Shown: positions 1-64,000 of the stretch, in pieces
Layout of the letters: each line of letters starts with the position of its first letter
Numbering within the stretch: position 1 is the first letter of the stretch
NCBI GenBank assembly: GCA_944321565.1
Contig: CALULT010000001.1
Location: 60,512-124,511 of the forward strand
Length of the DNA stretch: 64,000 bases
Direction: 5' to 3'
From: an uncultured Paraprevotella sp.
GTDB taxonomy: Bacteria > Bacteroidota > Bacteroidia > Bacteroidales > Bacteroidaceae
Notes under the pieces: generated by a model
Told to the model about the DNA's origin: nothing
Seen by the model: the letters and a program-made list of their open reading frames with translations, nothing else
Databases searched by the model: none
Position numbers and translations under genes: made by a program

Positions 1-2
1 GG

Positions 3-1514
3 CTGCTTTATGCCCATCCCGGGCGTTTCGCTTTCCTTTCCGCCGCTACGATGGAAGCCCTTCCTGTGGCTTTCCCCCTGATGGAAAAAGCCGGGACGAG
101 GGAAAGACACCGCCGGGGCATCCACGGACGGAGCTACAACGACGTATATACCGACAGCCGGGGATGGGTGTGGGCCGGCACGGCGGACGGGTTGCGCCTC
201 TTCCTGCCCGGGGCGGACACGCCGCGCAACTATTACACGGAAGACGGGCTGGGCAACAATTTCATCCATGCCATCGCGGAAGATGACCGGGGGCGGATAT
301 GGGTGTCCACCAGTTATGGCATCTCGCGCATCCTCGTGCAAGGCGGCCCCGACTCGCTCCTGTTCACTGCCTACCGCAGGGAAGACGGCACACTGAAAGA
401 GGAATACCGCAACCAAGACGTCTGCGTCCTCGAAGACGGGCGCATCCTGATGGGGGGCATGGACGGCTGGACGCTCTTCCACCCCGACAGCGTGGAGATT
501 CCTGCCTGCCATTTCCGTCCGTTGCTGACAGGATTATCCCTACACGGACAGCCGTTGGGCATCACCGCCGACTCCGCCGCCCGCAGTCCCTTGCTGCCCC
601 AAGCCCCTCCCTACGTGACGCACTATGAGTTCGACCATGACCAAAACTCCCTCGGATTCCATTTTTCCGCCCTCAACTATGCCTGGCCGGCACACACGTG
701 GTTCCGCTACCGCCTGATTCACGATAACGACTCCACCTGGTACATGGCCGGCACACAGAAAAGCGGCGGGCTGGTGGACGGAAAAGGCAACCTCCACCTG
801 TCGTTCGCCATGTTGTCCCCCGGGCACTACCGCCTCCAGGTCATGGCTTCCACCCGGGTCGGAGACTGGCAAGGGCAACCCGCCGAGTTGTCCTTCATCA
901 TCCATGCGCCGTGGTGGCGCACCCGTGCCGCTTACGCCTCCTACGCCCTCCTCACCATTTTGGCTGTCGCCGGCGGCACATGGCTCTATGTACGACAGTC
1001 CAAACGCCGCATACAACGCCAACATAAAGAAGAAATTTTGTTGTTGCGCATCCGCAACCTGCTTGAACGTTGCGACGACTACGAGCGGCAACGTGCCAAC
1101 GTGCCCGACGAAACGCCCGCCGTGGCGGAAGAAGAAAAGGAACAGGAGGAGCCGCCCATCAGCCCAGCCGACAGCGAGTTTCTCAACAAGGCCGTGTCGC
1201 TCGTGGAAGCCAATGTCTGCACCCCGGGCTATTCCGTGGAGCAGCTGAGCAAGGACTTGTGCATGGAGCGCAGCGGGCTCTATAAGAAACTGAGCACCCT
1301 GCTCGACACTTCACCCAGCCTGTTCATCCGTAACGTGCGCCTGAAGCGGGCTGCCGACTTGATTCTCGAAGGGAAGATGAGCATCACGGAGATAGCCGAA
1401 ACCGTGGGGTTCAGCTCCACGGGCTACATGAGCAAATGTTTCATCGAGGTGTATGGTTGCCGCCCGTCGGAATATGCCGCGCGGAAACGGGAAGCCGCCA
1501 ATTCGCCCGGTTAG
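3..1514 (+). CDS. Propeller/AraC-type membrane transcription regulator, 5' end outside window
   Basis: The frame is open to the left edge, so this is the C-terminal ~500 residues of a longer protein. Visible parts, in order, are two-component-regulator propeller blades (SRGWVWAGTADGLRLF, DRGRIWVSTSYGISRI), a Y_Y_Y-like domain (FRYRLIHDNDSTWY), one membrane segment near residue 300 from the first Met (YALLTILAVAGGTWLYV), a short charged coil, and an AraC helix-turn-helix domain at the end (MSITEIAETVGFSSTGYMSKCF). There is no histidine kinase or receiver domain between membrane segment and HTH, so it is a one-component relative of the Bacteroides hybrid systems (SusR-like layout). Such proteins sense a periplasmic ligand and switch on nearby polysaccharide genes. 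The GH31 operon at 2833-9757 is an obvious candidate target, but that is inference. Confidence 0.85.
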   Translation: MLYAHPGRFAFLSAATMEALPVAFPLMEKAGTRERHRRGIHGRSYNDVYTDSRGWVWAGTADGLRLFLPGADTPRNYYTEDGLGNNFIHAIAEDDRGRIWVSTSYGISRILVQGGPDSLLFTAYRREDGTLKEEYRNQDVCVLEDGRILMGGMDGWTLFHPDSVEIPACHFRPLLTGLSLHGQPLGITADSAARSPLLPQAPPYVTHYEFDHDQNSLGFHFSALNYAWPAHTWFRYRLIHDNDSTWYMAGTQKSGGLVDGKGNLHLSFAMLSPGHYRLQVMASTRVGDWQGQPAELSFIIHAPWWRTRAAYASYALLTILAVAGGTWLYVRQSKRRIQRQHKEEILLLRIRNLLERCDDYERQRANVPDETPAVAEEEKEQEEPPISPADSEFLNKAVSLVEANVCTPGYSVEQLSKDLCMERSGLYKKLSTLLDTSPSLFIRNVRLKRAADLILEGKMSITEIAETVGFSSTGYMSKCFIEVYGCRPSEYAARKREAANSPG

Positions 1515-1555
1515 TTTTTAAGAAAAAAACATCCCGGTTTTAGGATTTTTCAGGC

Positions 1556-1581
1556 TTTCCGCGCGGAAATCCCGCGCGGGA
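1556..1581. promoter_or_regulatory. Two adjacent perfect palindromes upstream of the SIMPL gene
   Basis: TTTCCGCGCGGAAA (1556-1569) is immediately followed by TCCCGCGCGGGA (1570-1581). They share the core CCGCGCGG. They sit 5 bp before the -7 box at 1586, where a -33 element would be expected and none is seen. Position and symmetry suggest an operator, though a terminator of the upstream regulator gene is possible. Confidence 0.5.
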
Positions 1582-1585
1582 ATGC

Positions 1586-1593
1586 TATATTTG
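1586..1593 (+). promoter_or_regulatory. Bacteroidales -7 promoter box
   Basis: TATATTTG matches TAnnTTTG. The expected start of transcription is near 1600, giving a leader of about 27 nt to the ATG at 1627. No TTTG -33 element is present at the right distance. Confidence 0.55.
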
Positions 1594-1626
1594 CCCTTGA
1601 TTTGTTTATCTAAAAAACCTCGACGT

Positions 1627-2328
1627 ATGAAAAATCGAATCATTGAATCCGTCATCTTGGCCGTGGGACTGGCCTTGGCGGGACTGTTTGTGTGCAACGG
1701 GATTTCCGACTTCTCCGCCCGTAGCCGGGTGGTGACCGTGAAAGGACTGGCCGAAATGGAAGTGAAGGCCGACAAGGTGACTTGGCCGCTCACCTACAAG
1801 GTGCTGGGCAACGACCTCGTGTCGCTCTACAACGAAATCAAGGAGACCAACAAGACCATCACCGACTTCCTGAAGAGCAAAGGCATCAAAGAAGAGGAAA
1901 TCAGTGTCAACGCGCCCGAAATCATCGACACCAAGGCCGACCGCTACAACAATACGCCGCAACCCTACCGCTACAACGTGACCACCGTGGTCACCGTCAC
2001 CTCGCGGCAGGTTGACCTGGTGCGCAACCTCATCAACGAACAGAGCGAACTGCTCAAGCAGGGCGTGGCCGTCACCTCGGGCGACTATCGCTACAACGTG
2101 GCCTACGACTACACCGGCCTGAACGACATCAAGCCCAAAATGATAGAGGAAGCCACGAAGAACGCCCGCGCGGCGGCGGAGAAGTTCGCCAAGGACTCCG
2201 GCAGCCGTCTTGGGGGCATCCAGCGCGCCAACCAGGGCCAGTTCTCCATCAGCGACCGCGACTCCAACACGCCCCACATCAAACGGGTGCGCGTGGTGAC
2301 CACCATCGACTACCTGCTGGAAGACTGA
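1627..2328 (+). CDS. SIMPL (DUF541) domain-containing envelope protein
   Basis: 233 residues. It starts with a hydrophobic N-terminal segment (ESVILAVGLALAGLFVC) that is either an uncleaved anchor or a signal peptide, so the bulk lies in the periplasm. The rest is typical of SIMPL/YggE-like proteins: VVTVKGLAEMEVKADKVTWPL near the start, the helix NEIKETNKTITDFLKSKGI, and the C-terminal VRVVTTIDYLLED. An in-frame start upstream (1582) overlaps the promoter box, so the ATG at 1627, giving MKNRIIES, was chosen. The molecular role of SIMPL proteins is poorly defined; some have been linked to oxidative stress or to membrane complexes. It appears to be a single-gene transcript. Confidence 0.88.
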   Translation: MKNRIIESVILAVGLALAGLFVCNGISDFSARSRVVTVKGLAEMEVKADKVTWPLTYKVLGNDLVSLYNEIKETNKTITDFLKSKGIKEEEISVNAPEIIDTKADRYNNTPQPYRYNVTTVVTVTSRQVDLVRNLINEQSELLKQGVAVTSGDYRYNVAYDYTGLNDIKPKMIEEATKNARAAAEKFAKDSGSRLGGIQRANQGQFSISDRDSNTPHIKRVRVVTTIDYLLED

Positions 2329-2370
2329 GCCTCCCGAAAGGATATACGATATGGATGCCTGCGAGATGAA

Positions 2371-2480
2371 AGTTTCAGAGCCTGGAACACCGAGTTTCAG
2401 AGCCTGAAACACCCAGTTCCAAGGCCTGGAACACCCAGTTTCAAGGCCTGAAACACCGAGTTCCAAGAGCCTGAAACTCC
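2371..2480. repeat. Five tandem 22-bp palindromic repeats
   Basis: Units start at 2371, 2393, 2415, 2437 and 2459, each exactly 22 bp, of the form AGTTyCAnrGCCTGrAACACCs. Each unit contains an imperfect dyad, e.g. GTTTCAGAGCCTGAAAC and GTTCCAAGGCCTGGAAC. Substitutions tend to keep arms complementary (TTTCA with TGAAA, TTCCA with TGGAA). Related dyads occur at 14612 and 56596. There are no spacers, so it is not a CRISPR. Confidence 0.85.
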
Positions 2481-2517
2481 ACTGTCGCCTGCCATCTGAT
2501 GAATGGATGCAGGAAAA

Positions 2518-2561
2518 GCAAAGGGGCAAACCGTTTTTTTTGCAGCGGCCTGCCCCTTTGC
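2518..2561. terminator. Hairpin between convergent SIMPL and GH31-operon transcripts
   Basis: Arms GCAAAGGGGCA (2518-2528) and TGCCCCTTTGC (2551-2561) enclose a 22-nt loop. On the minus strand the stem is followed by TTTTCC, fitting a terminator for the 60-aa gene and GH31 operon; it can also stop plus-strand reading. Confidence 0.6.
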
Positions 2562-2615
2562 CTTTCTACTGTTCCTCCTCTTTGCGAGGGGGACGGATAC
2601 ATTATCATTAATCAA

Positions 2616-2798
2616 TTACCACAAATCCCAAGCGTTGTCGCGGTTGGCATCCACCTCAAACGGTGCTGTCAGGGAAGATGCCTTCCCGCCGTAGCGGGTG
2701 CCTTCCAAGTTGGAATTTACCGATGCTTGCAGCATGGCGGCCGCGCTTTCCATTTCCACGGTCTCCACTGAGGGAGCCACATATTTGAGCTTTTCCAT
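2616..2798 (-). CDS. Small conserved-type protein, function unknown
   Basis: 60 residues, starting MEKLKYVAPSVETVEMESA and ending DANRDNAWDLW. The opening pattern K-Y-x-x-P-x-V-E-x-V-E/x-E-S is one I recognise from many tiny Bacteroidetes proteins of unknown role; there is no clear signal peptide or membrane segment. It lies 34 bp downstream of the GH31 gene on the same strand and is followed by a terminator-like hairpin, so it is probably the last gene of that operon. Being near-antisense-free and having normal codon use supports a real gene. Function is not assignable. Confidence 0.65.
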   Translation of the reverse strand: MEKLKYVAPSVETVEMESAAAMLQASVNSNLEGTRYGGKASSLTAPFEVDANRDNAWDLW

Positions 2799-2832
2799 TT
2801 GTTGTTTCTTCTTTTGTGTTATACGACAAGAC

Positions 2833-5800
2833 TTATTTCACGTATTTTTCACCGTCCACGACATACACGCCTTTGGGCAGACCACGGAGGGCATCGGCTT
2901 TGCGCACACCCGCTTTCACTTGCAGGCCGCCCACGGTATAGACATCCACGGGCTTGTCACCATCGGCTTTGGCATCCAAGACCTCCCCGATGCCCGTCAC
3001 GGTGCCGTCAATGGCAATCAGCAGGCGGTTCACCCGGTTGCCCGGATTCTCATCCAGCTTGATGTAGGCGCGGTAGCCTTTCATCGGCACCGACACGTCG
3101 GCCAGATAGAAGGCATTGTCGGAGATGAAGAACTCGCCGTTCGCGATGGTCATCGGGCTGTAGGTGCCGATGAGGCTCACGCCGTCCACTATCGCGCTGG
3201 TTGTCTCCGTGTTCGTCACGGCCACGTCCTCCAGCGTCAATTCCGTGGTGGCTGCTGTCGGTTTGACGAGGTAAGGCGTTCCGGCTTCGATGCGGGCGGC
3301 ATCGGTGAAATTCAGCGTGTAGCTTTCGCCGTCCTTCTCCACGGAGGAGAGGGCTTTCACTTCGCTGAACACGGCTTTGGTTTGTGCCTCGTCGAGGCTG
3401 AACGGCACACAGAACGTGTTCCACGTGTCGGCCTTCAGCGAGCGCAAGATGTGGACATCCGTCATGCCCTCTTGCCCGTTCGTGTAGTCTTTCTCTTCAT
3501 CAAGTTCCAACACGGGGCGGCTCACGACGTAGAGGCGGAAGTTGTCAATTTTGTACCACGTTTCCGCCGGGGCATCCGAGGTGGTCACCCCGATGGTCAC
3601 CGGCGTGTTGTCGGCTGCCACGGTAAAGTCGAGGCTGATGGTCTGCAGGGGATAGTAGTCGGTCATGCCTGCGGAGGGAACCTGGTCTTTGAAGTAAGCT
3701 ATGGCGTCATCTACATATAACCGCTGGTTGCCCACGCGTTTCTCGTTTGTCCTGTCTGGCGCGTGCATATCGACTGTCAGCCGATAGGTGCCTGCGGGCA
3801 AGGTGATTTGCTGGCTGATGTCGGCATTCTTGTTTTTGTCATCGTCCCATACGTAAAAGAGATAGTTGCCATCTGTGGCTAAAGGATTCTTGTCGCCACC
3901 ACTGGGGTTCACGCCCCAATTGGTGGTGTTGCAGTTCAATGTCCATCCGTTAGTGGAGCCGTTGTTTTCCTCGAAGCTGGGGTTCTTGATGTAATCCGTC
4001 GTGATGTCGGTCAGGCCGATTTCTTGGTCTTTGCTGTCCAGCACGATTTGGGTTTCCGAACCGTCATACGTCACCACGGCCTCGTACTGCGTGGTGTGCA
4101 GGTCGCCCGTCCCACGGCGAGTCGAAACTTTGACGATGCGGAAGGTGCGGTTTTCCAACATGCCGTCGAACTGTCCGTTACGTGCGCCGATGGTCAGCGT
4201 CTGCGTGTCGTCGTCCCAAGTGAAGGGGATTTCCGTATAAGCCCCGTCTTCGTAACCATAACCATCGTTCTCGTCCTCGTAGAGGGTGAAGCTGCCGTCG
4301 GCCCCCGGATAGACGCGGATTTCGAGGTTGTCCCAAGGTTTCTCGGTGGAGTACTGCACGTCCGGCCCCCATGGCAGGATGCTGCCGGCGCGGACGTAGA
4401 GCGGGATGATGTCCACGTTGGCCTGTTTGTTCACGGTCTGTCCGCCGTCGAGCGTTTCGCCTGTCCAGAAGTCAATCCACTTGGTGCCCTCCGGCAAGTA
4501 AACATCGCGGCCGGGCGCGGCTTCCTGCACCACGGGAGCCACGAGGAATGCGTCGCCGAACATGTATTCGTCCTTCACGTCGTAGCCCTGCGGGTCGCTG
4601 TTGAAGGCAATGGCCAAGGCGCGCATGAAAGTAGCGTCGTTCTTATACACCTGCCATGCCGTGCTGTAAAGGTAAGGCAGCATGCGGTAGCGCATCTTCA
4701 CGTATTTCAGGATTTGGTCGTAGTCGCCCACGCCGTCGCCTGCACTGCCGAACTGGTAAATCTCGCGCGGCGTGTTCGTGCCGTGGAAGCGCATCATGGG
4801 TGTGAACGTGCCGAACTGCATCCAGCGCATGTAGAGCTGCCGCCAGTTGGGGTCGCCGACGCCGCCATAGCCGCCAGTGAAGAAACCACCAATGTCGCTG
4901 TTCCAATAAGGAATGCCGCAGATGGAGAGGTTGCAGGCTGCCGGAATCTGCGCCGCGAAGTTCTGCCAGCTGGCCGTCACGTCGCCGCTCCAGGTGTTGG
5001 CCCCGTAGCGTTGCTGTCCGGCGAAGGCCGAGCGGGTGAGGATGGACACGCGCTTGCCGGCCAGATAGGAATCGCCCTGGGCTTCCGCTTGGCGATGACG
5101 TGTGGACACGCCGCCCACTTGCGCGAGCGGGAAGGCGTTGCGCAGGCTGCGCCAGGTGCGTCCTTCGCCGCTCAGGTAGTCCAGGTCGCTTTCCTTCCAC
5201 GTGGGATTCTGCCAAGCAGTGTAGTCGGGTTCGGTGGAGTCCATCCAGTAGGCATCGATGCCTTTGCTGATCAGGCCGTCATAGAGGAAGTCCCAATACA
5301 CGTCTTGCGCTTCCGTGTCATAAGCGTCATAGGGATTCACGCCGCAGCCCAGCGGGTAGCTATCCACGGGGATGAGTCGTCCCATCTCCTTGAGTTTGGC
5401 GTATGGCTTTGTTTTTGGCCCGAAGTTGGCCCAGATGGAAATCATGAACTTTGCATTTTGGCTGTGCACGTGGTCAATCATCTCTTCCGGGTTGCTGTAT
5501 GCCGGGTTAAGGAATTCTAACGCGTTCCAATAGGCATTGTCCATTCCCCAATATTGCCAGTCTTGCACGATGCAGTCGAGGGGCACACCCAGACGGCGGT
5601 ATTCGTCCACCACCTGTTTCACTTCGTCCGCACTGGTGTAGCGTTCCTTACTTTGGTAGAGGCCGAAGTTCCATAGTGGCATGAGCGGGGCTTTGCCCGT
5701 CAGTTCGCGCATGGAGGCCAGTACGTCGTTGCCGTCCTCGCCGCAGAGCACATAGTAGTCAATCTCCATGCCGGTCGATTGGAAACGGGTGCCTTCCTCG

Positions 5801-7188
5801 TTGTCCGTGAACGTGGTGGGCGAGTAGTTGTCCCAGAAGAGGGCATAGTTCTTGGTGGACTGGAAGTAGGGGATGCACACCTTCATGTTGTTCTGTGCCA
5901 GCGAGTGCGTCTGTCCGCGGCGGTTCAGGTTGCCGTCCTGAATTTGCCCCATGCCGTAAATCTGTTCGTCGTCCTCCAGCTGGAAGGTGCTGGTGATTTG
6001 GTAGCTGTCGAAGGGGCCGTCCTTCTTGGCGAGGAACGAGGTGCCGCCTGCCTTTTCGCGGAGCAGCTCGGCACCGTTGTAGCGGAGCACCTCCACTTGT
6101 CCCGTGGCGAGGTGATAGACCACTTTCACTTTCGACGTGCTTACGGTCACGGTCTTGTTCTCCGTGTCTTCCGCCACTTTGCAAAGTCCGCTTTGCGGCG
6201 TGTCCACCACGGAAAGGCTCTTCTTGGCGATGTCCTCCGTGTAGCCTTTCACCACGCGCACGATGTCGTCGGCATAGCACATGATGTGGACGTATTGGTC
6301 GTTCAGCCGGGCTTGGATGCCGTAGTCCGTGGTCTTGTAGGAATAGGTGACCACGGTGTTTTTATAGGTATCCATCGCGCCGCGTAGTTCGTTCAGCGCG
6401 TTGAAGGCAGTCGTGTAGTCCGTGGTTTCTCCCGTAGAGATGATGCCTTGTGCCACGTTGATGGCGTTCTCCACCGCCGTCTTGGCCTCCGACTGGACTA
6501 CGTCATCTTGGATGGCGGCCTGTGCGTCTTGGATGGCCTGGCTCAATGCCTCCTTGGTTTCCGTGGTCAGGCTTTCGTCCGTGTAACCCAAAGTTTCCAT
6601 CAAGACGGGATAGGTGGCAGCCGCCTCGTATGGGGCATAATAGCCAATGTCGGAGATGGTGGAGCTGCCGGTCGTGGAAGTCAGGCCTACGCAGTTGATG
6701 AACTCTTTCCCGCCTGACGAGAGTAAGATCGTAGGACTGCTGAAGTCCATGCCTCCGTTGATGGCAGGTGTGTTCTTCATGTCCCACAGTAGATAAGTGA
6801 TGCCGTTTTCGTCGGTCACGTTGTGATTTTGGGAATTTCCCGGATTGTTAAAGCCGTTGAACCACCAAATGACGTTGCCATTGGCATTCAAATCCGTGCC
6901 GCGCACGAGGAACCACTCTTGCGTGTTGTTGATGTAGTAGTCGCCGTCTTTCGACTTGTCCATTTGGAAAGCCGTGTTGTTTGTGTCTGTTCCGGCGTTC
7001 TGAATGGTGAACGTGTTGGCTTCATCGTCATACACGAACGTGTTGCCAAGACGGTCGGGTGTGGTCACATAGTCGCGGCAGTGGAAGCGATAGACGTCCT
7101 GCGCGATCATCTCGTTGGCGGCCAGTCCGAGCGCACCGAGCGTGAAGAGACGGAACAGGTAGCACCGTGGAAAAAAGGTTTGTTTCAT
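2833..7188 (-). CDS. Large secreted GH31 alpha-glycosidase with extra C-terminal domains
   Basis: 1451 residues, about 600 more than a typical GH31. Order: signal peptide (ending ANEMIAQ); ~250 unassigned residues including a helical stretch with repeated EA/AI patterns; GH31 N-terminal beta domain; the catalytic barrel with DCIVQDWQYWG, the nucleophile Asp650 in YWMDSTEPD and the acid/base Asp736 in WSGDVTASW; a DUF5110-like beta domain; a carbohydrate-binding-like jelly-roll region (KNPSFEENN ... YRLTVDMHAPDR); a module beginning KADTWNTFCVPFSL that is common in secreted Bacteroidales proteins; and a tail (YTVGGLQVKAG ... GLPKGVYVVDGEKYVK) like type IX secretion signals. The family cleaves alpha-glucosides or alpha-xylosides, and WMDSTEP is common in xylosidase/glucosidase-like members. 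Substrate is not predictable. It lies 91 bp after the second GH31 gene. Confidence 0.92.
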   Translation of the reverse strand: MKQTFFPRCYLFRLFTLGALGLAANEMIAQDVYRFHCRDYVTTPDRLGNTFVYDDEANTFTIQNAGTDTNNTAFQMDKSKDGDYYINNTQEWFLVRGTDLNANGNVIWWFNGFNNPGNSQNHNVTDENGITYLLWDMKNTPAINGGMDFSSPTILLSSGGKEFINCVGLTSTTGSSTISDIGYYAPYEAAATYPVLMETLGYTDESLTTETKEALSQAIQDAQAAIQDDVVQSEAKTAVENAINVAQGIISTGETTDYTTAFNALNELRGAMDTYKNTVVTYSYKTTDYGIQARLNDQYVHIMCYADDIVRVVKGYTEDIAKKSLSVVDTPQSGLCKVAEDTENKTVTVSTSKVKVVYHLATGQVEVLRYNGAELLREKAGGTSFLAKKDGPFDSYQITSTFQLEDDEQIYGMGQIQDGNLNRRGQTHSLAQNNMKVCIPYFQSTKNYALFWDNYSPTTFTDNEEGTRFQSTGMEIDYYVLCGEDGNDVLASMRELTGKAPLMPLWNFGLYQSKERYTSADEVKQVVDEYRRLGVPLDCIVQDWQYWGMDNAYWNALEFLNPAYSNPEEMIDHVHSQNAKFMISIWANFGPKTKPYAKLKEMGRLIPVDSYPLGCGVNPYDAYDTEAQDVYWDFLYDGLISKGIDAYWMDSTEPDYTAWQNPTWKESDLDYLSGEGRTWRSLRNAFPLAQVGGVSTRHRQAEAQGDSYLAGKRVSILTRSAFAGQQRYGANTWSGDVTASWQNFAAQIPAACNLSICGIPYWNSDIGGFFTGGYGGVGDPNWRQLYMRWMQFGTFTPMMRFHGTNTPREIYQFGSAGDGVGDYDQILKYVKMRYRMLPYLYSTAWQVYKNDATFMRALAIAFNSDPQGYDVKDEYMFGDAFLVAPVVQEAAPGRDVYLPEGTKWIDFWTGETLDGGQTVNKQANVDIIPLYVRAGSILPWGPDVQYSTEKPWDNLEIRVYPGADGSFTLYEDENDGYGYEDGAYTEIPFTWDDDTQTLTIGARNGQFDGMLENRTFRIVKVSTRRGTGDLHTTQYEAVVTYDGSETQIVLDSKDQEIGLTDITTDYIKNPSFEENNGSTNGWTLNCNTTNWGVNPSGGDKNPLATDGNYLFYVWDDDKNKNADISQQITLPAGTYRLTVDMHAPDRTNEKRVGNQRLYVDDAIAYFKDQVPSAGMTDYYPLQTISLDFTVAADNTPVTIGVTTSDAPAETWYKIDNFRLYVVSRPVLELDEEKDYTNGQEGMTDVHILRSLKADTWNTFCVPFSLDEAQTKAVFSEVKALSSVEKDGESYTLNFTDAARIEAGTPYLVKPTAATTELTLEDVAVTNTETTSAIVDGVSLIGTYSPMTIANGEFFISDNAFYLADVSVPMKGYRAYIKLDENPGNRVNRLLIAIDGTVTGIGEVLDAKADGDKPVDVYTVGGLQVKAGVRKADALRGLPKGVYVVDGEKYVK

Positions 7189-7234
7189 GATTGAAATGTT
7201 TAAAGGTTAATAATTGCTTGAAATTAGATGTGAA

Positions 7235-7269
7235 GCATTCCCCGCGCGGGGGCTCCGGACGGGGAATGC
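7235..7269. promoter_or_regulatory. Hairpin between the two GH31 genes
   Basis: GCATTCCCC (7235-7243) pairs with GGGGAATGC (7261-7269). No T-run follows on the minus strand, so it looks more like an mRNA-stability or partial-termination element inside the operon than a full terminator. Confidence 0.45.
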
Positions 7270-7279
7270 CCGAATAAGC

Positions 7280-9757
7280 TTAAAGCTGTATGGCCTGTGC
7301 CTTGCCGTTGTAGCGCACCGTGCGGGTGAACTTGGCAGGCTTTTGGTCACCTGAAGGAGACTTTCCGTCCACCACGAGGATGCGGAACGTGCGTTTCTTC
7401 AGCATGCCGTCGTATGCGCCCTTGCGGTCGGCGATGGTGAGGGTGCGGTCGGCATCGTCCCAGTGGAAGTGGATCTGCGTGAATGCGCCTTTCTCGTAGT
7501 TGTAGCTGTCGCCTTCGTCCTCATAGAGCGTGAAGTCTCCGTCTGCACCCGGATAGACGCGGATTTCGAGGTCGTCCCACTTCTTCTCTGCGGCATACTG
7601 CACTGCCGGACCGAAGGGAAGGATGCTGCCGGCCTTCACATACACCGGCATGAGGTCGATGGGACAGGGGCGGCTGACGGTCTGTCCGCCGTCAAGCATG
7701 TCGTTCGTCCAAAAATCATACCATTTCGCGCCTTGCGGCAGATAGACCTGCACGTCCTTCGAGGCTTTGGCCACGTCGGGCACTGTCGTGAAGCCCTTCT
7801 TGGCCGTCTTGTCGAAGTAGGTGTAGAGCGAGTCGGTCACCGGCATCACCAGCAAGTTCCGGCCGAACATGTATTCGTTATCCACCCGGATGGCTTTCTT
7901 GTCTTTCGGGAAATCCATCACGAAGGGGCGCATGATGCTGCCGCTTTCCTGCGTCACCGCGCCGCAAAGGCTATAGATGTAAGGCAAGAGACGGTAGCGC
8001 AGCTCGATGAACTTCTTCTGCACGTCGAAAGCCCAGTAGCCCGGTTCGCCGAATTTGTAAATCTCGGATTCCATGGGCGAGGAGCAGTGGTTGCGCATGA
8101 TGGGCATGAAGCAGCCCCACTGCATCCAGCGCACCTGCAGTTCCTGCATGGCCACATCCTTCCAGTCGTTGTTGTATTCCCATCCGAAGAAGCCGCCGAT
8201 GTCTGTGTTCCAGTAGGGGATGCCGCAGAGCGAGTAGTTCAACCCGCCCGCGATTTGTCGGCGCATCACGTCCCATTGCGACACCACGTCGCCGCTCCAG
8301 CAGAACGAGCCGTAGCGTTGCTGGCCGAAGTAAGAAGAACGGGTCATGAGGAACAGCCGCTTGCTGTCCGACACGGCGCGTTGGTGCTCATACACGCCCA
8401 TGTTGCTCATGAGGGGGAAGGCGTTGTGTACGCTGCGGAAGGTGCCGTCTGCCGTGGGCAGGCTGAAGTCGGCCTCAGTCATGTCGAAGCGGTCAGGTTC
8501 GGTGGAGTCGGTCCACCAGGCGTCGATGCCCAGGTCGTAGAGATCTTTCAGGTAACGCCAGTAGAGGTCGCGGGCCTCGGGGTTGAACGGGTCGTAGGGA
8601 TGTACGCCCCGGTGGCGCGGCCAGCTTTCGAAAGGCAGGAGGGCACCCATGGCTTCCAGTTCCTTGTATTGGTCGGTCCAGGGACCGAAGTTGGCCCATA
8701 CGGAAATCATGATATGCGCGTTGTGCTTGTGTACGTAGTCAATCATCTCTTGCGGGCTCTTGATGCGTGGTTCGGGATAGCGGGCGTTCGGATCCTCGTC
8801 ATAGGGCAGGTATTTCATCCATTGCGGGTCGCCCATCTTGTTGATGTAGCGTGGGTTCATGAACTTCATGGCGTTCCAGTTGGAGTCGCATCCCCAATAC
8901 TGCCAGTCCTGCACGATGCCGTCGAGAGGCACCTTCAGTTCGCGGTGCCTGTCCAACACCTCGCACAGTTCGTCCGGACTTTTGTAGCGTTCGCGGCACT
9001 GCCAGTAGCCCATTGTCCAAAGCGGGAGCATGGTGGCCTGTCCCGTCAGTTCGCGGATGCCGGCGATGACACCGTCTTGGGAGCCGTCTTTATATATAAG
9101 GTAATAGTCGCTCATCAGTCCGGCCTCGCTGTTGAAGCTCGTTTCCTGCGGGGTGTCGGAGAACACGGTGGGCGAAGGGTTGTCCCAATAGAGCCCGTAG
9201 CCTTTCTCCGAAGTGATGTAGGGGATGCATACGCGGGTGTTTTCGTTGCGCAGCATCAGCTCCTGTCCGCGTTGGTTCAGTTTCCCGGTCTGTTGTTGCC
9301 CGAGGCCGTAAATGGTCTCGTCGGGCTGCAGCATGAACCGTTGGCTGACGCGGTAGCTGTCGTGCGGGCCGTCCTTGCAGGGGACGAAGTTCGTGCCGAA
9401 CTCCTTTTCCTGCACCAGCAGGTTCCCGTCTTTGTCCTTGAACGTCACCTTTCCGGAGTTTTTATCCATGACGACTTCCAGATTGGCCGTCTTCATGGAG
9501 AGGCCGCCGCCTTGGTCCGTGTAGGTGATGTCCACTTTTTCCGGAGTCATGACCACCGGATAGCTCTTCTTTTCCGGCATCCGGGTGGAGGGGTATTTGA
9601 TGACCCGCACGATGTCGTCGGAATAGAAGCGGATTTCCTGCGTGGCATCTTGCATGCGGATGTAGTTTTTCGCTCCTCCAACCGTGCGTTCCACTTCCTG
9701 TGCCTGTGCCATGGCCGCCAGGAGGAGGCCACATGCGATGAATAGTTGGTTCTTCAT
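7280..9757 (-). CDS. GH31 alpha-glycosidase (alpha-xylosidase/alpha-glucosidase type)
   Basis: 825 residues, the usual length for a secreted GH31. Signal peptide MKNQLFIACGLLLAAMAQAQ; N-terminal GH31 beta domain (residues ~25-230); catalytic barrel with LDGIVQDWQYWG, nucleophile Asp417 in WWTDSTEPD and acid/base Asp490 in CWSGDVVSQW; a proximal beta domain; and a DUF5110-like C-terminus (EIRVYPGADGDFTLYEDEGD). It lacks the extra modules of its downstream neighbour, and no lipobox is seen, so periplasmic location is likely. It is the first gene of the operon, preceded by a -7 box at 9804 and direct repeats. The two paralogues share the same catalytic motifs but differ in length and targeting, suggesting one enzyme acts outside and one in the periplasm on the same glycan; that is inference. 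Confidence 0.93.
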   Translation of the reverse strand: MKNQLFIACGLLLAAMAQAQEVERTVGGAKNYIRMQDATQEIRFYSDDIVRVIKYPSTRMPEKKSYPVVMTPEKVDITYTDQGGGLSMKTANLEVVMDKNSGKVTFKDKDGNLLVQEKEFGTNFVPCKDGPHDSYRVSQRFMLQPDETIYGLGQQQTGKLNQRGQELMLRNENTRVCIPYITSEKGYGLYWDNPSPTVFSDTPQETSFNSEAGLMSDYYLIYKDGSQDGVIAGIRELTGQATMLPLWTMGYWQCRERYKSPDELCEVLDRHRELKVPLDGIVQDWQYWGCDSNWNAMKFMNPRYINKMGDPQWMKYLPYDEDPNARYPEPRIKSPQEMIDYVHKHNAHIMISVWANFGPWTDQYKELEAMGALLPFESWPRHRGVHPYDPFNPEARDLYWRYLKDLYDLGIDAWWTDSTEPDRFDMTEADFSLPTADGTFRSVHNAFPLMSNMGVYEHQRAVSDSKRLFLMTRSSYFGQQRYGSFCWSGDVVSQWDVMRRQIAGGLNYSLCGIPYWNTDIGGFFGWEYNNDWKDVAMQELQVRWMQWGCFMPIMRNHCSSPMESEIYKFGEPGYWAFDVQKKFIELRYRLLPYIYSLCGAVTQESGSIMRPFVMDFPKDKKAIRVDNEYMFGRNLLVMPVTDSLYTYFDKTAKKGFTTVPDVAKASKDVQVYLPQGAKWYDFWTNDMLDGGQTVSRPCPIDLMPVYVKAGSILPFGPAVQYAAEKKWDDLEIRVYPGADGDFTLYEDEGDSYNYEKGAFTQIHFHWDDADRTLTIADRKGAYDGMLKKRTFRILVVDGKSPSGDQKPAKFTRTVRYNGKAQAIQL

Positions 9758-9803
9758 GTTTGAGTTTTTTTGATGTGAATGGTTCCAGTCTTGATTCCTG
9801 CTG

Positions 9804-9811
9804 CAAAGTTA
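9804..9811 (-). promoter_or_regulatory. -7 promoter box for the GH31 operon
   Basis: Minus-strand TAACTTTG matches TAnnTTTG. The expected RNA start is near 9797, about 40 nt before the ATG at 9757. There is no TTTG at the -33 position, consistent with activator dependence. Confidence 0.6.
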
Positions 9812-9833
9812 AGCCCGTCTTCCCGCAAAGCCA

Positions 9834-9872
9834 GGTTACTCATGTTGATTTTTGGGTTAACTATGTTGATTT
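9834..9872. promoter_or_regulatory. Direct-repeat operator upstream of the GH31 operon
   Basis: Two 18-bp copies, GGTTACTCATGTTGATTT (9834-9851) and GGTTAACTATGTTGATTT (9855-9872), are 21 bp apart, i.e. two helical turns. They lie 23-61 bp upstream of the -7 box. Tandem direct repeats at this spacing are typical of AraC-domain activators such as the SusR/hybrid regulators. Confidence 0.6.
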
Positions 9873-9940
9873 CCGCCTGTTTTCAGGGGATTTCCGGAAG
9901 GATTTTGCCCGCGAGACCCTAAAAATGCCCAAAAAAGATG

Positions 9941-9948
9941 TATTTTTG
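9941..9948 (+). promoter_or_regulatory. -7 promoter box for glmS
   Basis: TATTTTTG matches TAnnTTTG and would give a leader of roughly 54 nt before the glmS ATG. The -33 region has no TTTG. Confidence 0.45.
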
Positions 9949-10008
9949 TACGATAATCGGTGTTGATACGTTATACATATATATTAATAGTAGAAAAGGA
10001 AGACTCTC

Positions 10009-11856
10009 ATGTGTGGAATTGTCGGTTATATAGGAAAAAGGGAAGCTTATCCCATATTGATAAAGGGGCTGAAGCGTTTGGAATATCGTGGTTATGACAG
10101 TGCGGGGGTGGCGCTCATCAGCGACACGGGCGAGTTGAACGTGTATAAGGCCAAAGGCAAGGTGGCAGACTTGGAGCGTTCCGTGGAGTCGAAGGATGTC
10201 AGCGGGCACGTGGGCATCGCGCATACCCGGTGGGCCACGCATGGCGAACCCTGTGCGGCCAACGCCCATCCGCATTATTCCGCTTCAGGCAACCTGGCTT
10301 TGATTCACAATGGCATCATCGAAAACTATGCCACGTTGAAGGAGCGGCTGGTGCAACGCGGGGTGAAGTTTCGCAGCCAGACGGACTCGGAGGTGCTGGT
10401 GCAGCTCATTGAATATATCCAAATGAGCAATGACTTGGACTTGCTGGGGGCCGTGCAGGTCGCGTTGCACGAAGTGATCGGGGCATACGCCATTGCCATC
10501 CTCGACAAACGTCACCCCGGGCAAATCATTGCCGCGCGCAAGAGCAGCCCGCTGGTGGTGGGCATCGGTCATGAACATGATTTCTACTTGGCTTCGGACG
10601 CGTCGCCCATCGTGGAATATACCGACAAGGTGGTTTACCTGGAAGACGGAGACATCGCCGTCATTCGTCCGGGGCACGAGCTGAAGGTGGTGGACATGGA
10701 CAACACGCGGATGCACCCCACCGTGAAGACGGTGGACATCAATCTCGGGCAGTTGGAGAAAGGCGGATACCCGTTCTTCATGCTTAAAGAGATTTTCGAA
10801 CAGCCTGATTGCCTGCGCGACTGCATGCGCGGGCGTATCAACGTGGACGCGGACAACGTGACACTTTCCGCCGTCATCGACCACAAGGACAAGTTGCTCG
10901 GCGCGAGCCGTTTCATTATCGTGGCCTGTGGCACGTCGTGGCATGCGGGGCTTATCGGCCAGCAACTCATCGAGAATTATTGCCGCATCCCCGTGTATGT
11001 GGAATATGCGTCCGAGTTCCGTTACCGCAATCCTGTCATCCTGCCCACCGACGTGGTCATTGCCATTTCCCAGTCCGGCGAGACGGCCGACACCTTGGCG
11101 GCCATCGAGCTGGCCCGCAAACAAGGGGCTTTTGTCTTTGGCATTTGCAACTCGGTCGGCTCGTCCATCCCCCGGGCAACGCATACGGGGGCATACATTC
11201 ACGTGGGGCCGGAAATCGGGGTGGCCAGCACCAAGGCTTTCACGGGGCAGGTCACGGTGTTGGCCATGCTGACGCTGGCTTTGGCCAAGGCGCGGGGCAC
11301 TATCTCGCAAGAGGAGTATGTCAAAATGGTACACGAACTGGTTGCCATTCCCGACAAGATGAAAGAGGCACTCAAGGCCAACGACCAGATTGCCCAATTG
11401 GCCAAGATGTTCACCTACGCGCGCAACTGCCTCTACCTGGGGCGCGGCTACAGTTATCCCGTGGCTTTGGAAGGCGCGTTGAAGCTGAAGGAGATTTCTT
11501 ACATCCACGCCGAAGGTTACCCGGCGGCGGAAATGAAGCATGGCCCCATCGCGCTCATCGACTCCGAGATGCCGGTGTTTGTCATTGCCACGCGCAACGG
11601 GTTGTATGACAAGGTGGTAAGCAACATCCAGGAGGTCAAGGCGCGGCAAGGCCGTGTCATCGCAATCGTGACCAAAGGAGATACGAAGATTAGGGACTTG
11701 GCCGACGAGGTCATTGAATTGCCGGAGACGATGGAATGTTTCGACCCGTTGGTGACAGCCGTTCCCTTGCAGCTGTTGGCATACCATATCGCCGTGTGCA
11801 AGGGAAAGGACGTGGACCAGCCGCGCAACTTGGCAAAGTCCGTCACGGTGGAATAA
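10009..11856 (+). CDS. glmS: Glutamine--fructose-6-phosphate aminotransferase (isomerizing)
   Basis: 615 residues, the normal length. It converts fructose-6-phosphate and glutamine into glucosamine-6-phosphate, the first step to UDP-GlcNAc for peptidoglycan and lipid A. The N-terminus MCGIVGYIG carries the catalytic Cys2 of the class II glutaminase domain. HTRWATHG and the NGIIENY motif of that domain are present. Two SIS sugar-binding domains follow (ACGTSWHAG, SQSGETADTLAA; second: GRGYSYPVALEGALKLKEISY and EGYPAAEMKHGPIAL), and the conserved C-terminal LAKSVTVE closes it. AAAAGGA lies 9 nt before the ATG. The last 14 bp overlap the convergent histidine-kinase gene. Confidence 0.97.
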   Translation: MCGIVGYIGKREAYPILIKGLKRLEYRGYDSAGVALISDTGELNVYKAKGKVADLERSVESKDVSGHVGIAHTRWATHGEPCAANAHPHYSASGNLALIHNGIIENYATLKERLVQRGVKFRSQTDSEVLVQLIEYIQMSNDLDLLGAVQVALHEVIGAYAIAILDKRHPGQIIAARKSSPLVVGIGHEHDFYLASDASPIVEYTDKVVYLEDGDIAVIRPGHELKVVDMDNTRMHPTVKTVDINLGQLEKGGYPFFMLKEIFEQPDCLRDCMRGRINVDADNVTLSAVIDHKDKLLGASRFIIVACGTSWHAGLIGQQLIENYCRIPVYVEYASEFRYRNPVILPTDVVIAISQSGETADTLAAIELARKQGAFVFGICNSVGSSIPRATHTGAYIHVGPEIGVASTKAFTGQVTVLAMLTLALAKARGTISQEEYVKMVHELVAIPDKMKEALKANDQIAQLAKMFTYARNCLYLGRGYSYPVALEGALKLKEISYIHAEGYPAAEMKHGPIALIDSEMPVFVIATRNGLYDKVVSNIQEVKARQGRVIAIVTKGDTKIRDLADEVIELPETMECFDPLVTAVPLQLLAYHIAVCKGKDVDQPRNLAKSVTVE

Positions 11857-13141
11857 TAGTTCCCTTCCTCGGGATGCGGAGGACGAAGCGGCTGCCTTTG
11901 CCCGGCACGGAGCGCACGGAGAGGTAGCCGTGGTGTTGGTAGGCGATTTGCTTGCAGAGGCTCAGGCCGATGCCGGATCCGTCCGGCTTGGTGGTGAAGA
12001 AGGGGACGAAGATGCGTTCCTGCACGTCGGCGGGGATGCCCGTGCCGTGGTCCTGCACACTGAGGAGCACCTCGTCGGTGTCCACGTCGCGTCGCAGGCT
12101 TACTTCTATCCCGCCTTCGGGGGCGGATGCTTCGCGGGCGTTCTTCACCAGGTTGATGAGCAACTGTTCCATTTGTCCGCGGTCGGCCCGGAAGGTGAAG
12201 CCGGGATAGGGCTGGTCGAAGGTGACGTGCGGGTCGTGGAACAGCTTTTGCAGGTGGCTGAAAAGCTCGTCTGCCGGAATCGTGGAGTAGGACGGGGCGG
12301 GCAGGCGCGTCAGTTTCCGGTAGTTTTCCACAAAGTCCAGCAGGCCTTGGCTCCGGTGGTGGATGGCCTGTAGGGCTTGCCTGATGAGCTGTTGCTGCTC
12401 CGGGTCGGACGGTTGCGTGTAGTCGGCCGAGATGAGGGTCTTGCTCAGCGAGAGGATGGGCGTGAGCGAGTTCATGATTTCGTGGGTCAGCACCCGCGTG
12501 AGGTTTTTCCACGATTCGATTTCTTGCTGTTCTAACACGTGGCGGATGTCGCGCAGCGTGAGGAGAACCAGGGGGTGCGATTCGAGGGTGAAGCGGGTGA
12601 GCGACAGCAGCAGCTCGTGGATTTGTCCGTGTCGTTCCACGTGGACGATGTGGGCGGTGCCCGAGGGAGAGGCCAGCCACCTTTCCGGCAGGACAGGGCG
12701 CGATCCCAGTTGCTGTTCGGCGGCCCGGTTCATCCATTGTATCTGTCCTTTTTCGTCGCATGACACCACGCCGGTGTCCACGTGGTCGAGCAGGTGCTTG
12801 TAGTATTGTTGTTGTGCGGTCTCGTCCAGCAGCTGCTTCCGGTAGGCGGCCAGCATGTGTTCGATTTCGCGTTCCATCTCGGCGGCACTTGCGGTTCCGC
12901 CCGTGTCGAGGACGGGCAGCTCGTTGGTTCTCCCGTGGCTTTTCTGCTGGATGAAGGAACGGAGGATGCGGATTTGCCGGTTCTGCTTGCGGTGGAGCCA
13001 AATGCAGGTGCCGGCGAATGCGAGGAGGCAGATTGTGGCGGAGAGCCACAGTCCTTTCTCCGCGAAGAAGAAAGTGCCGGTGGCCGTCAGGAACAGGCTG
13101 GCGGCGATGGCGGCGGGCCGGAGGAGGCGCGTGGCTTTCAT
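11843..13141 (-). CDS. NtrB-like sensor histidine kinase
   Basis: 432 residues. Two hydrophobic N-terminal segments (residues ~8-26 and ~32-50) anchor it with almost no periplasmic loop, so it probably senses something in or at the membrane. A PAS-like domain follows (HLLDHVDTGVVSCDEKGQIQWMN). Then comes a HisKA domain with phospho-acceptor His220 in LTHEIMNSLTP, and an HATPase domain with the N box (LINLVKNAREA), G1 (DHGTGIPADVQERIF), F box (PFFTTK) and G2 (GSGIGLSLCKQ). The start overlaps the stop of the upstream regulator by 4 bp (ATGA), so the two are co-transcribed and presumably cognate. Its 3' end overlaps glmS by 14 bp on the opposite strand. Confidence 0.93.
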   Translation of the reverse strand: MKATRLLRPAAIAASLFLTATGTFFFAEKGLWLSATICLLAFAGTCIWLHRKQNRQIRILRSFIQQKSHGRTNELPVLDTGGTASAAEMEREIEHMLAAYRKQLLDETAQQQYYKHLLDHVDTGVVSCDEKGQIQWMNRAAEQQLGSRPVLPERWLASPSGTAHIVHVERHGQIHELLLSLTRFTLESHPLVLLTLRDIRHVLEQQEIESWKNLTRVLTHEIMNSLTPILSLSKTLISADYTQPSDPEQQQLIRQALQAIHHRSQGLLDFVENYRKLTRLPAPSYSTIPADELFSHLQKLFHDPHVTFDQPYPGFTFRADRGQMEQLLINLVKNAREASAPEGGIEVSLRRDVDTDEVLLSVQDHGTGIPADVQERIFVPFFTTKPDGSGIGLSLCKQIAYQHHGYLSVRSVPGKGSRFVLRIPRKGTIIPP

Positions 13142-14502
13142 AGTCCCAGTTTTTCTATTTTGCGGTAGAGGGTGTAGCGCGTGATGCCCAGCATCTCGGC
13201 GGCCTGGTTCAGGTGTCCCTCGCTCAGTTGCAGGGCGCGGCGCACGGCCTGCCGCTCCAGCTCCTGCAGGTTGAGGGTCTCGGGCGCGGCTTTCGCTGTT
13301 GTGGGATAGAGCGGGAAGTCTTCCGGGGCGAGCCGTTCGTTGTGGCTCAGCACGATGGCCCGTTCGATGGTGTGCTGCAGTTCGCGCACGTTGCCCGGCC
13401 AGGGGTATTGCTGGAGTTTGTTGCGGGCGTCCCGGGCGATGCCTTTCACGGGCTTATGGTATTTCCGGGCGTATTTTTCGAGGAAGAAGTCGGCCAGCAA
13501 TTGGATGTCGTGTCCCCGTTCGCGCAGGGGCGGGATGTGGATCTCCACGGTGTTGATGCGGTAGAAGAGGTCTTGCCGGAAGCGGCCGTCCGCCACTTGA
13601 GTGTGCAGGTCGGCGTTGGTGGCGCAGATGAGGCGCACGTTGATGGGAATCTCCTTGGTGCCGCCCACGCGGACGATGCGCTTCTTTTCCAGTGCCGTCA
13701 GCAGTTTGGCTTGTGCGGAGGGGGAGAGGTTGCCCACCTCGTCGAGGAAGAGGGTGCCGCCGTGCGCCAGTTCCATTCGTCCTTTCTTGCCTTGGTGGGC
13801 ATCGGTGAAGGCACCTTTCTCGTGGCCGAACAGCTCGCTTTCGAACAGCGTGTCCGGCACGGCACCCACGTCGATGCGCACAAACGGCTCGGCGGCCCGT
13901 GTGGAGCGGTCCACGAGCAGGCGGGCCAGCACGTCCTTGCCCGTCCCGTTCTCGCCGAGGAGCAGCACGTTGACATCCGTCCCGCCGATTTGTCCCACGA
14001 GGTCCGCCACGCGCTTCATGCAGTCCGACTCGCCGATGAGCCGGGGGCGGGCCTCTTCCCGTTCCGCGTTGAGGGCCTCCACCCGTTCCTGCAGCCGTGC
14101 CGCGTCGGCCTGCAGGCGGCGCAGCTTCATGGCCGAATGGAGGGTGGCCAGCAGCTTGTCGTTGTCGTAGGGCTTCGACACGAAGTCCGTGGCACCGGCT
14201 TTGATGGCCTGCACGGCCTTGTCCGTGTCCGCGTAGGCCGTCATCATGATGACCACCGCGTTCGGGTCGAGCTTCAGGATGGCCTGCAGGCACTCCATGC
14301 CTTCCTGTCCGCTCACGGTGTCGCGGGTGAAGTTCATGTCGAGCAGGATGAGGTCGGGCCGGAAGTCCGTCATGGCGTGTACGAGGCGTTCCGGCGAGCG
14401 CATGGTTTTCACTTTCTCGGCCTTCGGGCGGAGCAGGAGGTTCAGGGCGAGGAGAACGTCCTCGTTGTCGTCGATGATGAGAATTTTTCCTAATTCGGCC
14501 AT
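13138..14502 (-). CDS. NtrC-family sigma-54-dependent response regulator
   Basis: 454 residues from the ATG giving MAELGKILIIDD; an earlier in-frame Met (14607) adds 35 residues unrelated to the family and was rejected. The receiver domain has the acidic pair in IIDDNED, phospho-acceptor Asp55 (LILLDMNF) and the conserved Lys in SKPYD. The AAA+ domain has Walker A GENGTGKD, the sigma-54 loop as GAFTDA instead of GAFTGA, Walker B GTLFLDEVG, and the arginine-finger region FRQDLFYRIN. The C-terminus is a Fis-type HTH (LNQAAEMLGITRYTLYRKI). It activates sigma-54 promoters by ATP hydrolysis. A near-consensus sigma-54 promoter lies just before the divergent exporter operon, making that the likely target. 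Confidence 0.94.
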   Translation of the reverse strand: MAELGKILIIDDNEDVLLALNLLLRPKAEKVKTMRSPERLVHAMTDFRPDLILLDMNFTRDTVSGQEGMECLQAILKLDPNAVVIMMTAYADTDKAVQAIKAGATDFVSKPYDNDKLLATLHSAMKLRRLQADAARLQERVEALNAEREEARPRLIGESDCMKRVADLVGQIGGTDVNVLLLGENGTGKDVLARLLVDRSTRAAEPFVRIDVGAVPDTLFESELFGHEKGAFTDAHQGKKGRMELAHGGTLFLDEVGNLSPSAQAKLLTALEKKRIVRVGGTKEIPINVRLICATNADLHTQVADGRFRQDLFYRINTVEIHIPPLRERGHDIQLLADFFLEKYARKYHKPVKGIARDARNKLQQYPWPGNVRELQHTIERAIVLSHNERLAPEDFPLYPTTAKAAPETLNLQELERQAVRRALQLSEGHLNQAAEMLGITRYTLYRKIEKLGL

Positions 14503-14589
14503 GTCTGTCGTTATTGTTGGGGGCAAAAATAAGCATACTCTTCCGGATTTCCAAGGCTTTTTTGTTTTTGGTACGCCATTGGTGTCCGC

Positions 14590-14655
14590 AATACCAATCC
14601 TTGGCACTCACAGTTTCAAGCCTTGAAATTCACGATTCCCAAGGCGGGCTGTTCA
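14590..14655. repeat. Degenerate copies of the 22-bp palindromic repeat
   Basis: At 22-bp phasing the sequence reads AATACCAATCCTTGGCACTCAC, then one containing the perfect dyad TTTCAAG-C-CTTGAAA (14613-14627), then GATTCCCAAGGCGGGCTGTTCA. The middle unit closely matches the 2371-2480 array; its neighbours are decayed. The segment sits in the 366-bp gap between the regulator and the exporter. Confidence 0.6.
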
Positions 14656-14702
14656 TTCCTGCGGGTGGAACTCATTCTGCGTCCTTGTTTTCCCGGGTGT
14701 TA

Positions 14703-14772
14703 TGCGGCAGGAATGCCGCACCTCCTAATCTTTTTTGTGCGATTTCGCTCACGGAAAGTGCGTTTCCGCACT
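14703..14772. promoter_or_regulatory. Cluster of dyads, candidate activator sites for the exporter operon
   Basis: Three dyads with TGCG/CGCA-type half sites: TGCGGCA-GGAA-TGCCGCA (14703-14720), GTGCGATTTCGCTCAC (14737-14752, imperfect) and AGTGCG-TTTC-CGCACT (14757-14772). They lie about 80-150 bp upstream of the predicted sigma-54 start site, the usual place for NtrC-family enhancer sites. Confidence 0.55.
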
Positions 14773-14827
14773 GGTTTGAGATGGTTTGACTCCTGTAAGT
14801 CGTTGGTATGCGAATGGTTGCGTTTTA

Positions 14828-14843
14828 TGGCACGAAGTTTGAA
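14828..14843 (+). promoter_or_regulatory. Sigma-54 (-24/-12) promoter for the exporter operon
   Basis: TGGCACGAAGTTTGAA fits TGGCACG-N4-TTGCW with a perfect -24 block and one mismatch (C to A) in the -12 block. Transcription would start around 14854, about 15 nt before the first plausible start codon of the TolC-like gene. The divergent NtrC-family gene supports it. Confidence 0.65.
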
Positions 14844-14868
14844 AGAAATCTTGGAAAAGAAACGGGAC

Positions 14869-16374
14869 ATGAGGCACATGAACGTATATGCTATCATCAA
14901 CAAGTGTGTGGCCGGGTGGTGCGGCCTGTGGCTGGCTTCTCCCTTGGCGGCGCAATCCGTCCGAATGGCGGGGAGCTGGGGGTTGGAGGACGTGGTGGCC
15001 CTGGCCTGCCAGTCCTCGCCAGACGCGCAGGCCGCCCGCCATACTTTCCGTTCGGCCTATTGGGACTACCGTTCCTATCGCGCGAATTACCTGCCGTCGC
15101 TCACGCTTACCTCGAACCCCGGCTTGGACCGCGCCATCAACCAAGTGACCATGGACGACGGGGCGGTGCGCTTCGTGGAGCAGAACTACCTGAACACCGA
15201 CCTCTCGCTCTCCCTGCAGCAGAACATCGCCTGGACGGGCGGCACGCTCTCCCTGCAGACCTCGCTGCAGCGGATGGACTTGCTGAGCGACAAGACGTTC
15301 TCGTGGAAAAGCGTACCGGTGAACGTGGCCTACAGCCAGTCGCTCTTCGGTTACAACAGCCTGAAGTGGAACCGCCGCATCTATCCCCTGCGCTATGAGG
15401 AGGCCCGCCGCGCCTATCTCGAGACGCTGGAACTGGTGGCCGCCACGGCGGTGGACAAGTTCTTCGCCTACGTCCTGGCGCAGAGCGATTACCACACGGC
15501 CTGCCAGAACTATGCCCAGGCCGACACGCTCTACCGCTTTGCCCAAGGGCGTTACCGCATCGGGACCACGACGGAGAACGAGATGCTCCAACTCGAAATC
15601 AACCTGCTGAACGAGGAGACCAACCGCATGGATGCCCGCATCGCAATGAAGGAGTGCGCCCTGGAACTGCGTTCCTATCTGGGACTGTCCGACGGGGACT
15701 CGTTGCCGGACATCCGGGTGTCGGACGAACTGCCGGACGTGGTGGTCCACGAGGACGAGGCCCTGCAGTGGGCCCGCGTACACAGCCCGGACATCACGAG
15801 CCTGCAACGCCGACGGGTGGAGGCCGAGAGCAACGTGGCGCAGGCCAAGGCCAATGCCGGGCTGAAGGCCAGCTTCTATCTCCGCTTCGGCCTGACGCAG
15901 ACTTCCGACCGCTTCTCCGAGGTTTACCGCGACCCGTCCCGACAGCAGGCCGTGAGCGTCGGCATCACCCTGCCCATCCTGGACTGGGGGCGCGGACGCG
16001 GACAGGTGCGCGTGGCCCGTTCGCAGCGCGACTTGGTGGAAACGCAGGTGGAGCAGAGCCTCACGGATTTTGACCAGAACGTGCGCAAACTCGTCGGGCA
16101 ATTCAACCTGCAGGCGATGCGCGTCCGCGTGGCGGCTCGGACGGACAGCACGGCTCTGCGCCGCAGCGAGGTGGCCCGCCGCCTCTATCTGTTGGGCCGC
16201 TCCAGTGTGCTCGACCTGAACGCTTCCGTCGAGGAGAAGGATGCCGCCCGGCGGAGCTACCTGAACGCCCTGCACACCTATTGGAGCCTCTACTACACCC
16301 TGCGCAGCCTGACGCTGTACGACTTCCGCGCGGGGCGGCCCCTGCAGGCGGACTATGAAGGATTGATAGAATAA
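14869..16374 (+). CDS. TolC-family outer-membrane efflux channel
   Basis: 501 residues from the ATG at 14869 (MRHMNVYAIINK...); a Met 9 nt later is equally possible. Longer in-frame extensions run through the sigma-54 promoter and were rejected. A signal peptide ends at LASPLAAQ. The rest has the two-fold helical repeat of outer-membrane efflux proteins: long heptad-like helices around LEDVVALACQSSPDAQAARHTF, TENEMLQLEINLLNEETNRMDARIAM, and RVEAESNVAQAKANAGLKASFYLRFG, the last preceding the second beta strands. It forms the outer-membrane exit duct for the transporter encoded by the next four genes; 12 bp separate it from the adaptor gene. Confidence 0.9.
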   Translation: MRHMNVYAIINKCVAGWCGLWLASPLAAQSVRMAGSWGLEDVVALACQSSPDAQAARHTFRSAYWDYRSYRANYLPSLTLTSNPGLDRAINQVTMDDGAVRFVEQNYLNTDLSLSLQQNIAWTGGTLSLQTSLQRMDLLSDKTFSWKSVPVNVAYSQSLFGYNSLKWNRRIYPLRYEEARRAYLETLELVAATAVDKFFAYVLAQSDYHTACQNYAQADTLYRFAQGRYRIGTTTENEMLQLEINLLNEETNRMDARIAMKECALELRSYLGLSDGDSLPDIRVSDELPDVVVHEDEALQWARVHSPDITSLQRRRVEAESNVAQAKANAGLKASFYLRFGLTQTSDRFSEVYRDPSRQQAVSVGITLPILDWGRGRGQVRVARSQRDLVETQVEQSLTDFDQNVRKLVGQFNLQAMRVRVAARTDSTALRRSEVARRLYLLGRSSVLDLNASVEEKDAARRSYLNALHTYWSLYYTLRSLTLYDFRAGRPLQADYEGLIE

Positions 16375-16386
16375 AAGGTACATCTT

Positions 16387-17640
16387 ATGGATATCAAGTT
16401 GCAGAAAAGACCGTGGCTCGTGCGCCACAAGTATTACGTGATTGGAGGCGTACTCTTTGCCGCGCTGGCCGTTTACACGCTGGTGCTGCAATGCTCGCCC
16501 GCCCGGCAACGGGTGTCGGCCGAGTCGTTGGGCATCACCGAAGTGGTGGAGGCCGACTTCCTGGAGTATGTGGAGCAGGAGGGCGTGGTGCAGCCCATGC
16601 TGGCCCTGAAGGTGAACAGCCGCGTGGGCGGCTACGTGGAGCGCATCGTCGTGGAGGAGGGGGCGCAGGTGGAGCAGGGCGACACCATCCTGTTGCTGTC
16701 CAATCCCGAACTGATAGAAGAGGTGGAGACACAAGAGGACGCGCTGCACAAGCAGCTCATGGCCTACCGCGAGCAGGAAATCGAGATGGAACAGAAGACG
16801 CTCCAACTGCGCAAGCAGGTGCTGGCCAACCGCTACGAGATAGAGCGGCTGGCGGACAGCTACGCCCTGAGTGAGGAGGAGTTCCGCATGGGCATCAAGA
16901 GCAAGGCGGAGCTGGACGTGGAGCGCAAGGAGTATGAGTACAAGACGGAGGCCGGACGGCTTGAGCAGGAGAGCCTGCTCCACGACTCCGCCGCCACGCT
17001 GGTGCGCCGTTCGCTCATCAAGGCCGACCGCGAGCAGGAAATCCGTAAGTTCGGACGCACGAAGGCTAAGCGCGACTGGCTGGTGGTGCGCGCCCCGCTG
17101 GCGGGACAGCTGAGCAGCCTGCAGGTGGTGCCCGGGCAGCAGGTGTCGGCCGGCGGCGAAATCGGCGAGGTCAAGGTGCTCGACCGCTTCAAGGTGCGCA
17201 TCACGCCCGGGGAGTACTACATCGACCGCATCGTGGCGGGGCTGCCGGCCCGCGCCACTTATAAAGGTAAGGCTTATGGCATGACGGTGAAGCGCGTGGT
17301 GCCGGAGGTGAAGGAGCGAACCTTCACTGTGGAGCTGGCCTTCACCGATTCCGTGCCGCCCTCCCTGCGCATCGGGCAGACGCTCCGCGCACAGGTGGAG
17401 CTGGGCAATCCGGAGCGCGTGCTGGTCGTCCCGCGCGGCGACCTCTACAGCATCACGGGCGGTCAATGGGTTTACCGTGTGGTGCCGGGCGAGCGTCGGG
17501 CCGTGCGTGTCCCGATTAGCCTTGGGAGGCAGAATCCCCGGCAGTATGAGGTGCTGGAAGGGCTGCAGTCCGGCGATCGGGTCATTACCACCGGCTACGC
17601 CCGTTTCGGAAATGCCGAAGAGCTGGCCTGGGACGAATGA
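16387..17640 (+). CDS. Periplasmic adaptor (membrane fusion) protein, HlyD/MacA type
   Basis: 417 residues. N-terminal membrane anchor (YYVIGGVLFAALAVYTLVLQ, residues ~16-36). Then a lipoyl-like half-motif (LEYVEQEGVVQPMLALKVNSRVGGYVERIVVEEGAQVEQGD split over ~40 residues), a long coiled-coil hairpin (residues ~105-220, rich in E/Q/R), the second lipoyl half (VRAPLAGQLSSLQVVPGQQV), a beta-barrel domain and a membrane-proximal domain (VPRGDLYSITGGQWVYRVV). It bridges the inner-membrane ABC permeases and the TolC-like channel. It sits second in the exporter operon. Confidence 0.9.
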   Translation: MDIKLQKRPWLVRHKYYVIGGVLFAALAVYTLVLQCSPARQRVSAESLGITEVVEADFLEYVEQEGVVQPMLALKVNSRVGGYVERIVVEEGAQVEQGDTILLLSNPELIEEVETQEDALHKQLMAYREQEIEMEQKTLQLRKQVLANRYEIERLADSYALSEEEFRMGIKSKAELDVERKEYEYKTEAGRLEQESLLHDSAATLVRRSLIKADREQEIRKFGRTKAKRDWLVVRAPLAGQLSSLQVVPGQQVSAGGEIGEVKVLDRFKVRITPGEYYIDRIVAGLPARATYKGKAYGMTVKRVVPEVKERTFTVELAFTDSVPPSLRIGQTLRAQVELGNPERVLVVPRGDLYSITGGQWVYRVVPGERRAVRVPISLGRQNPRQYEVLEGLQSGDRVITTGYARFGNAEELAWDE

Positions 17641-17661
17641 AAGAGAATCTAACCATTGAAA

Positions 17662-20091
17662 ATGAAAAAGAATATGAAAATGGATTTGTGGATGCAGGAT
17701 CTGAGGCAGGCTTTGCGCGGCCTGAAGCATCACGGCTGGCAGTCCGGGATCTCTGCTGCTGGTTTGGTGGTAGGTATCGTCAGCCTGACGTTTAGTCTGA
17801 ATTGGTTATGGACGGAGACGAACTATGATTATTTCCGTCCGGGGTATAAGGATATATATATGCTGAAAGGTAGTGTAACCTATCGCATGGCAGAGCGCTT
17901 GGATAGCTTGTCGGACGGACTTGTGGAGGTCGGCATTCTACGTCCCCTCCCGGAGGGTATCCGGATTCAATCCGACTCTTTGAATGATGAGGTCTTGTGT
18001 AGAGCGTTAAAGGCGTCTCCTGGCATGGTGCCTGTGTTGGGATTGCAGGCGGTGGCGGGCGATCCGGAACGAGCTCTTTCCGTTTCGGGAAATGTGGTGA
18101 TCACCGCGAGTGTGGCCCGTAGGGCTTTTGGCCACACCGATGTGGTTGGCAAATCGTTCGGTGAGGGGGCATGGGCACGGACTGTGGGAGCAGTTGTGAC
18201 GGACAATGTCGGACAAACCGCTGTGGAGTTTGACATGCTGATATCTACGGCCGAACTTCTCGACTACGAGCGTGATTGGCAAGCTTATCGTGTCTTTTTC
18301 CGGACCGATAATCCCGAAAATGCCATAAAAGCCTTCGAGCGCGGTCGTTATGAAGAGGGGAAAGACGCCCCCGATTTAATGTACATCCCCTTGCGCATGC
18401 CGAAATTGAGTTTTGGCGGTTCTTTCTTGGAGACTTATTTCTATCCTTTGGCGTTCTCGGGTATCGCCTTGTTGCTGTGGTTGGGGGGCATTGTCAACCT
18501 TTTGGCGGTCTATACTTCCATATTTCTCGGGCGGACCCGCGAGTATGCCTTGCGGTATAGTTTGGGAGCTTCCGGGGGACAGAATGTCGGATGGATGTAC
18601 ACGGCGGTTTTTCCTGTGTTGTTGATAGGACTTCTGCTGTCGGGCATGGCCATGGAATGGGCGATCTGGTGGGGCGACGTGCCGGGCAATTTCTCCCATG
18701 CCAAGGTAGTCTTTGTCGCTGTGGCGGCCGCGTCCTGTGTGGTGGTCGGTGCGGGAATGGCTTATCCCGTATGGAAGATGCGGCGGACTTGCCGTCGCAT
18801 GTTTGAAGGGAGGGCGGACAGTGGACATTCTCATGCCTGGTTGTTGGTGGTGCAGTGCCTGGTCTGTGCGTTCCTGCTCTTTGTGTCTTTGGGCATGCAG
18901 CGGCAGATTTCCGGCATGGTGCATACCGACCTTGGCTTCGACTGCAAAGACATATTGCGCCTGCATACTTATCCCCAGAAGAACGGTTTTATGGTGTCGA
19001 ACTGGGACGGGACCTATTATGATTTCAATGGCATCTTTTTTGACCTGCCGCAGGAGTTCGTCAAAGAACAAGGGGCAGGCATCACGGACGCCCTTGCCAT
19101 GCCTATGGACATTTTCAACCGTTTCACCCGGTTGAATGTCAATGTGCTGACCGAGAACGAATGGGCCGCAGGGAAGGTCGATGAGATGACGGAGCAGAAC
19201 AGAATGGCATTCGTGGAGATTCCTTATGAGGCTTTCGGCTTTTTCGGGATACGGATGACTGAGGGGAAGGCCGTGGAGCATACCGATGGTGGCGACCGTT
19301 TGTCCGTGGTGTTGAACGAGGCAGCACGCAAGCAGTTCCGCGTGCGGGATTTGAGAGAGGCACATCTTCACACGGGAACACAAGAAAAAAGATATAATTA
19401 CACTCTGGTGAGCAAAAACAGTTGTGTGACGGGGAAGCCATTGGATGTGTGTGGCATTGCGCCGGTCCGTCTTACCGATTTCCACGAAGAAGAGGGGCCG
19501 CTGATGCTGGTGGCCAAGCCTAACCGTCATAAATGCCGCTATAAAATGCGTGATGCCGTCTATGTCAAGTACGCTCCCGGCCGGCGTGAGGATGCCGAGG
19601 CGGTGGTGCGGCGCGTACTTCGGAAGTTCGATGTGCAGGACAAGCAAATCCACTTGACGACCTTGGAGGAGTATATCTCAGACAACTACAAGGAGGAAGC
19701 CGACTATGCCAACCTGCTCACGGCCCTCACGGTGTTCAGTCTGTTGGTGACGCTTTCCGGTGTGTTCTCCATGTTGCTCTATGTCTTGCGCCTGCGCCGT
19801 CGGAGCATGGCCATCCGGCGGGTGATGGGGGCGGAATTCCGCGACATCTTCCTTCCGCAGCTCCGCACGTATCAGCTCTTTGTGCTGGCTGGTTGCGTGG
19901 TGGCTTATTTTCCGGCTTCGCTGCTCATGCGCAAATGGATGGAGTATTTCCACTATGGCGATGTACCGGGCGTGGGGCTGATGGTGCTCATCTGGGCGGG
20001 CATGTCCGCGATGGTGTCGCTTATCGTCTGGTGGCAGGTGCGCCGCTGTATGCGCGAGAAGCCCGTGGAGGTGCTGGCTCCCGAATCCTGA
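17662..20091 (+). CDS. MacB/FtsX-type ABC transporter permease (first copy)
   Basis: About 809 residues. Starts at 17656 (TTG), 17662, 17674 and 17680 (ATG) are all in frame; the paralogue downstream aligns with the 17680 start (MDLWMQDLRQALRGL versus MDLLMQNLKQALRDL). Layout: one N-terminal membrane helix, MacB-like periplasmic domain, three membrane helices (residues ~265-375), a fourth and second periplasmic domain (residues ~405-680), then three C-terminal helices, ending RRCMREKPVEVLAPES. No ATPase domain is fused; the ATPase is the next gene. The 5' two-thirds is visibly less GC-rich than its neighbours, while the 3' end is almost identical to the second permease, pointing to duplication with later exchange. 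Confidence 0.87.
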   Translation: MKKNMKMDLWMQDLRQALRGLKHHGWQSGISAAGLVVGIVSLTFSLNWLWTETNYDYFRPGYKDIYMLKGSVTYRMAERLDSLSDGLVEVGILRPLPEGIRIQSDSLNDEVLCRALKASPGMVPVLGLQAVAGDPERALSVSGNVVITASVARRAFGHTDVVGKSFGEGAWARTVGAVVTDNVGQTAVEFDMLISTAELLDYERDWQAYRVFFRTDNPENAIKAFERGRYEEGKDAPDLMYIPLRMPKLSFGGSFLETYFYPLAFSGIALLLWLGGIVNLLAVYTSIFLGRTREYALRYSLGASGGQNVGWMYTAVFPVLLIGLLLSGMAMEWAIWWGDVPGNFSHAKVVFVAVAAASCVVVGAGMAYPVWKMRRTCRRMFEGRADSGHSHAWLLVVQCLVCAFLLFVSLGMQRQISGMVHTDLGFDCKDILRLHTYPQKNGFMVSNWDGTYYDFNGIFFDLPQEFVKEQGAGITDALAMPMDIFNRFTRLNVNVLTENEWAAGKVDEMTEQNRMAFVEIPYEAFGFFGIRMTEGKAVEHTDGGDRLSVVLNEAARKQFRVRDLREAHLHTGTQEKRYNYTLVSKNSCVTGKPLDVCGIAPVRLTDFHEEEGPLMLVAKPNRHKCRYKMRDAVYVKYAPGRREDAEAVVRRVLRKFDVQDKQIHLTTLEEYISDNYKEEADYANLLTALTVFSLLVTLSGVFSMLLYVLRLRRRSMAIRRVMGAEFRDIFLPQLRTYQLFVLAGCVVAYFPASLLMRKWMEYFHYGDVPGVGLMVLIWAGMSAMVSLIVWWQVRRCMREKPVEVLAPES

Positions 20092-20132
20092 TATATAATA
20101 ATAGGTATGACGAATTTTAAAAAGATACGGTT

Positions 20133-20825
20133 ATGATGATTGAAGTGAAAGACTTGACGAAAGTGTTCAAGACGGAAGAAGTGGAGACTTGGGCTTTGGA
20201 CCAGGTGAGTCTCAGTGTGGAAAACGGAGAGTTCGTGGCGGTCATGGGGCCGTCGGGCTGCGGCAAGTCCACCTTGCTGCACATCCTCGGCCTGCTGGAT
20301 ACGGCCTCTTCGGGTGCTTACCTGCTCGACGGGCAGGACGTGTCCGGCTACAGCGAGCGGCAGCGCAACGCCCTGCGCAAGGGGACGCTGGGCTTCGTGT
20401 TCCAGAGTTTCAACCTCATCGACGAGCTGACCGTGCGGGAGAACATCGCCCTTCCGCTGCTCTACATGGGTGTGCCGGCCGAGGAGCGGCGCAGGCGGGT
20501 GGAAGAGGCGATGACGCGGATGGACATCACGCACCGGGCGGGTCACTTCCCCCGCCAGATTTCCGGCGGACAACAGCAGCGCACGGCCATCGCCCGCGCC
20601 ATCGTGACCCGCCCCAAGCTGATTCTGGCCGACGAGCCGACGGGCAACCTGGACTCCAAGAACGGCAAGGAGGTGATGGGTCTGCTGGGCGAGCTGCACC
20701 GGGAGGGTACGACCATCGTGATGGTGACCCATTCGAAGCACGACGCGGGCTATGCCGACCGCATCATCCATCTCTTCGACGGCCATGTGCTGGGCGAGGA
20801 GGAGACGAACAAGCAACCGGATTAA
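20133..20825 (+). CDS. ABC transporter ATP-binding protein, MacB/LolD type
   Basis: 230 residues, complete ATPase domain: Walker [10 protein letters not shown] (residues ~37-45), Q-loop [11 protein letters not shown], signature ISGGQQQR, Walker [13 protein letters not shown], and H-loop VTHSK. A Met codon directly follows the first (MMIEVKDL), so the start may be 20136. It energises the two flanking MacB/FtsX-type permeases. One ATPase between two different permeases implies that two copies of it drive a permease heterodimer or two homodimers. Cargo is unknown; MacB-type systems extrude peptides, antibiotics, siderophores or lipoproteins using periplasmic mechanotransmission. Confidence 0.95.
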
Positions 20826-20844
20826 GCGTGTAAAAAGAAGAAAC

Positions 20845-23319
20845 ATGGATTTGTTGATGCAAAACCTGAAGCAGGCCTTGCGCGACCTGCGCCGCCAAGG
20901 GTGGCAGGCTGCGGTGTCGGTGGCCGGCATCGTGCTGGGTGTCGTGTGCCTGACGTTCAGCCTGAACTGGCTGTGGACGGAGACGAACTACGACAGTTTC
21001 CGTCCGGACTACAAGAACCTGTACGTGCTGCAGCGGACGGATGGGAAGACCTTCCTGTCGCATTACTTCAGCTATCCGCAAACCTTGTCGGTGGACAGCA
21101 TGTTGGGCGACGGCGTGCAGGTGGGACGCTATTGTGAGGCGATAGAGAACGAGGGCTTCTGCCTGCCCGGCCGTCCGGAGGAGGGCGTGGCCTTCGACGG
21201 ACTGACGGCCGATGCCGCCTTCATCCGCACCACGGGTGCCAAAATCCTGTCCGGCTCGCTGGAGCCGCTGGAGGAAGGGGCGTACCAGTACGTCATCACG
21301 GAGAGCATGGCCCGCAGGCTCTATGGACGGGTGGACGTGGCCGGGGAGCAGATAGGCCGCGTGAACTCCATGGGCGGCTCCTACACGGTGGCGGCGGTGG
21401 TGGAGGACTGCCGGAAGGAGTCGAACGTCTATTATGACTTTATCCAGCCCATCAGCCTGAACCAATGGGACTGGACGGGAAACCAACGCTTCCACGTCCT
21501 GCTCCGCACGGACGACATTGCCCAGACCCGGCGGGAAATCGAGCGGGTGCGGTTGCCGGAAGACCATGCGGCTGGCTCTTATTACCAACTGGCTCCCTTG
21601 CGGATGTTCCACAAGTCTGCGTTGGACGTTTCTTTCGTCGAGGCTTACTTCTATCCGCTCGTCTTTGTGGCCATCTCGGTGCTGCTCCTGCTGAGTGCCT
21701 GCGTGAACCTTGTCGCCGTCTATACTTCCATCTTCCTGGGGCGCACCCGCGAGTATGCCTTGCGGCGGAGCCTGGGGGCTTCGGACGGGCAAAACGCCCG
21801 TTGGATGCTGGCGGAGGTGATGCCGGTGGTGTTGCTGGGCATCCTGCTCGCGGCGGTGGGTGTGGAGTGGGGACGCTACGGTGGCCACGTGCCGGGCGTG
21901 GAGTCACGCCTGTACGTCCTCCTCGCCGAGGTGTCGGCGGCCACGGTGGCACTTTGCCTCGCGGGCATGGCCTATCCGGTGCGGAAGATGCGGCGGAGCT
22001 ACCGCCGTTCGTTCCTCGGGCAGGCCGGCGGCGGGCGTTCCCACTCGTGGCTGCTCGTGGTGCAATGCTTCGCCTGCGCGTTCCTGCTTTTCCTTTCGCT
22101 GGGGATGCAGCGGCAGTTGTGGGGCATGATGCATTCCGGCCTGGGCTTCGACCGCGAGAACCTGCTGCGGCTCTATACGGGATTCCAAGCCCTTCCGGGC
22201 GAGAACGGCATCTACAATTACAAGGCCATCTTCAAGACCCTGCCCGGAGAGTTCCGCAAGGAGACCGGGGCGGGCATCACGGACGCCATTGCCATGCCGA
22301 CCGACATCTTCAACCGCGTGACGGGGCATGAAATCCAAGTCATGCCGGAGGAACAGTGGGTGCGCCTGCAATCGCAAATCGACGCGTATGGCGGGCGGAG
22401 CTTGCCGGAAAAGGTGAAGCAGATGGTTTACGTGGAGATGCCTTACCGTGCCGTTGACTTCTTCCGGATCCGGACGGAGAACGGGACAAGGCCGCACACA
22501 CCCAAGGGGGAAGACGGGATGTTCCACGTGTGGTTCAACCGGGCTGCCCTGCAGGATTTCGGGCTGGCGGACCTGAACCGGATGCCGCCGCTTTTCACGG
22601 GCGGAATGTCCCAGAACAGTAATTCCATCATGGATTTCGAGAAAGAGGCACATTATCTGAACCGGACGCTGCGGGTGGACGAGGTGGTCGACGTGCGCCT
22701 GAACGACTTCCACCGGGCGGAACAGCCGATGATGATTGTGCCAGTGCCGGACAACCACGATTGTTGCTTCATCGAACACGACGCGGTGTACATCAAGTAT
22801 GCTCCCGGTCGGCGGGAAGATGCAGAGGCGGCGGTGCGCTTGGTGTTGCGGAAGTTCGACGTGCCGGAAGAACGGATTTACCTGTCCACGCTGGACGAGT
22901 ACATCGCGGGTAACTACAAGGAAGAGGCTTATTTCGCCAACCTGCTCACGGCCCTGACGGTGTTCAGCGTGGTGGTGACGCTTTCGGGTGTGTTCTCCAT
23001 GCTGCTTTTCTCCTTGCGCCTGCGCCGCCGGAGCATGGCTATCCGGCGGGTGATGGGCGCGGAATTCCGCGACATCTTTGTCCCCGACCTGCGCGGCTAT
23101 CTGCTGTTTGCCGTCGTGGGAGCCGTGCTGGCCTACTTCCCGGCCGTGTTGCTCATGCGGCGTTGGATGGAGTATTTCCATTACGGCGAAGCGCCGGGCG
23201 CAGGTTTCATGGCGGTCATCCTCGTGGCGATGTGTGCCGTGGTGTCGCTCATTGTCTATGTGCAGGTGCGCCGCTGTATGCGCGAGAAGCCGGTGGAGGT
23301 GCTGTCGCCTGAATCGTAG
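20845..23319 (+). CDS. MacB/FtsX-type ABC transporter permease (second copy)
   Basis: 824 residues from the ATG giving MDLLMQNLKQALRDL; the upstream in-frame extension overlaps the ATPase gene and was rejected. Same topology as the first permease: N-terminal helix (AAVSVAGIVLGVVCLTFSL), periplasmic domain, FtsX block (YPLVFVAISVLLLLSACVN), second periplasmic domain and a final FtsX block (LTALTVFSVVVTLSGVFSML) before RRCMREKPVEVLSPES. Base composition is uniformly GC-rich, unlike the first copy. It is the last gene of the exporter operon and is followed by a strong hairpin. Confidence 0.92.
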   Translation: MDLLMQNLKQALRDLRRQGWQAAVSVAGIVLGVVCLTFSLNWLWTETNYDSFRPDYKNLYVLQRTDGKTFLSHYFSYPQTLSVDSMLGDGVQVGRYCEAIENEGFCLPGRPEEGVAFDGLTADAAFIRTTGAKILSGSLEPLEEGAYQYVITESMARRLYGRVDVAGEQIGRVNSMGGSYTVAAVVEDCRKESNVYYDFIQPISLNQWDWTGNQRFHVLLRTDDIAQTRREIERVRLPEDHAAGSYYQLAPLRMFHKSALDVSFVEAYFYPLVFVAISVLLLLSACVNLVAVYTSIFLGRTREYALRRSLGASDGQNARWMLAEVMPVVLLGILLAAVGVEWGRYGGHVPGVESRLYVLLAEVSAATVALCLAGMAYPVRKMRRSYRRSFLGQAGGGRSHSWLLVVQCFACAFLLFLSLGMQRQLWGMMHSGLGFDRENLLRLYTGFQALPGENGIYNYKAIFKTLPGEFRKETGAGITDAIAMPTDIFNRVTGHEIQVMPEEQWVRLQSQIDAYGGRSLPEKVKQMVYVEMPYRAVDFFRIRTENGTRPHTPKGEDGMFHVWFNRAALQDFGLADLNRMPPLFTGGMSQNSNSIMDFEKEAHYLNRTLRVDEVVDVRLNDFHRAEQPMMIVPVPDNHDCCFIEHDAVYIKYAPGRREDAEAAVRLVLRKFDVPEERIYLSTLDEYIAGNYKEEAYFANLLTALTVFSVVVTLSGVFSMLLFSLRLRRRSMAIRRVMGAEFRDIFVPDLRGYLLFAVVGAVLAYFPAVLLMRRWMEYFHYGEAPGAGFMAVILVAMCAVVSLIVYVQVRRCMREKPVEVLSPES

Positions 23320-23350
23320 AAAAAGAAAACTGTTTTTTCATTTCCAAGGA

Positions 23351-23390
23351 AGCCGCCCCACGTCACGGATAATTCCGTGCGGGGGCGGCT
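23351..23390 (+). terminator. Hairpin after the exporter operon
   Basis: AGCCGCCCC (23351-23359) pairs with GGGGCGGCT (23382-23390); an inner CACGGA/TCCGTG stem extends it. There is no clear T-run after it on the plus strand, so it may end RNA by stabilising the 3' end. Confidence 0.6.
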
Positions 23391-23514
23391 CTTAATGAGA
23401 AGGCATAGAGATTGCTTCCTTCCTGCTCGTTGGCAGAATTGGCCATCGTTCCGACGGGTGGGCAACCCGGTCGCTCCGCCGGAAATAATAAGAAAAAATA
23501 AAACTCTCGTTATT

Positions 23515-23546
23515 CTTGTGCAGACGGACGGAAACGCTTATCTTTG
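23515..23546 (+). promoter_or_regulatory. Promoter of the small membrane-protein pair
   Basis: CTTG (23515-23518), 20-bp spacer, TATCTTTG (23539-23546). The start codon at 23552 is only 5 bp after the -7 box, so the transcript would be leaderless or nearly so. Confidence 0.6.
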
Positions 23547-23551
23547 CTTGT

Positions 23552-23770
23552 ATGAAACTCGGTAATTCAAGCCAAGAAAAGAAGAACCTGTTGTTCGAGA
23601 AGTTCGGGGATTACTGCCTTGACATCTCCAAACTGGTTTTCGGTGGCGTCATTCTTGCGGCTGTCATGCAGTTGGACATTAATACAACTTGGTTGTTTGT
23701 CATCGGCGGCATCATTGTTTGCATTATGGCGTTTGCCGGTTATGTGTTGTTCAGAATCATTAAAAAATAG
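23552..23770 (+). CDS. Small two-helix membrane protein (DUF6722-like)
   Basis: 72 residues from MKLGNSSQEKKN. A short basic/acidic N-terminus is followed by two hydrophobic segments (DISKLVFGGVILAAVMQL and TTWLFVIGGIIVCIMAFAGYVLF) and a basic RIIKK end. I recognise the pattern from a family of unknown function in Bacteroidales (DUF6722, from memory). An upstream in-frame Met at 23516 would lie inside the promoter and is rejected. It is followed 5 bp later by a 32-residue membrane peptide gene, so the two are probably translated from one message. Function unknown. Confidence 0.75.
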   Translation: MKLGNSSQEKKNLLFEKFGDYCLDISKLVFGGVILAAVMQLDINTTWLFVIGGIIVCIMAFAGYVLFRIIKK

Positions 23771-23775
23771 GCAAT

Positions 23776-23874
23776 ATGGGACTTTTGATTTTTTTATCAG
23801 TCTTTGGTCTTGCAGGCTTGGTCGTCATCGTCTGGGGGCTTCGTGAATTGCATAAGGAATCCTTGGAGAAGTAA
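23776..23874 (+). CDS. 32-residue single-helix membrane peptide
   Basis: Starts MGLLIFLSVFGLAGLVVIVWG and ends RELHKESLEK. It is one membrane helix with a short charged tail. It begins 5 bp after the preceding small membrane protein and ends with TAA at 23872. The amphipathic tail, good start context (GCAATATG) and close coupling argue for a real gene; it is too short for standard gene calling. It may be a subunit of a complex with its neighbour. Confidence 0.55.
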   Translation: MGLLIFLSVFGLAGLVVIVWGLRELHKESLEK

Positions 23875-23946
23875 AATCATTCCGGGAGGGAACGGGACAG
23901 CCTGCCTCATCGGACTTTTGTGTATTCCATAGAATAAGGAGAGTTG

Positions 23947-24678
23947 TTACTCCACCAGCTTGCCTTCCCGTTCCAAGGCGTTCCAGATGGAGTAGCGGGC
24001 TTCGGGGTTGAGTTGTTCTATTTCCCCGAAGATGCGCTTCATGTCCGAGCGGTGGGAGTCCGTCTCGTAGGGGCAGAGTTTCTTCTGTTTGGGATATTCC
24101 CGCAAGGCGGCCCAGGCGCGGAGGTCGCTTTCGTGCACCATGCACAGCGGGCGGATAATCGTCATGGGGAACTTGCGCATCTGCAGGCGGGCGGGCATGG
24201 TGGAGAATTGGCCTTGGAAAGCGAGGTTGAGGAGCGTGGTGTGCAGGATGTCGTCCTGATGGTGTCCCAGCGCGATTTTGTTGCAGCCCAGTTCCTGCGC
24301 CACGGTGAAAAGCGTCTTCCGCCGGTTCCAGGAACAGAGGAAGCAAGGGCTTTTGCGCGTGTCGGTGGAAGGGTCGAAGCCCGTTTCGCGCACGATGAGG
24401 CGCACACCTTGTGCGGTGGCAAACCGTTCCAACCAGTCCGTGTCGCTTTCGTAGGCGATGTTCGTCATGCGCACATGCAGGGCCGCCAGTTCGATGTGCG
24501 GGCGGTAGATGCGCGCCCGCCGTGCCATGAACTCCAGCAAGGCAAGCGAATCCTTTCCACCGGAGAGGCCGATGAGGATGCGGTCGCCTTCTTCCAGCAG
24601 GCGGTAGGCGGTCAGGCCTTTGCTGAAATGCCGCCAGATGCGGCGTTCCAGGAGTTGGGATTCGGTGGGGGCAGGCAT
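23947..24678 (-). CDS. TtcA-like PP-loop tRNA-thiolation protein
   Basis: 243 residues from the ATG giving MPAPTESQLLERRIW; a longer in-frame start runs through the neighbour gene in another frame and was rejected. It has the PP-loop SGGKDS (ILIGLSGGKDSLALLEF) that binds ATP, the CxxC of the TtcA/TtuA group (SPCFLCSWNRRKTLF), and LGHHQDDILHTTLLNL typical of TtcA, which makes 2-thiocytidine at tRNA position 32 using an iron-sulfur cluster. A second TtcA motif (CPYETDSHRSDMKRIF) gives the third cysteine. Start overlaps the stop of the DMT-family gene by 1 bp, so they are co-transcribed. Family certain; exact tRNA target less so. Confidence 0.85.
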   Translation of the reverse strand: MPAPTESQLLERRIWRHFSKGLTAYRLLEEGDRILIGLSGGKDSLALLEFMARRARIYRPHIELAALHVRMTNIAYESDTDWLERFATAQGVRLIVRETGFDPSTDTRKSPCFLCSWNRRKTLFTVAQELGCNKIALGHHQDDILHTTLLNLAFQGQFSTMPARLQMRKFPMTIIRPLCMVHESDLRAWAALREYPKQKKLCPYETDSHRSDMKRIFGEIEQLNPEARYSIWNALEREGKLVE

Positions 24679-25043
24679 CAGAGGAAAACGAAATAGACAG
24701 CCAAGATGAGGCAAATGAAAGCTGCAAGGTGGTTCCAATGCAACGCCTGCCCTTGGAACAGCACCGTCGCGATAATCGTGAACACAATGAGCGAGATGAC
24801 TTCCTGAATCACCTTGAGTTGCATCAGGTTGAACGGGCCGCCGTTGCCATCGAAGCCGATGCGGTTGGCCGGCACCTGGCAACAATATTCGGCAAAGGCG
24901 ATAATCCAAGAAAACAGGATGACGCCGATGAGAGGCCAATGGGACGATACGCCCGTTTGTTGAAGTTTCAGGTGGCCGTACCAAGCCAAGGTCATGAAGA
25001 TGTTGCTGCAGATGAGCAGCAGGATGGTATAGACTGCGTTCAT
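24678..25043 (-). CDS. DMT-family (DUF486) membrane protein
   Basis: 121 residues with four predicted helices (TILLLICSNIFMTLAWYG; LIGVILFSWIIAFAEYC; IQEVISLIVFTIIATVLF; LAAFICLILAVYFVFL). The motif FAEYCCQVPANRIG and the stretch FNLMQLKVIQEVI are hallmarks of the small DUF486 family, a relative of drug/metabolite transporters with no proven substrate. It shares a transcript with the TtcA-like gene, and a -7 box lies just upstream at 25067. Confidence 0.88.
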   Translation of the reverse strand: MNAVYTILLLICSNIFMTLAWYGHLKLQQTGVSSHWPLIGVILFSWIIAFAEYCCQVPANRIGFDGNGGPFNLMQLKVIQEVISLIVFTIIATVLFQGQALHWNHLAAFICLILAVYFVFL

Positions 25044-25066
25044 GTGTGTGGCTTTTTTTTCGGGCG

Positions 25067-25074
25067 CAAAGTTA
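25067..25074 (-). promoter_or_regulatory. -7 box upstream of the DMT-family gene
   Basis: Minus-strand TAACTTTG, 23 nt before the ATG at 25043. It suggests this pair can be expressed separately from the upstream lipid-type operon. Confidence 0.5.
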
Positions 25075-25091
25075 CGAAAATAAATGTCCGG

Positions 25092-25784
25092 TTATGCATC
25101 GCGGCTGCCTTTTTCTTTGTCTTGTGCCAGGAAGCCGGGGGCATCTTTGGCCAATTGGATGATGTAAACGATGAAAAGAAGCAGGGCGACGACGGCGCAG
25201 GCGATGTCGAACACGTTCAGGCTGGAACCGCACACCTGGATGCGGATGTCCTGCAGGGGGGTGTACATGTAAACGATGTTGAGCAGAATGAGCAACAGGC
25301 GGAACTCCGTGGGACCCATGCCCCCGTAGGTCAGGCGGAACTCGCCTTTCAGGATGGTCAGGATGTAGGTATAGACCGAGAGGCACAGATAGCCGGAAAG
25401 GGCGAACAAGGCCACGTCCATGCGGAAAATGGGCGAAAGGCCGGCTCCTATGAAAATCATGGCCGTGGTCACGGCATCCAGCGTGTGGTCGATGAAGAAG
25501 CCGAAGACGGGACGTTCCTCGTGGCGCACCCGCGCGAGGGTGCCGTCCAGGCTGTCGCCATACCAGTGGAGCACCAGTCCGAACGAGGCCAGCCACAGGT
25601 AATTGAGGTTGGCGTTGGACAAATATCCGCCTAGCATGTAGAGCACGGCTCCGAATACGCCGATGCCGGTCATGATGTCCGAGTTCATCCAAGCGGGCTG
25701 TTTCCCGGCCAGCCACATCAAAACTTTCTTTTCTGCGTTGTTGAGGATTGAAGTCTGAATCCTTTTCGAATTTTCTTTTCCCAT
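25092..25784 (-). CDS. CDP-alcohol phosphatidyltransferase family protein
   Basis: 230 residues with about six membrane helices. The family signature D-G-x2-A-R-x8-G-x3-D-x3-D is present as SLDGTLARVRHEERPVFGFFIDHTLDA, written here in parts: DGTLARVRHEE then GFFIDHTLDA. These enzymes join an alcohol (glycerol phosphate, inositol, serine, choline or similar) to CDP-activated diacylglycerol. Which alcohol is used cannot be told from the sequence. It is the last gene of the long acyl-chain cluster (43 bp after the DUF5686 gene), which suggests it places a head group on a lipid made by that cluster. Confidence 0.88.
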   Translation of the reverse strand: MGKENSKRIQTSILNNAEKKVLMWLAGKQPAWMNSDIMTGIGVFGAVLYMLGGYLSNANLNYLWLASFGLVLHWYGDSLDGTLARVRHEERPVFGFFIDHTLDAVTTAMIFIGAGLSPIFRMDVALFALSGYLCLSVYTYILTILKGEFRLTYGGMGPTEFRLLLILLNIVYMYTPLQDIRIQVCGSSLNVFDIACAVVALLLFIVYIIQLAKDAPGFLAQDKEKGSRDA

Positions 25785-25827
25785 GTGATTCGGTTTACTT
25801 ATATATACTAGATGTATCTCATTCCTT

Positions 25828-28389
25828 TTAGAACGAAAGCGACATGGTCATCCGCACACCCCGCTGCTGGATGCCGGGATTGTCGCGGTAGGTCATCCGC
25901 CACACGTAGTCGATGCGCAGGAACTTGAAGATATTCTCAATGCCCACGCTGGCTTCCATGTAAGGGGTGCGTCCCATGGTGCGGGTGCCGGCGGGGAAGC
26001 GGAACAGTCCTTCGGATGGGTGCTTCATGGGATTGTTCTTGTCCGTCAGATGCCCCCACAGCCCGCGGAAGCAGAACACTTCGCGCCATTTGAGTTTCCG
26101 GATGAGCGGGAGGCGGTTGAGCAGGTTGCCGTTCATGTAATAAGTGATGTCCCACGACGCGTATTCGTCGTTGATGAACTCCAAGGCGTTCATGTTGGTG
26201 TAGGATTCCTTTTGGATGGTGTAGGTCAGGTTGGCGTTGGGCAGGAGCAGGAGCGGGTAGGGGACTTTGCTCCACACCTTTCCGGCCTTGGCAATGACAT
26301 CAAGGTAGCCGAAAGCGGAGAACCAGAAACGTTTCTGCAGCCCGACTTCCGTACGCTGGTAATCATAGTCCGACCCGAGGAAATCTTTTTTCGCCATGAC
26401 GTGGTTGGCGTTGACAATCCAAGCATCGAACGTGATGGGGACGCGCAGGTTGCGTGTCTGGTAGAACTTTTCTTTGTATGCATAGCGGATGCCTACTTCC
26501 AGCTGGGTCATGTCGTAATGTCCGACGGGACGTGCCGCGCCGTCGGGGGCAAAACGTTCGAACACGGCGTATGGGGTGGCGTATTCGCGGCGGTTGCGCA
26601 CGATGGCGTTGTAGGACAGTCCGTTGTAGTGCTCGCGGGTGTAGGTCAGTTCCGTCTGCCGCAGGTAGGAGATGTTCCGGTCTTTTTTGCGGCGGATCAT
26701 CAGCATCATGTTGTCCTTGCTGGTGTACATGTAGTTCTGCCCCAGCTTGTTGATGTCGTACATGTATTCGAAGCGGAGCGAGTGCACGGGGAATTCCTTG
26801 CGGAACTCCTTGCGGTCGTTGAACGAATATTCCGCCAGCGCGTCGTATTTCATTTTCCGGTCTTTCACGCCGTAGGCCACATAGCCATCGAACGACCAGC
26901 GGCGGCTGAGTGCCGTGGTGGTGGCTCCGCCGACGCGGAAGCGCATGCCTTCCAGCGTGTTGTGGTTGACGATGGAATTGACGGGGCCGAAGTCGAACTT
27001 GCTGAGTTCCCGGTTGCGGTGGGTGGGCACGTAGCCCGCCACGATGCTGGAGAAGATTTCCTTGCCCCAACGATAGGCTCGGACAGAGTTCAGCCGTTCC
27101 ATCAGTTTTTCCGTTGAGTTGGGGTTGCGGCGGACGGCTTCCGCCGGACGGTGTTCCTCCCAAAAGTCTTCCGTTTGGCGGTAGGCATCGTCCAACGTGA
27201 CGGATGCGGGGGCTTGCCGGAACACTTGGGCTTCCTCGGGCGCGGGTACTTCGAACGAATGGCGGGTATAGATGTTCAGGCGGCGGGCATACAAGCCTTT
27301 GCTGTTTTCCGTGAGCTTGAAGTTGACCTGTATGTCGTCTTTCACGGGCAGGCGGGTGCCGTCCGCCGTGCGCGTGAACTCCTGTTCGATGGCCATCCGC
27401 GAGACGAAGTTCAGGTTGATTTTCCGCGGTACGCTGAGCACGGCTTTTTGGACAAAATAGGTGGAGTCGAGCGTGACGTACAGATGGCCGGTGAAGCCGA
27501 AAGTCTCCGAGTTGAAGGGCACGAAAGAAAGATTCGCGCACTGCTTTCCGCCGACAGTGAGCGTATCGAGCAGGTAATATTTGTAGTAGCTGGGGCCGAT
27601 GGTGGAAAGCGGGCTGACAAAACGTTGCAGGAACAGCGGGATGTTGTTTTGGAAGATGTTTACCTCGCGGAACACTTCGCCCAGGAACTGGTGTACGCCG
27701 TCGCTGGAGAATATCTCGTCGATGCCGGAAGACTTGTATCCTTTCACGACACGTTTTTCCGATTGGGGGGACTTCCGGAAATACACGGTCTCCATTTTCT
27801 CCTTTTCCGATACGGGAAGGACGGTGGTGCCGGCATCCAGCGTATCGACAAATTCCTGCAGGAAGTCGAAGCGGCCTTTCTTGCCGTCAGCCTTGGGCTT
27901 GAAAGTATAATCGTTTTTGGCGAAGAGTATCTTTTCGTAGTGGTCGTAACTGTAGAAGTCGTGGGCTTTCGGGTCGTTGGCATCGCGCGACTCGATGACC
28001 CGGCGCACGAACTCCACAGCCGGGTTGTCCCGCCTGCGATACCTTTCCCGCTTAGGTTTCACGGTGACTTCGTCCAGCGCAATGTCGGCATCGGCCATCG
28101 GGATGTCCAGGCTGATGCGCCGCCCTTGTGGGGAAAGGTTGATTTCACGCGTGTGATAACCCATATATGAAATCAGCAAAGTCCCTTCCCGGTTGGGGAC
28201 GGAAAGGGAGAAGCGGCCGTTGATGTCGGTGGCGGTCTTGACATTGGAGTCTTCCCATATCACTGCGGCGTATGGCAAGCCTTCCCCCGTGAGGGAATCC
28301 TTCACAATGCCTTCCACTCGTGTCCGCTGTGCTTGTGCGGCGCATACGGAAAACCAAAGAACCAACCAAAGCATCAAAGTTTTTTTCAT
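25828..28389 (-). CDS. DUF5686 / carboxypeptidase-regulatory-like outer-membrane protein
   Basis: 853 residues from MKKTLMLWLVLWF; an upstream in-frame Met adds 15 unrelated residues and was rejected. Signal peptide ends at CAAQAQ. Residues ~25-105 are a carboxypeptidase-regulatory-like domain (TRVEGIVKDSLTGEGLPYAAVIW), as found at the start of SusC proteins. The remainder is the DUF5686 region with many alternating beta strands, Y-rich turns and a terminal aromatic residue (RMTMSLSF), i.e. a beta barrel in the outer membrane, related to BamA/TamA-type surface proteins. It sits in the acyl-chain operon between the flippase-like gene and the CDP-alcohol transferase. Confidence 0.88.
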   Translation of the reverse strand: MKKTLMLWLVLWFSVCAAQAQRTRVEGIVKDSLTGEGLPYAAVIWEDSNVKTATDINGRFSLSVPNREGTLLISYMGYHTREINLSPQGRRISLDIPMADADIALDEVTVKPKRERYRRRDNPAVEFVRRVIESRDANDPKAHDFYSYDHYEKILFAKNDYTFKPKADGKKGRFDFLQEFVDTLDAGTTVLPVSEKEKMETVYFRKSPQSEKRVVKGYKSSGIDEIFSSDGVHQFLGEVFREVNIFQNNIPLFLQRFVSPLSTIGPSYYKYYLLDTLTVGGKQCANLSFVPFNSETFGFTGHLYVTLDSTYFVQKAVLSVPRKINLNFVSRMAIEQEFTRTADGTRLPVKDDIQVNFKLTENSKGLYARRLNIYTRHSFEVPAPEEAQVFRQAPASVTLDDAYRQTEDFWEEHRPAEAVRRNPNSTEKLMERLNSVRAYRWGKEIFSSIVAGYVPTHRNRELSKFDFGPVNSIVNHNTLEGMRFRVGGATTTALSRRWSFDGYVAYGVKDRKMKYDALAEYSFNDRKEFRKEFPVHSLRFEYMYDINKLGQNYMYTSKDNMMLMIRRKKDRNISYLRQTELTYTREHYNGLSYNAIVRNRREYATPYAVFERFAPDGAARPVGHYDMTQLEVGIRYAYKEKFYQTRNLRVPITFDAWIVNANHVMAKKDFLGSDYDYQRTEVGLQKRFWFSAFGYLDVIAKAGKVWSKVPYPLLLLPNANLTYTIQKESYTNMNALEFINDEYASWDITYYMNGNLLNRLPLIRKLKWREVFCFRGLWGHLTDKNNPMKHPSEGLFRFPAGTRTMGRTPYMEASVGIENIFKFLRIDYVWRMTYRDNPGIQQRGVRMTMSLSF

Positions 28390-28452
28390 TCTGCACTCGT
28401 TTTTTACGGTTTTATGCTTGTTTGTGTCTTCCAAGGTCGTTTCGAACGAGGT

Positions 28453-29490
28453 TTAATGTGGCTTGTTGTCTTTTCCCACTTTCATGAGCAAGATGCCGGC
28501 CGCAGCCCAAAACAACTCGCGGACGCGGCTGATGATGCTGATGAACATGGCCGTGCCGCCTGTCATGCCCATTTGTGCCACGGAAATGGCGAATCCGCCT
28601 TCCCGTCCGCCCAGTTGCAGGGGGATGAATCCGAGCAGGTTGGCGAACAGCGAAGTGAAGGCAAGGATGAGGAACGCATGAAGGAACGTCAGCAGGTAGC
28701 CCGCTGCGCCGCCGCCCCCGTCGATGCCGAAGAGGAGCAGCATGAAGAAAATTTCAAAACTTTGACAGAACCGGCCGACATATTCCAAGCAGAAGCTGCC
28801 GAAGAAGGAACGTTTGTTCTGTCCTTGCAGTTCCGTGATTTGCCGGTCTATCTTTTCCAAATCTTCTTCGTGGGCTGCAATGAAACGTGCCCCCCATTTT
28901 TTCAGGCCGGGCAAATGCCCCAGCCAATGGATGAATCTTACCGCCATTCCGTTCTTGTATCCTTTCATGAACAGGTAAATTCCTGCCCAGCAGAACAGGC
29001 CGATGAACACCAGCGCCACCACCGTACCGGTTTCCAACGGGACTTTGCCCGCAGCGGCCAGTGCCAGATACGTCACAATGCCGGTCGCCCAGAACCAGAA
29101 ATGGCAGAATATGTGCATCATGGCGAACAGTACGACAGAAGAAGTGGCGCGCCGCACGTCAATGTACTTGGACAATTCCATGATGCGGTAAGGCTCGCCG
29201 CCCAGCAGTCCGATTGGAGTGGCATAGTTGAGGGCGAATCCGGAGATGGTCAGTTTCAGCAGGCGGAAGAAACTGATGGGGCACGGCCCGCTCCCGAGGA
29301 TAATGACGCGCCAAGCCCATGCATTCATGAGGTAGAGCACGATCCATAATCCCAAGATGGCCGCCAGCCAATAGCCTGCCCGGGTGATGTATGCCCATAG
29401 TTCCGCAAAGCTCACTTCGAACGTACATAGCATGACGATGACTGCCGCCAGGCCGATGGCGAAAAGCAGGTTGTTGATTCGTTTTCTCAT
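28453..29490 (-). CDS. Flippase-like membrane protein (UPF0104/LPG-synthase TM family)
   Basis: 345 residues from MRKRINNLLFAIG; start overlaps the upstream thioesterase stop by 4 bp (ATGA). About eight membrane helices, with the family motifs LNAWAWRVI, NYATPIGLLGGEPYRI (the GxxGGEP-like hallmark of MprF/AglD-type flippases) and LGGREGGFAISVAQ. These proteins move lipids or lipid-linked sugars across the inner membrane; the lysyl-transferase domain of MprF is absent. In this operon it could translocate the product of the acyl assembly genes. Confidence 0.87.
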   Translation of the reverse strand: MRKRINNLLFAIGLAAVIVMLCTFEVSFAELWAYITRAGYWLAAILGLWIVLYLMNAWAWRVIILGSGPCPISFFRLLKLTISGFALNYATPIGLLGGEPYRIMELSKYIDVRRATSSVVLFAMMHIFCHFWFWATGIVTYLALAAAGKVPLETGTVVALVFIGLFCWAGIYLFMKGYKNGMAVRFIHWLGHLPGLKKWGARFIAAHEEDLEKIDRQITELQGQNKRSFFGSFCLEYVGRFCQSFEIFFMLLLFGIDGGGGAAGYLLTFLHAFLILAFTSLFANLLGFIPLQLGGREGGFAISVAQMGMTGGTAMFISIISRVRELFWAAAGILLMKVGKDNKPH

Positions 29491-29927
29491 GGTTGCGGTG
29501 CGTCTCCCAAATGTTTGTCCTGCCATTCCTTGAAGAAGTCAGGTATGTCCACCAGCAGGATGCCTTCCGTGTCCACGAACAACTGCGTGGTGTTCGCCTT
29601 GGCACACAACATGTTGTCCCGTTCGCGGTAGATTTCATAGAGGAAGTCTATTCGTGCGCCGGGATGGTAAACGTAACGTGTGTGTATCCTTGCCACGTCG
29701 TCCAGCGTGAGCGGGGCCAGGAAGCGGATGCGGAGGTCATAGATGGCCGCATAGATGCCCGCCCGGCTCATGTCGGCGTACCCGATGCCGGGATAATGCC
29801 GCCCGAACGATTCGCGCCCGTCTTCCAGATAGGTGACGAATGAGCCGTGCCAAGCGCGTTGCATGGAGTCAATCTCGCTGAAACGCACCGTCATCCGGCA
29901 GATGTCTTCCAATTCAGTCTTTTTCAT
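29487..29927 (-). CDS. Acyl-CoA/ACP thioesterase, 4HBT hotdog family
   Basis: 146 residues. The 4-hydroxybenzoyl-CoA-thioesterase fold is indicated by VRFSEIDSMQRAWHGSFVTY (the catalytic Asp follows SEI) and LRIRFLAPLTLDDVARIHTRY. It hydrolyses acyl thioesters, here likely releasing or editing chains carried by the nearby acyl carrier protein. It is 11 bp downstream of the reductase gene and overlaps the flippase-like gene, so it belongs to the same operon. Confidence 0.88.
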   Translation of the reverse strand: MKKTELEDICRMTVRFSEIDSMQRAWHGSFVTYLEDGRESFGRHYPGIGYADMSRAGIYAAIYDLRIRFLAPLTLDDVARIHTRYVYHPGARIDFLYEIYRERDNMLCAKANTTQLFVDTEGILLVDIPDFFKEWQDKHLGDAPQP

Positions 29928-29938
29928 GTGCGTTTTTC

Positions 29939-30667
29939 CTATGTATGAAGCCCGCCGTTGATGGAAACCACCTCTCCGGTGATGTATCCGGCTTGGGGCG
30001 AGGCGAGGAATCCCACGAGTTCGGCCACTTCCTCGGGACGGCCGAAGCGCAGGAGCGGAATGATGTTCTTCAGGGAAGCTTCGTCCAAGTCGCCGGTCAT
30101 GTCGGTCTCGATGAACCCGGGTGCCACGGCATTGACGGTCACCTGCTTGCGGGCCACTTCGAGGGCCAATGCTTTCGTGGCGGCGATGAGTCCGCCTTTG
30201 GCTGCGGAGTAATTGGTTTGTCCCGGTTGTCCTTTGAGCCCGCTGACGCTGGCCATGTTGATGATGCGTCCGTATTTGCGTACCAGCATGGGTTGCAGTA
30301 CGGCTTGTGTCACATTGTAGAATCCTGTGAGGGTGACTTCCAACACGCGATGCCAGTCCTTGTCGGGCATGAAAGCCAGTACGCTGTCGCTACGGATGCC
30401 CGCGTTGTTGACCAACACTTCGATGTATTCGCCCGGATGGGCTTTTTCCCATTCGTCGATGGCATTGCATACTTGTTCGTGCCGACAGACGTCGAATGGC
30501 AGGATTTCGCCATCTTGTCCCGCTTCGCGCACCAGTTCCAAGGTCTTTTGGGCTTCTTCTGCACGGCTTGCGTAATTGATGAGGACGTGGTAGCCCATTC
30601 GGGCCAGTTTGATGCAGACGGCGCGGCCTATCCCGCGGCTGCCTCCTGTGACTAATGCATATTTCAT
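29939..30667 (-). CDS. fabG: 3-oxoacyl-ACP reductase, FabG type
   Basis: 242 residues, typical SDR length. Cofactor motif GGSRGIGRAV, NNAG (VLVNNAGIRSD), catalytic Ser-Tyr-Lys (NMASVSGLKGQPGQTNYSAAKGG), and the C-terminal EVAELVGFLASPQAGYITGEVVSINGG. It reduces the beta-keto group of ACP-bound chains with NADPH. The ketosynthase, ACP and dehydratases upstream make a dedicated role more likely than a housekeeping one, so the symbol denotes the family rather than the essential fabG. Confidence 0.92.
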   Translation of the reverse strand: MKYALVTGGSRGIGRAVCIKLARMGYHVLINYASRAEEAQKTLELVREAGQDGEILPFDVCRHEQVCNAIDEWEKAHPGEYIEVLVNNAGIRSDSVLAFMPDKDWHRVLEVTLTGFYNVTQAVLQPMLVRKYGRIINMASVSGLKGQPGQTNYSAAKGGLIAATKALALEVARKQVTVNAVAPGFIETDMTGDLDEASLKNIIPLLRFGRPEEVAELVGFLASPQAGYITGEVVSINGGLHT

Positions 30668-30695
30668 GATTGTTCCTTTTTATGTGCCTGTTTTT

Positions 30696-32177
30696 TTAGT
30701 TCCCGCCCTTGCAGTTCCCGTTGAGCATTTCCCATACGGCATCTTTTCCCAATATTCCGGCGCAGGTCTGGAAGGCGGTCATCGTGACCCCGTGCAATCC
30801 ATGGAGCCCCACGTTCTGTCCCGTGAGGAAGAGGTTGGGGATGGGGGTGCGCGGTGAGAGGAAGGTCTGCAACGCCGCGCGGCAATCCTTGCGCAGGCCG
30901 TAGGCACTGCCTTCAGGGGTGAGCGTGTAGCGATTCCATGTCAGCGGTGTGCTGGTGTAAGCGGTTTCCGCTTCGCCCAGGCCTGGCAGGATGCTTTCTG
31001 CCAAGGCGATGCATTCGCCGGCTGTTTGTTTTTTCATTTCTTCGTAGGAATTGTCCCGGCGGTCTTTCCATGCCTTGCAGTATTCCCAATTCATCGGGGT
31101 GAGCAAGTCCACCTGCCGGGTATATCCACTATCGTCTTCCGGAACACGGCAACTGGCCAGTACGCCGCTCACGGGACGGTTGTCCAAGTGGAATGTCCAC
31201 ACGTCGGGATTCCGGTAGATGTAGTGGTTGCGGTTGAAGTAGCGGAGCTTGCCTGGCGCGAAACGGAGTGAGACGGTGAACATGCCGAATGTCTGTGGCA
31301 GGCATTGGATGCGTTCGCGATAGAGTGGCTTTATCCGTTGGCCGTTCCGCACCATGCGGCAAGTTTGTGCCGGATGGATGTCGCTGACGAACAACCGGCT
31401 TTCGTAGGTTTCCCCATTGGTGCATACGGCTTGTGTCAGTTTCCCGTCCTTTTCCACCAGCTCCTGCACTTCGCTTTGGCAAACTATCTCCCCGCCTTGT
31501 GCACGGATGCCTTGAACCAAGGAGTCGGTGATTAACGAGCCACTGCCTTTCAGCCGCCAGCTGCTTTCGATGAAACAACCGTTTCCGTGCAGGAACGCGA
31601 ACAAAGGAAGAGATTCCGGCCTGAGTTCCATCTTGAGCGAAGCCCCGCTCAGCACGTTGATGAGCAACGGGTCTTTGAAGTGCTCATAGAGATACTTGTA
31701 GGCCGGGGTTTCCATGAGTTCCGTAATCAAGTCCATGTCGGATGATTGGGGGCTGAATGCTGCGAATTGCAGTCTCGCGGCCCGTTTCAGTAAGCCGGCA
31801 TACCGGTGCAGGGCTGCCCGTTCGGCGGGAAAGGCTTCGGCGAGGCGGTTGGCGAAAGCATCATGGCCTTGTGCGAACGGGAAGGAGTGACGGTTGATGG
31901 TCACGCAGTCGAAGTTGTCGGCATCCAGCCGTCGCCAAGGGAGTTCCAGCAGTCCTAGATGGCGGAAGGCGGCATGCAACGATTGCCCTTCGTCCAACCC
32001 GCCGGCATAGTGGAAGCCGGTGTCGAACTCCATGCCTTTCCGGTGATAACTTTGCAGGCATCCGCCCGGTTGCCGTCCTTGTTCCAATATGAGAACACGT
32101 TGTCCGGCACGTGAAAGGATGTAGCCGCACTCCAGTCCGCCCAGTCCGCCACCGATGATGAGCACGTCGTATTTCAT
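30696..32177 (-). CDS. CrtI/retinol-saturase-like FAD oxidoreductase
   Basis: 493 residues. FAD-binding motif at the start (VLIIGGGLGGLECGYILSRAG, here split: VLIIGGGLGG and ECGYILSRAG), then GGCLQSYHRKGMEFDTGFHYAG, and the C-terminal GLHGLHGVTMTAF that closes the FAD site. It belongs with phytoene desaturases, carotenoid isomerases and retinol saturases, which add, remove or isomerise double bonds in conjugated chains. Its start overlaps the stop of the hotdog gene upstream by 4 bp, tying it to chain synthesis. A plausible role is to desaturate or isomerise an ACP-bound or released polyene chain; carotenoid genes are otherwise absent from this window. Confidence 0.88.
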   Translation of the reverse strand: MKYDVLIIGGGLGGLECGYILSRAGQRVLILEQGRQPGGCLQSYHRKGMEFDTGFHYAGGLDEGQSLHAAFRHLGLLELPWRRLDADNFDCVTINRHSFPFAQGHDAFANRLAEAFPAERAALHRYAGLLKRAARLQFAAFSPQSSDMDLITELMETPAYKYLYEHFKDPLLINVLSGASLKMELRPESLPLFAFLHGNGCFIESSWRLKGSGSLITDSLVQGIRAQGGEIVCQSEVQELVEKDGKLTQAVCTNGETYESRLFVSDIHPAQTCRMVRNGQRIKPLYRERIQCLPQTFGMFTVSLRFAPGKLRYFNRNHYIYRNPDVWTFHLDNRPVSGVLASCRVPEDDSGYTRQVDLLTPMNWEYCKAWKDRRDNSYEEMKKQTAGECIALAESILPGLGEAETAYTSTPLTWNRYTLTPEGSAYGLRKDCRAALQTFLSPRTPIPNLFLTGQNVGLHGLHGVTMTAFQTCAGILGKDAVWEMLNGNCKGGN

Positions 32178-32557
32178 TCTGTTTCAGGTTTGTCTTTCTC
32201 CATCTCGCCTTGGTACTCCATGTAAGTCCGTTCGGCATCGGCCATGCGGGCTTGCACGTGAACCCCGTTGTCCGCAGGCGACAAACGGATGTCCACCCGG
32301 AGTTCCGGGCAAGTGGCAGGCGTGGCCACGGCGGTCAGGCGGCACAGGCGGATGGCGCGGATGCGCAAACGGCAGCCCGTCAGCCGTTCCGTAAGTTCCT
32401 TCACTGTCTGGATGTGGCACACTCCCGGGCATACCGGGTTGTCCGGGAAGTGTCCCCGATAGACCTCGCAATCCGGGCAGAGGGCGATGTGGAACCGTCC
32501 GCTTTGTCCGTCCGTGTGCATGCTGATGAGCTCATAATAGTGGTTTTCCAGTCGCAT
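32174..32557 (-). CDS. Hotdog dehydratase-like protein with His but no Glu (ApeI-like)
   Basis: 127 residues. A FabZ/FabA-type hotdog fold is indicated by YRGHFPDNPVCPGVCHIQ: the catalytic His of FabZ is kept (His36), whereas the Glu found 14 residues later in FabZ is Gln50. The N-terminal segment before it is short and the C-terminus is highly charged. Proteins of this shape act as dehydratases in aryl-polyene clusters. It lies 12 bp downstream of the other hotdog gene, suggesting the two products form a complex. Alternative: a non-catalytic partner or thioesterase. Confidence 0.8.
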   Translation of the reverse strand: MRLENHYYELISMHTDGQSGRFHIALCPDCEVYRGHFPDNPVCPGVCHIQTVKELTERLTGCRLRIRAIRLCRLTAVATPATCPELRVDIRLSPADNGVHVQARMADAERTYMEYQGEMEKDKPETE

Positions 32558-32569
32558 GGTCGTTTGGGT

Positions 32570-32992
32570 TTATTCCGTTGGGAGATAAATCTTCATTTGG
32601 GTGTCGGCCACGAGGGCATTTCCCGCTCGGGTTTCGCCCCTCAGCAAAGTCACTCCGCCCGCTTCCGCCCCGAGCGTGATGGTGGTGTGCAGCGTTTCGC
32701 CCTCCCGTGGCAGTCTGTGGCATTTGAACTTCCTGATTTCCCCGATGTAGCCGACAGGCGGCGAGGCCGCCCCGGCTGCGACGGCATGGCGTCCGGCCAC
32801 GGCGGAAGCGGATTGTGCGATGTGTTCCAGGATGCCGGCCTCTTCCATCCGCCCGTCTTCGTCAAGGAAATAGTTTCCGTGGCGGATGGTGAGACAGGTG
32901 CGTCCGCCTTCGAGCCCCACGTCCAGCAGCGCATCCACCATCAGCATGGGAGCGCGTTGCGGGACCAGTGTCCGTATGTCTTCGTGAATCAT
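32570..32992 (-). CDS. Hotdog dehydratase-like protein with Glu but no His (ApeP-like)
   Basis: 140 residues. LVPQRAPMLMVDALLDV matches the FabZ/ApeP opening. The segment FLDEDGRMEEAGILEHIAQSAS aligns with the FabZ active-site helix: Glu56 is present (ILEHIAQ) but the position of the catalytic His is Phe42, because the GHFPG loop is missing. The start overlaps the ACP stop by 4 bp. The ApeP group has this DADGR-like pattern. It probably dehydrates beta-hydroxyacyl-ACP, alone or together with the next gene product. Confidence 0.82.
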   Translation of the reverse strand: MIHEDIRTLVPQRAPMLMVDALLDVGLEGGRTCLTIRHGNYFLDEDGRMEEAGILEHIAQSASAVAGRHAVAAGAASPPVGYIGEIRKFKCHRLPREGETLHTTITLGAEAGGVTLLRGETRAGNALVADTQMKIYLPTE

Positions 32993-33237
32993 GCCTGTGG
33001 CAGATGGGATTCGATGTAATCATAAAGGTTGTTGAAGGTCTGGATGCCGCGCAGGTCGCTGGCGGGTATCTTCACTTTATAGGTCTGTTGCACGAGGGCG
33101 ACCAAGTCCACTAGGCTCAGGCTGTCCAGATTGAGCGTTTCCTTCACGTTAGCATCCGGGGTGAAGTTTGTGGCGTTAACTTCGAATTCTTCAGCAAGCA
33201 GGCTGTTCACTTGTTTTACGATTTCTTCGCGTGTCAT
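32989..33237 (-). CDS. Acyl carrier protein
   Basis: 82 residues, acidic, four-helix ACP. The phosphopantetheine Ser is Ser39 in LNLDSLSLVDLV. The start MTREEIVKQVNSLLAEEFEV and the end FNNLYDYIESHL are typical. It carries the growing chain for the nearby ketosynthase, reductase and dehydratases. It is 26 bp downstream of the ketosynthase gene and is distinct from the primary-metabolism ACP, which is usually next to fabF. Confidence 0.93.
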   Translation of the reverse strand: MTREEIVKQVNSLLAEEFEVNATNFTPDANVKETLNLDSLSLVDLVALVQQTYKVKIPASDLRGIQTFNNLYDYIESHLPQA

Positions 33238-33263
33238 AATGGGTTTGTTTTTGTCGTTACAGT

Positions 33264-34484
33264 TTATAGATTTTTGATGATGAGCGTGGAATTGGTACCT
33301 CCGAACCCGAAGGAGTTGGAGAGGAACATGTCGAAATGCGTTTCCCGCCGCTCGGGCAGCACGTTGATGCAGGCCGTGTCATCGTCCGGGTGTTCGAAAT
33401 TGAGGCTGCCGGCGATGAATCCGTTTTTCATCATCAGCGTGGAATAGATGATTTCGCTGGCACCGGCCATCCACATCTCATGTCCTGTCTGGCTTTTCGT
33501 GGACGTGACGGGCGTTTGCAGGCTGCCGAAGAAGCGGGCGATGGCTTGTGCTTCGCGGGCATCGCCGATGCGGGTCGAAGTGGCATGTGCGTTGATGTAG
33601 CCAATTTCTTCGGGACAGATGCCGCCGTGTTGCAGGCAGAGTTCCAATGAGCGGGCGGGGCCGTCGATGTCCGGGGTGGAGATGTGGTTGCCGTTGCCGG
33701 AAAATCCCCAACTGATGATCTCGGCCAAAATGGGTGCTCCGCGCTTCACGGCGTGTTCGTAGCTCTCTACCACGAGCGTGGCCGCCCCGCCGCCCGGCAC
33801 AAGCCCGTCGCGGTCGCGGTCGAACGGGCGGCAGGCTTTCGCGGGGGCATCTTCGCGGACGGAGAATGACTGGATGCCGTCGAAGGCCGCCACGCTATAC
33901 ATGTTGGCTTCTTGTGCCCCGCCGCACACGATGCAGTCCTGCAGCCCGTTCCGTATCAGGAGAAAGGAAAGTCCGATGGCGTGTGAACCGGAGGCGCAGG
34001 CCGCAGAGGCCGTCAGGTTGATGCCCCTCAGCCTGAACAGGCAGGCCAGGTTCATCGTCACGGTGGAGTTCATGGATTGGAAAATGGCTCCGCTCCCGCA
34101 GGCCGCCGTGTCGTGGTATTCCCGGAATTTGTCCAAGGTACGCATGGTGGCTTCTGCCACGGAGTCGTTGCCATAGATGAGGCCTATCTCATGGCTGGCG
34201 ATATAGTCGGTGTCCAGCCGGGCGTTCTCCAACGCCTGCCGGGTGGCCATGTAGGCATACCCGGCTTCCTCGGGTATGAACTGCCGGGGACCCCGTGGGA
34301 TGAAGGGCTTCAGGTCGGGGCGGGGGATGTCGGCGCTGAGGGCGGAGCGGAATCCGGCTTCCTTGCGCTCCGGGCTATACACGATGCCGCTTCGTCCGGC
34401 GTAGAGGGAGTCGCGCACCTCGTCCAGCGTCGTGCCCAGGCACGACCAGATGCCCATGCCTGTGATTACTACTCTTTTTTCCAT
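33264..34484 (-). CDS. Beta-ketoacyl-ACP synthase, FabF-like
   Basis: 406 residues from MEKRVVITGMGIWSC; a longer in-frame start overlaps the acyltransferase and was rejected. The catalytic set is complete: Cys163 (ASAACASGSHA), His300 (NAHATST) and His335 (KSQTGHEMW). The usual KSxxGHxxGAAGA motif reads KSQTGHEMWMAGASE, a change seen in specialised ketosynthases. It condenses malonyl-ACP with an acyl chain. No chain-length-factor partner gene and no second KS lie nearby. It overlaps the acyltransferase gene by 16 bp. Confidence 0.92.
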   Translation of the reverse strand: MEKRVVITGMGIWSCLGTTLDEVRDSLYAGRSGIVYSPERKEAGFRSALSADIPRPDLKPFIPRGPRQFIPEEAGYAYMATRQALENARLDTDYIASHEIGLIYGNDSVAEATMRTLDKFREYHDTAACGSGAIFQSMNSTVTMNLACLFRLRGINLTASAACASGSHAIGLSFLLIRNGLQDCIVCGGAQEANMYSVAAFDGIQSFSVREDAPAKACRPFDRDRDGLVPGGGAATLVVESYEHAVKRGAPILAEIISWGFSGNGNHISTPDIDGPARSLELCLQHGGICPEEIGYINAHATSTRIGDAREAQAIARFFGSLQTPVTSTKSQTGHEMWMAGASEIIYSTLMMKNGFIAGSLNFEHPDDDTACINVLPERRETHFDMFLSNSFGFGGTNSTLIIKNL

Positions 34485-35638
34485 TGTATGTCTTTGTTGT
34501 CTGTATGGTATAAATCTTTCGTGTAACACCGCCTCCTTTTGACGAATCTCGGACTCAGCGGTTTCCATTGCGACAGTTCCCGGACGTTGCTCTCCAGTTG
34601 GGGGCCGGTTTCGGCCCAGCGGATGCCCAATCGGTTATAGACCGGAATCAGGTTTTCGAAAAACAGCGCGTTGACTCCCAAGCCTTGGTAGTCGGGATGG
34701 ACGGCCACGAGCAACATTTCAGCCTTGTCTTCCCGTTGGCAAGTCAGGGCGCGGAGCAGGTGAAACCATCCGAAAGGGAACAGCCGTCCTTGGCTTTTTT
34801 GCAGGGCAAGGGCAAGGCTGCGCATCGTGATGGCCACCGCGACCAGTCCGCCTTTCTCGTCTTCCACCACGGAAAGCATCCTGGTGTCCAACAGGGGGAC
34901 GTAACGGTTGAGATAAAAGTCGATTTGCCTCTCGGAGAGTTCCGCATACCCGAAGATGGGGGCGTAGGCGAGGTTGATCAGCTGGAATATTTTCTGTCCG
35001 TACCCGCTGTAAATCTCCTTTTTGGTGAGCCCCCGTGTGTGCAGTCCGAACATTTCGCGGGCCAGGCGGGCCACGCGGGCATATTTTTCCGGAACTTCCT
35101 GCGGGATGTTGATGTGTGCCTGCAGCCAATCTACTTCCTTTTCATAGCCCAACCGTTCCAAATGCACAGGATAGTAAGGCGGATTGTAGAGTGCGGTCAT
35201 GGAACCGTTCATGTCGAAATCCTCCACGAGCATGCCTTCCTTGTCGAGGTCGGAAAATCCCATGGGGCCTTGTATGCGGGTCATGCCCTGCCTGCGGCCC
35301 CACTCCTCCACGGCTTCCAGCAGCGCGCGCGACACTTCGTGGTCATCGGTGAATTCAAGGAAGCCGAACCGCACGTTGCGGGTGTGCCATTGCTCGTTGG
35401 CCCGGTGGTTGACGATGCCGACGATGCGTCCTGCGGGCTCTCCGTCGGCGTAAGCGATGAATGGTTGGATGTCGCTGCTTTCCAGTTCCGCGTTTTTTTG
35501 AGGGGAGAACGTGTCCCGCACGTCTGATTCCATGTCGGGGACGTAGCAGGGATAATGTGCGTAAATCCGTCGGGGGAGCCTTACGAAGTCCCTCAACTCG
35601 CTTTTCGTGGATACTGTTTTTACTGTCACATTCTTCAT
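34469..35638 (-). CDS. GNAT-superfamily acyltransferase, first gene of the acyl-chain operon
   Basis: 389 residues from the ATG giving MKNVTVKTVSTK; a Met 12 nt upstream would be in the promoter and was rejected. The C-terminal half has the GNAT core (AEMLLVAVHPDYQGLGVNALFFENLIPVYNRLG); the N-terminal half has RFGFLEFTDDHEVSRALLEAVEEWGRRQG and IQGPMGFSDLDKEGMLVEDF, the marks of a large Bacteroidetes N-acyltransferase-like family of unknown substrate. The donor could be acyl-CoA or the operon's acyl-ACP. The promoter at 35648-35678 places the RNA start about 3 nt before this ATG. Confidence 0.85.
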   Translation of the reverse strand: MKNVTVKTVSTKSELRDFVRLPRRIYAHYPCYVPDMESDVRDTFSPQKNAELESSDIQPFIAYADGEPAGRIVGIVNHRANEQWHTRNVRFGFLEFTDDHEVSRALLEAVEEWGRRQGMTRIQGPMGFSDLDKEGMLVEDFDMNGSMTALYNPPYYPVHLERLGYEKEVDWLQAHINIPQEVPEKYARVARLAREMFGLHTRGLTKKEIYSGYGQKIFQLINLAYAPIFGYAELSERQIDFYLNRYVPLLDTRMLSVVEDEKGGLVAVAITMRSLALALQKSQGRLFPFGWFHLLRALTCQREDKAEMLLVAVHPDYQGLGVNALFFENLIPVYNRLGIRWAETGPQLESNVRELSQWKPLSPRFVKRRRCYTKDLYHTDNKDIQWKKE

Positions 35639-35647
35639 AAGCAGGCG

Positions 35648-35678
35648 CAAAAATACGCCGAAACTTATTTATGGCAAA
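35648..35678 (-). promoter_or_regulatory. Consensus promoter of the acyl-chain operon
   Basis: On the minus strand TTTG (35675-35678), 19-bp spacer, TATTTTTG (35648-35655). Start of RNA is expected near 35641, leaving almost no leader before the ATG at 35638. Confidence 0.7.
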
Positions 35679-35774
35679 ACGGGGCATCCGTGTTTCGGAA
35701 GTATGTGACAGATTTGATGCTTTTTGGAATAGTGTCTTTTTGAGGCGGCAGAATATTCGCCTTGTGTGCGCATG

Positions 35775-35799
35775 CAAAAAAGAACGGGAATCCCGTTCT
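35775..35799 (-). terminator. Terminator of the nfnAB-like gene
   Basis: A perfect hairpin AGAACGGGA-TCCCGTTCT (35781-35799, central A) is followed by six T on the minus strand (35775-35780). It separates the nfnAB/serS transcript from the acyl operon. Confidence 0.85.
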
Positions 35800-35852
35800 C
35801 TGTTTGTTTTCTTCGAGGACGGGATTCCCGGACAAGTTTTTTTGAAGTCCTT

Positions 35853-38216
35853 TTATTGCTGCAGGTATTCGTGCATGCTGCTGGCCGCGCGCCGCCCGTC
35901 GCCCATGGCGAGGATGACCGTGGCGCCTCCGCGCACGATGTCGCCGCCGGCGAAGATGCAGGGGATGTTGGTCTGCATGCCTTCGTTGACCACGATGGTG
36001 TTCTTGCGGCCCAGTTCCAATCCTTGGATGGACGTGGGCACGATGGGATTGGGCGACACGCCCACGGCCACGATGGCCATGTCGATGTCCAGTGTTTCTG
36101 TGGCGCCGGGGATGGGTTCGGGGCTGCGGCGTCCGCTGGCATCCGGTTCGCCCAGCTGCATTTTCTGCAGCACAACTTGTTTCACGGCACCTTTTTCGTC
36201 GGCGATGTATTCAATCGGGTTGTGGAGCGTGAGGAACTCGATGCCTTCCTCCTTGGCATGCTTCACTTCCTCGATGCGGGCCGGCATTTCTGCTTCCGAA
36301 CGGCGATAGACGATGACCACGCGCTCCGCGCCGAGGCGTTTGGCCGTGCGGCAAGAGTCCATGGCCGTGTTGCCGCCGCCGACCACCATCACCCGGCGTC
36401 CGATGTGTATCGGCGTGTCAGTGTCGGGGTTGGAGGCATCCATCAGGTTGACGCGCGTCAGGTATTCGTTGCTTGACATGATGTTGATGCTGTTTTCTCC
36501 GGGGATGCCCATGAAGTTGGGAAGTCCCGCGCCGGAGCCCACGAAGATGCCCTTGAAACCTTTGTCTTCCAGTTCTTTCACACTGATGGTCTTGCCCACG
36601 AGGCAATCCTTTTCGAATTTCACGCCCATCTTCTCCAGGTTCTGGATTTCCACATCGACAATCTTGTTGGGCAGGCGGAACTCGGGAATGCCATATTTCA
36701 ACACGCCCCCAATCTCATGCAGGGCCTCGAAGACCGTCACGTCGTAGCCCAGCTTGGCCATGTCGCCGGCAAATGAAAGTCCGGCGGGGCCTGAGCCGAT
36801 GGCGGCCACCTTGATGCCGTTGGCCGGGGCGCATTCGGGCACGGAACTGTGCCCGCTTTCGCGTTCGAAGTCGGCGGCGAAGCGTTCCAGATAGCCGATG
36901 GCCACGGCCGGTTCGTTCATCTTCAGGTGTATGCACCGGCTTTCGCATTGTTTCTCTTGCGGGCAGACGCGGCCGCACACTGCGGGCAGGGCCGAAGTGC
37001 TTTTCAGCACACGGGCGGCGTTGAGGAACTCACCCCGTTCGATGTTTTTGATGAAGGAAGGAATGTTGATGCTCACGGGGCAACCCTGCATGCAAGTGGG
37101 GTTGGCGCAGTCCAGGCAACGTTTGGCTTCCGTCATGGCCTGTTCCGCGCTGAGGCCGATGTTCACCTCTTCCGTGCGGGTCGTGGCGCGATAGACGGGG
37201 TCAAGCTCCGGCATGATGACGCGCGGGATGGCCGTGCGTTCCTTGGGCTTCATGGCCTTGCGGATTTCCTGCCGCCACGGTGCGTTGCGGTCGGTCAGTT
37301 CGCTGAGCGGGGTGGTGGTGTCCATGTCCGAAGCATCGGGTGCGGGCGTTGGTGTCTTGTCAAGTTGGCAGGTGGTGCCCGCCGGTTCCTGGTGTCCGTG
37401 TTGTTCCCAACGTTCAAACTCCTCTATTTCTTCTTTCTTGAACGCGCTGCCGCGTTTCAGCATTTCGTCGAAATCCACTTGATGGCCGTCGAACTCCGGG
37501 CCGTCCACACAGACGAAGCGCGTCTTTCCGCCCACGGTGATGCGGCATGCGCCGCACATGCCCGTGCCATCGACCATGATGGTGTTCAGCGACACATCCG
37601 TGGGGATGTCGTATTTCTTGGTGAGCAGGCAGCAGAACTTCATCATGATGGCGGGGCCGATGGCGAAACACTTGTCCACCTTCTCGCGCAGGATGACGCT
37701 TTCGATGCCGGCGGTCACGAGCCCTTTTTGTCCGTAGCTGCCGTCGTCGGTCATGATAATGACTTCGTCGGAGTGTTTGCGCACCTCGTCTTCGAGGATA
37801 ATCAGCTCCTTGGTGCGTCCGGCCAGGACGGAAATCACGCGGTTGCCCGCGGCTTTCAGGGCTTCGATGATGGGAAGCATGGGCGCCACGCCCACGCCGC
37901 CTCCGGCGCAGACCACCGTGCCGAAGTTTTCAATATGGGTGGCTTTGCCCAGCGGGCCTACCACGTCTGTGATGTAGTCGCCTTCGCTGAGGTTGCACAG
38001 CTTGGTGGAAGAAAGTCCCACTTCCTGCACCACCAATGTGATAGTGCCTTTCACAGGGTCGGCTCCGGCGATGGTCAACGGCATGCGTTCGCCTTTTTCA
38101 CCTACGCGCACGATGACGAAGTGTCCGGCCTTGCGGGCCTTGGCAATCAAGGGGGCTTCTATTTCGAACTTGAAGACCTTTTCTGAAAACTGGCACTTGC
38201 TGATAATCTTGTTCAT
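35853..38216 (-). CDS. Fused NfnA/NfnB-type (SudBA-like) oxidoreductase
   Basis: 787 residues joining two usually separate subunits. Residues 1-~265 are a dihydroorotate-dehydrogenase-B-like ferredoxin reductase: FAD region, NAD motif and a [2Fe-2S] site (MCGACRITVGG, FVCVDGPEF). Residues ~330-787 are a GltD-like NADPH:acceptor domain with CLDCANPTCMQGCPVSI and CGRVCPQEKQCESRC for iron-sulfur clusters, GSGPAGLSFAGDMAKLG for FAD and VVGGGNTAMDSCRTAKRLGAE for NADPH. Related heterodimers carry out electron bifurcation between NADH, NADPH and ferredoxin or act on polysulfide. Gene names in databases read bifunctional dihydroorotate dehydrogenase B/glutamate synthase subunit. It follows serS by 43 bp. 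Confidence 0.92.
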   Translation of the reverse strand: MNKIISKCQFSEKVFKFEIEAPLIAKARKAGHFVIVRVGEKGERMPLTIAGADPVKGTITLVVQEVGLSSTKLCNLSEGDYITDVVGPLGKATHIENFGTVVCAGGGVGVAPMLPIIEALKAAGNRVISVLAGRTKELIILEDEVRKHSDEVIIMTDDGSYGQKGLVTAGIESVILREKVDKCFAIGPAIMMKFCCLLTKKYDIPTDVSLNTIMVDGTGMCGACRITVGGKTRFVCVDGPEFDGHQVDFDEMLKRGSAFKKEEIEEFERWEQHGHQEPAGTTCQLDKTPTPAPDASDMDTTTPLSELTDRNAPWRQEIRKAMKPKERTAIPRVIMPELDPVYRATTRTEEVNIGLSAEQAMTEAKRCLDCANPTCMQGCPVSINIPSFIKNIERGEFLNAARVLKSTSALPAVCGRVCPQEKQCESRCIHLKMNEPAVAIGYLERFAADFERESGHSSVPECAPANGIKVAAIGSGPAGLSFAGDMAKLGYDVTVFEALHEIGGVLKYGIPEFRLPNKIVDVEIQNLEKMGVKFEKDCLVGKTISVKELEDKGFKGIFVGSGAGLPNFMGIPGENSINIMSSNEYLTRVNLMDASNPDTDTPIHIGRRVMVVGGGNTAMDSCRTAKRLGAERVVIVYRRSEAEMPARIEEVKHAKEEGIEFLTLHNPIEYIADEKGAVKQVVLQKMQLGEPDASGRRSPEPIPGATETLDIDMAIVAVGVSPNPIVPTSIQGLELGRKNTIVVNEGMQTNIPCIFAGGDIVRGGATVILAMGDGRRAASSMHEYLQQ

Positions 38217-38259
38217 GATGCGTTTCGTTTTGGTAGTTTGTTAGAACGTCTAAATGTGT

Positions 38260-39549
38260 TTAATAGGGTTGGTCGTCCAGCATCTCGAATCCACAGTAAG
38301 GCACGAGGCATTTCGGTACACGGATGCCTTCGGGCGTTTGGTTGTTTTCCAAAATGGCGGCCACGATGCGCGGCAAGGCCAAGGCCGAGCCGTTGAGCGT
38401 GTGGCAGAGTTCCGTCTTCTTGTCTTCCGTGCGGCGGTAGCGGCACTTCAGCCGGTTGGCCTGGTAGGTGTCGAAGTTGGAGACGGAGCTGACCTCCAGC
38501 CAGCGTTTTTGTGCTTCGGAATAGACCTCGAAGTCGTAGCAGATGGAAGAAGTGAAGCTCATGTCGCCGCCACAGAGCCGCAGGATGCGATAGGGGAGTT
38601 CCAGCTTTTGGAGCAGCCCTTCCACGTGGGCTAGCATTTCCTGGTGTGACTGTTCGGAGTGTTCGGGCTTGTCGATGCGCACCAGCTCGACCTTGGAAAA
38701 TTCGTGCAGGCGGTTCAGGCCGCGCACGTCTTTGCCGTATGAGCCGGCTTCGCGGCGGAAACATTCCGTGTAGGCGCAATTTTTGATGGGAAGGTCTTTC
38801 TCGTCAAGAATCACGTCGCGGTAGATGTTCGTCACAGGCACTTCGGCCGTGGGGATGAGGTAGAAATCGTCCAGGTTGCAGTGGTACATCTGCCCTTCCT
38901 TGTCGGGCAATTGCCCGGTGCCGTAGCCCGAAGCCGCGTTGACCACCGTGGGCGGCATGATTTCCTCGTAGCCGGACTTGCGCGCCTCGTCGAGGAAGAA
39001 ATTGATGAGCGCACGTTGCAGGCGCGCGCCTTTGCCGCGATAGACGGGGAAGCCCGCTCCTGTGATTTTCACGCCGAGGTCGAAATCTATAAGGTTATAT
39101 TTTTTGGCCAGTTCCCAGTGGGGGAGGGCGTTTTGGGGCAGTGCCGTTTCCATGCCGCCCATCTTCACCACCACGTTGTCTTCCGCTCCCGCACCTTCGG
39201 GCACGATGTCGTAGGGCACGTTGGGGATGGCGCAAAGCAGGGTGGTGAGTTCCTGTTGCGCCTGGTCCATGGCTTCTTGCAGGGCTTTGTTCTTGTCTTT
39301 TAGTTGCGCCACTTCCGCCTTGATGGTTTCGGCTTCTTCCTTTTTCCCTTGTTTCATCAACGCGCCGATTTGTGCGGCCAGCTTTTTGCTTTCCGAGAGG
39401 TTGACATCCAACTGTGTCTGTGCTTCACGGCGCTTTTTGTCTGTGGCCAGCACGTTGTCAATCGCTTCTTTGGCTCCGGTGAAATGTTTTTTCTCCAAGC
39501 CTTTGATGACCCATTCGGTCTTCTCGTTAATGAGTTTTAATGTAAGCAT
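38260..39549 (-). CDS. serS: Serine--tRNA ligase
   Basis: 429 residues, normal length. An N-terminal coiled-coil arm (KRREAQTQLDVNLSESKKLAAQIGALMKQGKKEEAE, residues ~35-75) binds the long variable arm of tRNA-Ser. The class II catalytic core has motif 2 FRREAGSYGKDVRGLNRLHEF and motif 3 (LNGSALALPRIVAAILEN, with the typical Arg). It charges tRNA-Ser and starts the transcript that includes the nfnAB-like gene. A -7 box lies at 39589. Confidence 0.97.
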   Translation of the reverse strand: MLTLKLINEKTEWVIKGLEKKHFTGAKEAIDNVLATDKKRREAQTQLDVNLSESKKLAAQIGALMKQGKKEEAETIKAEVAQLKDKNKALQEAMDQAQQELTTLLCAIPNVPYDIVPEGAGAEDNVVVKMGGMETALPQNALPHWELAKKYNLIDFDLGVKITGAGFPVYRGKGARLQRALINFFLDEARKSGYEEIMPPTVVNAASGYGTGQLPDKEGQMYHCNLDDFYLIPTAEVPVTNIYRDVILDEKDLPIKNCAYTECFRREAGSYGKDVRGLNRLHEFSKVELVRIDKPEHSEQSHQEMLAHVEGLLQKLELPYRILRLCGGDMSFTSSICYDFEVYSEAQKRWLEVSSVSNFDTYQANRLKCRYRRTEDKKTELCHTLNGSALALPRIVAAILENNQTPEGIRVPKCLVPYCGFEMLDDQPY

Positions 39550-39588
39550 ACCTTATATTATATATATATTATCCTTTATTACGATTTG

Positions 39589-39596
39589 CAAAGTTA
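39589..39596 (-). promoter_or_regulatory. -7 promoter box for serS
   Basis: Minus-strand TAACTTTG, 40 nt before the serS ATG. A run of A on the plus strand follows where a -33 box should be. Confidence 0.5.
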
Positions 39597-39773
39597 ATTA
39601 AAAAAAAGGAGCGGGAATAGGAATTGGGTGAAAAAACGTATTAATATGGTATCCTTGAACGGTTTTTTGGAGTGGAAAAATGGCCGGGAACGCCAGTAAT
39701 GCTTTCGAAAAGACTGTTTTGGCGGTGTTTCTCTGACGGGATGAAACTTTTTTGTAACATGTGGGCTGCAAAT

Positions 39774-39811
39774 GGGGGCTTTTTCTTGACGTAAATCAAG
39801 AATGAGCCCCC
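39774..39811. promoter_or_regulatory. Hairpin with FNR-like core upstream of the small periplasmic protein gene
   Basis: GGGGGCT (39774-39780) pairs with AGCCCCC (39805-39811); the inner arms contain TTGACGTAAATCAA (39786-39799), nine of ten bases of the FNR/CRP-like box TTGAT-N4-ATCAA. It lies about 80 bp upstream of the expected start of transcription. Either an activator site or an end-of-transcript structure. The rest of this 380-bp gap holds the serS and next-gene promoters and no gene. Confidence 0.45.
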
Positions 39812-39860
39812 AAAGCAGTAAAAAAAGGCTTTTTTTCTTGCACACTCCTCATCCCGCCCT

Positions 39861-39868
39861 TAACTTTG
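39861..39868 (+). promoter_or_regulatory. -7 promoter box, small periplasmic protein gene
   Basis: TAACTTTG, with TTG (39838-39840) 20 bp upstream as a -33 element. Leader of about 55 nt to the ATG. Confidence 0.6.
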
Positions 39869-39929
39869 CAGTGTTTTTAGGAGAGAAGGCCAAAGGCCAT
39901 ATATTTAGTATTAAGGTAAAAAGATTGAA

Positions 39930-40391
39930 ATGATGAAGAAGTTAATGACGATGGTAGGAGCCATCATGATGGCTGCCTCCGTAAATGCGAGTGAAGTGGA
40001 AACAGTGGCTTTCAACGAAGCCCGTGTGAACATCCCGGCCCGTGTGCGTTTCATCCAAGGCGAGAACTACGGGTTCAGCGTGGAAGCCAAGGATTCTGTC
40101 GTGGCACGTTGCATCCGTTGCACGGTGAAGGACGGAGTGATTCGTTTTTCTTTGGGTAATTCCCTGCAGCCTGGTGAAACCCGGTACGATGCCAAGAAGG
40201 GTGTTTACTACTATGGGGTGAACAAAGGTAATCTTGTGCTGGATAATGACCGTGAGACGGAAAATATCGTTATCACGGTGATTGCGCCGGACATGCCCGT
40301 GTTCAGGACTTCTGCCGATTACGTGGCCGTGTCGGTCAAAGCGGTGAAAGAGGCCCAAAAAGATGGAACTTCGCTGTCAATGAATGAGTAA
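39930..40391 (+). CDS. Small secreted protein of unknown function
   Basis: 153 residues. Signal peptide MMKKLMTMVGAIMMAASVNAS, then a beta-rich body containing NIPARVRFIQGENYGFSVEAKD and FRTSADYVAVSVKAVKEAQ. The repeated short hydrophobic strands recall one turn of the GIN/DUF2807 head domain of surface adhesin-like proteins, but the match is partial. It is a single-gene unit with its own promoter and a strong terminator. Function not assignable. Confidence 0.75.
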   Translation: MMKKLMTMVGAIMMAASVNASEVETVAFNEARVNIPARVRFIQGENYGFSVEAKDSVVARCIRCTVKDGVIRFSLGNSLQPGETRYDAKKGVYYYGVNKGNLVLDNDRETENIVITVIAPDMPVFRTSADYVAVSVKAVKEAQKDGTSLSMNE

Positions 40392-40432
40392 ATGAACAAC
40401 GGCTCCGCTCTCTGCGGGGTGAAATAGGGATG

Positions 40433-40478
40433 GTGCCCCAAAAGTTTTTTGTGAAACTTTTGGGGCACTTTCGTTTTT
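40433..40478 (+). terminator. Rho-independent terminator
   Basis: GTGCCCCAAAAGTTT and its complement AAACTTTTGGGGCAC (40433-40468) form a 15-bp stem with a six-base loop, followed by TTTCGTTTTT. It ends the small-protein transcript and overlaps the -33 element of the next promoter. Confidence 0.9.
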
Positions 40479-40491
40479 ATCCGTATCTTTG
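40459..40491 (+). promoter_or_regulatory. Promoter of the AspT/YidE-type transporter gene
   Basis: TTTG (40459-40462), 21-bp spacer, TATCTTTG (40484-40491). The start codon lies 30 nt further on. Confidence 0.7.
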
Positions 40492-40521
40492 CAACGCACA
40501 TCCATGAGGATATGAATTTTT

Positions 40522-42117
40522 ATGTGGACAGAACTATTGAATTCTTCTTATTTTGCCTTGTTCCTTATTGTGGCTTTGGGCTTTATGCTAGGCCGCATCA
40601 AAGTGCGGGGCATTTCCCTTGATGTTTCGGCGGTCATTTTCATAGCTTTGCTTTTCGGGCATTTTGGCGTTTCCATTCCGAAGGAGCTGGGCAATTTCGG
40701 ATTGGTGCTGTTCATTTTCACCATTGGCATACAGGCCGGCCCCGGTTTTTTCGACTCGTTTCGCACTAAAGGCAAAACTTTGATTTTGATTACATCGCTG
40801 ATTGTCTTGTCTGCCGCGTTGACCGCCGTGGGGGCGAAGTATGCTTTCCGGCTTGACACGTCTGCCGTAGTGGGGCTGATGGCCGGTGCGTTGACCAGTA
40901 CGCCCGGTTTGGCTGCGGCCATAGACTGCACGGGGTCTCCTTTGGCTTCTATCACCTACGGTATTGCATATCCGTTCGGGGTTATTGGGGTGATTCTTTT
41001 TGTCAAGCTATTGCCGCGCCTGTTGCGTGTGGATTTGGAACAGGAAGCGCGCAGGCTGGAGATGGAACGACGGAGCAAATATCCCGAGTTGCAGACTTGC
41101 GTGTTCAGGGTGACGAATCCGCAGGTTTTTGGGCACACTTTGGCGCAATTGAATGTGGGGCGGATGGCTGGTGCCGTGTTTTCGCGGGTGAAATCCGGCG
41201 CACGGATTGTGATTCCCATGGGCGACACGCAGTTGAATGAAGGCGACTACGTGCAAGCCGTCGGAAGCCTGGAGGCACTCGGGCAGTTGGAGGTGTTGCT
41301 GGGCGAACGGCAGGACGGGGAGTTGCCTTTGGTGGAAAGCCAAGACATACAGTCGCTGTTGTTGACGAACAAGGCTATGGTCGGTAAACAAATCGGCGAC
41401 CTGAACCTGCACCAAAATTTCGGTTGTACGGTGACGCGGGTGCGCCGTAGCGGTATCGACCTTGTGCCTTCGCCCGACTTGGCTTTGAAGTTTGGCGACA
41501 AACTGACGGTGGTGGGCGAGAAAGATGGCTTGAACGGGTTGGCCTGCATGCTGGGCAATAATGCCAAGTTGCTTTCCGATACAGACTTCTTTCCCATTGC
41601 GATGGGGATCGTGCTGGGCGTTTTGTTTGGCAAACTGAACCTGTCGTTTGGCGACGGGATGTCTTTTTCTCCGGGATTGACCGGCGGGGTGCTGATTGTG
41701 GCGTTGGTGTTGAGCGCGGTGGGGAAAACCGGGCCGATACTGTGGTCCATGTCCGGCCCTTCCAATCATTTGTTGAGACAGTTGGGGTTATTGCTTTTTT
41801 TGGCAGAGGTCGGGACATCGGCCGGAAAAACGTTGGTTGCCACCTTCCAAGACAACGGCATGTTGCTTTTCGGGGTGGGAGTGACCATCACGTTGGTGCC
41901 CATGCTGGTTTCGGTGTTGGTTGGCCGTTTGGTGTTTAAGATTTCCCTTTTGGACTTGTTGGGGACGATTACGGGCGGAATGACCAGTACGCCCGGACTG
42001 GCCGCCGCCGATTCCATGGTGGACAGCAATATCCCCGGAGTGGCTTACGCCACGGTCTATCCGATCGCCATGGTTTTGCTGATTGTGTGCATTCAGGTCA
42101 TGGCGTTGGTGGTGTAG
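40522..42117 (+). CDS. AspT/YidE-type putative transporter
   Basis: 531 residues with about ten membrane helices in two inverted halves, each carrying the duplication signature (ALTSTPGLAAAID near residue 130, MTSTPGLAAADSM near residue 495). Between them lie two RCK-C/TrkA-C-like cytoplasmic domains (residues ~185-350, e.g. GDYVQAVGSLEALGQL and GDKLTVVGEKDGL). The family includes the aspartate:alanine exchanger AspT and E. coli YidE/YbjL. The substrate is not known. The CorC-like gene follows 37 bp later on the same strand. Confidence 0.9.
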   Translation: MWTELLNSSYFALFLIVALGFMLGRIKVRGISLDVSAVIFIALLFGHFGVSIPKELGNFGLVLFIFTIGIQAGPGFFDSFRTKGKTLILITSLIVLSAALTAVGAKYAFRLDTSAVVGLMAGALTSTPGLAAAIDCTGSPLASITYGIAYPFGVIGVILFVKLLPRLLRVDLEQEARRLEMERRSKYPELQTCVFRVTNPQVFGHTLAQLNVGRMAGAVFSRVKSGARIVIPMGDTQLNEGDYVQAVGSLEALGQLEVLLGERQDGELPLVESQDIQSLLLTNKAMVGKQIGDLNLHQNFGCTVTRVRRSGIDLVPSPDLALKFGDKLTVVGEKDGLNGLACMLGNNAKLLSDTDFFPIAMGIVLGVLFGKLNLSFGDGMSFSPGLTGGVLIVALVLSAVGKTGPILWSMSGPSNHLLRQLGLLLFLAEVGTSAGKTLVATFQDNGMLLFGVGVTITLVPMLVSVLVGRLVFKISLLDLLGTITGGMTSTPGLAAADSMVDSNIPGVAYATVYPIAMVLLIVCIQVMALVV

Positions 42118-42154
42118 GCCGATTTTGTGAGTGAAATATAAAAAAGCGAAAAAT

Positions 42155-43429
42155 ATGAATGAGATTCTTATCATTATTGGTTTGATATTATTGAACGGGA
42201 TGTTTTCCATGTCCGAAGTGGCAATGATTTCCGCGCGCAAGTCGCGCTTGTCCACCGAGGCCAAGAAAGGCAGCAAGGCGGCGCAGAAAGCCCTTGACCT
42301 TTCGGGGAATCCTGACAAGTTTCTTTCCACGGTGCAGATTGGCATCACGCTCATCGGCATCCTCACCGGTATTTATTCCGGCAACCAGATTGCCGTGGAC
42401 TTGACGGATTTGTTGAAGTCGTGCGGCATCTCGGCGGCCTATGCTGCGGTGCTGGCACAGGCCATCATCGTCGTGCTGGTGACTTATTTGACGATTGTGT
42501 TCGGAGAGCTGGTGCCCAAGCGCATCGGATTGAGCGTGGCGGAGTCGGTGGCCAAGCTTATGGCGCGCCCGATGAACGTGCTGGCCATTATCGCCTCGCC
42601 TTTCGTGTGGTTGTTGTCGAAGAGCACCGAACTTATATTCAATCTTTTGGGTATCAGGGAAGAAGACGGCAAGGTGACGGAAGAGGAAATCAAGTCTATC
42701 ATCAAAGAGGGTGCCGAAGAGGGTGCTGTGGAACCGGTGGAACAGAACATCATGCAGCGCGTGTTCCTGCTGGGTGACCTGAAAATCGGCTCCATCATGA
42801 CGCACAAGAATGATGTGGTGTGGCTGGACACGGCCATGAAGGCAGACGACGTGAAAGAAGTGTTGAACAACGACCTGTATGAATCCTATCCTGTAGCCGA
42901 TGGCGACTTGGATCACGTGAAAGGCATGGTTTGGCTGAAGGATTTGGTGATGCGCCTTGGTGACGAGGATTTCGATTTGGCCAAGCTGACGCGTGACGCG
43001 GTGTATTTTCATGAAGGCATGAGCATTTACAAGGTGCTGGAACAGATGAAGGTGAAGAAAATTAGCCGTGCGCTGATTTGTGACGAGTTTGGCGACTTCG
43101 TGGGGATGGTCACACTGAAGGACATCTTCGAAGGCTTGGTGGGCAACATTGACAACGAAGAAGACGAGCCGGAAATCATCAAGCGGGCCAACAATGGAGG
43201 CTGGCTGGTGGATGGACAATGCTCGCTTTATGACTTGTTGTGCTACTTCGATTGCAGCGACATGTATGAGGCTTCGGGGGGATACCACACTTTGGCCGGA
43301 CTGATTCTCGACCGCCTGCAGCGTATCCCGCGTAGCGGTGACACTTTGGAATGGAACGGGTTCACTTTCGAAATCATGGACATGGACGGTGCGCGCATTG
43401 ACAAGGTGCTGGTCACGCGGGACAATTGA
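42155..43429 (+). CDS. CorC/HlyC-type membrane protein with CNNM and CBS domains
   Basis: 424 residues from MNEILIIIGLILLNG; an in-frame Met 24 nt upstream is weaker. Layout: CNNM (DUF21) membrane domain with four helices and the motif FSMSEVAMISARKSRL; two CBS domains (residues ~200-330, IMTHKNDVVWLDTAM and ICDEFGDFVGMVTLKDIFEGLVG); and a C-terminal CorC/HlyC transporter-associated domain (GGYHTLAGLILDRLQRIPRSGDTLEWNGFTFEI). Such proteins are linked to magnesium or cobalt transport and are often annotated hemolysin. Confidence 0.93.
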   Translation: MNEILIIIGLILLNGMFSMSEVAMISARKSRLSTEAKKGSKAAQKALDLSGNPDKFLSTVQIGITLIGILTGIYSGNQIAVDLTDLLKSCGISAAYAAVLAQAIIVVLVTYLTIVFGELVPKRIGLSVAESVAKLMARPMNVLAIIASPFVWLLSKSTELIFNLLGIREEDGKVTEEEIKSIIKEGAEEGAVEPVEQNIMQRVFLLGDLKIGSIMTHKNDVVWLDTAMKADDVKEVLNNDLYESYPVADGDLDHVKGMVWLKDLVMRLGDEDFDLAKLTRDAVYFHEGMSIYKVLEQMKVKKISRALICDEFGDFVGMVTLKDIFEGLVGNIDNEEDEPEIIKRANNGGWLVDGQCSLYDLLCYFDCSDMYEASGGYHTLAGLILDRLQRIPRSGDTLEWNGFTFEIMDMDGARIDKVLVTRDN

Positions 43430-43468
43430 GTCGGAAAGCAATCTTTAACCTAATTATTTCTTGATATC

Positions 43469-45367
43469 ATGAAAACAATGAAACTTCTTTGGTGCGTGTG
43501 GCTATGTTGTTGCGCGTGGACAGTCAGGGCATCCGGAAATTTCACGGGTATCCCGTTGGCGGCGGAGGGCGCATGGTGTTGGTTTGCCGACCCTCGGGCG
43601 TTGCATTATGAAAATGAGAGCGGGACGATAAACGCTTCATACGTGGGATACATTGACGTGCATGGGAACATCCGTGCCGTGCAGGTCGATTTCTTGACGG
43701 GTGAGCGCAGCGAGGTGCTTGTCCGTTCTGCCTTTCAACCTGACGACCATAACAATCCCACGTTCCTGGTGTTGCCGGACGAGCGGGTGCTCATCATCTA
43801 TTCCCGGCACACGGACGAGGCGGCGTTTTATTACCGCGTGTCCCGCAAGCCGGGCGATATCACCATGCTGGGCGAGGAGAAACGTATTGCGACTAACCAC
43901 AACACGACTTATCCTTCGCCTTTCATCTTGAGCGATGACCCTGGGCATTTTTATCTTTGCTGGCGCGGATTGGGATGGCATCCCACGATTGCCCGTTTTA
44001 CCTTGCCGGATGAGTTGGATGACGTGGAGGTGGATTGGGGGCCTTACCAGATGGTGCAGTCCACAGGGGCACGTCCATATGCCAAGTATTGTAGCAATGG
44101 GAAAGACAAGATTTATGTGGCTTACACCACCGGGCATCCGGATAATGAATATCCGAACTGGCTTTATTTTAACGTGGTGGATTTGCAAGCCCGGCGCGAT
44201 GCGGATGGCAGGGTGTCGGTTTCCCCAGTGTTGATGGACGTAAACGGAAAGGAATTGTCCGTCATTGCGGACGGCAAGTTTGAGGTCGGCAAGACGGCCG
44301 GCTACCTGCAACGTTTTCCGGCCACGGTGGTGGATGCGCCTGAAAGGATGCGCGACTGGGTGTGGCAGCTGCATGTCGGCCAAGACGGCATGCCTGCAGT
44401 GGCCATGGTGCGCATCAACGAAACCAAGCGGAAACATGCTTATTATTATGCGCGATGGACGGGGACGGAATGGAGAAAGAGCTTGTTGGCCGAGGCCGCA
44501 GAGCCTTTCCACTCATCTCCTACGGAATATTGTTATGGGGGCGGTGCGGCTATTGACCCCGCGCATCCGGAAACGGTTTATTTGTCCTTGCCGACTGACG
44601 GGGCGCAGGGAAAGGCCGTGCATGAAATTTGGAAATATACGTTGGATGGTGACGGGAATGTGGCCGAGAAAATGCAATTGACAAAAGATTCCGAGCGGAA
44701 CAACGTGCGTCCGTTTATCCTGCCGGATTCGGAAAATTCGCCTTTGAGGGTGGCATGGATGCGTGGCGACTACCAATATTGGATGGTGAACCGGCATTAT
44801 CCGAAAGGGTATCCCACGATGATTTGTTCGGATTGGTGCAAGGCGCAACCGCGCAGTTGGGATGCCCCGAAATATAAGGCTGATTTTGCAGGAAAGCGGA
44901 TGGAACCGGGCGATTATGAAAGCATCGCACTTCCTAAAGGGAAGGGTTTCACAATCTGCTTGGAACTTTCCTTGGACTCCGCTGTATATGGCGGCACGTT
45001 ATTGCGTGGAGGAAATTGGGCGTATGGCATTTCCCGTGCGCGCGCGTATCCTTATATATTAACGGGAGGGGAACGGCATGCGAGCACGAACCGCCTATAC
45101 ACTTCGGATGGTTGGGCACGGCATTCCACCGGGACGCATGGCGACAGTTGGCTTGAACCGTTGGAACGGCTCATCGTGACGTTGGTTTATGACGGGAAAA
45201 TGCTGACGGCCTATCGCAATGGGTTGATTGACCAGCGCATTGAGCCTGTCGGCTTGCAGGGACGTGAAATCCGCATAGGAGGCTACGCAGGCACTTTGGG
45301 GCGTGTGGCGGTTTATGGTTGCGCGTTGTCCCAGGGCGAAGTGTGCGCCGTGTTGGGAGGGTGGTAA
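43469..45367 (+). CDS. Secreted BNR_4-type protein, possible polysaccharide lyase/hydrolase
   Basis: 632 residues. Signal peptide ends at WTVRAS. Residues ~25-440 are a seven-bladed BNR_4-type propeller (AEGAWCWFADPRALHYEN; DDHNNPTFLVLPDERVLIIYSRH; CWRGLGWHPTIARFTL), as in PL24/PL25-like and uncharacterised polysaccharide enzymes. Residues ~470-632 look like a LamG/concanavalin-type beta sandwich (GFTICLELSLDSAVYGGTLLRGG and GREIRIGGYAGTLGRVAVYG) for sugar binding. The active site is not recognisable by eye. It stands alone, with no SusCD pair adjacent. Confidence 0.8.
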   Translation: MKTMKLLWCVWLCCCAWTVRASGNFTGIPLAAEGAWCWFADPRALHYENESGTINASYVGYIDVHGNIRAVQVDFLTGERSEVLVRSAFQPDDHNNPTFLVLPDERVLIIYSRHTDEAAFYYRVSRKPGDITMLGEEKRIATNHNTTYPSPFILSDDPGHFYLCWRGLGWHPTIARFTLPDELDDVEVDWGPYQMVQSTGARPYAKYCSNGKDKIYVAYTTGHPDNEYPNWLYFNVVDLQARRDADGRVSVSPVLMDVNGKELSVIADGKFEVGKTAGYLQRFPATVVDAPERMRDWVWQLHVGQDGMPAVAMVRINETKRKHAYYYARWTGTEWRKSLLAEAAEPFHSSPTEYCYGGGAAIDPAHPETVYLSLPTDGAQGKAVHEIWKYTLDGDGNVAEKMQLTKDSERNNVRPFILPDSENSPLRVAWMRGDYQYWMVNRHYPKGYPTMICSDWCKAQPRSWDAPKYKADFAGKRMEPGDYESIALPKGKGFTICLELSLDSAVYGGTLLRGGNWAYGISRARAYPYILTGGERHASTNRLYTSDGWARHSTGTHGDSWLEPLERLIVTLVYDGKMLTAYRNGLIDQRIEPVGLQGREIRIGGYAGTLGRVAVYGCALSQGEVCAVLGGW

Positions 45368-45374
45368 AAATGCC

Positions 45375-45409
45375 ACGGGGGAGAGAACCGCTGTGGCTCT
45401 CTCCCCCGT
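45375..45409. terminator. Bidirectional terminator between the BNR_4 gene and rpmA
   Basis: ACGGGGGAGAG (45375-45385) pairs with CTCTCCCCCGT. On the plus strand AAGTTTTT follows; on the minus strand GGCATTTTT follows. It serves both converging genes. Confidence 0.85.
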
Positions 45410-45438
45410 TAAGTTTTTAGTGAAACAACGTTCTCGCC

Positions 45439-45714
45439 TTATGCTTCTGCGACAGGTTCTACAGAAACAAGGCTTCTGTCGTGACGACCCATGTAGCAAC
45501 ATTTCTTGAATGTCACCACGCCGTCAACCAAGGCGTAAAGCGTGTGGTCTTTTCCCATGCCCACGTTCGTGCCGGGATAGTGAACCGTTCCGCGCTGGCG
45601 AACGATGATGTTGCCAGCCACACACTTCTGTCCACCGAAAATCTTTACGCCTAATCTTTTGGATTCCGATTCGCGGCCGTTCTTAGAACTACCTACACCT
45701 TTTTTATGTGCCAT
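45439..45714 (-). CDS. rpmA: 50S ribosomal protein L27
   Basis: 91 residues, starting [28 protein letters not shown] (here only its first part matters: AHKKGxGSSxNGRES). Its N-terminal arm reaches the peptidyl-transferase centre. The cleavable N-terminal extension of Firmicutes L27 is absent. The core [19 protein letters not shown] is canonical. It is 19 bp downstream of rplU and co-transcribed. Confidence 0.98.
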
Positions 45715-45733
45715 TTTCTTCTAACTTTTAGGA

Positions 45734-46051
45734 TTAAGCAATAACTTGTTTGATGGTCAACTCTGTGAACTGCTGGCGGTGGCCATTCAGCTTACGGTAA
45801 CCTTTTCTTCTCTTCTTGTGGAACACCAATACTTTTTCGCCCTTTACCAGCGGGGTGAGCACTTCGCAAACCACTTTCGCACCCTCCACTGTCGGAGCAC
45901 CTACTGTCACATTGCCTTCGTTGTCAACCAACAGGACTTTTTCAAATTCAACAGCCTGGTGTGCTTCGGCTTCAGGGATGCGCTGCACGAACAGCTTCTT
46001 GCCTTCTTCCACCTTGAACTGCTGACCGTTAATTTCTACAATTGCGTACAT
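45734..46051 (-). CDS. rplU: 50S ribosomal protein L21
   Basis: 105 residues: [18 protein letters not shown] at the start and [21 protein letters not shown] near the end are canonical L21 motifs contacting 23S rRNA. First gene of the rplU-rpmA operon, with a full promoter upstream at 46136-46167 and a leader of roughly 77 nt in which a regulatory structure could sit. Confidence 0.98.
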
Positions 46052-46135
46052 TTTTATGGATTAAACGGGTTTTCTCCATGAGGCGGATGCCGTCGTGGCC
46101 TCGCTTGTTTAAGCCCCAATGGACTAAATCGGCTG

Positions 46136-46167
46136 CAAAATTAGCAAAAACGTGCCACTTGGCCAAA
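46136..46167 (-). promoter_or_regulatory. Promoter of rplU-rpmA
   Basis: Minus-strand TTTG (46164-46167), 20-bp spacer, TAATTTTG (46136-46143). Confidence 0.75.
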
Positions 46168-46218
46168 CTTTTTCTGCTTTTTCTTGATGGATATTTGTGG
46201 ACGGCTGTCTGAAACAGA

Positions 46219-46253
46219 AGCCCCGGCTGCGGGTTGAGACCGTAGCCGGGGCT
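46219..46253 (-). terminator. Terminator of the peptide-utilization operon
   Basis: AGCCCCGGCT (46219-46228) pairs with AGCCGGGGCT (46244-46253) around a 15-base loop, just after the last gene of the operon; TCTGTTTC follows on the minus strand. Confidence 0.75.
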
Positions 46254-46280
46254 GGATGTTTCTTGTTTTCAAAAACAGGA

Positions 46281-47528
46281 TTAGTTCACTCTCGTGAAGT
46301 AGAGGCGGAGCGGCAAAGATTCCGTGTCGCCAAACATCCCGTATTCATCTGTGAGGAAGTCTGTCGGTTCGTAGTCGTCAATAGTGAGTTCCAAAATTTC
46401 CTCATCGTCCACAGTGATGGTGCGGAAACTTACTTCTGCCGCACGAAGCGTGGAATTTGTGGCGGAAAAGTTGACGTTTACTTCTCCGAACTCCAACACG
46501 GTCATGTTGGCATATACGGGGCGCATGCCGCTGTCTTCCTCAATGAGTTTTTCGGCTTCGCCTTTGTAGGTTGCCGTGCAGGAGGTTACGAAGAAGTTTT
46601 TCAGGTCGCCTTGCAAGTCGGGGATGAACTCATAAGTGTTTCCTTCTTCGTCTCCGATGAACGTGATGAGGTCTTCAGCCGTTCCGGTTGGGAATTTGCT
46701 AGTGTCCGAGCCCCACATCGTTGCATAATATTCCAAGTTTTTGATTTCCTTGAAAGCCCACGTGCCATTCGCGCCATAACGGCCAATCAGCTCAATCGTG
46801 ATGGTTTGGTTGCTGCCGAAGGCATAGCCCGATTTTTCAGCCAAACGGAGTACCAGCTTGTCTTTTCCTTCTTCTTTCTTCAGGAACTTGACGGCGATTT
46901 TCCCTTCGTAGTCGTTGGCATCCAAGGTGATGGTTTTGCCGTTGGGGAATTCGAAGTGTGTGCCTTCCACGGCTGTGGAGGTTTCATCGACGGTCACTTC
47001 GAATGTGGTTGCCGCCGGCACTTTGTAACGCAATCCTTCCAAGGTTCCCAGGCTGATGGTATAATTCCCGTTCTCGGTCAACACATCCGTGGCTTTTTCG
47101 AAGGTCATGAACACGGAATTGTTGCTCAGGAGCTGTACGGTGGTGTAGCTCATCGTGCCGGCGCGGTAACCTGCAGGAACTGTTCCCAGGTTAATGGTGA
47201 GCGTTTTTTCTTCGTCTGCAATGTTTTCAATGATACGTGTCAGCCGGATGGTGGCTTCGGTCATGCCGGCTTCCAACACGAACGAGGTGGAAGAGGCAGT
47301 GAAGTCCTGTCCTTCTGTCGCCCCGCTGAATGTCACGGGGATTTCCACCGTGGAGGCGGGAGCCTGGTCGGCCTTGAGTACGATGTCCACAGAGTCATCG
47401 GCCAGTACGTAACGTGCGGCAGCGAAGTTCAGCTGCGGGAGGTTCTGTGTGCCCCCTTCGTCGTCATCGGAACAAGCTGCGAACACGAACGCGAAGGCAG
47501 CCATCATTAGATAAAAAAACTTTTTCAT
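46281..47528 (-). CDS. Surface lipoprotein with Calx-beta-like domains
   Basis: 415 residues. Lipoprotein signal MKKFFYLMMAAFAFVFAACSDDDEGG: Cys19 follows VFAA and is trailed by acidic residues, the usual Bacteroidetes surface-export signal. Residues ~30-130 and ~140-235 look like two Calx-beta-type domains (VEIPVTFSGATEGQDFTASST; FEVTVDETSTAVEGTHFEF), followed by a ~170-residue C-terminal domain (TWAFKEIKNLEYYA ... LPLRLYFTRVN). In this position, after SusC and SusD, such proteins act as extra surface binders for the transported ligand. It is the last gene of the operon; binding specificity is unknown. Confidence 0.85.
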   Translation of the reverse strand: MKKFFYLMMAAFAFVFAACSDDDEGGTQNLPQLNFAAARYVLADDSVDIVLKADQAPASTVEIPVTFSGATEGQDFTASSTSFVLEAGMTEATIRLTRIIENIADEEKTLTINLGTVPAGYRAGTMSYTTVQLLSNNSVFMTFEKATDVLTENGNYTISLGTLEGLRYKVPAATTFEVTVDETSTAVEGTHFEFPNGKTITLDANDYEGKIAVKFLKKEEGKDKLVLRLAEKSGYAFGSNQTITIELIGRYGANGTWAFKEIKNLEYYATMWGSDTSKFPTGTAEDLITFIGDEEGNTYEFIPDLQGDLKNFFVTSCTATYKGEAEKLIEEDSGMRPVYANMTVLEFGEVNVNFSATNSTLRAAEVSFRTITVDDEEILELTIDDYEPTDFLTDEYGMFGDTESLPLRLYFTRVN

Positions 47529-47554
47529 ACGCTTTTTTGTTTAAGTGAAACTTG

Positions 47555-47776
47555 TTATTGAACGGTATTCTCTCTATATTCCGCTTTGATTTTGTCTATT
47601 TCGCTCGTTTCGTCTGCCGTGAGCGGCACGGGAGCCGGCATTTTATAGACTTTGTTGCTGGTGCTGTTTTCGTTGCGTGGCGGCACTTCGTCAATTTCCT
47701 CGCATGCCGCGCATGTGAATCCTGCCCATATCAGGCAACCGACGACTGCCCATTGACAACATTTGTTTTTCTTCAT
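47555..47776 (-). CDS. Small lipoprotein in the SusCD/peptidase operon
   Basis: 73 residues. Signal peptide with lipobox FTCAAC then EEIDEVPP, so it is a lipoprotein with an acidic +2 region. The mature part is only about 50 residues (SNKVYKMPAPVPLTADETSEIDKIKAEYREN). It is placed 20 bp after susD and 26 bp before the Calx-beta lipoprotein gene. No known family recognised; possibly an accessory subunit of the SusCD complex. Confidence 0.75.
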   Translation of the reverse strand: MKKNKCCQWAVVGCLIWAGFTCAACEEIDEVPPRNENSTSNKVYKMPAPVPLTADETSEIDKIKAEYRENTVQ

Positions 47777-47796
47777 GTCTGTACCTCCTTTTTGGG

Positions 47797-49203
47797 TTAG
47801 TTGCTTACGATTTCCGTGTATCCGGGATTTTGTACCAGCCCCGGGATGATTTCGATGTCGTGGATGGGGATGGGATACGTGTACATGTACTTCAGTGTCG
47901 TGTATTTGCGCCCGTCGGCTGCCGTCCAGTATTCCGGCCGGCCGTTCCGCTTTTGCTCGAAGAAGCGGTCTCCTTCCAGGAACAGCTCCTTGCGGCGTTC
48001 GCGCAGGATGGTGGCCATCAGGGGCGTGAGGGCGTTGCCCTCAGCATCCTGGCGGATGATTTCGGAAGGCAACACGTCCGTGAGGTCTTCCATCTTTTGG
48101 TCGGCGTAATTGCTGATGCGGTGGCGGCGCAGGCCGTTGATGGACTGGAGCGCCTTGTCCTCCTGGCCGAGGTGGTAGTAGCATTCGGCCTCCATCAGTT
48201 TGAATTCCGCGCTGCGCATCCCGCAGAAGATGGTCTTGACGGACTGCCGCTTCGTGTTGATCCACAGGCGGTAGCGGATGTCGGTCTTTTTCTCGTCCCC
48301 GATGAATGCGTCCAGGAAGCGGGTGCTCACGGGGCGGTATTGCAGGGTCGTGGAGCTGCTTTCCAGCCCGGTGCTGCCTTGTGTGGAGACGGTGCGGTAG
48401 GCTTTCAGAAGCTGGTTGCCCGCCAGGTCGTAGCTGGTGGTCATCATGGTCTCGTAGGCTTCCCCTTCGAGCAGCGGGTATTTGCCGAGCAGTTCCTGTG
48501 CAATCGGGAGTGCCATGCTCCATTGCCGGGTCCAGAAGTAGAGACGTGCCAGATAGCCTTTCACCACGTCCTCGGTGAAGCGGTAAACCTCTTCGTCCAT
48601 GTGGTAGGCCAAGGAATTTTCCAAGTCGCTCTCAATTTGGTCGATGGTCTGTTGCATGGAGCTGCGCAAGGGCTTTTCCTCCATGTCGAAGGTCATGACC
48701 AGGGGGACGCCCAGTTGGGCGGAGAAGTTGCCGGGCACGGGCGGCTCGCAATAAATGCGGAGCAGCTGGTAGTAGCACACGCCGCGCAGGGCGTAGGCCG
48801 TGGCGCGCACATTGTCGGCCTCTTCCGTGCCGCTTTCCTCCATCTCGCCCAGCACGATGTTGCAGTCGCGGATGGTTTCATACAGGTGCTGGTAGGTTAT
48901 CTCGCAGCCGAGTGAACCGAGGATATCCCCCACATAATTGCGGAGAATGTTGCCGTAGGTTTCCGTGAGGCATGTCTCGAAATCGTCGCCGCAGGCAGCG
49001 TCCCATTCCAGCAGTGCGGATGAGTTGCCCACGATGTCCTCGTCTTCCCCACTGTCGATGTTGTTCAGGTGGTTGTGCATCAGTGCGGAGAATTCTTCCG
49101 CCGTTTTGGGAATCGTGCGGCCGTAGGGCTTGATGTCCAGGTAGTCCGTACACGATGTGAAGAGCACGATGCCGATGCCGGCTAATATATGTTTCGTTTT
49201 CAT
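47797..49203 (-). CDS. SusD/RagB-family surface lipoprotein
   Basis: 468 residues from MKTKHILAGIGIVLFTSC; the open frame extends upstream into the susC gene on the same strand, and the ATG at 49203 is the natural start 20 bp after susC. Lipobox LFTSC, then DYLDIKPYGRTIPKTAEEF as in SusD. Helical TPR-like core with LRGVCYYQLLRIYCEPP and the C-terminal RERRKELFLEGDRFFEQKR and IPIHDIEIIPGLVQNPGY. It forms the lid on the adjacent SusC-like channel and binds ligand outside the cell. Confidence 0.93.
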   Translation of the reverse strand: MKTKHILAGIGIVLFTSCTDYLDIKPYGRTIPKTAEEFSALMHNHLNNIDSGEDEDIVGNSSALLEWDAACGDDFETCLTETYGNILRNYVGDILGSLGCEITYQHLYETIRDCNIVLGEMEESGTEEADNVRATAYALRGVCYYQLLRIYCEPPVPGNFSAQLGVPLVMTFDMEEKPLRSSMQQTIDQIESDLENSLAYHMDEEVYRFTEDVVKGYLARLYFWTRQWSMALPIAQELLGKYPLLEGEAYETMMTTSYDLAGNQLLKAYRTVSTQGSTGLESSSTTLQYRPVSTRFLDAFIGDEKKTDIRYRLWINTKRQSVKTIFCGMRSAEFKLMEAECYYHLGQEDKALQSINGLRRHRISNYADQKMEDLTDVLPSEIIRQDAEGNALTPLMATILRERRKELFLEGDRFFEQKRNGRPEYWTAADGRKYTTLKYMYTYPIPIHDIEIIPGLVQNPGYTEIVSN

Positions 49204-49223
49204 ATCCTTTTCTTTATTATGCG

Positions 49224-52200
49224 TTAGAATCCGACAGACACTCCCATGGAATATGTGCGGGGGATGGGATAGACCGCTCCCGGTGTTTCCGGGTCGATGC
49301 CGTCGTAGTCCGTGATGATGAACAGGTTGCTGACGCTGAACGACAGGCCGAGCGAGCTGATGTGAGCCTTCTTCATCCAATTGCCGTCGAAGTTGTAGCT
49401 GAGCATCAGCGAGCCGAGCTTGAAATAGGAAATGTTCTCCAGCATGGAAGCCCTGGTGATGACGCTGGTGGTGACCATGTAGTCGTCCAGTCCCAAGTAG
49501 TCCCCATAGGCATCGATGATGCGTGGGTGGCCGTTGGTGATGGGGTTGTTCGGTGTCCAGCGGTTGACGGCATCCTTGGCCACGTTCAGGTGGTTTACGT
49601 AGAGGTCGTTCTCCTGCGCCGGGATGGGTTCCACGATGCTTTTGTCCACAGTGCTGTAGCTCACCGGGCAGTTGATGTTGTTCTCGATTTTCCCGTTGAT
49701 GGAGAACGAGCCGCCCAGACTTAGCGTGAGCTGCTTGTAGGAGAGCGTGAGGGAGTAGCCGCCGTTGGTCGGCGCGTTGGCCGTGCCGAGGTAGAAGGCG
49801 TAATTTTCTGCCAGGCCGCGGTCGGCAGCCGAATTGAACACGGCGTCGGGGCGTGGTTCGTAGGTGTAGATGCCAAGGTTCTTGTCGATGCCCTGTATCT
49901 TTCCGCTGATAATCATGTCGAGCGGGTAGCCCTCGTAGTAGCTGCCCCACAGGCTGGGGTTGGGCGCGGCATAGCTCAGCAGCTTGTTGCGGTTGTAGGC
50001 GATGTTGGCCGAGAGCGAGAGCCGCCAGTCGCGGGTTTTCACGATTTGGGCGTTCAGTGTCAGTTCCGCGCCTTGGTTGAGCAGTTCCGACGTGTTGAAG
50101 CTCTGCACGGAGAACCCGGTGGTGTAGGGGACGGAGACGCTGGTCACGGCATCGCGGGTGCGGCGGTCGTAGAGCTCGCCCTGCAGGCGCAGGCGGTCGT
50201 CCAGGAAGCCGATGTCGAGCGACACCTTCATGTCGCGCGTCTTTTCCCAGCGCAGGTTAGGATTCGGGGCGTTTTTCAGCCATCCGATGCGGTAGTAGTC
50301 ATCATCAGTCCGGCGGAACGAGGTGGAATAGTCCATGACCAACTGCGGATAGACGGACTTGTTGATGTTGCCCGTGTAGCCGAAGGCCGTGCGCAGCGAC
50401 AGGCTGCTGATGATGTGTTTGATGGGCTTCATGAACTTTTCTTGGTCGATGTTCCAGGCCAGTCCGATGGAGCCGGTGGGGTTGAACTGCTCGTCGCTGC
50501 CGAAGTTGTTCGACCCGTCCGTGCGCCCGGTGAAGCTGGCGATGTAGCGTTGTTTGAACACGTAGTCCAGCGAGAAGTAGAACGAGGCGAAGGCGTCTTC
50601 CACGATGCTCTGTCCCGAGAGGGCATCCATGATGGAACCGTAGCGCAGCATGTCGGCATATTCCAGTTGGGTGTCTTCGGGGAACACCGGCATGGCCGAG
50701 TTGCCGGACACGGGGTCGTAGCCATAACGTTTCTCGAAGATACTTTTGGAGTAGGAACTGCGGATTTCCGCGCCGGCCAAGGCACTGATGTAGTGGTCTT
50801 CGGCAAACGTGTTGGAGTAGTGGAACTGTCCGCGTAGGTTGTAGTTGGTGTTGTAGGCCGCGACCTGCGTGATGGAGCTGTATGTGCGGTCGGACGCAAT
50901 CTCGTTGGCATCGAAGGGGCGGTCTTGCCATGCGGCGTAGGTGTCCTTGCCGTTGATGTTGTCGGATGTGTTCGTCACGTAGTTGTAGGAGGCCAGCCCC
51001 TCGAACGTCAGGTTGTCGATGATGCGCACCGACATGTTGGCGATTAACGAGGCGGAAAGGTTTTTGGCCACGTTCGAGGTCTCGTTGATTTCGCGGAAGA
51101 TGTTGAACCCGTTTTCCGGCAGGCGTGCGGCCACCGAGCCGTTGGCATGCGCCAGGCTGTAATAGGTCTGGTCGGCGGAATAAGAACCGTCATCGTTGTA
51201 TGGCCGTTCATACGGGTTGGCAAAATAGGCATAAGTGAACGGGTCGGTGTTCATCGAGGGCGAATTGGATTCCTGCATGGAGAGGTCGGCGTTCAGTCCG
51301 ATTTTCACTCTCCGGTTGGGTTTCATGTCCAGCTTGATGCTCGCGTTGTAGCGTTCGTAGTCGGTCTTCTTCACCAGCCCGTTGTTCTTGGAGTAGCCCA
51401 GGGATACGTAGTAGGTACTCTTGTCCGATCCGCCGGACATGGACAGGTAGTGGTCGTGGGACACTGAATTGCGGAACAGTTCCTCGAACCAGTCGGTCGA
51501 ATGTTGTCCCAAGCGGGCGATTTCCGCGTCTTGTTCGGCACGGCTCATGCCCGCATATTTCCCGTAGCCCGAGCGAATCATACCCACAACGCCTACTACC
51601 GGGTAGTTCTCCCCGTTGGCGAACTTCTCGGCAGCAAATTCATCCCACAGCTCTTGTTCCCATGCCAGTTTTTCGGAAGAATTCATTAGGTTGGCATCGC
51701 GTGGAGGCGCGCTGACCACCGACACGTTGGCCGAGTAGTTGATGCTCATTTTCCCTTCCTTGCCCCGTTTGGTCGTCACCACGATGACACCTCCGGCAGC
51801 CCGCGAGCCGTAAATCGCGGCGGCTGAGGCATCTTTCAGGATGCTGATGGACTCTATGTCATGAGGGTTGATGCCTGCGATGCCGTTGGTGAAGATGTCG
51901 TTGAAGTCTCCGGCACGAATCTGTGCGCTGGAGATAGTCGGGATGTCGCGTTGCAAAGGTACCCCGTCGATTACCCACAGCGGGTCGGCGTTGCCCGTGA
52001 TGGTGTTGGTGCCGCGGATGCGGATTTTGGCAGTTTCTCCCGGACGGCCGGACAGGGCTTTGACATCCATGCCGGCTACTTTGCCCTGCATCAGCATGTC
52101 CAGGTTGGCCATGGGGTTCCCTTTCAGGTCTTTGGAGGTCAGCGTGGCAACGGAACCGGTCGTGCGGCGTTTCGTTGTGCGTTGATAGCCGGTGACGACC

Positions 52201-52532
52201 ACTTGGTCCAGTTCGGCGTTTTCGTCTTCCAGCACGATTTTTCCGTTGACGGGCTTGGTCACAGTCATATAGACGGGCTTCATGCCGACATACCGGATTT
52301 CGATTTCGGTGTTTTTGTCCACCCATAGCGACACGTTGCCGTCTATGTCGGACACCACGCCTTGTGCTTTGCCGGCGACTCTGACCGTGGCGCCGGGCAA
52401 AGGATTCTGTTCGGCGTCCACTATCGTCACTTTGACCAAGATGGCGGCATCGCCTTTCGGGCGTTGTTGGGCGTGCAGCCCCATGGCCAGGGCGCACATC
52501 ATGCACAACAGGAATGTTCTCAAAAGTTTCAT
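49224..52532 (-). CDS. SusC/RagA-family TonB-dependent outer-membrane receptor
   Basis: 1102 residues. Signal peptide MKLLRTFLLCMMCALAMGLHAQ. A carboxypeptidase-regulatory-like domain (VTIVDAEQNPLPGATVRVAGKAQGVVSDIDGN) is followed by a TonB box region (LDQVVVTGYQRTTKRRTTGSVA), plug domain (GSRAAGGVIVVTTKRGKEG) and a 22-strand barrel ending YSMGVSVGF. It imports substrates too large for porins, powered by TonB. It is the third gene of an operon whose first two genes encode peptidases, so the cargo is likely a peptide, as for RagAB. Confidence 0.95.
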   Translation of the reverse strand: MKLLRTFLLCMMCALAMGLHAQQRPKGDAAILVKVTIVDAEQNPLPGATVRVAGKAQGVVSDIDGNVSLWVDKNTEIEIRYVGMKPVYMTVTKPVNGKIVLEDENAELDQVVVTGYQRTTKRRTTGSVATLTSKDLKGNPMANLDMLMQGKVAGMDVKALSGRPGETAKIRIRGTNTITGNADPLWVIDGVPLQRDIPTISSAQIRAGDFNDIFTNGIAGINPHDIESISILKDASAAAIYGSRAAGGVIVVTTKRGKEGKMSINYSANVSVVSAPPRDANLMNSSEKLAWEQELWDEFAAEKFANGENYPVVGVVGMIRSGYGKYAGMSRAEQDAEIARLGQHSTDWFEELFRNSVSHDHYLSMSGGSDKSTYYVSLGYSKNNGLVKKTDYERYNASIKLDMKPNRRVKIGLNADLSMQESNSPSMNTDPFTYAYFANPYERPYNDDGSYSADQTYYSLAHANGSVAARLPENGFNIFREINETSNVAKNLSASLIANMSVRIIDNLTFEGLASYNYVTNTSDNINGKDTYAAWQDRPFDANEIASDRTYSSITQVAAYNTNYNLRGQFHYSNTFAEDHYISALAGAEIRSSYSKSIFEKRYGYDPVSGNSAMPVFPEDTQLEYADMLRYGSIMDALSGQSIVEDAFASFYFSLDYVFKQRYIASFTGRTDGSNNFGSDEQFNPTGSIGLAWNIDQEKFMKPIKHIISSLSLRTAFGYTGNINKSVYPQLVMDYSTSFRRTDDDYYRIGWLKNAPNPNLRWEKTRDMKVSLDIGFLDDRLRLQGELYDRRTRDAVTSVSVPYTTGFSVQSFNTSELLNQGAELTLNAQIVKTRDWRLSLSANIAYNRNKLLSYAAPNPSLWGSYYEGYPLDMIISGKIQGIDKNLGIYTYEPRPDAVFNSAADRGLAENYAFYLGTANAPTNGGYSLTLSYKQLTLSLGGSFSINGKIENNINCPVSYSTVDKSIVEPIPAQENDLYVNHLNVAKDAVNRWTPNNPITNGHPRIIDAYGDYLGLDDYMVTTSVITRASMLENISYFKLGSLMLSYNFDGNWMKKAHISSLGLSFSVSNLFIITDYDGIDPETPGAVYPIPRTYSMGVSVGF

Positions 52533-52549
52533 TGTTTTTGCAGCCTTTT

Positions 52550-54817
52550 TTATTTATGGTGAATAATGTCAATGTGCCTGGGCGACGGTTTCAGCAGGTT
52601 TTCCACGAAATAGTAGCGTATCAGGTTCGTGTAGTACGGAGAAGTAAGCCCGTGGTCTTTTCCCGGGAAGACGAACATGTCGAAACGTTTGCCCGCCTTG
52701 ATCAGGGCATCGGCCAGCCGGTAGGTGGACGAAGGCGGGACGTTTTTATCCACGTCTCCGGTGATGAGCAGCAGCTTGCCTTTCAGATTGCCTGCCAGTT
52801 CGGCATTGGTGGGAATGCTTGCGGAGAACGTGGTTTTCCCGCTTGTGGAGTCGGTCTTTTCTTCCAGCCCGTGGAACGTTTCGCCCCACCATTGTATGTA
52901 GATGTTGTTGTCGTGGTTGCCCGAGGCGGCCACGCCCACTTTGTAGAAATCCGGATAAGTCAGCATGGCAGCCGCAGTTTGGAATCCACCTCCCGAGTGT
53001 CCGTAAATGCCCACGCGGTCGAGGTCGATGAAGGGATAGCGTTTGGCCAGTTCTTCTATGGTGTGCTTGTCGTCGGCCAGCGGGTAGTCGCGCAGGTTGC
53101 CGTAACCATAACAATAGAAGTCGCGCCCGCGCCAAGGGGAACTGCCGCGTGAGGGCATGTTGATGACCACGAATCCCAGTTCGGCCAAGGATTGGTTGCC
53201 ATTGTCGTCCAAGGCGAAAGAGCGCGGAATCTGGTCGATTTGCGGGCCGGGATAGACGTTGCTGATGATGGGGTATTTCTTTGTCGGGTCAAGGTTCGAG
53301 GGAGTGTACATCACCCCGTAGAGGTCGGTTTCCCCGTCGGCTGCCTTCACGCTTACCAATGTGGGGGCTTTCCAGCCGGCTTGCCGCAGGGGACTGTCAT
53401 CGGTGCGCTCCACTTCATGGCGGTTTTTCGGTTTTTCAATCGATAACACACTCACGACAGGCGGCATGTCCATCCGTGAATACTTGTCAATGGCATATTT
53501 CTTGTCTTCGGAGAGTGAAAGCTCGTGATTGCCGTCTCCCGGTGTGAGCAACACTTGCTTTTTCCCGTTCCATTTCGCCTTGTAATAAAAGGTGTAATAG
53601 GGATTGATACCTTTCTCCAAACCATATCCGGCAAAAATGATTTCACGTTTCACTGTATCGACGTGGACAATAGGGCCGGCTACCAAGCTGTCGCCTTGTG
53701 TGATGCGGTTCAACAGTTTTCCGTTTCTGTCATAGAGGTAGTAGTTCCCCCGTCCCGTGCGTTCGGACCACCAAATGAAGTATTTCCCTTGTTCCACAAT
53801 CTGGTAGTTGAACAGCGTCAGGTTGAAGTGCGGCTTGCATTCTTCCGAAATCAGTTCGGTGACGGTGCCTTCTTCCACGTTGATGCGGCAAAGGTCGGTC
53901 TTGTCGGCTTTCCGGTTTCGGCGCGTGATATACAAAGCCGTGGGAGACCGGAAAAAGTCCATCTTGACGGTCTGGTCAGGGTATTTCCCGATGGGGAGCA
54001 TCCGCCCTTCGCCTCGGTCGGCATCATACCAATATAGGTGGTATTGCCGCACACAGCTGTCGCCCGGCATCGGCATCTTGAATGTTTCCGTCACAGGTCG
54101 CGACTTGCCTAGCGAATGGATGAGGCTCATTTCTTTCACTCCCCTCATGTCCTGCATCAGGTAGATGTATTTGTGTCCGAGCCAAAACCCGTTGGCACAG
54201 GTCGTGGTGTCCGGACTGTTGCGATAGGTATATGCCGCGTCTTCCTTGCCATCAAAGGTGATTCGTTTGACGGTGCCTGTCCGGTTGTCGCGCACATACA
54301 GGTCGTGCTCGCATCCCATCATGGTGAACAAGGAGTCTTTCGTGTGGTATGACTTGGGAAAGACGGGTGCCCCTTGGCGTTCTTCCTCGAACGGTTCCGT
54401 TTCCGACAAGGTGCCCGTTTTCATGTCATACATCATGTTCTTATCTTTCTTTTTCAGGTAGAAACGGTTGAAGTCATTCTGCCTGAACTGGAATCCATAG
54501 ATGTTGAGGTCTTTTGCGTCCAGTGTGTCGCCGGTGATTTGAAGGTATTGGCGCACGAACTGTCCGTAGTCCTTTATCATTTCTTTTTTCTCGCCGTTTT
54601 CCGCATTGACAAGATAGTATCTGTTTACTCCTCCATGGCAGACATCGTAATAGAAATGGTGGCTTTCCTTAATCCAGTTGGGATAGAATAGCACACCTTT
54701 CAGGTATTGCGACAAAGAGTCCTCGCTGAGCCTTTCGGCCGAATCCCAGTTTGCTTCTTGTGCAAAGGCGGGAAACGACGAGAGGCTGATGAACACACAG
54801 GTCAGTAGTTGTTTCAT
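52550..54817 (-). CDS. S9-family peptidase, DPP4-like
   Basis: 755 residues. Signal peptide ends at FPAFAQ. The N-terminal ~480 residues form a propeller (WYDADRGEGRMLPIG-type blades) and the C-terminus the alpha/beta-hydrolase with Ser608 in GHSGGGFQ, Asp690 in GDVDKNVPP and His722 in KDHGL. Such enzymes cut dipeptides or short peptides from the N-terminus of peptides, often after proline. The start overlaps the S8 protease stop by 4 bp, and susC follows 17 bp downstream, forming a peptide-processing and uptake unit. Confidence 0.93.
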   Translation of the reverse strand: MKQLLTCVFISLSSFPAFAQEANWDSAERLSEDSLSQYLKGVLFYPNWIKESHHFYYDVCHGGVNRYYLVNAENGEKKEMIKDYGQFVRQYLQITGDTLDAKDLNIYGFQFRQNDFNRFYLKKKDKNMMYDMKTGTLSETEPFEEERQGAPVFPKSYHTKDSLFTMMGCEHDLYVRDNRTGTVKRITFDGKEDAAYTYRNSPDTTTCANGFWLGHKYIYLMQDMRGVKEMSLIHSLGKSRPVTETFKMPMPGDSCVRQYHLYWYDADRGEGRMLPIGKYPDQTVKMDFFRSPTALYITRRNRKADKTDLCRINVEEGTVTELISEECKPHFNLTLFNYQIVEQGKYFIWWSERTGRGNYYLYDRNGKLLNRITQGDSLVAGPIVHVDTVKREIIFAGYGLEKGINPYYTFYYKAKWNGKKQVLLTPGDGNHELSLSEDKKYAIDKYSRMDMPPVVSVLSIEKPKNRHEVERTDDSPLRQAGWKAPTLVSVKAADGETDLYGVMYTPSNLDPTKKYPIISNVYPGPQIDQIPRSFALDDNGNQSLAELGFVVINMPSRGSSPWRGRDFYCYGYGNLRDYPLADDKHTIEELAKRYPFIDLDRVGIYGHSGGGFQTAAAMLTYPDFYKVGVAASGNHDNNIYIQWWGETFHGLEEKTDSTSGKTTFSASIPTNAELAGNLKGKLLLITGDVDKNVPPSSTYRLADALIKAGKRFDMFVFPGKDHGLTSPYYTNLIRYYFVENLLKPSPRHIDIIHHK

Positions 54818-56364
54818 TTCTTATATTTTTTTGCCAATTTGACGGCTTCCAGCGCATCGACGATGCCGCCGCTGGCAGACAGGCCGGGTGTTTTCATTGG
54901 ACGTACGCTCTTGATCAGGATTTCTTTCACTTGTGCAGCTTTTAGTCGCGGGAAATAAGCACGGAGCATTGCCGCGATTCCTGTGACAACCGGGGCGGCC
55001 ACGCTAGTGCCTTGCGAGGTTGCGTATTGGTCGCCGGGACAAACGGAGATGATGTCTTTTCCGGGAGCGAAAACATCCACTTCATGTTTCCCGTAATTGG
55101 AGAATGGGCAACAAATTCCGTCTTCATCCGAAGCCCCTACTTTTATCACATTCGGAAATGGTTTGCCTGTAGCGTCTTTTCCTGTGGGGAAACAAGTGAC
55201 GGAGTCAAGGTTGAGATGGTCGTTGCCGGCAGCTTGGATAATCAGCACGTCTTTTTCGGCGGCATATCCGATAGCTTTGTTGACCATGTCTGCCTGTGGG
55301 GAAGTGTATTTCCCAAAACTCATGTTGATGATTTTGGCTCCGTTGTCCACGGCATACCGTATGGCGGTGGCAATGTCTTTGTCATATTCGTCTCCGTTGG
55401 GCAGGGCGCGGATGGCCATAATACGTGCGTCAGGAAAGATTCCTTTTGCATCGGGGTTGCCCGTTCCTTGTCCGGCGATGATGCCCGCGTTGAATGTGCC
55501 GTGCAGTGCATTTTCGGTTGTCAGGGTTGCGTTACCATAAAAACGGTCTTCGGGATTGTTCATGTCGTCGCCCATCAGCAGGCGTTTGTCTTGGTCGTGC
55601 TCTATGCCATAGATGCGTTTTTTCATCAGGTCGAACTCGTTGTCATGTTGCTCAAGCAGTTGGTTCCATAGTGAACCTTTCGGAGCTTGGTAAAGGTCAA
55701 CGAGCAGTGTTTCGCACGCTTTGTTCCAACGTGCTTCATCGATAGGGATATACATTAGCCCGCTGATGGTCAGGGTGTCTTTCTGCAAATCGGGCATGGC
55801 TGCCAACACTGAGTCTATATACTGGTAAGCGTCATCTTTGATGCCTGTGTAGCCCACGAACTTGAGGTAGCTGTCGATGTTGGCTTTCTTGCGCATTTTC
55901 AGATAATAGGCATATTCTTCCTTGTCTTGTACTTGTGCCGGATCCAGGTTTTTGTATTTGGGATAAAGCCGTTTGAATTCCCGATATTCTTCCGTGCCGG
56001 CGTTGCCCATGTTGAACGTGCCGTCTTTTGTGCCCAGGAAGTTCCAACCGTGCAGGTCGTCCACGTATCCGTTTTGGTCGTTGTCCTTACCATCTGCAAT
56101 TTCCTTTGGGTTGTTCCATAATGCGGGGCGGAGATCCGTGGCGGTTGTGTCAATCCCAGTGTCAATGAGGCCGACAATGACTGTTTCTGTGGCGGACTTT
56201 TGTCTTGCTTCTAGATATTGCAATGCTTCATCAGAGCGTGTGCCTTGTAACGAATCGTTGAATATCTTATGCCATCCGGCATGGCCGTTTCCGTCTTGTC
56301 CAAACGCAATGTTGGAAGAAACAAACAAGAGTAGGCCAATTCCAAATAAATAGCATTTTTTCAT
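54814..56364 (-). CDS. S8-family subtilisin-like protease
   Basis: 516 residues. Signal peptide MKKCYLFGIGLLLFVSSNIAFG. The S8 triad is present: Asp68 (VGLIDTGID), His288 (LHGTFNAG) and Ser454 (GTSVAAP). A ~200-residue insertion sits between Asp and His, with a charged helical stretch (RLYPKYKNLDPAQVQDKEEYAYYLKMRKK, in part). There is no T9SS tail or lipobox, so periplasmic or surface location via another route is likely. It is the first gene of the operon; a -7 box lies at 56417. Confidence 0.92.
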   Translation of the reverse strand: MKKCYLFGIGLLLFVSSNIAFGQDGNGHAGWHKIFNDSLQGTRSDEALQYLEARQKSATETVIVGLIDTGIDTTATDLRPALWNNPKEIADGKDNDQNGYVDDLHGWNFLGTKDGTFNMGNAGTEEYREFKRLYPKYKNLDPAQVQDKEEYAYYLKMRKKANIDSYLKFVGYTGIKDDAYQYIDSVLAAMPDLQKDTLTISGLMYIPIDEARWNKACETLLVDLYQAPKGSLWNQLLEQHDNEFDLMKKRIYGIEHDQDKRLLMGDDMNNPEDRFYGNATLTTENALHGTFNAGIIAGQGTGNPDAKGIFPDARIMAIRALPNGDEYDKDIATAIRYAVDNGAKIINMSFGKYTSPQADMVNKAIGYAAEKDVLIIQAAGNDHLNLDSVTCFPTGKDATGKPFPNVIKVGASDEDGICCPFSNYGKHEVDVFAPGKDIISVCPGDQYATSQGTSVAAPVVTGIAAMLRAYFPRLKAAQVKEILIKSVRPMKTPGLSASGGIVDALEAVKLAKKYKK

Positions 56365-56416
56365 ATTTCCTGTGTGATTAATGTGCGATTCTTCGCTAAA
56401 TCCGCATTTTGGTTTG

Positions 56417-56424
56417 CAAAGTTA
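56417..56424 (-). promoter_or_regulatory. -7 box upstream of the S8 protease gene
   Basis: Minus-strand TAACTTTG, about 53 nt before the ATG. No good -33 element; a second box (TACCTTTG, 56544-56551) gives a ~170-nt leader. One or both may drive the operon. Confidence 0.55.
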
Positions 56425-56543
56425 CTACATTTTATTAAAAATCGTGTAACAAGGGAGGCCAAATTAGTAGGCGGGGGGATTTCTCCATGAAAAAAAGATG
56501 GATTTGTTTGGGTAATGGGCTGAAATATCGCTTTTTGCTCTTG

Positions 56544-56551
56544 CAAAGGTA
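56544..56551 (-). promoter_or_regulatory. Second -7 box upstream of the S8 protease gene
   Basis: Minus-strand TACCTTTG. It would start a ~170-nt leader reaching the protease gene. The 351-bp gap from 56365 to 56715 holds these two boxes, a dyad and the trxB terminator, but no gene. Confidence 0.4.
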
Positions 56552-56595
56552 AGGACGTGTGATGGAATGTGTGTCCCATGCATGAAAAGTCCTGA

Positions 56596-56612
56596 ATTTC
56601 AGATTCTGAAAT
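56596..56612. repeat. Dyad related to the 22-bp repeat family
   Basis: ATTTCAGA-T-TCTGAAAT is a perfect dyad; the core TTTCAG-N3-CTGAAA is the same as in the unit at 2393 (TTTCAG-AGC-CTGAAA). It lies upstream of the peptidase operon. Confidence 0.5.
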
Positions 56613-56655
56613 CAAGCTCTATTTCGATGCAACTCTATGGGCATGCTAAAAGAAA

Positions 56656-56693
56656 AGAGGCATATCCTGTAGGAAAAGGCAGGATATACCTCT
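56656..56693 (-). terminator. Terminator of trxB
   Basis: AGAGG-ATATCCTG pairs with CAGGATAT-CCTCT (one bulged mismatch) around a ten-base loop; TTTTCTTTTAG follows on the minus strand. Confidence 0.85.
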
Positions 56694-56715
56694 TATGTAG
56701 GCTGTTTTGGTGAGA

Positions 56716-57654
56716 TTACAATTTGTTACCCAACAAGTACCGTTCGGCTTCGATGGCAGCTTTGCATCCGCTTGCGGCGGCAGTGATGGCCTGGCGATAG
56801 TGCGGGTCTGCCACATCGCCTGCGGCAAACACGCCAGGGATACCCGTGCAAGGCGAAGCTCCTTCGGTAATGATGTAGCCAGTCTCATCGGTTTTGACCC
56901 ACGGCTTGAATATCTCTGAATTGGGTTTGTGTCCGATAGCGAGGAAGAAGCCGTCGATGGGCAGGTCGTAATGCAGTTCGTCGGCTTCGCCTTTGCGTTT
57001 CACCAGATGGACGCCTTCCACACCGTTTTCGCCATACAATCCTTCTGCATTGTGTTCAAAGAGCACTTCGATTTTCGGGTTGTCCAACACACGTTCCTGC
57101 ATGATCTTGGAAGCGCGGAGGAAGGGTTTGCGTACCAACAGATAGACTTTGGATGCCAGGCCGGCCAGGTAGGAGGCTTCCTCGCAGGCCGTGTCGCCGC
57201 CTCCGACAACTGCCACTGTTTTTTTTCGGTAGAAGAAACCATCGCAGGTGGCACAGGCACTGACTCCCATGCCGGCATATTTCTTTTCGTCTTCCAGGCC
57301 GAGATATTTGGCCGTGGCACCAGTGGCGATAATCACGGTGTCGGCTTCCACTGTGTTGCCGTCGTCGAACGTGATTTTGTAAGGGCGTTCGCCCAAGTCG
57401 GCTTTCACGGCAATGGCACTGCGTATGTCTGTTCCGAAGCGTTCGGCTTGGCGGCGCAGGTCGTCCATCAGGTCGGGGCCGGCTACCCCGTCAGGGTATC
57501 CGGGAAAGTTCTCCACTTCGGTGGTGATGGTCAACTGTCCGCCCGGCTGTATGCCTTCGTATAGCACGGGTGAAAGGTTTGCGCGGCCTGCATAGATGGC
57601 CGCCGTGTATCCGGCAGGGCCGGAACCGATGATCAAGCAACGTATATGTTCCAT
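56716..57654 (-). CDS. trxB: Thioredoxin-disulfide reductase
   Basis: 312 residues. FAD motif [19 protein letters not shown]; redox-active pair in ACATCDGFF (Cys-Ala-Thr-Cys); NADPH motif [13 protein letters not shown]-terminal [22 protein letters not shown]. It reduces thioredoxin with NADPH. It is downstream of lolA by 50 bp and of ftsK, an arrangement common in Bacteroidales. Confidence 0.96.
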
Positions 57655-57704
57655 GTTTCTTTTTTGATGATGTTAAAGTTCATTTTCATATTTGGCACAG
57701 GGCG

Positions 57705-58349
57705 TTATCTCAAGTCGATGATTTCTGCCTGCGGGAAGTCTTTAGGGTTGAATTCGAAATCTTTGGCCTCGAAAGACTGTCCGGTGTGGAACTGGTGGAT
57801 GGAGATGCGCGTCCAGTTACCGTTGTCGCTTTGTTGCATGCGGACACACATCGGGGCATACGTCTGTTGGTCGATGTCCAGGATGATGGTGCGCAGGCTT
57901 TTCCGTTTGTCCTTGGCGGTCAGTGTCACTTCGTAGCAGGGTTTTCCGCGCAGGGTGGTCTCCTTTATCGTGTAGTCATAGCCGTCTTTATACAAGTTGA
58001 CGAAAGCATACGGGTTCATGCTTTGGCGTTCTTCGGGCGTGGGGACGCTCACGTTTACTTCTTCGTTGGCTTTCACGTAGCTCCACTGCGTTTCCCCGTT
58101 GTACCATGTCACCATGTCGGCTGTGGTCATTTGGAATTTCTCCCCTTGCATGCACATTGTGCCCGATACGCTTCCTTGCAGGTTTCCACCTGAAAAGCTG
58201 TCGGCTTTGAAGTCGGCTTTCACGCCGCCATGGCCAGTGATTTGAGCTGCTGTGGCATCCAGTACCTTCCGTGCGTCGCCATTTTGTTGGGCATGTCCGG
58301 TGGTGAGGCACAGGGCAAGAGCCATGAGACATAGGATTTTTTTCATCAT
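57705..58349 (-). CDS. lolA: LolA-like outer-membrane lipoprotein carrier
   Basis: 214 residues. Signal peptide ends at TTGHAQ. The half-barrel LolA fold is suggested by KADFKADSFSGGNLQGSVSG and GEKFQMTTADMVTWYNGETQWSY, and the C-terminal FEFNPKDFPQAEIIDLR. It ferries lipoproteins from the inner to the outer membrane, which fits the many lipoproteins in this genome. Adjacent to ftsK (14 bp) and trxB. A second Met codon (MMKK) makes the exact start ambiguous by 3 nt. Confidence 0.88.
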   Translation of the reverse strand: MMKKILCLMALALCLTTGHAQQNGDARKVLDATAAQITGHGGVKADFKADSFSGGNLQGSVSGTMCMQGEKFQMTTADMVTWYNGETQWSYVKANEEVNVSVPTPEERQSMNPYAFVNLYKDGYDYTIKETTLRGKPCYEVTLTAKDKRKSLRTIILDIDQQTYAPMCVRMQQSDNGNWTRISIHQFHTGQSFEAKDFEFNPKDFPQAEIIDLR

Positions 58350-58363
58350 ATAGTCGTTTTGAG

Positions 58364-60862
58364 TTATTTGATACCCACTTGGTCGAATCTCATTTGCAAT
58401 GAACTTTCGTCGGCATAGAGCACTTCGCGCGGTTTGCTGCCTTGTGCCGCGCCCACGACTCCGATTTTCTCCAGTTGGTCCATGATGCGTCCGGCACGGT
58501 TGTAGCCGATGGCGAACTTGCGTTGTATCATGGACGTGGAGCCTTGTTGGGTGGCCACGACCAATTGGGCGGCTTGGTGGAGCAGGGGGTCCCAGCTGCC
58601 GATGTCCGCCGTGTCACCAAGCCCGCCGCCTTCGCCTTCCATTTCCACTTTTGGCAATTCGAACGGACCGAGATAGCTTTGTTGTTGGGCAATATAGTTG
58701 GTGATGCGTTCCACTTCCGGTGTGTCGACGAACGCACATTGGACACGTGCCGGCTCACTACCGCTGAGGAACAACATGTCGCCTCGCCCGATGAGCCGGT
58801 TGGCACCCGGTTGGTCCAAGATGGTGCGTGAGTCGATCATCGAACTGACCTTGAAAGCCATGCGGGCTGGGAAGTTCGCCTTGATGGTACCTGTGATGAT
58901 GTTGGTCGTGGGGCGTTGCGTGGCAATAATCATGTGGATGCCCACGGCGCGTGCCAACTGGGCAATGCGTGCTATGGGCAGTTCCACCTCCTTGCCTGCT
59001 GTCATGATGAGGTCGCCGAACTCGTCGATGACCACCACGATATAGGGCATGAAGCGGTGTCCGTTCTCCGGATTCAGTTGACGGTTTTTGAACTTGGCGT
59101 TGTATTCCTTGATGTTGCGCACCCGTGCCTTTTTGAGCAGGTCGTAGCGCATGTCCATTTCGGCGCATAAGCTTTTCAACGTGGCCACCACTTTCTGCAC
59201 GTCCGTGATGATGGGTTCGTCGTCCTCGTCCGCAATTTTGGCCAGGAAATGGTTCTCGATGGGGGAATAGATGCTGAACTCCACCTTCTTGGGATCGACC
59301 ATGACGAATTTCAGCTCCGCCGGATGCTTCTTATATAATAAGGAAGTGATGATGGCATTCAGACCGACAGACTTACCCTGTCCCGTGGCACCGGCCACCA
59401 ACAGATGGGGCATCTTGGCGAGGTCCACCATGAAGACTTCGTTCGTGATGGTCTTGCCCAGCGCGATGGGCAGCTCGTAATTTGTTTCCCGGAATTTGCG
59501 GCTGTTCAGGATGCTTTCCATCGACACGATGCGCGGCTTGTCGTTGGGCACTTCGATGCCGATGGTGCCTTTCCCTGGTATCGGGGCTATGATGCGGATG
59601 CCCTTGGCACTGAGGCTTTGGGCGATGTCGTCTTCCAAGTTTCGGATGCGCGAGATGCGCACTCCTTGTGCCTGCGTGATTTCATAAAGCGTGACGGTAG
59701 GGCCGACCGTGGCAGTGATGGATACGATTTCCACGCCGAAGTTTCTGAGCACTTCGATGATTCTGTCTTTCTTTTGGTTCTGTTCCGTCATGTCTATGGG
59801 CATCGCGTCGTCAGGCCGTTTGTCCAGCAAGTCCAAAGTGGGATAATGGTAGTTTTCCAAGTCCAGCTTCGGGTCATAGGGTTCCACGGCTCCCTTGCCG
59901 TCTTTGTCGGCCACTTCTTCTTTTTTTGTTTCCACGATGTCCAGTTCCAGCTCCGGGCGGTCAGGGTTTCCGGCCCGGCGGGCGGCAGCATTGCTTTTGG
60001 GTGTTCCTTCTCCTTCGTGAGATGGGGTCACTTCGAGTTCGATGGTCTGTGCCCGCTCTTCCTCTGCTTCTTCTTCTTGGTTCTTGTTATCCGTGTTATT
60101 GTCCGTGCCGCTTGTTCCGTTGCTTGGTGCTTCTATGGTTTCGGATGTGCCTTCCGGCTTATCTTTGGCGGGCAGTTTCGATTTGATGTAGTCCACCGGG
60201 TTCAGGAGCCGTCTGATCCATTGGATGGTTTCGTTGCTCACGTAGGCCAGGTAGGCCACGGCCACCAGCAGCAGGGTCATGAACGTCCCGATGACGCCGA
60301 TGCGTTGGTTGAGCCAATGACAGATGAACATGCCATGGTTGCCGCCGGGATTGATGAAATTCCATCCGTTTAGGCTTTCGAACAGTTGTTGCAGGCAAAA
60401 CGATGCGGTGACCGAAATCCAAATGACCAGCACGGTGCAGTGGAGAAACCACTTCCAAAGCCTCACCTTGTAGGCCCGCATCAGCTTCATCGCCGCCGCA
60501 ATCAGGAACGCGGGAATGATGAAGGCCGAGAAGCCAAAACAATGGTTGATCCAAAAGTTTGCCCAATAGGCACCCACTGCGCCTGCATAGTTCATGAATC
60601 CGTCTTCCATCGTGCCTTCTTCGATGAGGCATTGGTCGTCGGCTCCTGTGAAGAGGTATGAGGTAAACGAAAGCAACGTGAACAAAGCTAATACAAGCAA
60701 GGCCAAACCGAAGAAGAAGCGCACGGTTTCCTTTTGCCCCACCGGGTCTTCCCCGGCGTTCAGGACATTGCCCTCTGTCTTCTCCGTGGGCTTCTTGCTT
60801 TTGCCTGTTTTTATCTTGTTGCCTAGTTTGGTGGTTTCTATTGCGGTCTTTTTCTTGCTCAT
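58364..60862 (-). CDS. ftsK: DNA translocase FtsK/SpoIIIE
   Basis: 832 residues. Four N-terminal membrane helices (residues ~45-210), an acidic/proline-poor linker (residues ~230-330), and the motor domain with Walker A GATGQGKSV, the Walker B region (YIVVVIDEFGDLIM) and the DNA-reading gamma domain at the end (QRKFAIGYNRAGRIMDQLEKIGVVG). It pumps the chromosome terminus through the division septum and activates XerCD recombination. A -7 box lies at 60890, 28 bp before the ATG. Confidence 0.96.
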   Translation of the reverse strand: MSKKKTAIETTKLGNKIKTGKSKKPTEKTEGNVLNAGEDPVGQKETVRFFFGLALLVLALFTLLSFTSYLFTGADDQCLIEEGTMEDGFMNYAGAVGAYWANFWINHCFGFSAFIIPAFLIAAAMKLMRAYKVRLWKWFLHCTVLVIWISVTASFCLQQLFESLNGWNFINPGGNHGMFICHWLNQRIGVIGTFMTLLLVAVAYLAYVSNETIQWIRRLLNPVDYIKSKLPAKDKPEGTSETIEAPSNGTSGTDNNTDNKNQEEEAEEERAQTIELEVTPSHEGEGTPKSNAAARRAGNPDRPELELDIVETKKEEVADKDGKGAVEPYDPKLDLENYHYPTLDLLDKRPDDAMPIDMTEQNQKKDRIIEVLRNFGVEIVSITATVGPTVTLYEITQAQGVRISRIRNLEDDIAQSLSAKGIRIIAPIPGKGTIGIEVPNDKPRIVSMESILNSRKFRETNYELPIALGKTITNEVFMVDLAKMPHLLVAGATGQGKSVGLNAIITSLLYKKHPAELKFVMVDPKKVEFSIYSPIENHFLAKIADEDDEPIITDVQKVVATLKSLCAEMDMRYDLLKKARVRNIKEYNAKFKNRQLNPENGHRFMPYIVVVIDEFGDLIMTAGKEVELPIARIAQLARAVGIHMIIATQRPTTNIITGTIKANFPARMAFKVSSMIDSRTILDQPGANRLIGRGDMLFLSGSEPARVQCAFVDTPEVERITNYIAQQQSYLGPFELPKVEMEGEGGGLGDTADIGSWDPLLHQAAQLVVATQQGSTSMIQRKFAIGYNRAGRIMDQLEKIGVVGAAQGSKPREVLYADESSLQMRFDQVGIK

Positions 60863-60889
60863 CTTGGCTTTTCACTGTGAAAACGACTA

Positions 60890-60897
60890 CAAAAGTA
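60890..60897 (-). promoter_or_regulatory. -7 promoter box for ftsK
   Basis: Minus-strand TACTTTTG. It lies back to back with the plus-strand promoter at 60941. Confidence 0.5.
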
Positions 60898-60940
60898 AAT
60901 GAAAAACCCCAATTTATCTAGTTTTTCGCTTAATTTTTCG

Positions 60941-60948
60941 TAGCTTTG
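60941..60948 (+). promoter_or_regulatory. -7 promoter box for the DUF5063 gene
   Basis: TAGCTTTG; expected RNA start near 60955, about 20 nt before the ATG at 60977. Confidence 0.55.
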
Positions 60949-60976
60949 TAGTTTTTAAAAGCAAACGAATCACGTG

Positions 60977-61552
60977 ATGGAGGTGGACGAAAAGAAAAAT
61001 GTGGTGTATTCCCGTGACACGATTGAGCTTGTCACGGTGGCAGCTGAGTTTTGCGCCTATTTGGAACAGTCAGAGGGGCGCAAGCGCAAGGACTTTATCG
61101 ACACAGTGCTGAAAATATTGCCTTTGCTATATCTGAAAGCTTCTTTGCTCCCGGCCGTGGAAGGGGCGGAAGATTTCCTGCCCGAAGCCTTTGTGTCGGA
61201 GCAAGACTATGAGTTCATGCGCCTGACGTTGGGCGACATCATGGGAGACAAGGACGATTACTTGGATTTCTGTAACGACGAAGTGCGTTTCAGTGACGAA
61301 CCGGCCATGAAAACCATTTCGGAAGACTTGGCGGATTTGTACCAGGCCCTGAAAAATTTCGTGGAGACTTATCGCATCGGGATAGATGAAAACATGTATG
61401 AAGCAGTGGCCGAGGTGGGTTATTCTTTTTCCCTCTATTGGGGGCAGACGTTGGCCAATGCCCTGCGCGCCCTCCACAGGGTGAAATATGCCCCGCATCA
61501 AGGCGATGACGATGAAGGGTGTGATTGTGAGGACGAAGAATGGATTGATTGA
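60977..61552 (+). CDS. DUF5063-family protein
   Basis: 191 residues from the ATG (a GTG 3 nt earlier is possible). All-helical and acidic: AAEFCAYLEQSEGRKRKDFIDTVLKILPLLYLKASLLP and DDYLDFCNDEVRFSDEPAMKTISEDLADLYQALKNFV (given in part) are features of the DUF5063 family, of unknown function. The C-terminus is a run of Asp/Glu/Cys (EGCDCEDEEWID). Its stop overlaps the start region of the exonuclease gene, indicating one transcript. Confidence 0.88.
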   Translation: MEVDEKKNVVYSRDTIELVTVAAEFCAYLEQSEGRKRKDFIDTVLKILPLLYLKASLLPAVEGAEDFLPEAFVSEQDYEFMRLTLGDIMGDKDDYLDFCNDEVRFSDEPAMKTISEDLADLYQALKNFVETYRIGIDENMYEAVAEVGYSFSLYWGQTLANALRALHRVKYAPHQGDDDEGCDCEDEEWID

Positions 61553-61557
61553 AAGAA

Positions 61558-62202
61558 ATGAAAACCATATATAACAAATTCGACAAAAAGCTGATTCCGG
61601 CTTTGCCGCGCGTCTTGTTTGACGGGCGTATTATTGTAATCCAGACAGAAGCAGAAGCCAACAAGGCTGTGAGCTATTTGATGGACGCTCCTTTGGTGGG
61701 GGTGGATACCGAGACGCGTCCTTCCTTTCGCAAGGGGACGGTCAACAAGGTGGCTCTTTTGCAGGTGTCCACGGACGACACTTGTTTCCTGTTCCGGCTG
61801 AACCGCATCGGAGTGCCCGAGTGTGTGCGCAACTTGTTGCAGGACGACCGGGTGATGAAAGTGGGGCTGTCCCTGCGTGATGATTTCGCTTCGCTTCACA
61901 AGCGTGGCGCGTTCGAACCACATGCTTTTCTCGAACTGCAGGACTACGTGAAGGCTTTCGGCATCCAGGACATGAGCCTGCAGAAGCTTTATGCCAATGT
62001 ATTCGGGCAGAAAATCAGCAAGGGGCAGCGGCTGACCAATTGGGAGGCCGACGTGCTGACCGAGGGACAGAAGCTGTATGCGGCTACCGACGCCTGGGCT
62101 TGCATACGGCTCTATCGCGAACTGGAATCGCTGAAGGCAACTCGCGCCTACACGCTTTCCATCGTGCCGGAACCGGGCAAGGGAGCGGTTGCGGAGGCTT
62201 GA
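61558..62202 (+). CDS. RNase D-like 3'-5' exonuclease
   Basis: 214 residues from the ATG at 61558; a TTG start at 61549 overlapping the previous stop is the alternative. DEDDy motifs are present: VGVDTETRPSF (Asp-x-Glu), VGLSLRDDFASL (Asp), and YAATDAWACIRLY (Tyr-x3-Asp). The HRDC domain of RNase D is absent, so it is only the nuclease domain. Probably acts on RNA or DNA 3' ends; translationally coupled to DUF5063. Confidence 0.9.
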   Translation: MKTIYNKFDKKLIPALPRVLFDGRIIVIQTEAEANKAVSYLMDAPLVGVDTETRPSFRKGTVNKVALLQVSTDDTCFLFRLNRIGVPECVRNLLQDDRVMKVGLSLRDDFASLHKRGAFEPHAFLELQDYVKAFGIQDMSLQKLYANVFGQKISKGQRLTNWEADVLTEGQKLYAATDAWACIRLYRELESLKATRAYTLSIVPEPGKGAVAEA

Positions 62203-62244
62203 TGCCCGTCCGCTTATTTTTATGAACAGAACACACACATTGTC

Positions 62245-63426
62245 ATGTATAAGAATCTATATTTAAAGAAAGGGAAAGAAGAGAGTCTGGAACGGTTCCA
62301 TCCTTGGATATTCTCCGGTGCTGTCCATCACGTGGAGGGCAATCCGGAGGAAGGCGAAGTCGTGCGGGTGCTCACCGCTGATGGGGATTTCATAGCCGTA
62401 GGACATTGGCAAATTGGTTCCATTGCCGTACGGGTGTTGGATTTTGAGGATCGCGAGATAGATGCGGATTATTGGACACGCCGGTTGGACGTGGCTTACG
62501 GGCTGCGCCGGAGCATTGGCGTGGCAGGACACGAAGGAAGCGACACCTATCGTTTGGTGCATGGTGAGGGCGACTGCCTGCCGGGCTTGGTGGTGGACGT
62601 ATATGGACGCACGGCCGTGATGCAGGCACATAGCGTGGGCATGCACCTTGCGCGTCATGAGATTGCCGCTGCGTTGGTGAAGGTGACCGGTGGCGTGGTG
62701 GCCAATGTGTATTACAAGAGCGAGACGACCTTGCCGTTCAAGGCGGCATTGGGGCCTGAAAACGGGTTTATCTTGGGTGGAAGTACGGACAACGTGGCCA
62801 CGGAAAACGGATTGAAGTTCCATATTGACTGGCTGAAAGGCCAAAAGACGGGTTTCTTCGTGGACCAACGTGAAAACCGAGCCTTGCTGGAACGATATGC
62901 TCGTGGACGCAACGTGTTGAACATGTTCTGCTACACGGGCGGTTTTAGTGTGTATGCCTTGAGGGGTGGGGCGGAATTGGTGCATTCTGTGGACAGTTCG
63001 GCCAAGGCCGTGGACTTGACGCGGGCCAATGTGGCACTGAATTTTCCCGGTGATACGCGCCACGAGGCTTACGCTGAAGACGCTTTCAAGTATTTGGATG
63101 CCATGGGGCACCGTTACGACCTCATTATCCTCGATCCCCCGGCCTTTGCCAAGCACCGCGATGCGCTTCGTCAGGCTTTGAAGGGTTATACACGTCTCAA
63201 CGCCAAAGCATTCGAGAAAATCCGTCCCGGGGGCATACTGTTCACCTTCAGTTGTTCGCAGGTGGTCACCAAGGAGCAATTCCGCATGGCTGTTTTCACT
63301 GCGGCTGCGCAAAGCAAGCGGAGGGTGCGCATTCTTCATCAATTGCATCAGCCTGCCGACCATCCCATTAATATTTACCATCCCGAGGGCGAATATCTTA
63401 AAGGATTGGTGCTTTTTGTGGAATAA
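62245..63426 (+). CDS. RlmI-like 23S rRNA (cytosine-5) methyltransferase
   Basis: 393 residues. N-terminal PUA domain (residues ~1-75, HPWIFSGAVHHVEGNPEEGEVV), an RFM-like linker, then the Rossmann methyltransferase with FCYTGGFSVYALRGGAELVHSVD (SAM binding), and catalytic IILDPPAFAKHRDAL and FTFSCSQVVTKE (Cys in the second). E. coli RlmI modifies C1962 of 23S rRNA; the same reaction is expected, with less certainty. Last gene of the three-gene operon. Confidence 0.9.
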   Translation: MYKNLYLKKGKEESLERFHPWIFSGAVHHVEGNPEEGEVVRVLTADGDFIAVGHWQIGSIAVRVLDFEDREIDADYWTRRLDVAYGLRRSIGVAGHEGSDTYRLVHGEGDCLPGLVVDVYGRTAVMQAHSVGMHLARHEIAAALVKVTGGVVANVYYKSETTLPFKAALGPENGFILGGSTDNVATENGLKFHIDWLKGQKTGFFVDQRENRALLERYARGRNVLNMFCYTGGFSVYALRGGAELVHSVDSSAKAVDLTRANVALNFPGDTRHEAYAEDAFKYLDAMGHRYDLIILDPPAFAKHRDALRQALKGYTRLNAKAFEKIRPGGILFTFSCSQVVTKEQFRMAVFTAAAQSKRRVRILHQLHQPADHPINIYHPEGEYLKGLVLFVE

Positions 63427-63480
63427 AAGCGGTTGAAATGATAAAATATGTTAAACACAGGCAGGTTTTTCCATGAAATG

Positions 63481-63511
63481 TTTGGAGGTATATGGAAAAC
63501 CCGTACCTTTG
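63481..63511 (+). promoter_or_regulatory. Consensus promoter of a candidate small RNA
   Basis: TTTG (63481-63484), 19-bp spacer, TACCTTTG (63504-63511): the best match to the Bacteroidetes promoter consensus in the window, with no long gene following. Confidence 0.75.
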
Positions 63512-63516
63512 CACTG

Positions 63517-63585
63517 TGTTTTTCATGGTATTAGATTTAAGGTTAATGGAAGATTGGTTGTCGAGATGACAACCTTCTTTTTTTT
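63517..63585 (+). ncRNA. Candidate small RNA or leader with terminator
   Basis: From the expected start near 63517 to the end of a T-run at 63585 (~69 nt). The 3' part is a canonical terminator: GGTTGTC (63556-63562), GAGAT loop, GACAACC (63568-63574), TTCTTTTTTTT. A 14-codon frame begins at ATG 63525 (MVLDLRLMEDWLSR) with its stop (TGA, 63567-63569) inside the hairpin, so a leader peptide is an alternative. The gap 63427-63833 (407 bp) otherwise contains a second hairpin and IS debris. Confidence 0.6.
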
Positions 63586-63586
63586 A

Positions 63587-63616
63587 AAGAGGCGTGTCCG
63601 TGTGGATGCGCCTCTT
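63587..63616. terminator. Second hairpin after the candidate small RNA
   Basis: AAGAGGCG (63587-63594) pairs with CGCCTCTT (63609-63616) around a GC-containing loop; TTCGCGG follows, so the T-run is short. Confidence 0.55.
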
Positions 63617-63797
63617 TTCGCGGTGACGACCCACTCTCTAAACTTGGAGACTTGGGGGGGGGCTTCACACAGGTGGGGGGTCACGTGGATGTGAGCCCCG
63701 GTTATCATGGCAGGAGACGGGTCTTCAATACCTTCTCGGCCTAGAGCATCTTGACGGTTACCAAAAGATACTTACTGTCTTCTACTGACATAGGTAG

Positions 63798-63826
63798 ACA
63801 CATTTATAAGTAATAACTAAATGTGT
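63798..63826 (+). promoter_or_regulatory. Stem-loop just ahead of the transposase start
   Basis: ACACATTTA (63798-63806) and TAAATGTGT (63818-63826) form a perfect 9-bp stem, 7 bp before the ATG. Inverted repeats at this place in insertion sequences can block ribosome access on read-through RNA. Confidence 0.5.
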
Positions 63827-63833
63827 TTTTATT

Positions 63834-63962
63834 ATGGAAAAGAAGAATCGTCCTCAAAAAATAAGTGAGGAGTTCAAACTTTCAGTAATCCGCGATTATT
63901 ACAGTAGCGGTATGAGCAAAAACGGGGTCAGTCCGAAAACCCGGTTGCACACCTTCCTATAA
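63834..63962 (+). pseudogene. Truncated IS3-type OrfA-like transposase
   Basis: Begins MEKKNRPQKISEEFKLSVIRD and continues YYSSGMSKN, the N-terminus of the helix-turn-helix transposase subunit that recognises IS ends. After this residue the sequence (GVSPKTRLHTFL, then stop) does not continue the expected helix-turn-helix, so only ~30 of the usual ~100 residues remain. Good start context suggests it was once active. Family assignment to IS3/OrfA is from the pattern EEFKLSVIRDYYSSGMSKN and is moderately certain. Confidence 0.6.
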
Positions 63963-64000
63963 TCCCATAACTCAAGTTTCGGATTTAGGAATTAGGCAGT

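What the first reader, a model, noticed from the sequence alone, without database searches (positions are those of the whole stretch)
25092..35678. Dedicated acyl-chain assembly operon coupled to lipid transfer and export genes
Eleven minus-strand genes run from one consensus promoter (35648-35678): GNAT acyltransferase, ketosynthase, ACP, two hotdog dehydratases, CrtI-like flavoenzyme, FabG reductase, thioesterase, flippase-like protein, DUF5686 barrel, CDP-alcohol transferase. The first eight overlap (4-16 bp) or are spaced at 11-28 bp; the last three follow with 4-bp overlap, 63 bp and 43 bp. It looks like an aryl-polyene/flexirubin system reduced to its core: aromatic ammonia-lyase, acyl-activating ligase, chain-length factor and MMPL transporter are absent from the neighbourhood. 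A CrtI-type enzyme acting on an ACP-made polyene, then N- or O-acyl transfer and head-group attachment, would give an undescribed membrane lipid or pigment. Product is inference.
Basis: partly seen in the sequence, partly recalled or inferred. Interest (0 to 1): 0.78.

Follow-up and report, generated by a model that had tools for sequence, protein, structure and literature searches.

The report
Aryl-free flexirubin-like lipid operon
A gut-type Bacteroidales genome carries a stripped-down relative of the flexirubin pigment gene cluster that lacks the genes for the aromatic starter and for export but keeps a chain-building enzyme paired with a carotenoid-desaturase-like flavoenzyme, so it probably makes a small unsaturated acyl chain for a membrane lipid whose structure is not yet known.

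Summary
Observation confirmed: eleven minus-strand genes (25092-35638), the stated spacings and an exact Bacteroides-type promoter at 35648-35678. Best partners in the E. coli aryl-polyene cluster are KS=ApeR, ACP=ApeF, hotdog 1=ApeP, hotdog 2=ApeI, FabG=ApeQ (over the NCBIfam FlxB flexirubin cut-off), TE=ApeK. The KS is 58-62% identical to the KS beside an FlxB-like reductase in five lyase-bearing flexirubin-type clusters; the CrtI-like protein has the place of FlxV. The own genome (99.4% complete) shows no aromatic ammonia-lyase, FlxY equivalog, LolA2 or operon-type MMPL. Gene order is conserved in rumen and gut Bacteroidales. MMPL and LolA are both present in 22 and both absent in 17 of 39 GNAT-type loci; on the KS tree MMPL changes at least five times. 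The steadiest pair is KS plus CrtI-like enzyme (66 of 80 KS-selected loci; 8 of the other 14 run off contigs). The two hotdogs carry complementary halves of the FabZ site. Best reading: an aryl-free, chain-length-factor-free flexirubin/APE-type synthase making a short unsaturated acyl chain, passed on by a tandem-GNAT protein. Flippase-like and CDP-alcohol genes are loosely attached. New variant of a known kind; product unproven.

The parts
35648..35678 (-). Bacteroides-type promoter TTTG-N19-TATTTTTG
   Evidence: exact consensus match, 5 in window vs 0.78 expected; consensus recalled
34469..35638 (-). tandem-GNAT acyltransferase (ATG start inferred from relatives; longest ORF starts TTG 35650)
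   Evidence: PF00583 31.8 bits; AlphaFold model pLDDT 84.9, tandem-GNAT fold; in the KS run in 39 of 97 loci examined
33264..34484 (-). beta-ketoacyl synthase, ApeR/FabB-like and FlxC-type (inner ATG; longest ORF from 34568)
   Evidence: ApeR 36% E 9e-68, ApeO weaker at E 3e-30; 58-62% to KS beside FlxB-like genes in five lyase-bearing clusters; Cys-His-His-Lys invariant
32989..33237 (-). acyl carrier protein with DSL serine
   Evidence: PF00550; ApeF best
32570..32992 (-). hotdog 1, ApeP-type dehydratase half (Glu kept, no HFP His)
   Evidence: Glu 53 of 53, His 0 of 53; hhalign ApeP 96.6%
32174..32557 (-). hotdog 2, ApeI-type dehydratase half (GHFP His kept, Gln at the Glu place)
   Evidence: His 40 of 40; hhalign ApeI 96.0%
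30696..32177 (-). CrtI/CrtD-like FAD oxidoreductase (place of FlxV)
   Evidence: TIGR02733 113.9 bits, below its cut-off; AlphaFold pLDDT 93.0, best PDB match 4rep gamma-carotenoid desaturase TM 0.76
29939..30667 (-). FabG-type reductase FlxB
   Evidence: NF053542 FlxB 398.7 bits, cut-off 340
29487..29927 (-). 4HBT thioesterase, ApeK-like
   Evidence: PF13279; ApeK E 3e-11
28453..29490 (-). LPG_synthase_TM flippase-like membrane protein (loosely attached)
   Evidence: PF03706; seen in 4 of 39 GNAT-type operons; own genome has a 50% paralogue on C4
25828..28389 (-). DUF5686 protein with CarboxypepD_reg domain (outer-membrane place inferred)
   Evidence: PF18939 146 bits; in the run in 25 of 39 GNAT-type operons
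25092..25784 (-). CDP-alcohol phosphotransferase-like protein (loosely attached)
   Evidence: weak NCBIfam hits; motif complete; this type in 1 of 39 GNAT-type operons (the window itself), another CDP-alcohol type in 7 of 39

Best explanation
An aryl-free, chain-length-factor-free relative of the flexirubin/aryl-polyene synthase. Inferred mechanism: a FabB/ApeR-like (presumably homodimeric) KS elongates a non-aromatic starter (acetyl or a fatty acyl group from primary metabolism) on the dedicated ACP; FlxB reduces; hotdog 1 and hotdog 2 together form one dehydratase site (Glu from one, His from the other); with no enoyl reductase in the operon the double bonds remain, giving a short conjugated polyenoyl or polyunsaturated chain. 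The CrtI-like flavoenzyme (FlxV place) then oxidises or isomerises that chain on or near the ACP. TE releases it or edits errors, and the tandem-GNAT protein moves the acyl group to an amine or other acceptor, so the product stays in the envelope. The MMPL plus LolA export pair found in close relatives is missing here. Shown by sequence: gene set, order, homology, catalytic residues, absences. Inferred: chain length, starter, CrtI chemistry, acceptor, site of the product.
For: FlxB equivalog over cut-off. Best partners in the characterised E. coli APE cluster for six proteins, with hotdog pairing specific: HD1-ApeP 96.6%, HD2-ApeI 96.0%, cross pairs 0.10% and 0.24% (L146). Same KS family beside a lyase and an FlxB-like reductase in five same-class genomes of other families and in one of the own family. 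Complementary half-sites: HD1 Glu 53 of 53, HFP His 0 of 53; HD2 His 40 of 40; ApeI/ApeP reported as heterodimeric dehydratases with a single active site (PMC8041823, passage). ApeR reported to make mostly shorter polyenes of up to four double bonds, and alterochromide named as lacking KS-CLF (PMC8358021, passages). In the own genome no PF00221 lyase, no FlxY equivalog, no second KS except a FabF-like one, no LolA2, no operon-type MMPL. No PF00221 protein in 27 of 36 genomes with GNAT-type operons. CrtI-like gene in the same run in 66 of 80 KS-selected loci.
Against: No product is known. HD2 has both His and Glu in 11 of 40 sequences (my count), and Prevotella loci exist with hotdog 1 followed directly by MMPL and no room for hotdog 2 (e.g. 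L074), so the pair is not obligatory within the operon. Some operons lack hotdogs and FabG altogether (L081-L083, L085, L090). 6 of 80 KS-selected loci lack a CrtI-like gene with room to spare. The KS residue at the aryl-stacking Tyr place is Ile in 85 of 85 relatives, but that set includes loci beside FlxY (L125, L134), so it does not prove a non-aryl starter. The enoyl reductase of primary metabolism could act on the chain. 9 of 36 operon-bearing genomes do have a PF00221 lyase (HutH or FlxA not resolved). The own genome has 10 MMPL/RND Pfam matches, one of which might serve export. The CLF search of the own genome had no positive control.
Confidence: 0.6

Rival explanations
1. It still makes an aryl polyene: the aromatic starter comes from elsewhere (for example a phenylacetyl- or hydroxybenzoyl-CoA/ACP made by general metabolism), and the product is a short flexirubin-like pigment.
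For: KS, ACP, KR, hotdogs and TE are homologous to aryl-polyene enzymes. Two FlxY-related, below-cut-off ligase genes exist in the genome.
Against: No PF00221 lyase, no FlxY equivalog, no ligase in the operon. The one of the two ligase genes that I looked at (C9:437-1669, L193) is on another contig and followed by a small ACT-domain-like ORF (that name is my reading); the other was not looked at. 27 of 36 operon-bearing genomes lack the lyase.
Confidence: 0.2
2. An alternative unsaturated or otherwise modified fatty acid pathway serving ordinary phospholipids or N-acyl lipids, without a conjugated polyene: the KS is FabB-like and the CrtI-like enzyme is an anaerobic desaturase or isomerase, comparable to the FabF plus phytoene-dehydrogenase-like gene sets proposed for ladderanes and C31 polyunsaturated hydrocarbons.
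For: KS best matches are FabB/KAS I. Minimal operons consist of GNAT-KS-ACP-CrtI-DUF5686 (L081-L083, L085, L090) or KS-CrtI-FabG. PMC2649909 (passages) proposes that phytoene-dehydrogenase-like enzymes add double bonds in FASII loci of Kuenenia and Desulfotalea.
Against: FlxB equivalog, ApeP/ApeI pairing and ApeQ/ApeK homology tie it to polyene makers; no radical SAM family was hit among the operon proteins scanned.
Confidence: 0.17
3. A decaying remnant: after loss of starter, CLF and exporter genes the operon is on its way out.
For: MMPL and LolA are missing together in 17 of 39 GNAT-type loci, with at least five changes of MMPL on the tree.
Against: All eleven frames are open, catalytic residues are kept in KS, HD1 and HD2, the promoter is exact, and similar exporter-less sets recur in L226 (same family, KS 84%), L061, L062 and L093.
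Confidence: 0.03

Closest known systems
Flexirubin (flx) clusters, Chitinophaga pinensis / Flavobacterium johnsoniae
   Same: FlxB reductase, FlxC-type KS, ACP, hotdogs, TE and the CrtI-like gene at the FlxV place; MMPL and LolA in relatives of the operon
   Different: no FlxA ammonia-lyase, FlxY equivalog or KS-CLF found in the genome; no FlxW-like AAT gene in the operon; a GNAT in front; no operon-type exporter; DarA/DarB not tested.
Aryl polyene (APE) cluster of E. coli CFT073
   Same: counterparts of ApeR, ApeF, ApeP, ApeI, ApeQ, ApeK
   Different: no counterpart of ApeO/ApeC, ApeH, ApeM, ApeL, ApeJ, ApeB, ApeD in the operon; has a CrtI-like gene, which the CFT073 gene table does not show
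FASII clusters with phytoene-dehydrogenase-like genes (ladderane candidates in Kuenenia, PUHC in Desulfotalea; PMC2649909, passages)
   Same: FabF/B-type KS with a CrtI-like flavoenzyme in one locus
   Different: no radical SAM family hit; FlxB and ApeI/ApeP-type hotdogs instead

Membership tests
flexirubin (flx) cluster | FlxB SDR reductase | tested here: met
   NF053542 398.7 bits vs cut-off 340
flexirubin (flx) cluster | FlxC-type KS next to FlxB | tested here: met
   58-62% identity to such KS, one tree; the name FlxC is inferred from the gene order lyase-FlxB-KS, not from a fetched C. pinensis record
flexirubin (flx) cluster | FlxA aromatic ammonia-lyase | tested here: not met
   PF00221 0 matches in own genome; family rings in 5 of 14 control genomes
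flexirubin (flx) cluster | FlxY acyl ligase | tested here: not met
   NF053551: 220.4 and 183.2 bits vs 520
flexirubin (flx) cluster | KS-CLF pair | tested here: not met
   only the operon KS and one FabF-like KS at E<=0.001; no CLF match, but without a positive control
flexirubin (flx) cluster | DarA/DarB dialkylresorcinol genes | not tested
   no search made
flexirubin (flx) cluster | LolA2 / MMPL export | tested here: not met
   NF053544 0 matches; operon-type MMPL only 22% over 114 aa; other MMPL/RND family proteins exist
aryl polyene (APE) cluster | ApeI/ApeP heterodimeric dehydratase | tested here: met
   by sequence only; complex formation not testable
aryl polyene (APE) cluster | ApeO-ApeC KS-CLF and ApeH ligase | tested here: not met
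   KS is ApeR-like
aryl polyene (APE) cluster | aryl-polyene product | not testable with these tools
   needs extracts
CrtI/CrtD carotenoid desaturases | fold and FAD site | tested here: met
   TM 0.76 to 4rep; GxGxxG motif
CrtI/CrtD carotenoid desaturases | curated family score | tested here: not met
   TIGR02733 113.9 of 549.7 bits; TIGR02734 55.6 of 238.1
ladderane/PUHC FASII loci | radical SAM enzymes in the locus | tested here: not met
   no such family among the operon proteins scanned

The most novel reading that the evidence does not exclude
The FlxC-type KS and the CrtI-like FlxV enzyme form a self-standing two-enzyme unit, older than or independent of aryl polyenes, that makes oxygen-independent conjugated or otherwise desaturated acyl-ACP; gut and rumen Bacteroidales attach this chain through a tandem-GNAT N-acyltransferase to give an undescribed class of membrane lipid.
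Probability: 0.2. Interest if true: 0.8.

Novelty: new variant of a known kind. Interest (0 to 1): 0.55.

Why it matters
Flexirubin-type clusters are known as pigment clusters with aromatic starters. Here a reduced, aryl-free form recurs in host-associated Bacteroidales, where annotation could pass it off as spare fatty acid genes or an incomplete aryl-polyene cluster. The steadiest gene pair (KS plus CrtI-like enzyme) points at the one flexirubin enzyme whose role is only suggested in the text I saw (FlxV, named as a possible beta-keto reductase in PMC3992019) and makes that role testable in an eight-gene system. If the product is a lipid of gut Bacteroides and Prevotella, it would be a new envelope component of common symbionts.

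Tried and rejected
Tried and rejected. (1) A generic sigma-70 promoter scan: no excess; the Bacteroides pattern was used instead. (2) The idea that the GNAT is the bacterial ceramide synthase: the two papers looked into (PMC11087976, passages; PMC11765627, passages) do not contain the term GNAT, a paper search for the ceramide synthase with GNAT or YghO gave nothing on it, phmmer against the PDB gave nothing useful (E 0.96), and the own paralogue (47%) lies by a topoisomerase-like gene (that name is my reading), so the idea was dropped. (3) The KS Tyr-to-Ile change as proof of a non-aryl starter: dropped because loci beside FlxY share it (the equivalence of E. coli ApeR Tyr136 with Tyr135 of PMC8358021 is my reading). 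(4) The idea that the CDP-alcohol and flippase-like genes are inositol-lipid genes (PMC9246714, passages): in Prevotella they travel with NTP-transferase-like and aminotransferase-like genes (names from my reading); of six genomes looked at, one has the unit next to the operon (L187) and five do not (L188-L192, against contig lengths and places); the window CDP-alcohol protein shows no real similarity to the 326-aa one. Not resolved. (5) Celluxanthene paper PMC12144888: none of the terms FAD, flavin, phytoene, desaturase, oxidoreductase.

Limits of counts. One search examined 97 loci: those 80 plus 17 that I picked (window, L041, L042, L045-L049, L223-L231); L043, L044, L050-L058 and L232 were left out; L223 and L224 are two pieces of one genome and L224 is anchored on another KS; L054 and L228 are one genome; the KS of L046 and L116 are identical, probably one genome twice. 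The tblastn cut-off of 1e-5 undercounts short or diverged proteins (ACP, HD1, HD2, TE, LolA), and loci that end soon after the operon make the counts for DUF5686, CDP-alcohol and flippase-like genes lower bounds. Genomes behind L-handles came without completeness values. HD2's 40 sequences include 4 from full clusters (L053, L054, L056, L058). The tree is a quick one (SH-aLRT only).
Full report
What is there. The promoter at 35678-35648 is an exact TTTG-N19-TATTTTTG (5 matches in 64 kb against 0.78 expected; the consensus is recalled). The start codon of the first gene is about 10 nt from it, and a gene of the same strand ends upstream at 35853. The same-strand run continues past the eleventh gene.

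What the proteins are. The FabG scores 398.7 bits against the NCBIfam flexirubin reductase FlxB (cut-off 340). I fetched the E. coli CFT073 aryl-polyene cluster and compared (the names ApeA-ApeR were laid on that record by order and product, partly from recall): KS best matches ApeR (36%, E 9e-68; ApeO second, E 3e-30), ACP ApeF, hotdog 1 ApeP, hotdog 2 ApeI, FabG ApeQ (46%), TE ApeK. The MMPL of a close relative (L041) matches ApeM (20%), and the LolA of a more distant one (L048) matches ApeL (23%). Profile comparison is specific: hotdog 1 with ApeP 96.6%, hotdog 2 with ApeI 96.0%, cross pairs 0.10% and 0.24%. Across relatives hotdog 1 keeps the FabZ glutamate in 53 of 53 and the HFP histidine in 0 of 53; hotdog 2 keeps the histidine in 40 of 40, with Glu in 11, Gln in 25 and other residues in 4 at the Glu place (my count; Gln in the window). 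In FabZ these two residues come from opposite subunits (recalled), and ApeI/ApeP is described as heterodimeric with a single active site (PMC8041823, passage). The two 'dehydratases' are thus probably two halves of one enzyme.

The flexirubin link. In a sample of 395 genomes of the phylum 33 carry this KS at E <= 1e-100. I mapped nine of these genomes (10 regions). Five, of three other families in the same class (unnamed; I take them for flavobacteria), have a lyase (BLAST to a PF00221 protein, 54-58%), an FlxB-like reductase, the KS (58-62%) and an ACP in one run (L223, L225, L229, L230, L231), as does L228 from the window's own family (KS 57%). L227 (own family) has FlxB-KS-ACP-...-KS-CLF without a lyase hit in its 20 kb; L232 has KS and ACP only; L226 (own family, KS 84%) is of the reduced type. 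L224, L225 and L231 also carry a CrtI-like gene (31-32%) followed by an AAT-like gene. L054, a full cluster of the same genome as L228 with a FlxY equivalog (720.5 bits), has MMPL-CrtI-AAT-FlxY in that order. PMC3992019 (part 1 of 5 of the text and a passage) lists flxA lyase, flxB or flxV as possible beta-keto reductases, flxP-flxU export including a predicted exporter, flxW ligase-like and flxY ligase; the CrtI-like gene therefore sits at the place of flxV. This is inference from order, since no C. pinensis record was fetched. The paper's main text does not contain FAD, desaturase, oxidoreductase or phytoene.

What is missing. The own genome (99.44% complete) has no PF00221 lyase (the family rings in 5 of 14 control genomes), no FlxY equivalog, no LolA2, one other KS only, FabF-like, no CLF match (without a positive control) and no operon-type MMPL, though it has 10 MMPL/RND Pfam matches in long frames. 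Among 36 genomes with GNAT-type operons, 27 have no PF00221 lyase and 9 do (HutH or FlxA not resolved).

Conservation. A KS-alignment scan returned 80 loci from record titles such as Bacteroides, Prevotella, Tannerella, Paludibacteraceae and unnamed Bacteroidales, many from rumen, other gut parts or faeces. In 97 loci the run holds a GNAT (39), a PlsC type (28, never with a GNAT) or neither (30). In the 39 GNAT-type loci: KS 39, ACP 39, CrtI 37 (the other two end at a contig end), HD1 27, HD2 13, FabG 23, TE 14, DUF5686 25, MMPL 22, LolA 22, CDP-alcohol 8 (7 of a second type), flippase-like 4, and lyase, FlxY and CLF 0. MMPL and LolA are both present in 22 and both absent in 17 (two of the 17, L075 and L094, are cut by contig ends). 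On a quick KS tree MMPL presence needs at least five changes among 37 loci. Of the 80 KS-selected loci 66 have a CrtI-like gene in the same run; of the 14 without, 8 stop within 0.5 kb of a contig end and 6 do not (L097, L102, L114, L128, L129, L136). Minimal forms are GNAT-KS-ACP-CrtI-DUF5686 (L081-L083, L085, L090) and KS-CrtI-FabG (L109, L115, L119, L123, L132, L135, L138); in six of these seven the CrtI-like protein is short, 317-393 aa, and lacks most or part of the middle region.

Structures. The CrtI-like model (pLDDT 93.0) is closest to 4rep gamma-carotenoid desaturase (TM 0.76/0.77), then 3ka7 and plant phytoene desaturase 5mog, with amine oxidases close behind. Its scores are far below the curated carotenoid cut-offs. 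The GNAT model (pLDDT 84.9) is a tandem GNAT (2wpw, 7q3a, 5kf1, 2c27; TM 0.5-0.6); acceptor unknown.

How it most likely works. A FabB/ApeR-like KS without a chain length factor, FlxB and the split dehydratase would make a short polyenoyl-ACP; ApeR is reported to make mostly shorter polyenes of up to four double bonds (PMC8358021, passages). No enoyl reductase lies in the operon. The CrtI-like enzyme, present even where hotdogs and FabG are absent, should act on the KS product or its derivative: oxidation or isomerisation is most likely by fold. TE and GNAT then release or transfer the chain. Retention in the membrane is inferred from the missing MMPL and LolA.

What argues against parts of this. 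Prevotella loci with hotdog 1 but no room for hotdog 2 (L074), HD2 proteins with both residues (11 of 40), lyase-bearing genomes (9 of 36), six KS loci without a CrtI-like gene, and the MMPL/RND proteins of the own genome are told above. CDP-alcohol and flippase-like genes are not steady members, so 'lipid transfer and export' in the finding's title is its weakest part.

Literature. In the library searched, no listed paper describes this reduced operon by title or abstract: flexirubin/gene cluster/aryl polyene (25 of 28 listed), flexirubin with dialkylresorcinol, Flavobacterium johnsoniae or Chitinophaga pinensis (20 of 73), aryl polyene/Bacteroidales/Prevotella/ketosynthase (6 of 6), flexirubin with phytoene desaturase, phytoene dehydrogenase or FlxV (12 of 96). 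LolA2/LolB2 genes of flexirubin loci are described in PMC11885536 (passages). Aryl-polyene clusters of gut Bacteroides are known (B. xylanisolvens, PMC12940132, passages).

Noticed in passing
loci L081, L082, L083, L085, L090: Operons cut down to GNAT-KS-ACP-CrtI-DUF5686, without hotdogs, reductase or thioesterase.
   Followed up: partly
loci L109, L115, L119, L123, L132, L138: KS-CrtI-FabG trios with a short CrtI-like protein (317-393 aa) lacking most or part of the middle region.
   Followed up: partly
genomes G101 (C13:35891-38848) and G185 (C4:336798-339770): Two CrtI-like units lie side by side in frames reported as 995-1005 aa, i.e. a possible fusion of two such flavoenzymes.
   Followed up: no
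L187 7052-10889; also L188, L189: Prevotella unit of CDP-alcohol phosphotransferase (326 aa), flippase-like protein, aminotransferase-like and NTP-transferase-like genes, near or away from the KS operon; head group unknown (the last two names are my reading).
   Followed up: partly
own genome C29:2796-3953: A 47% paralogue of the operon GNAT in front of a topoisomerase-like gene; role unknown.
   Followed up: no
window 40459, 46136, 58650, 63481: Four further exact TTTG-N18-24-TANNTTTG promoter-like sites.
   Followed up: no
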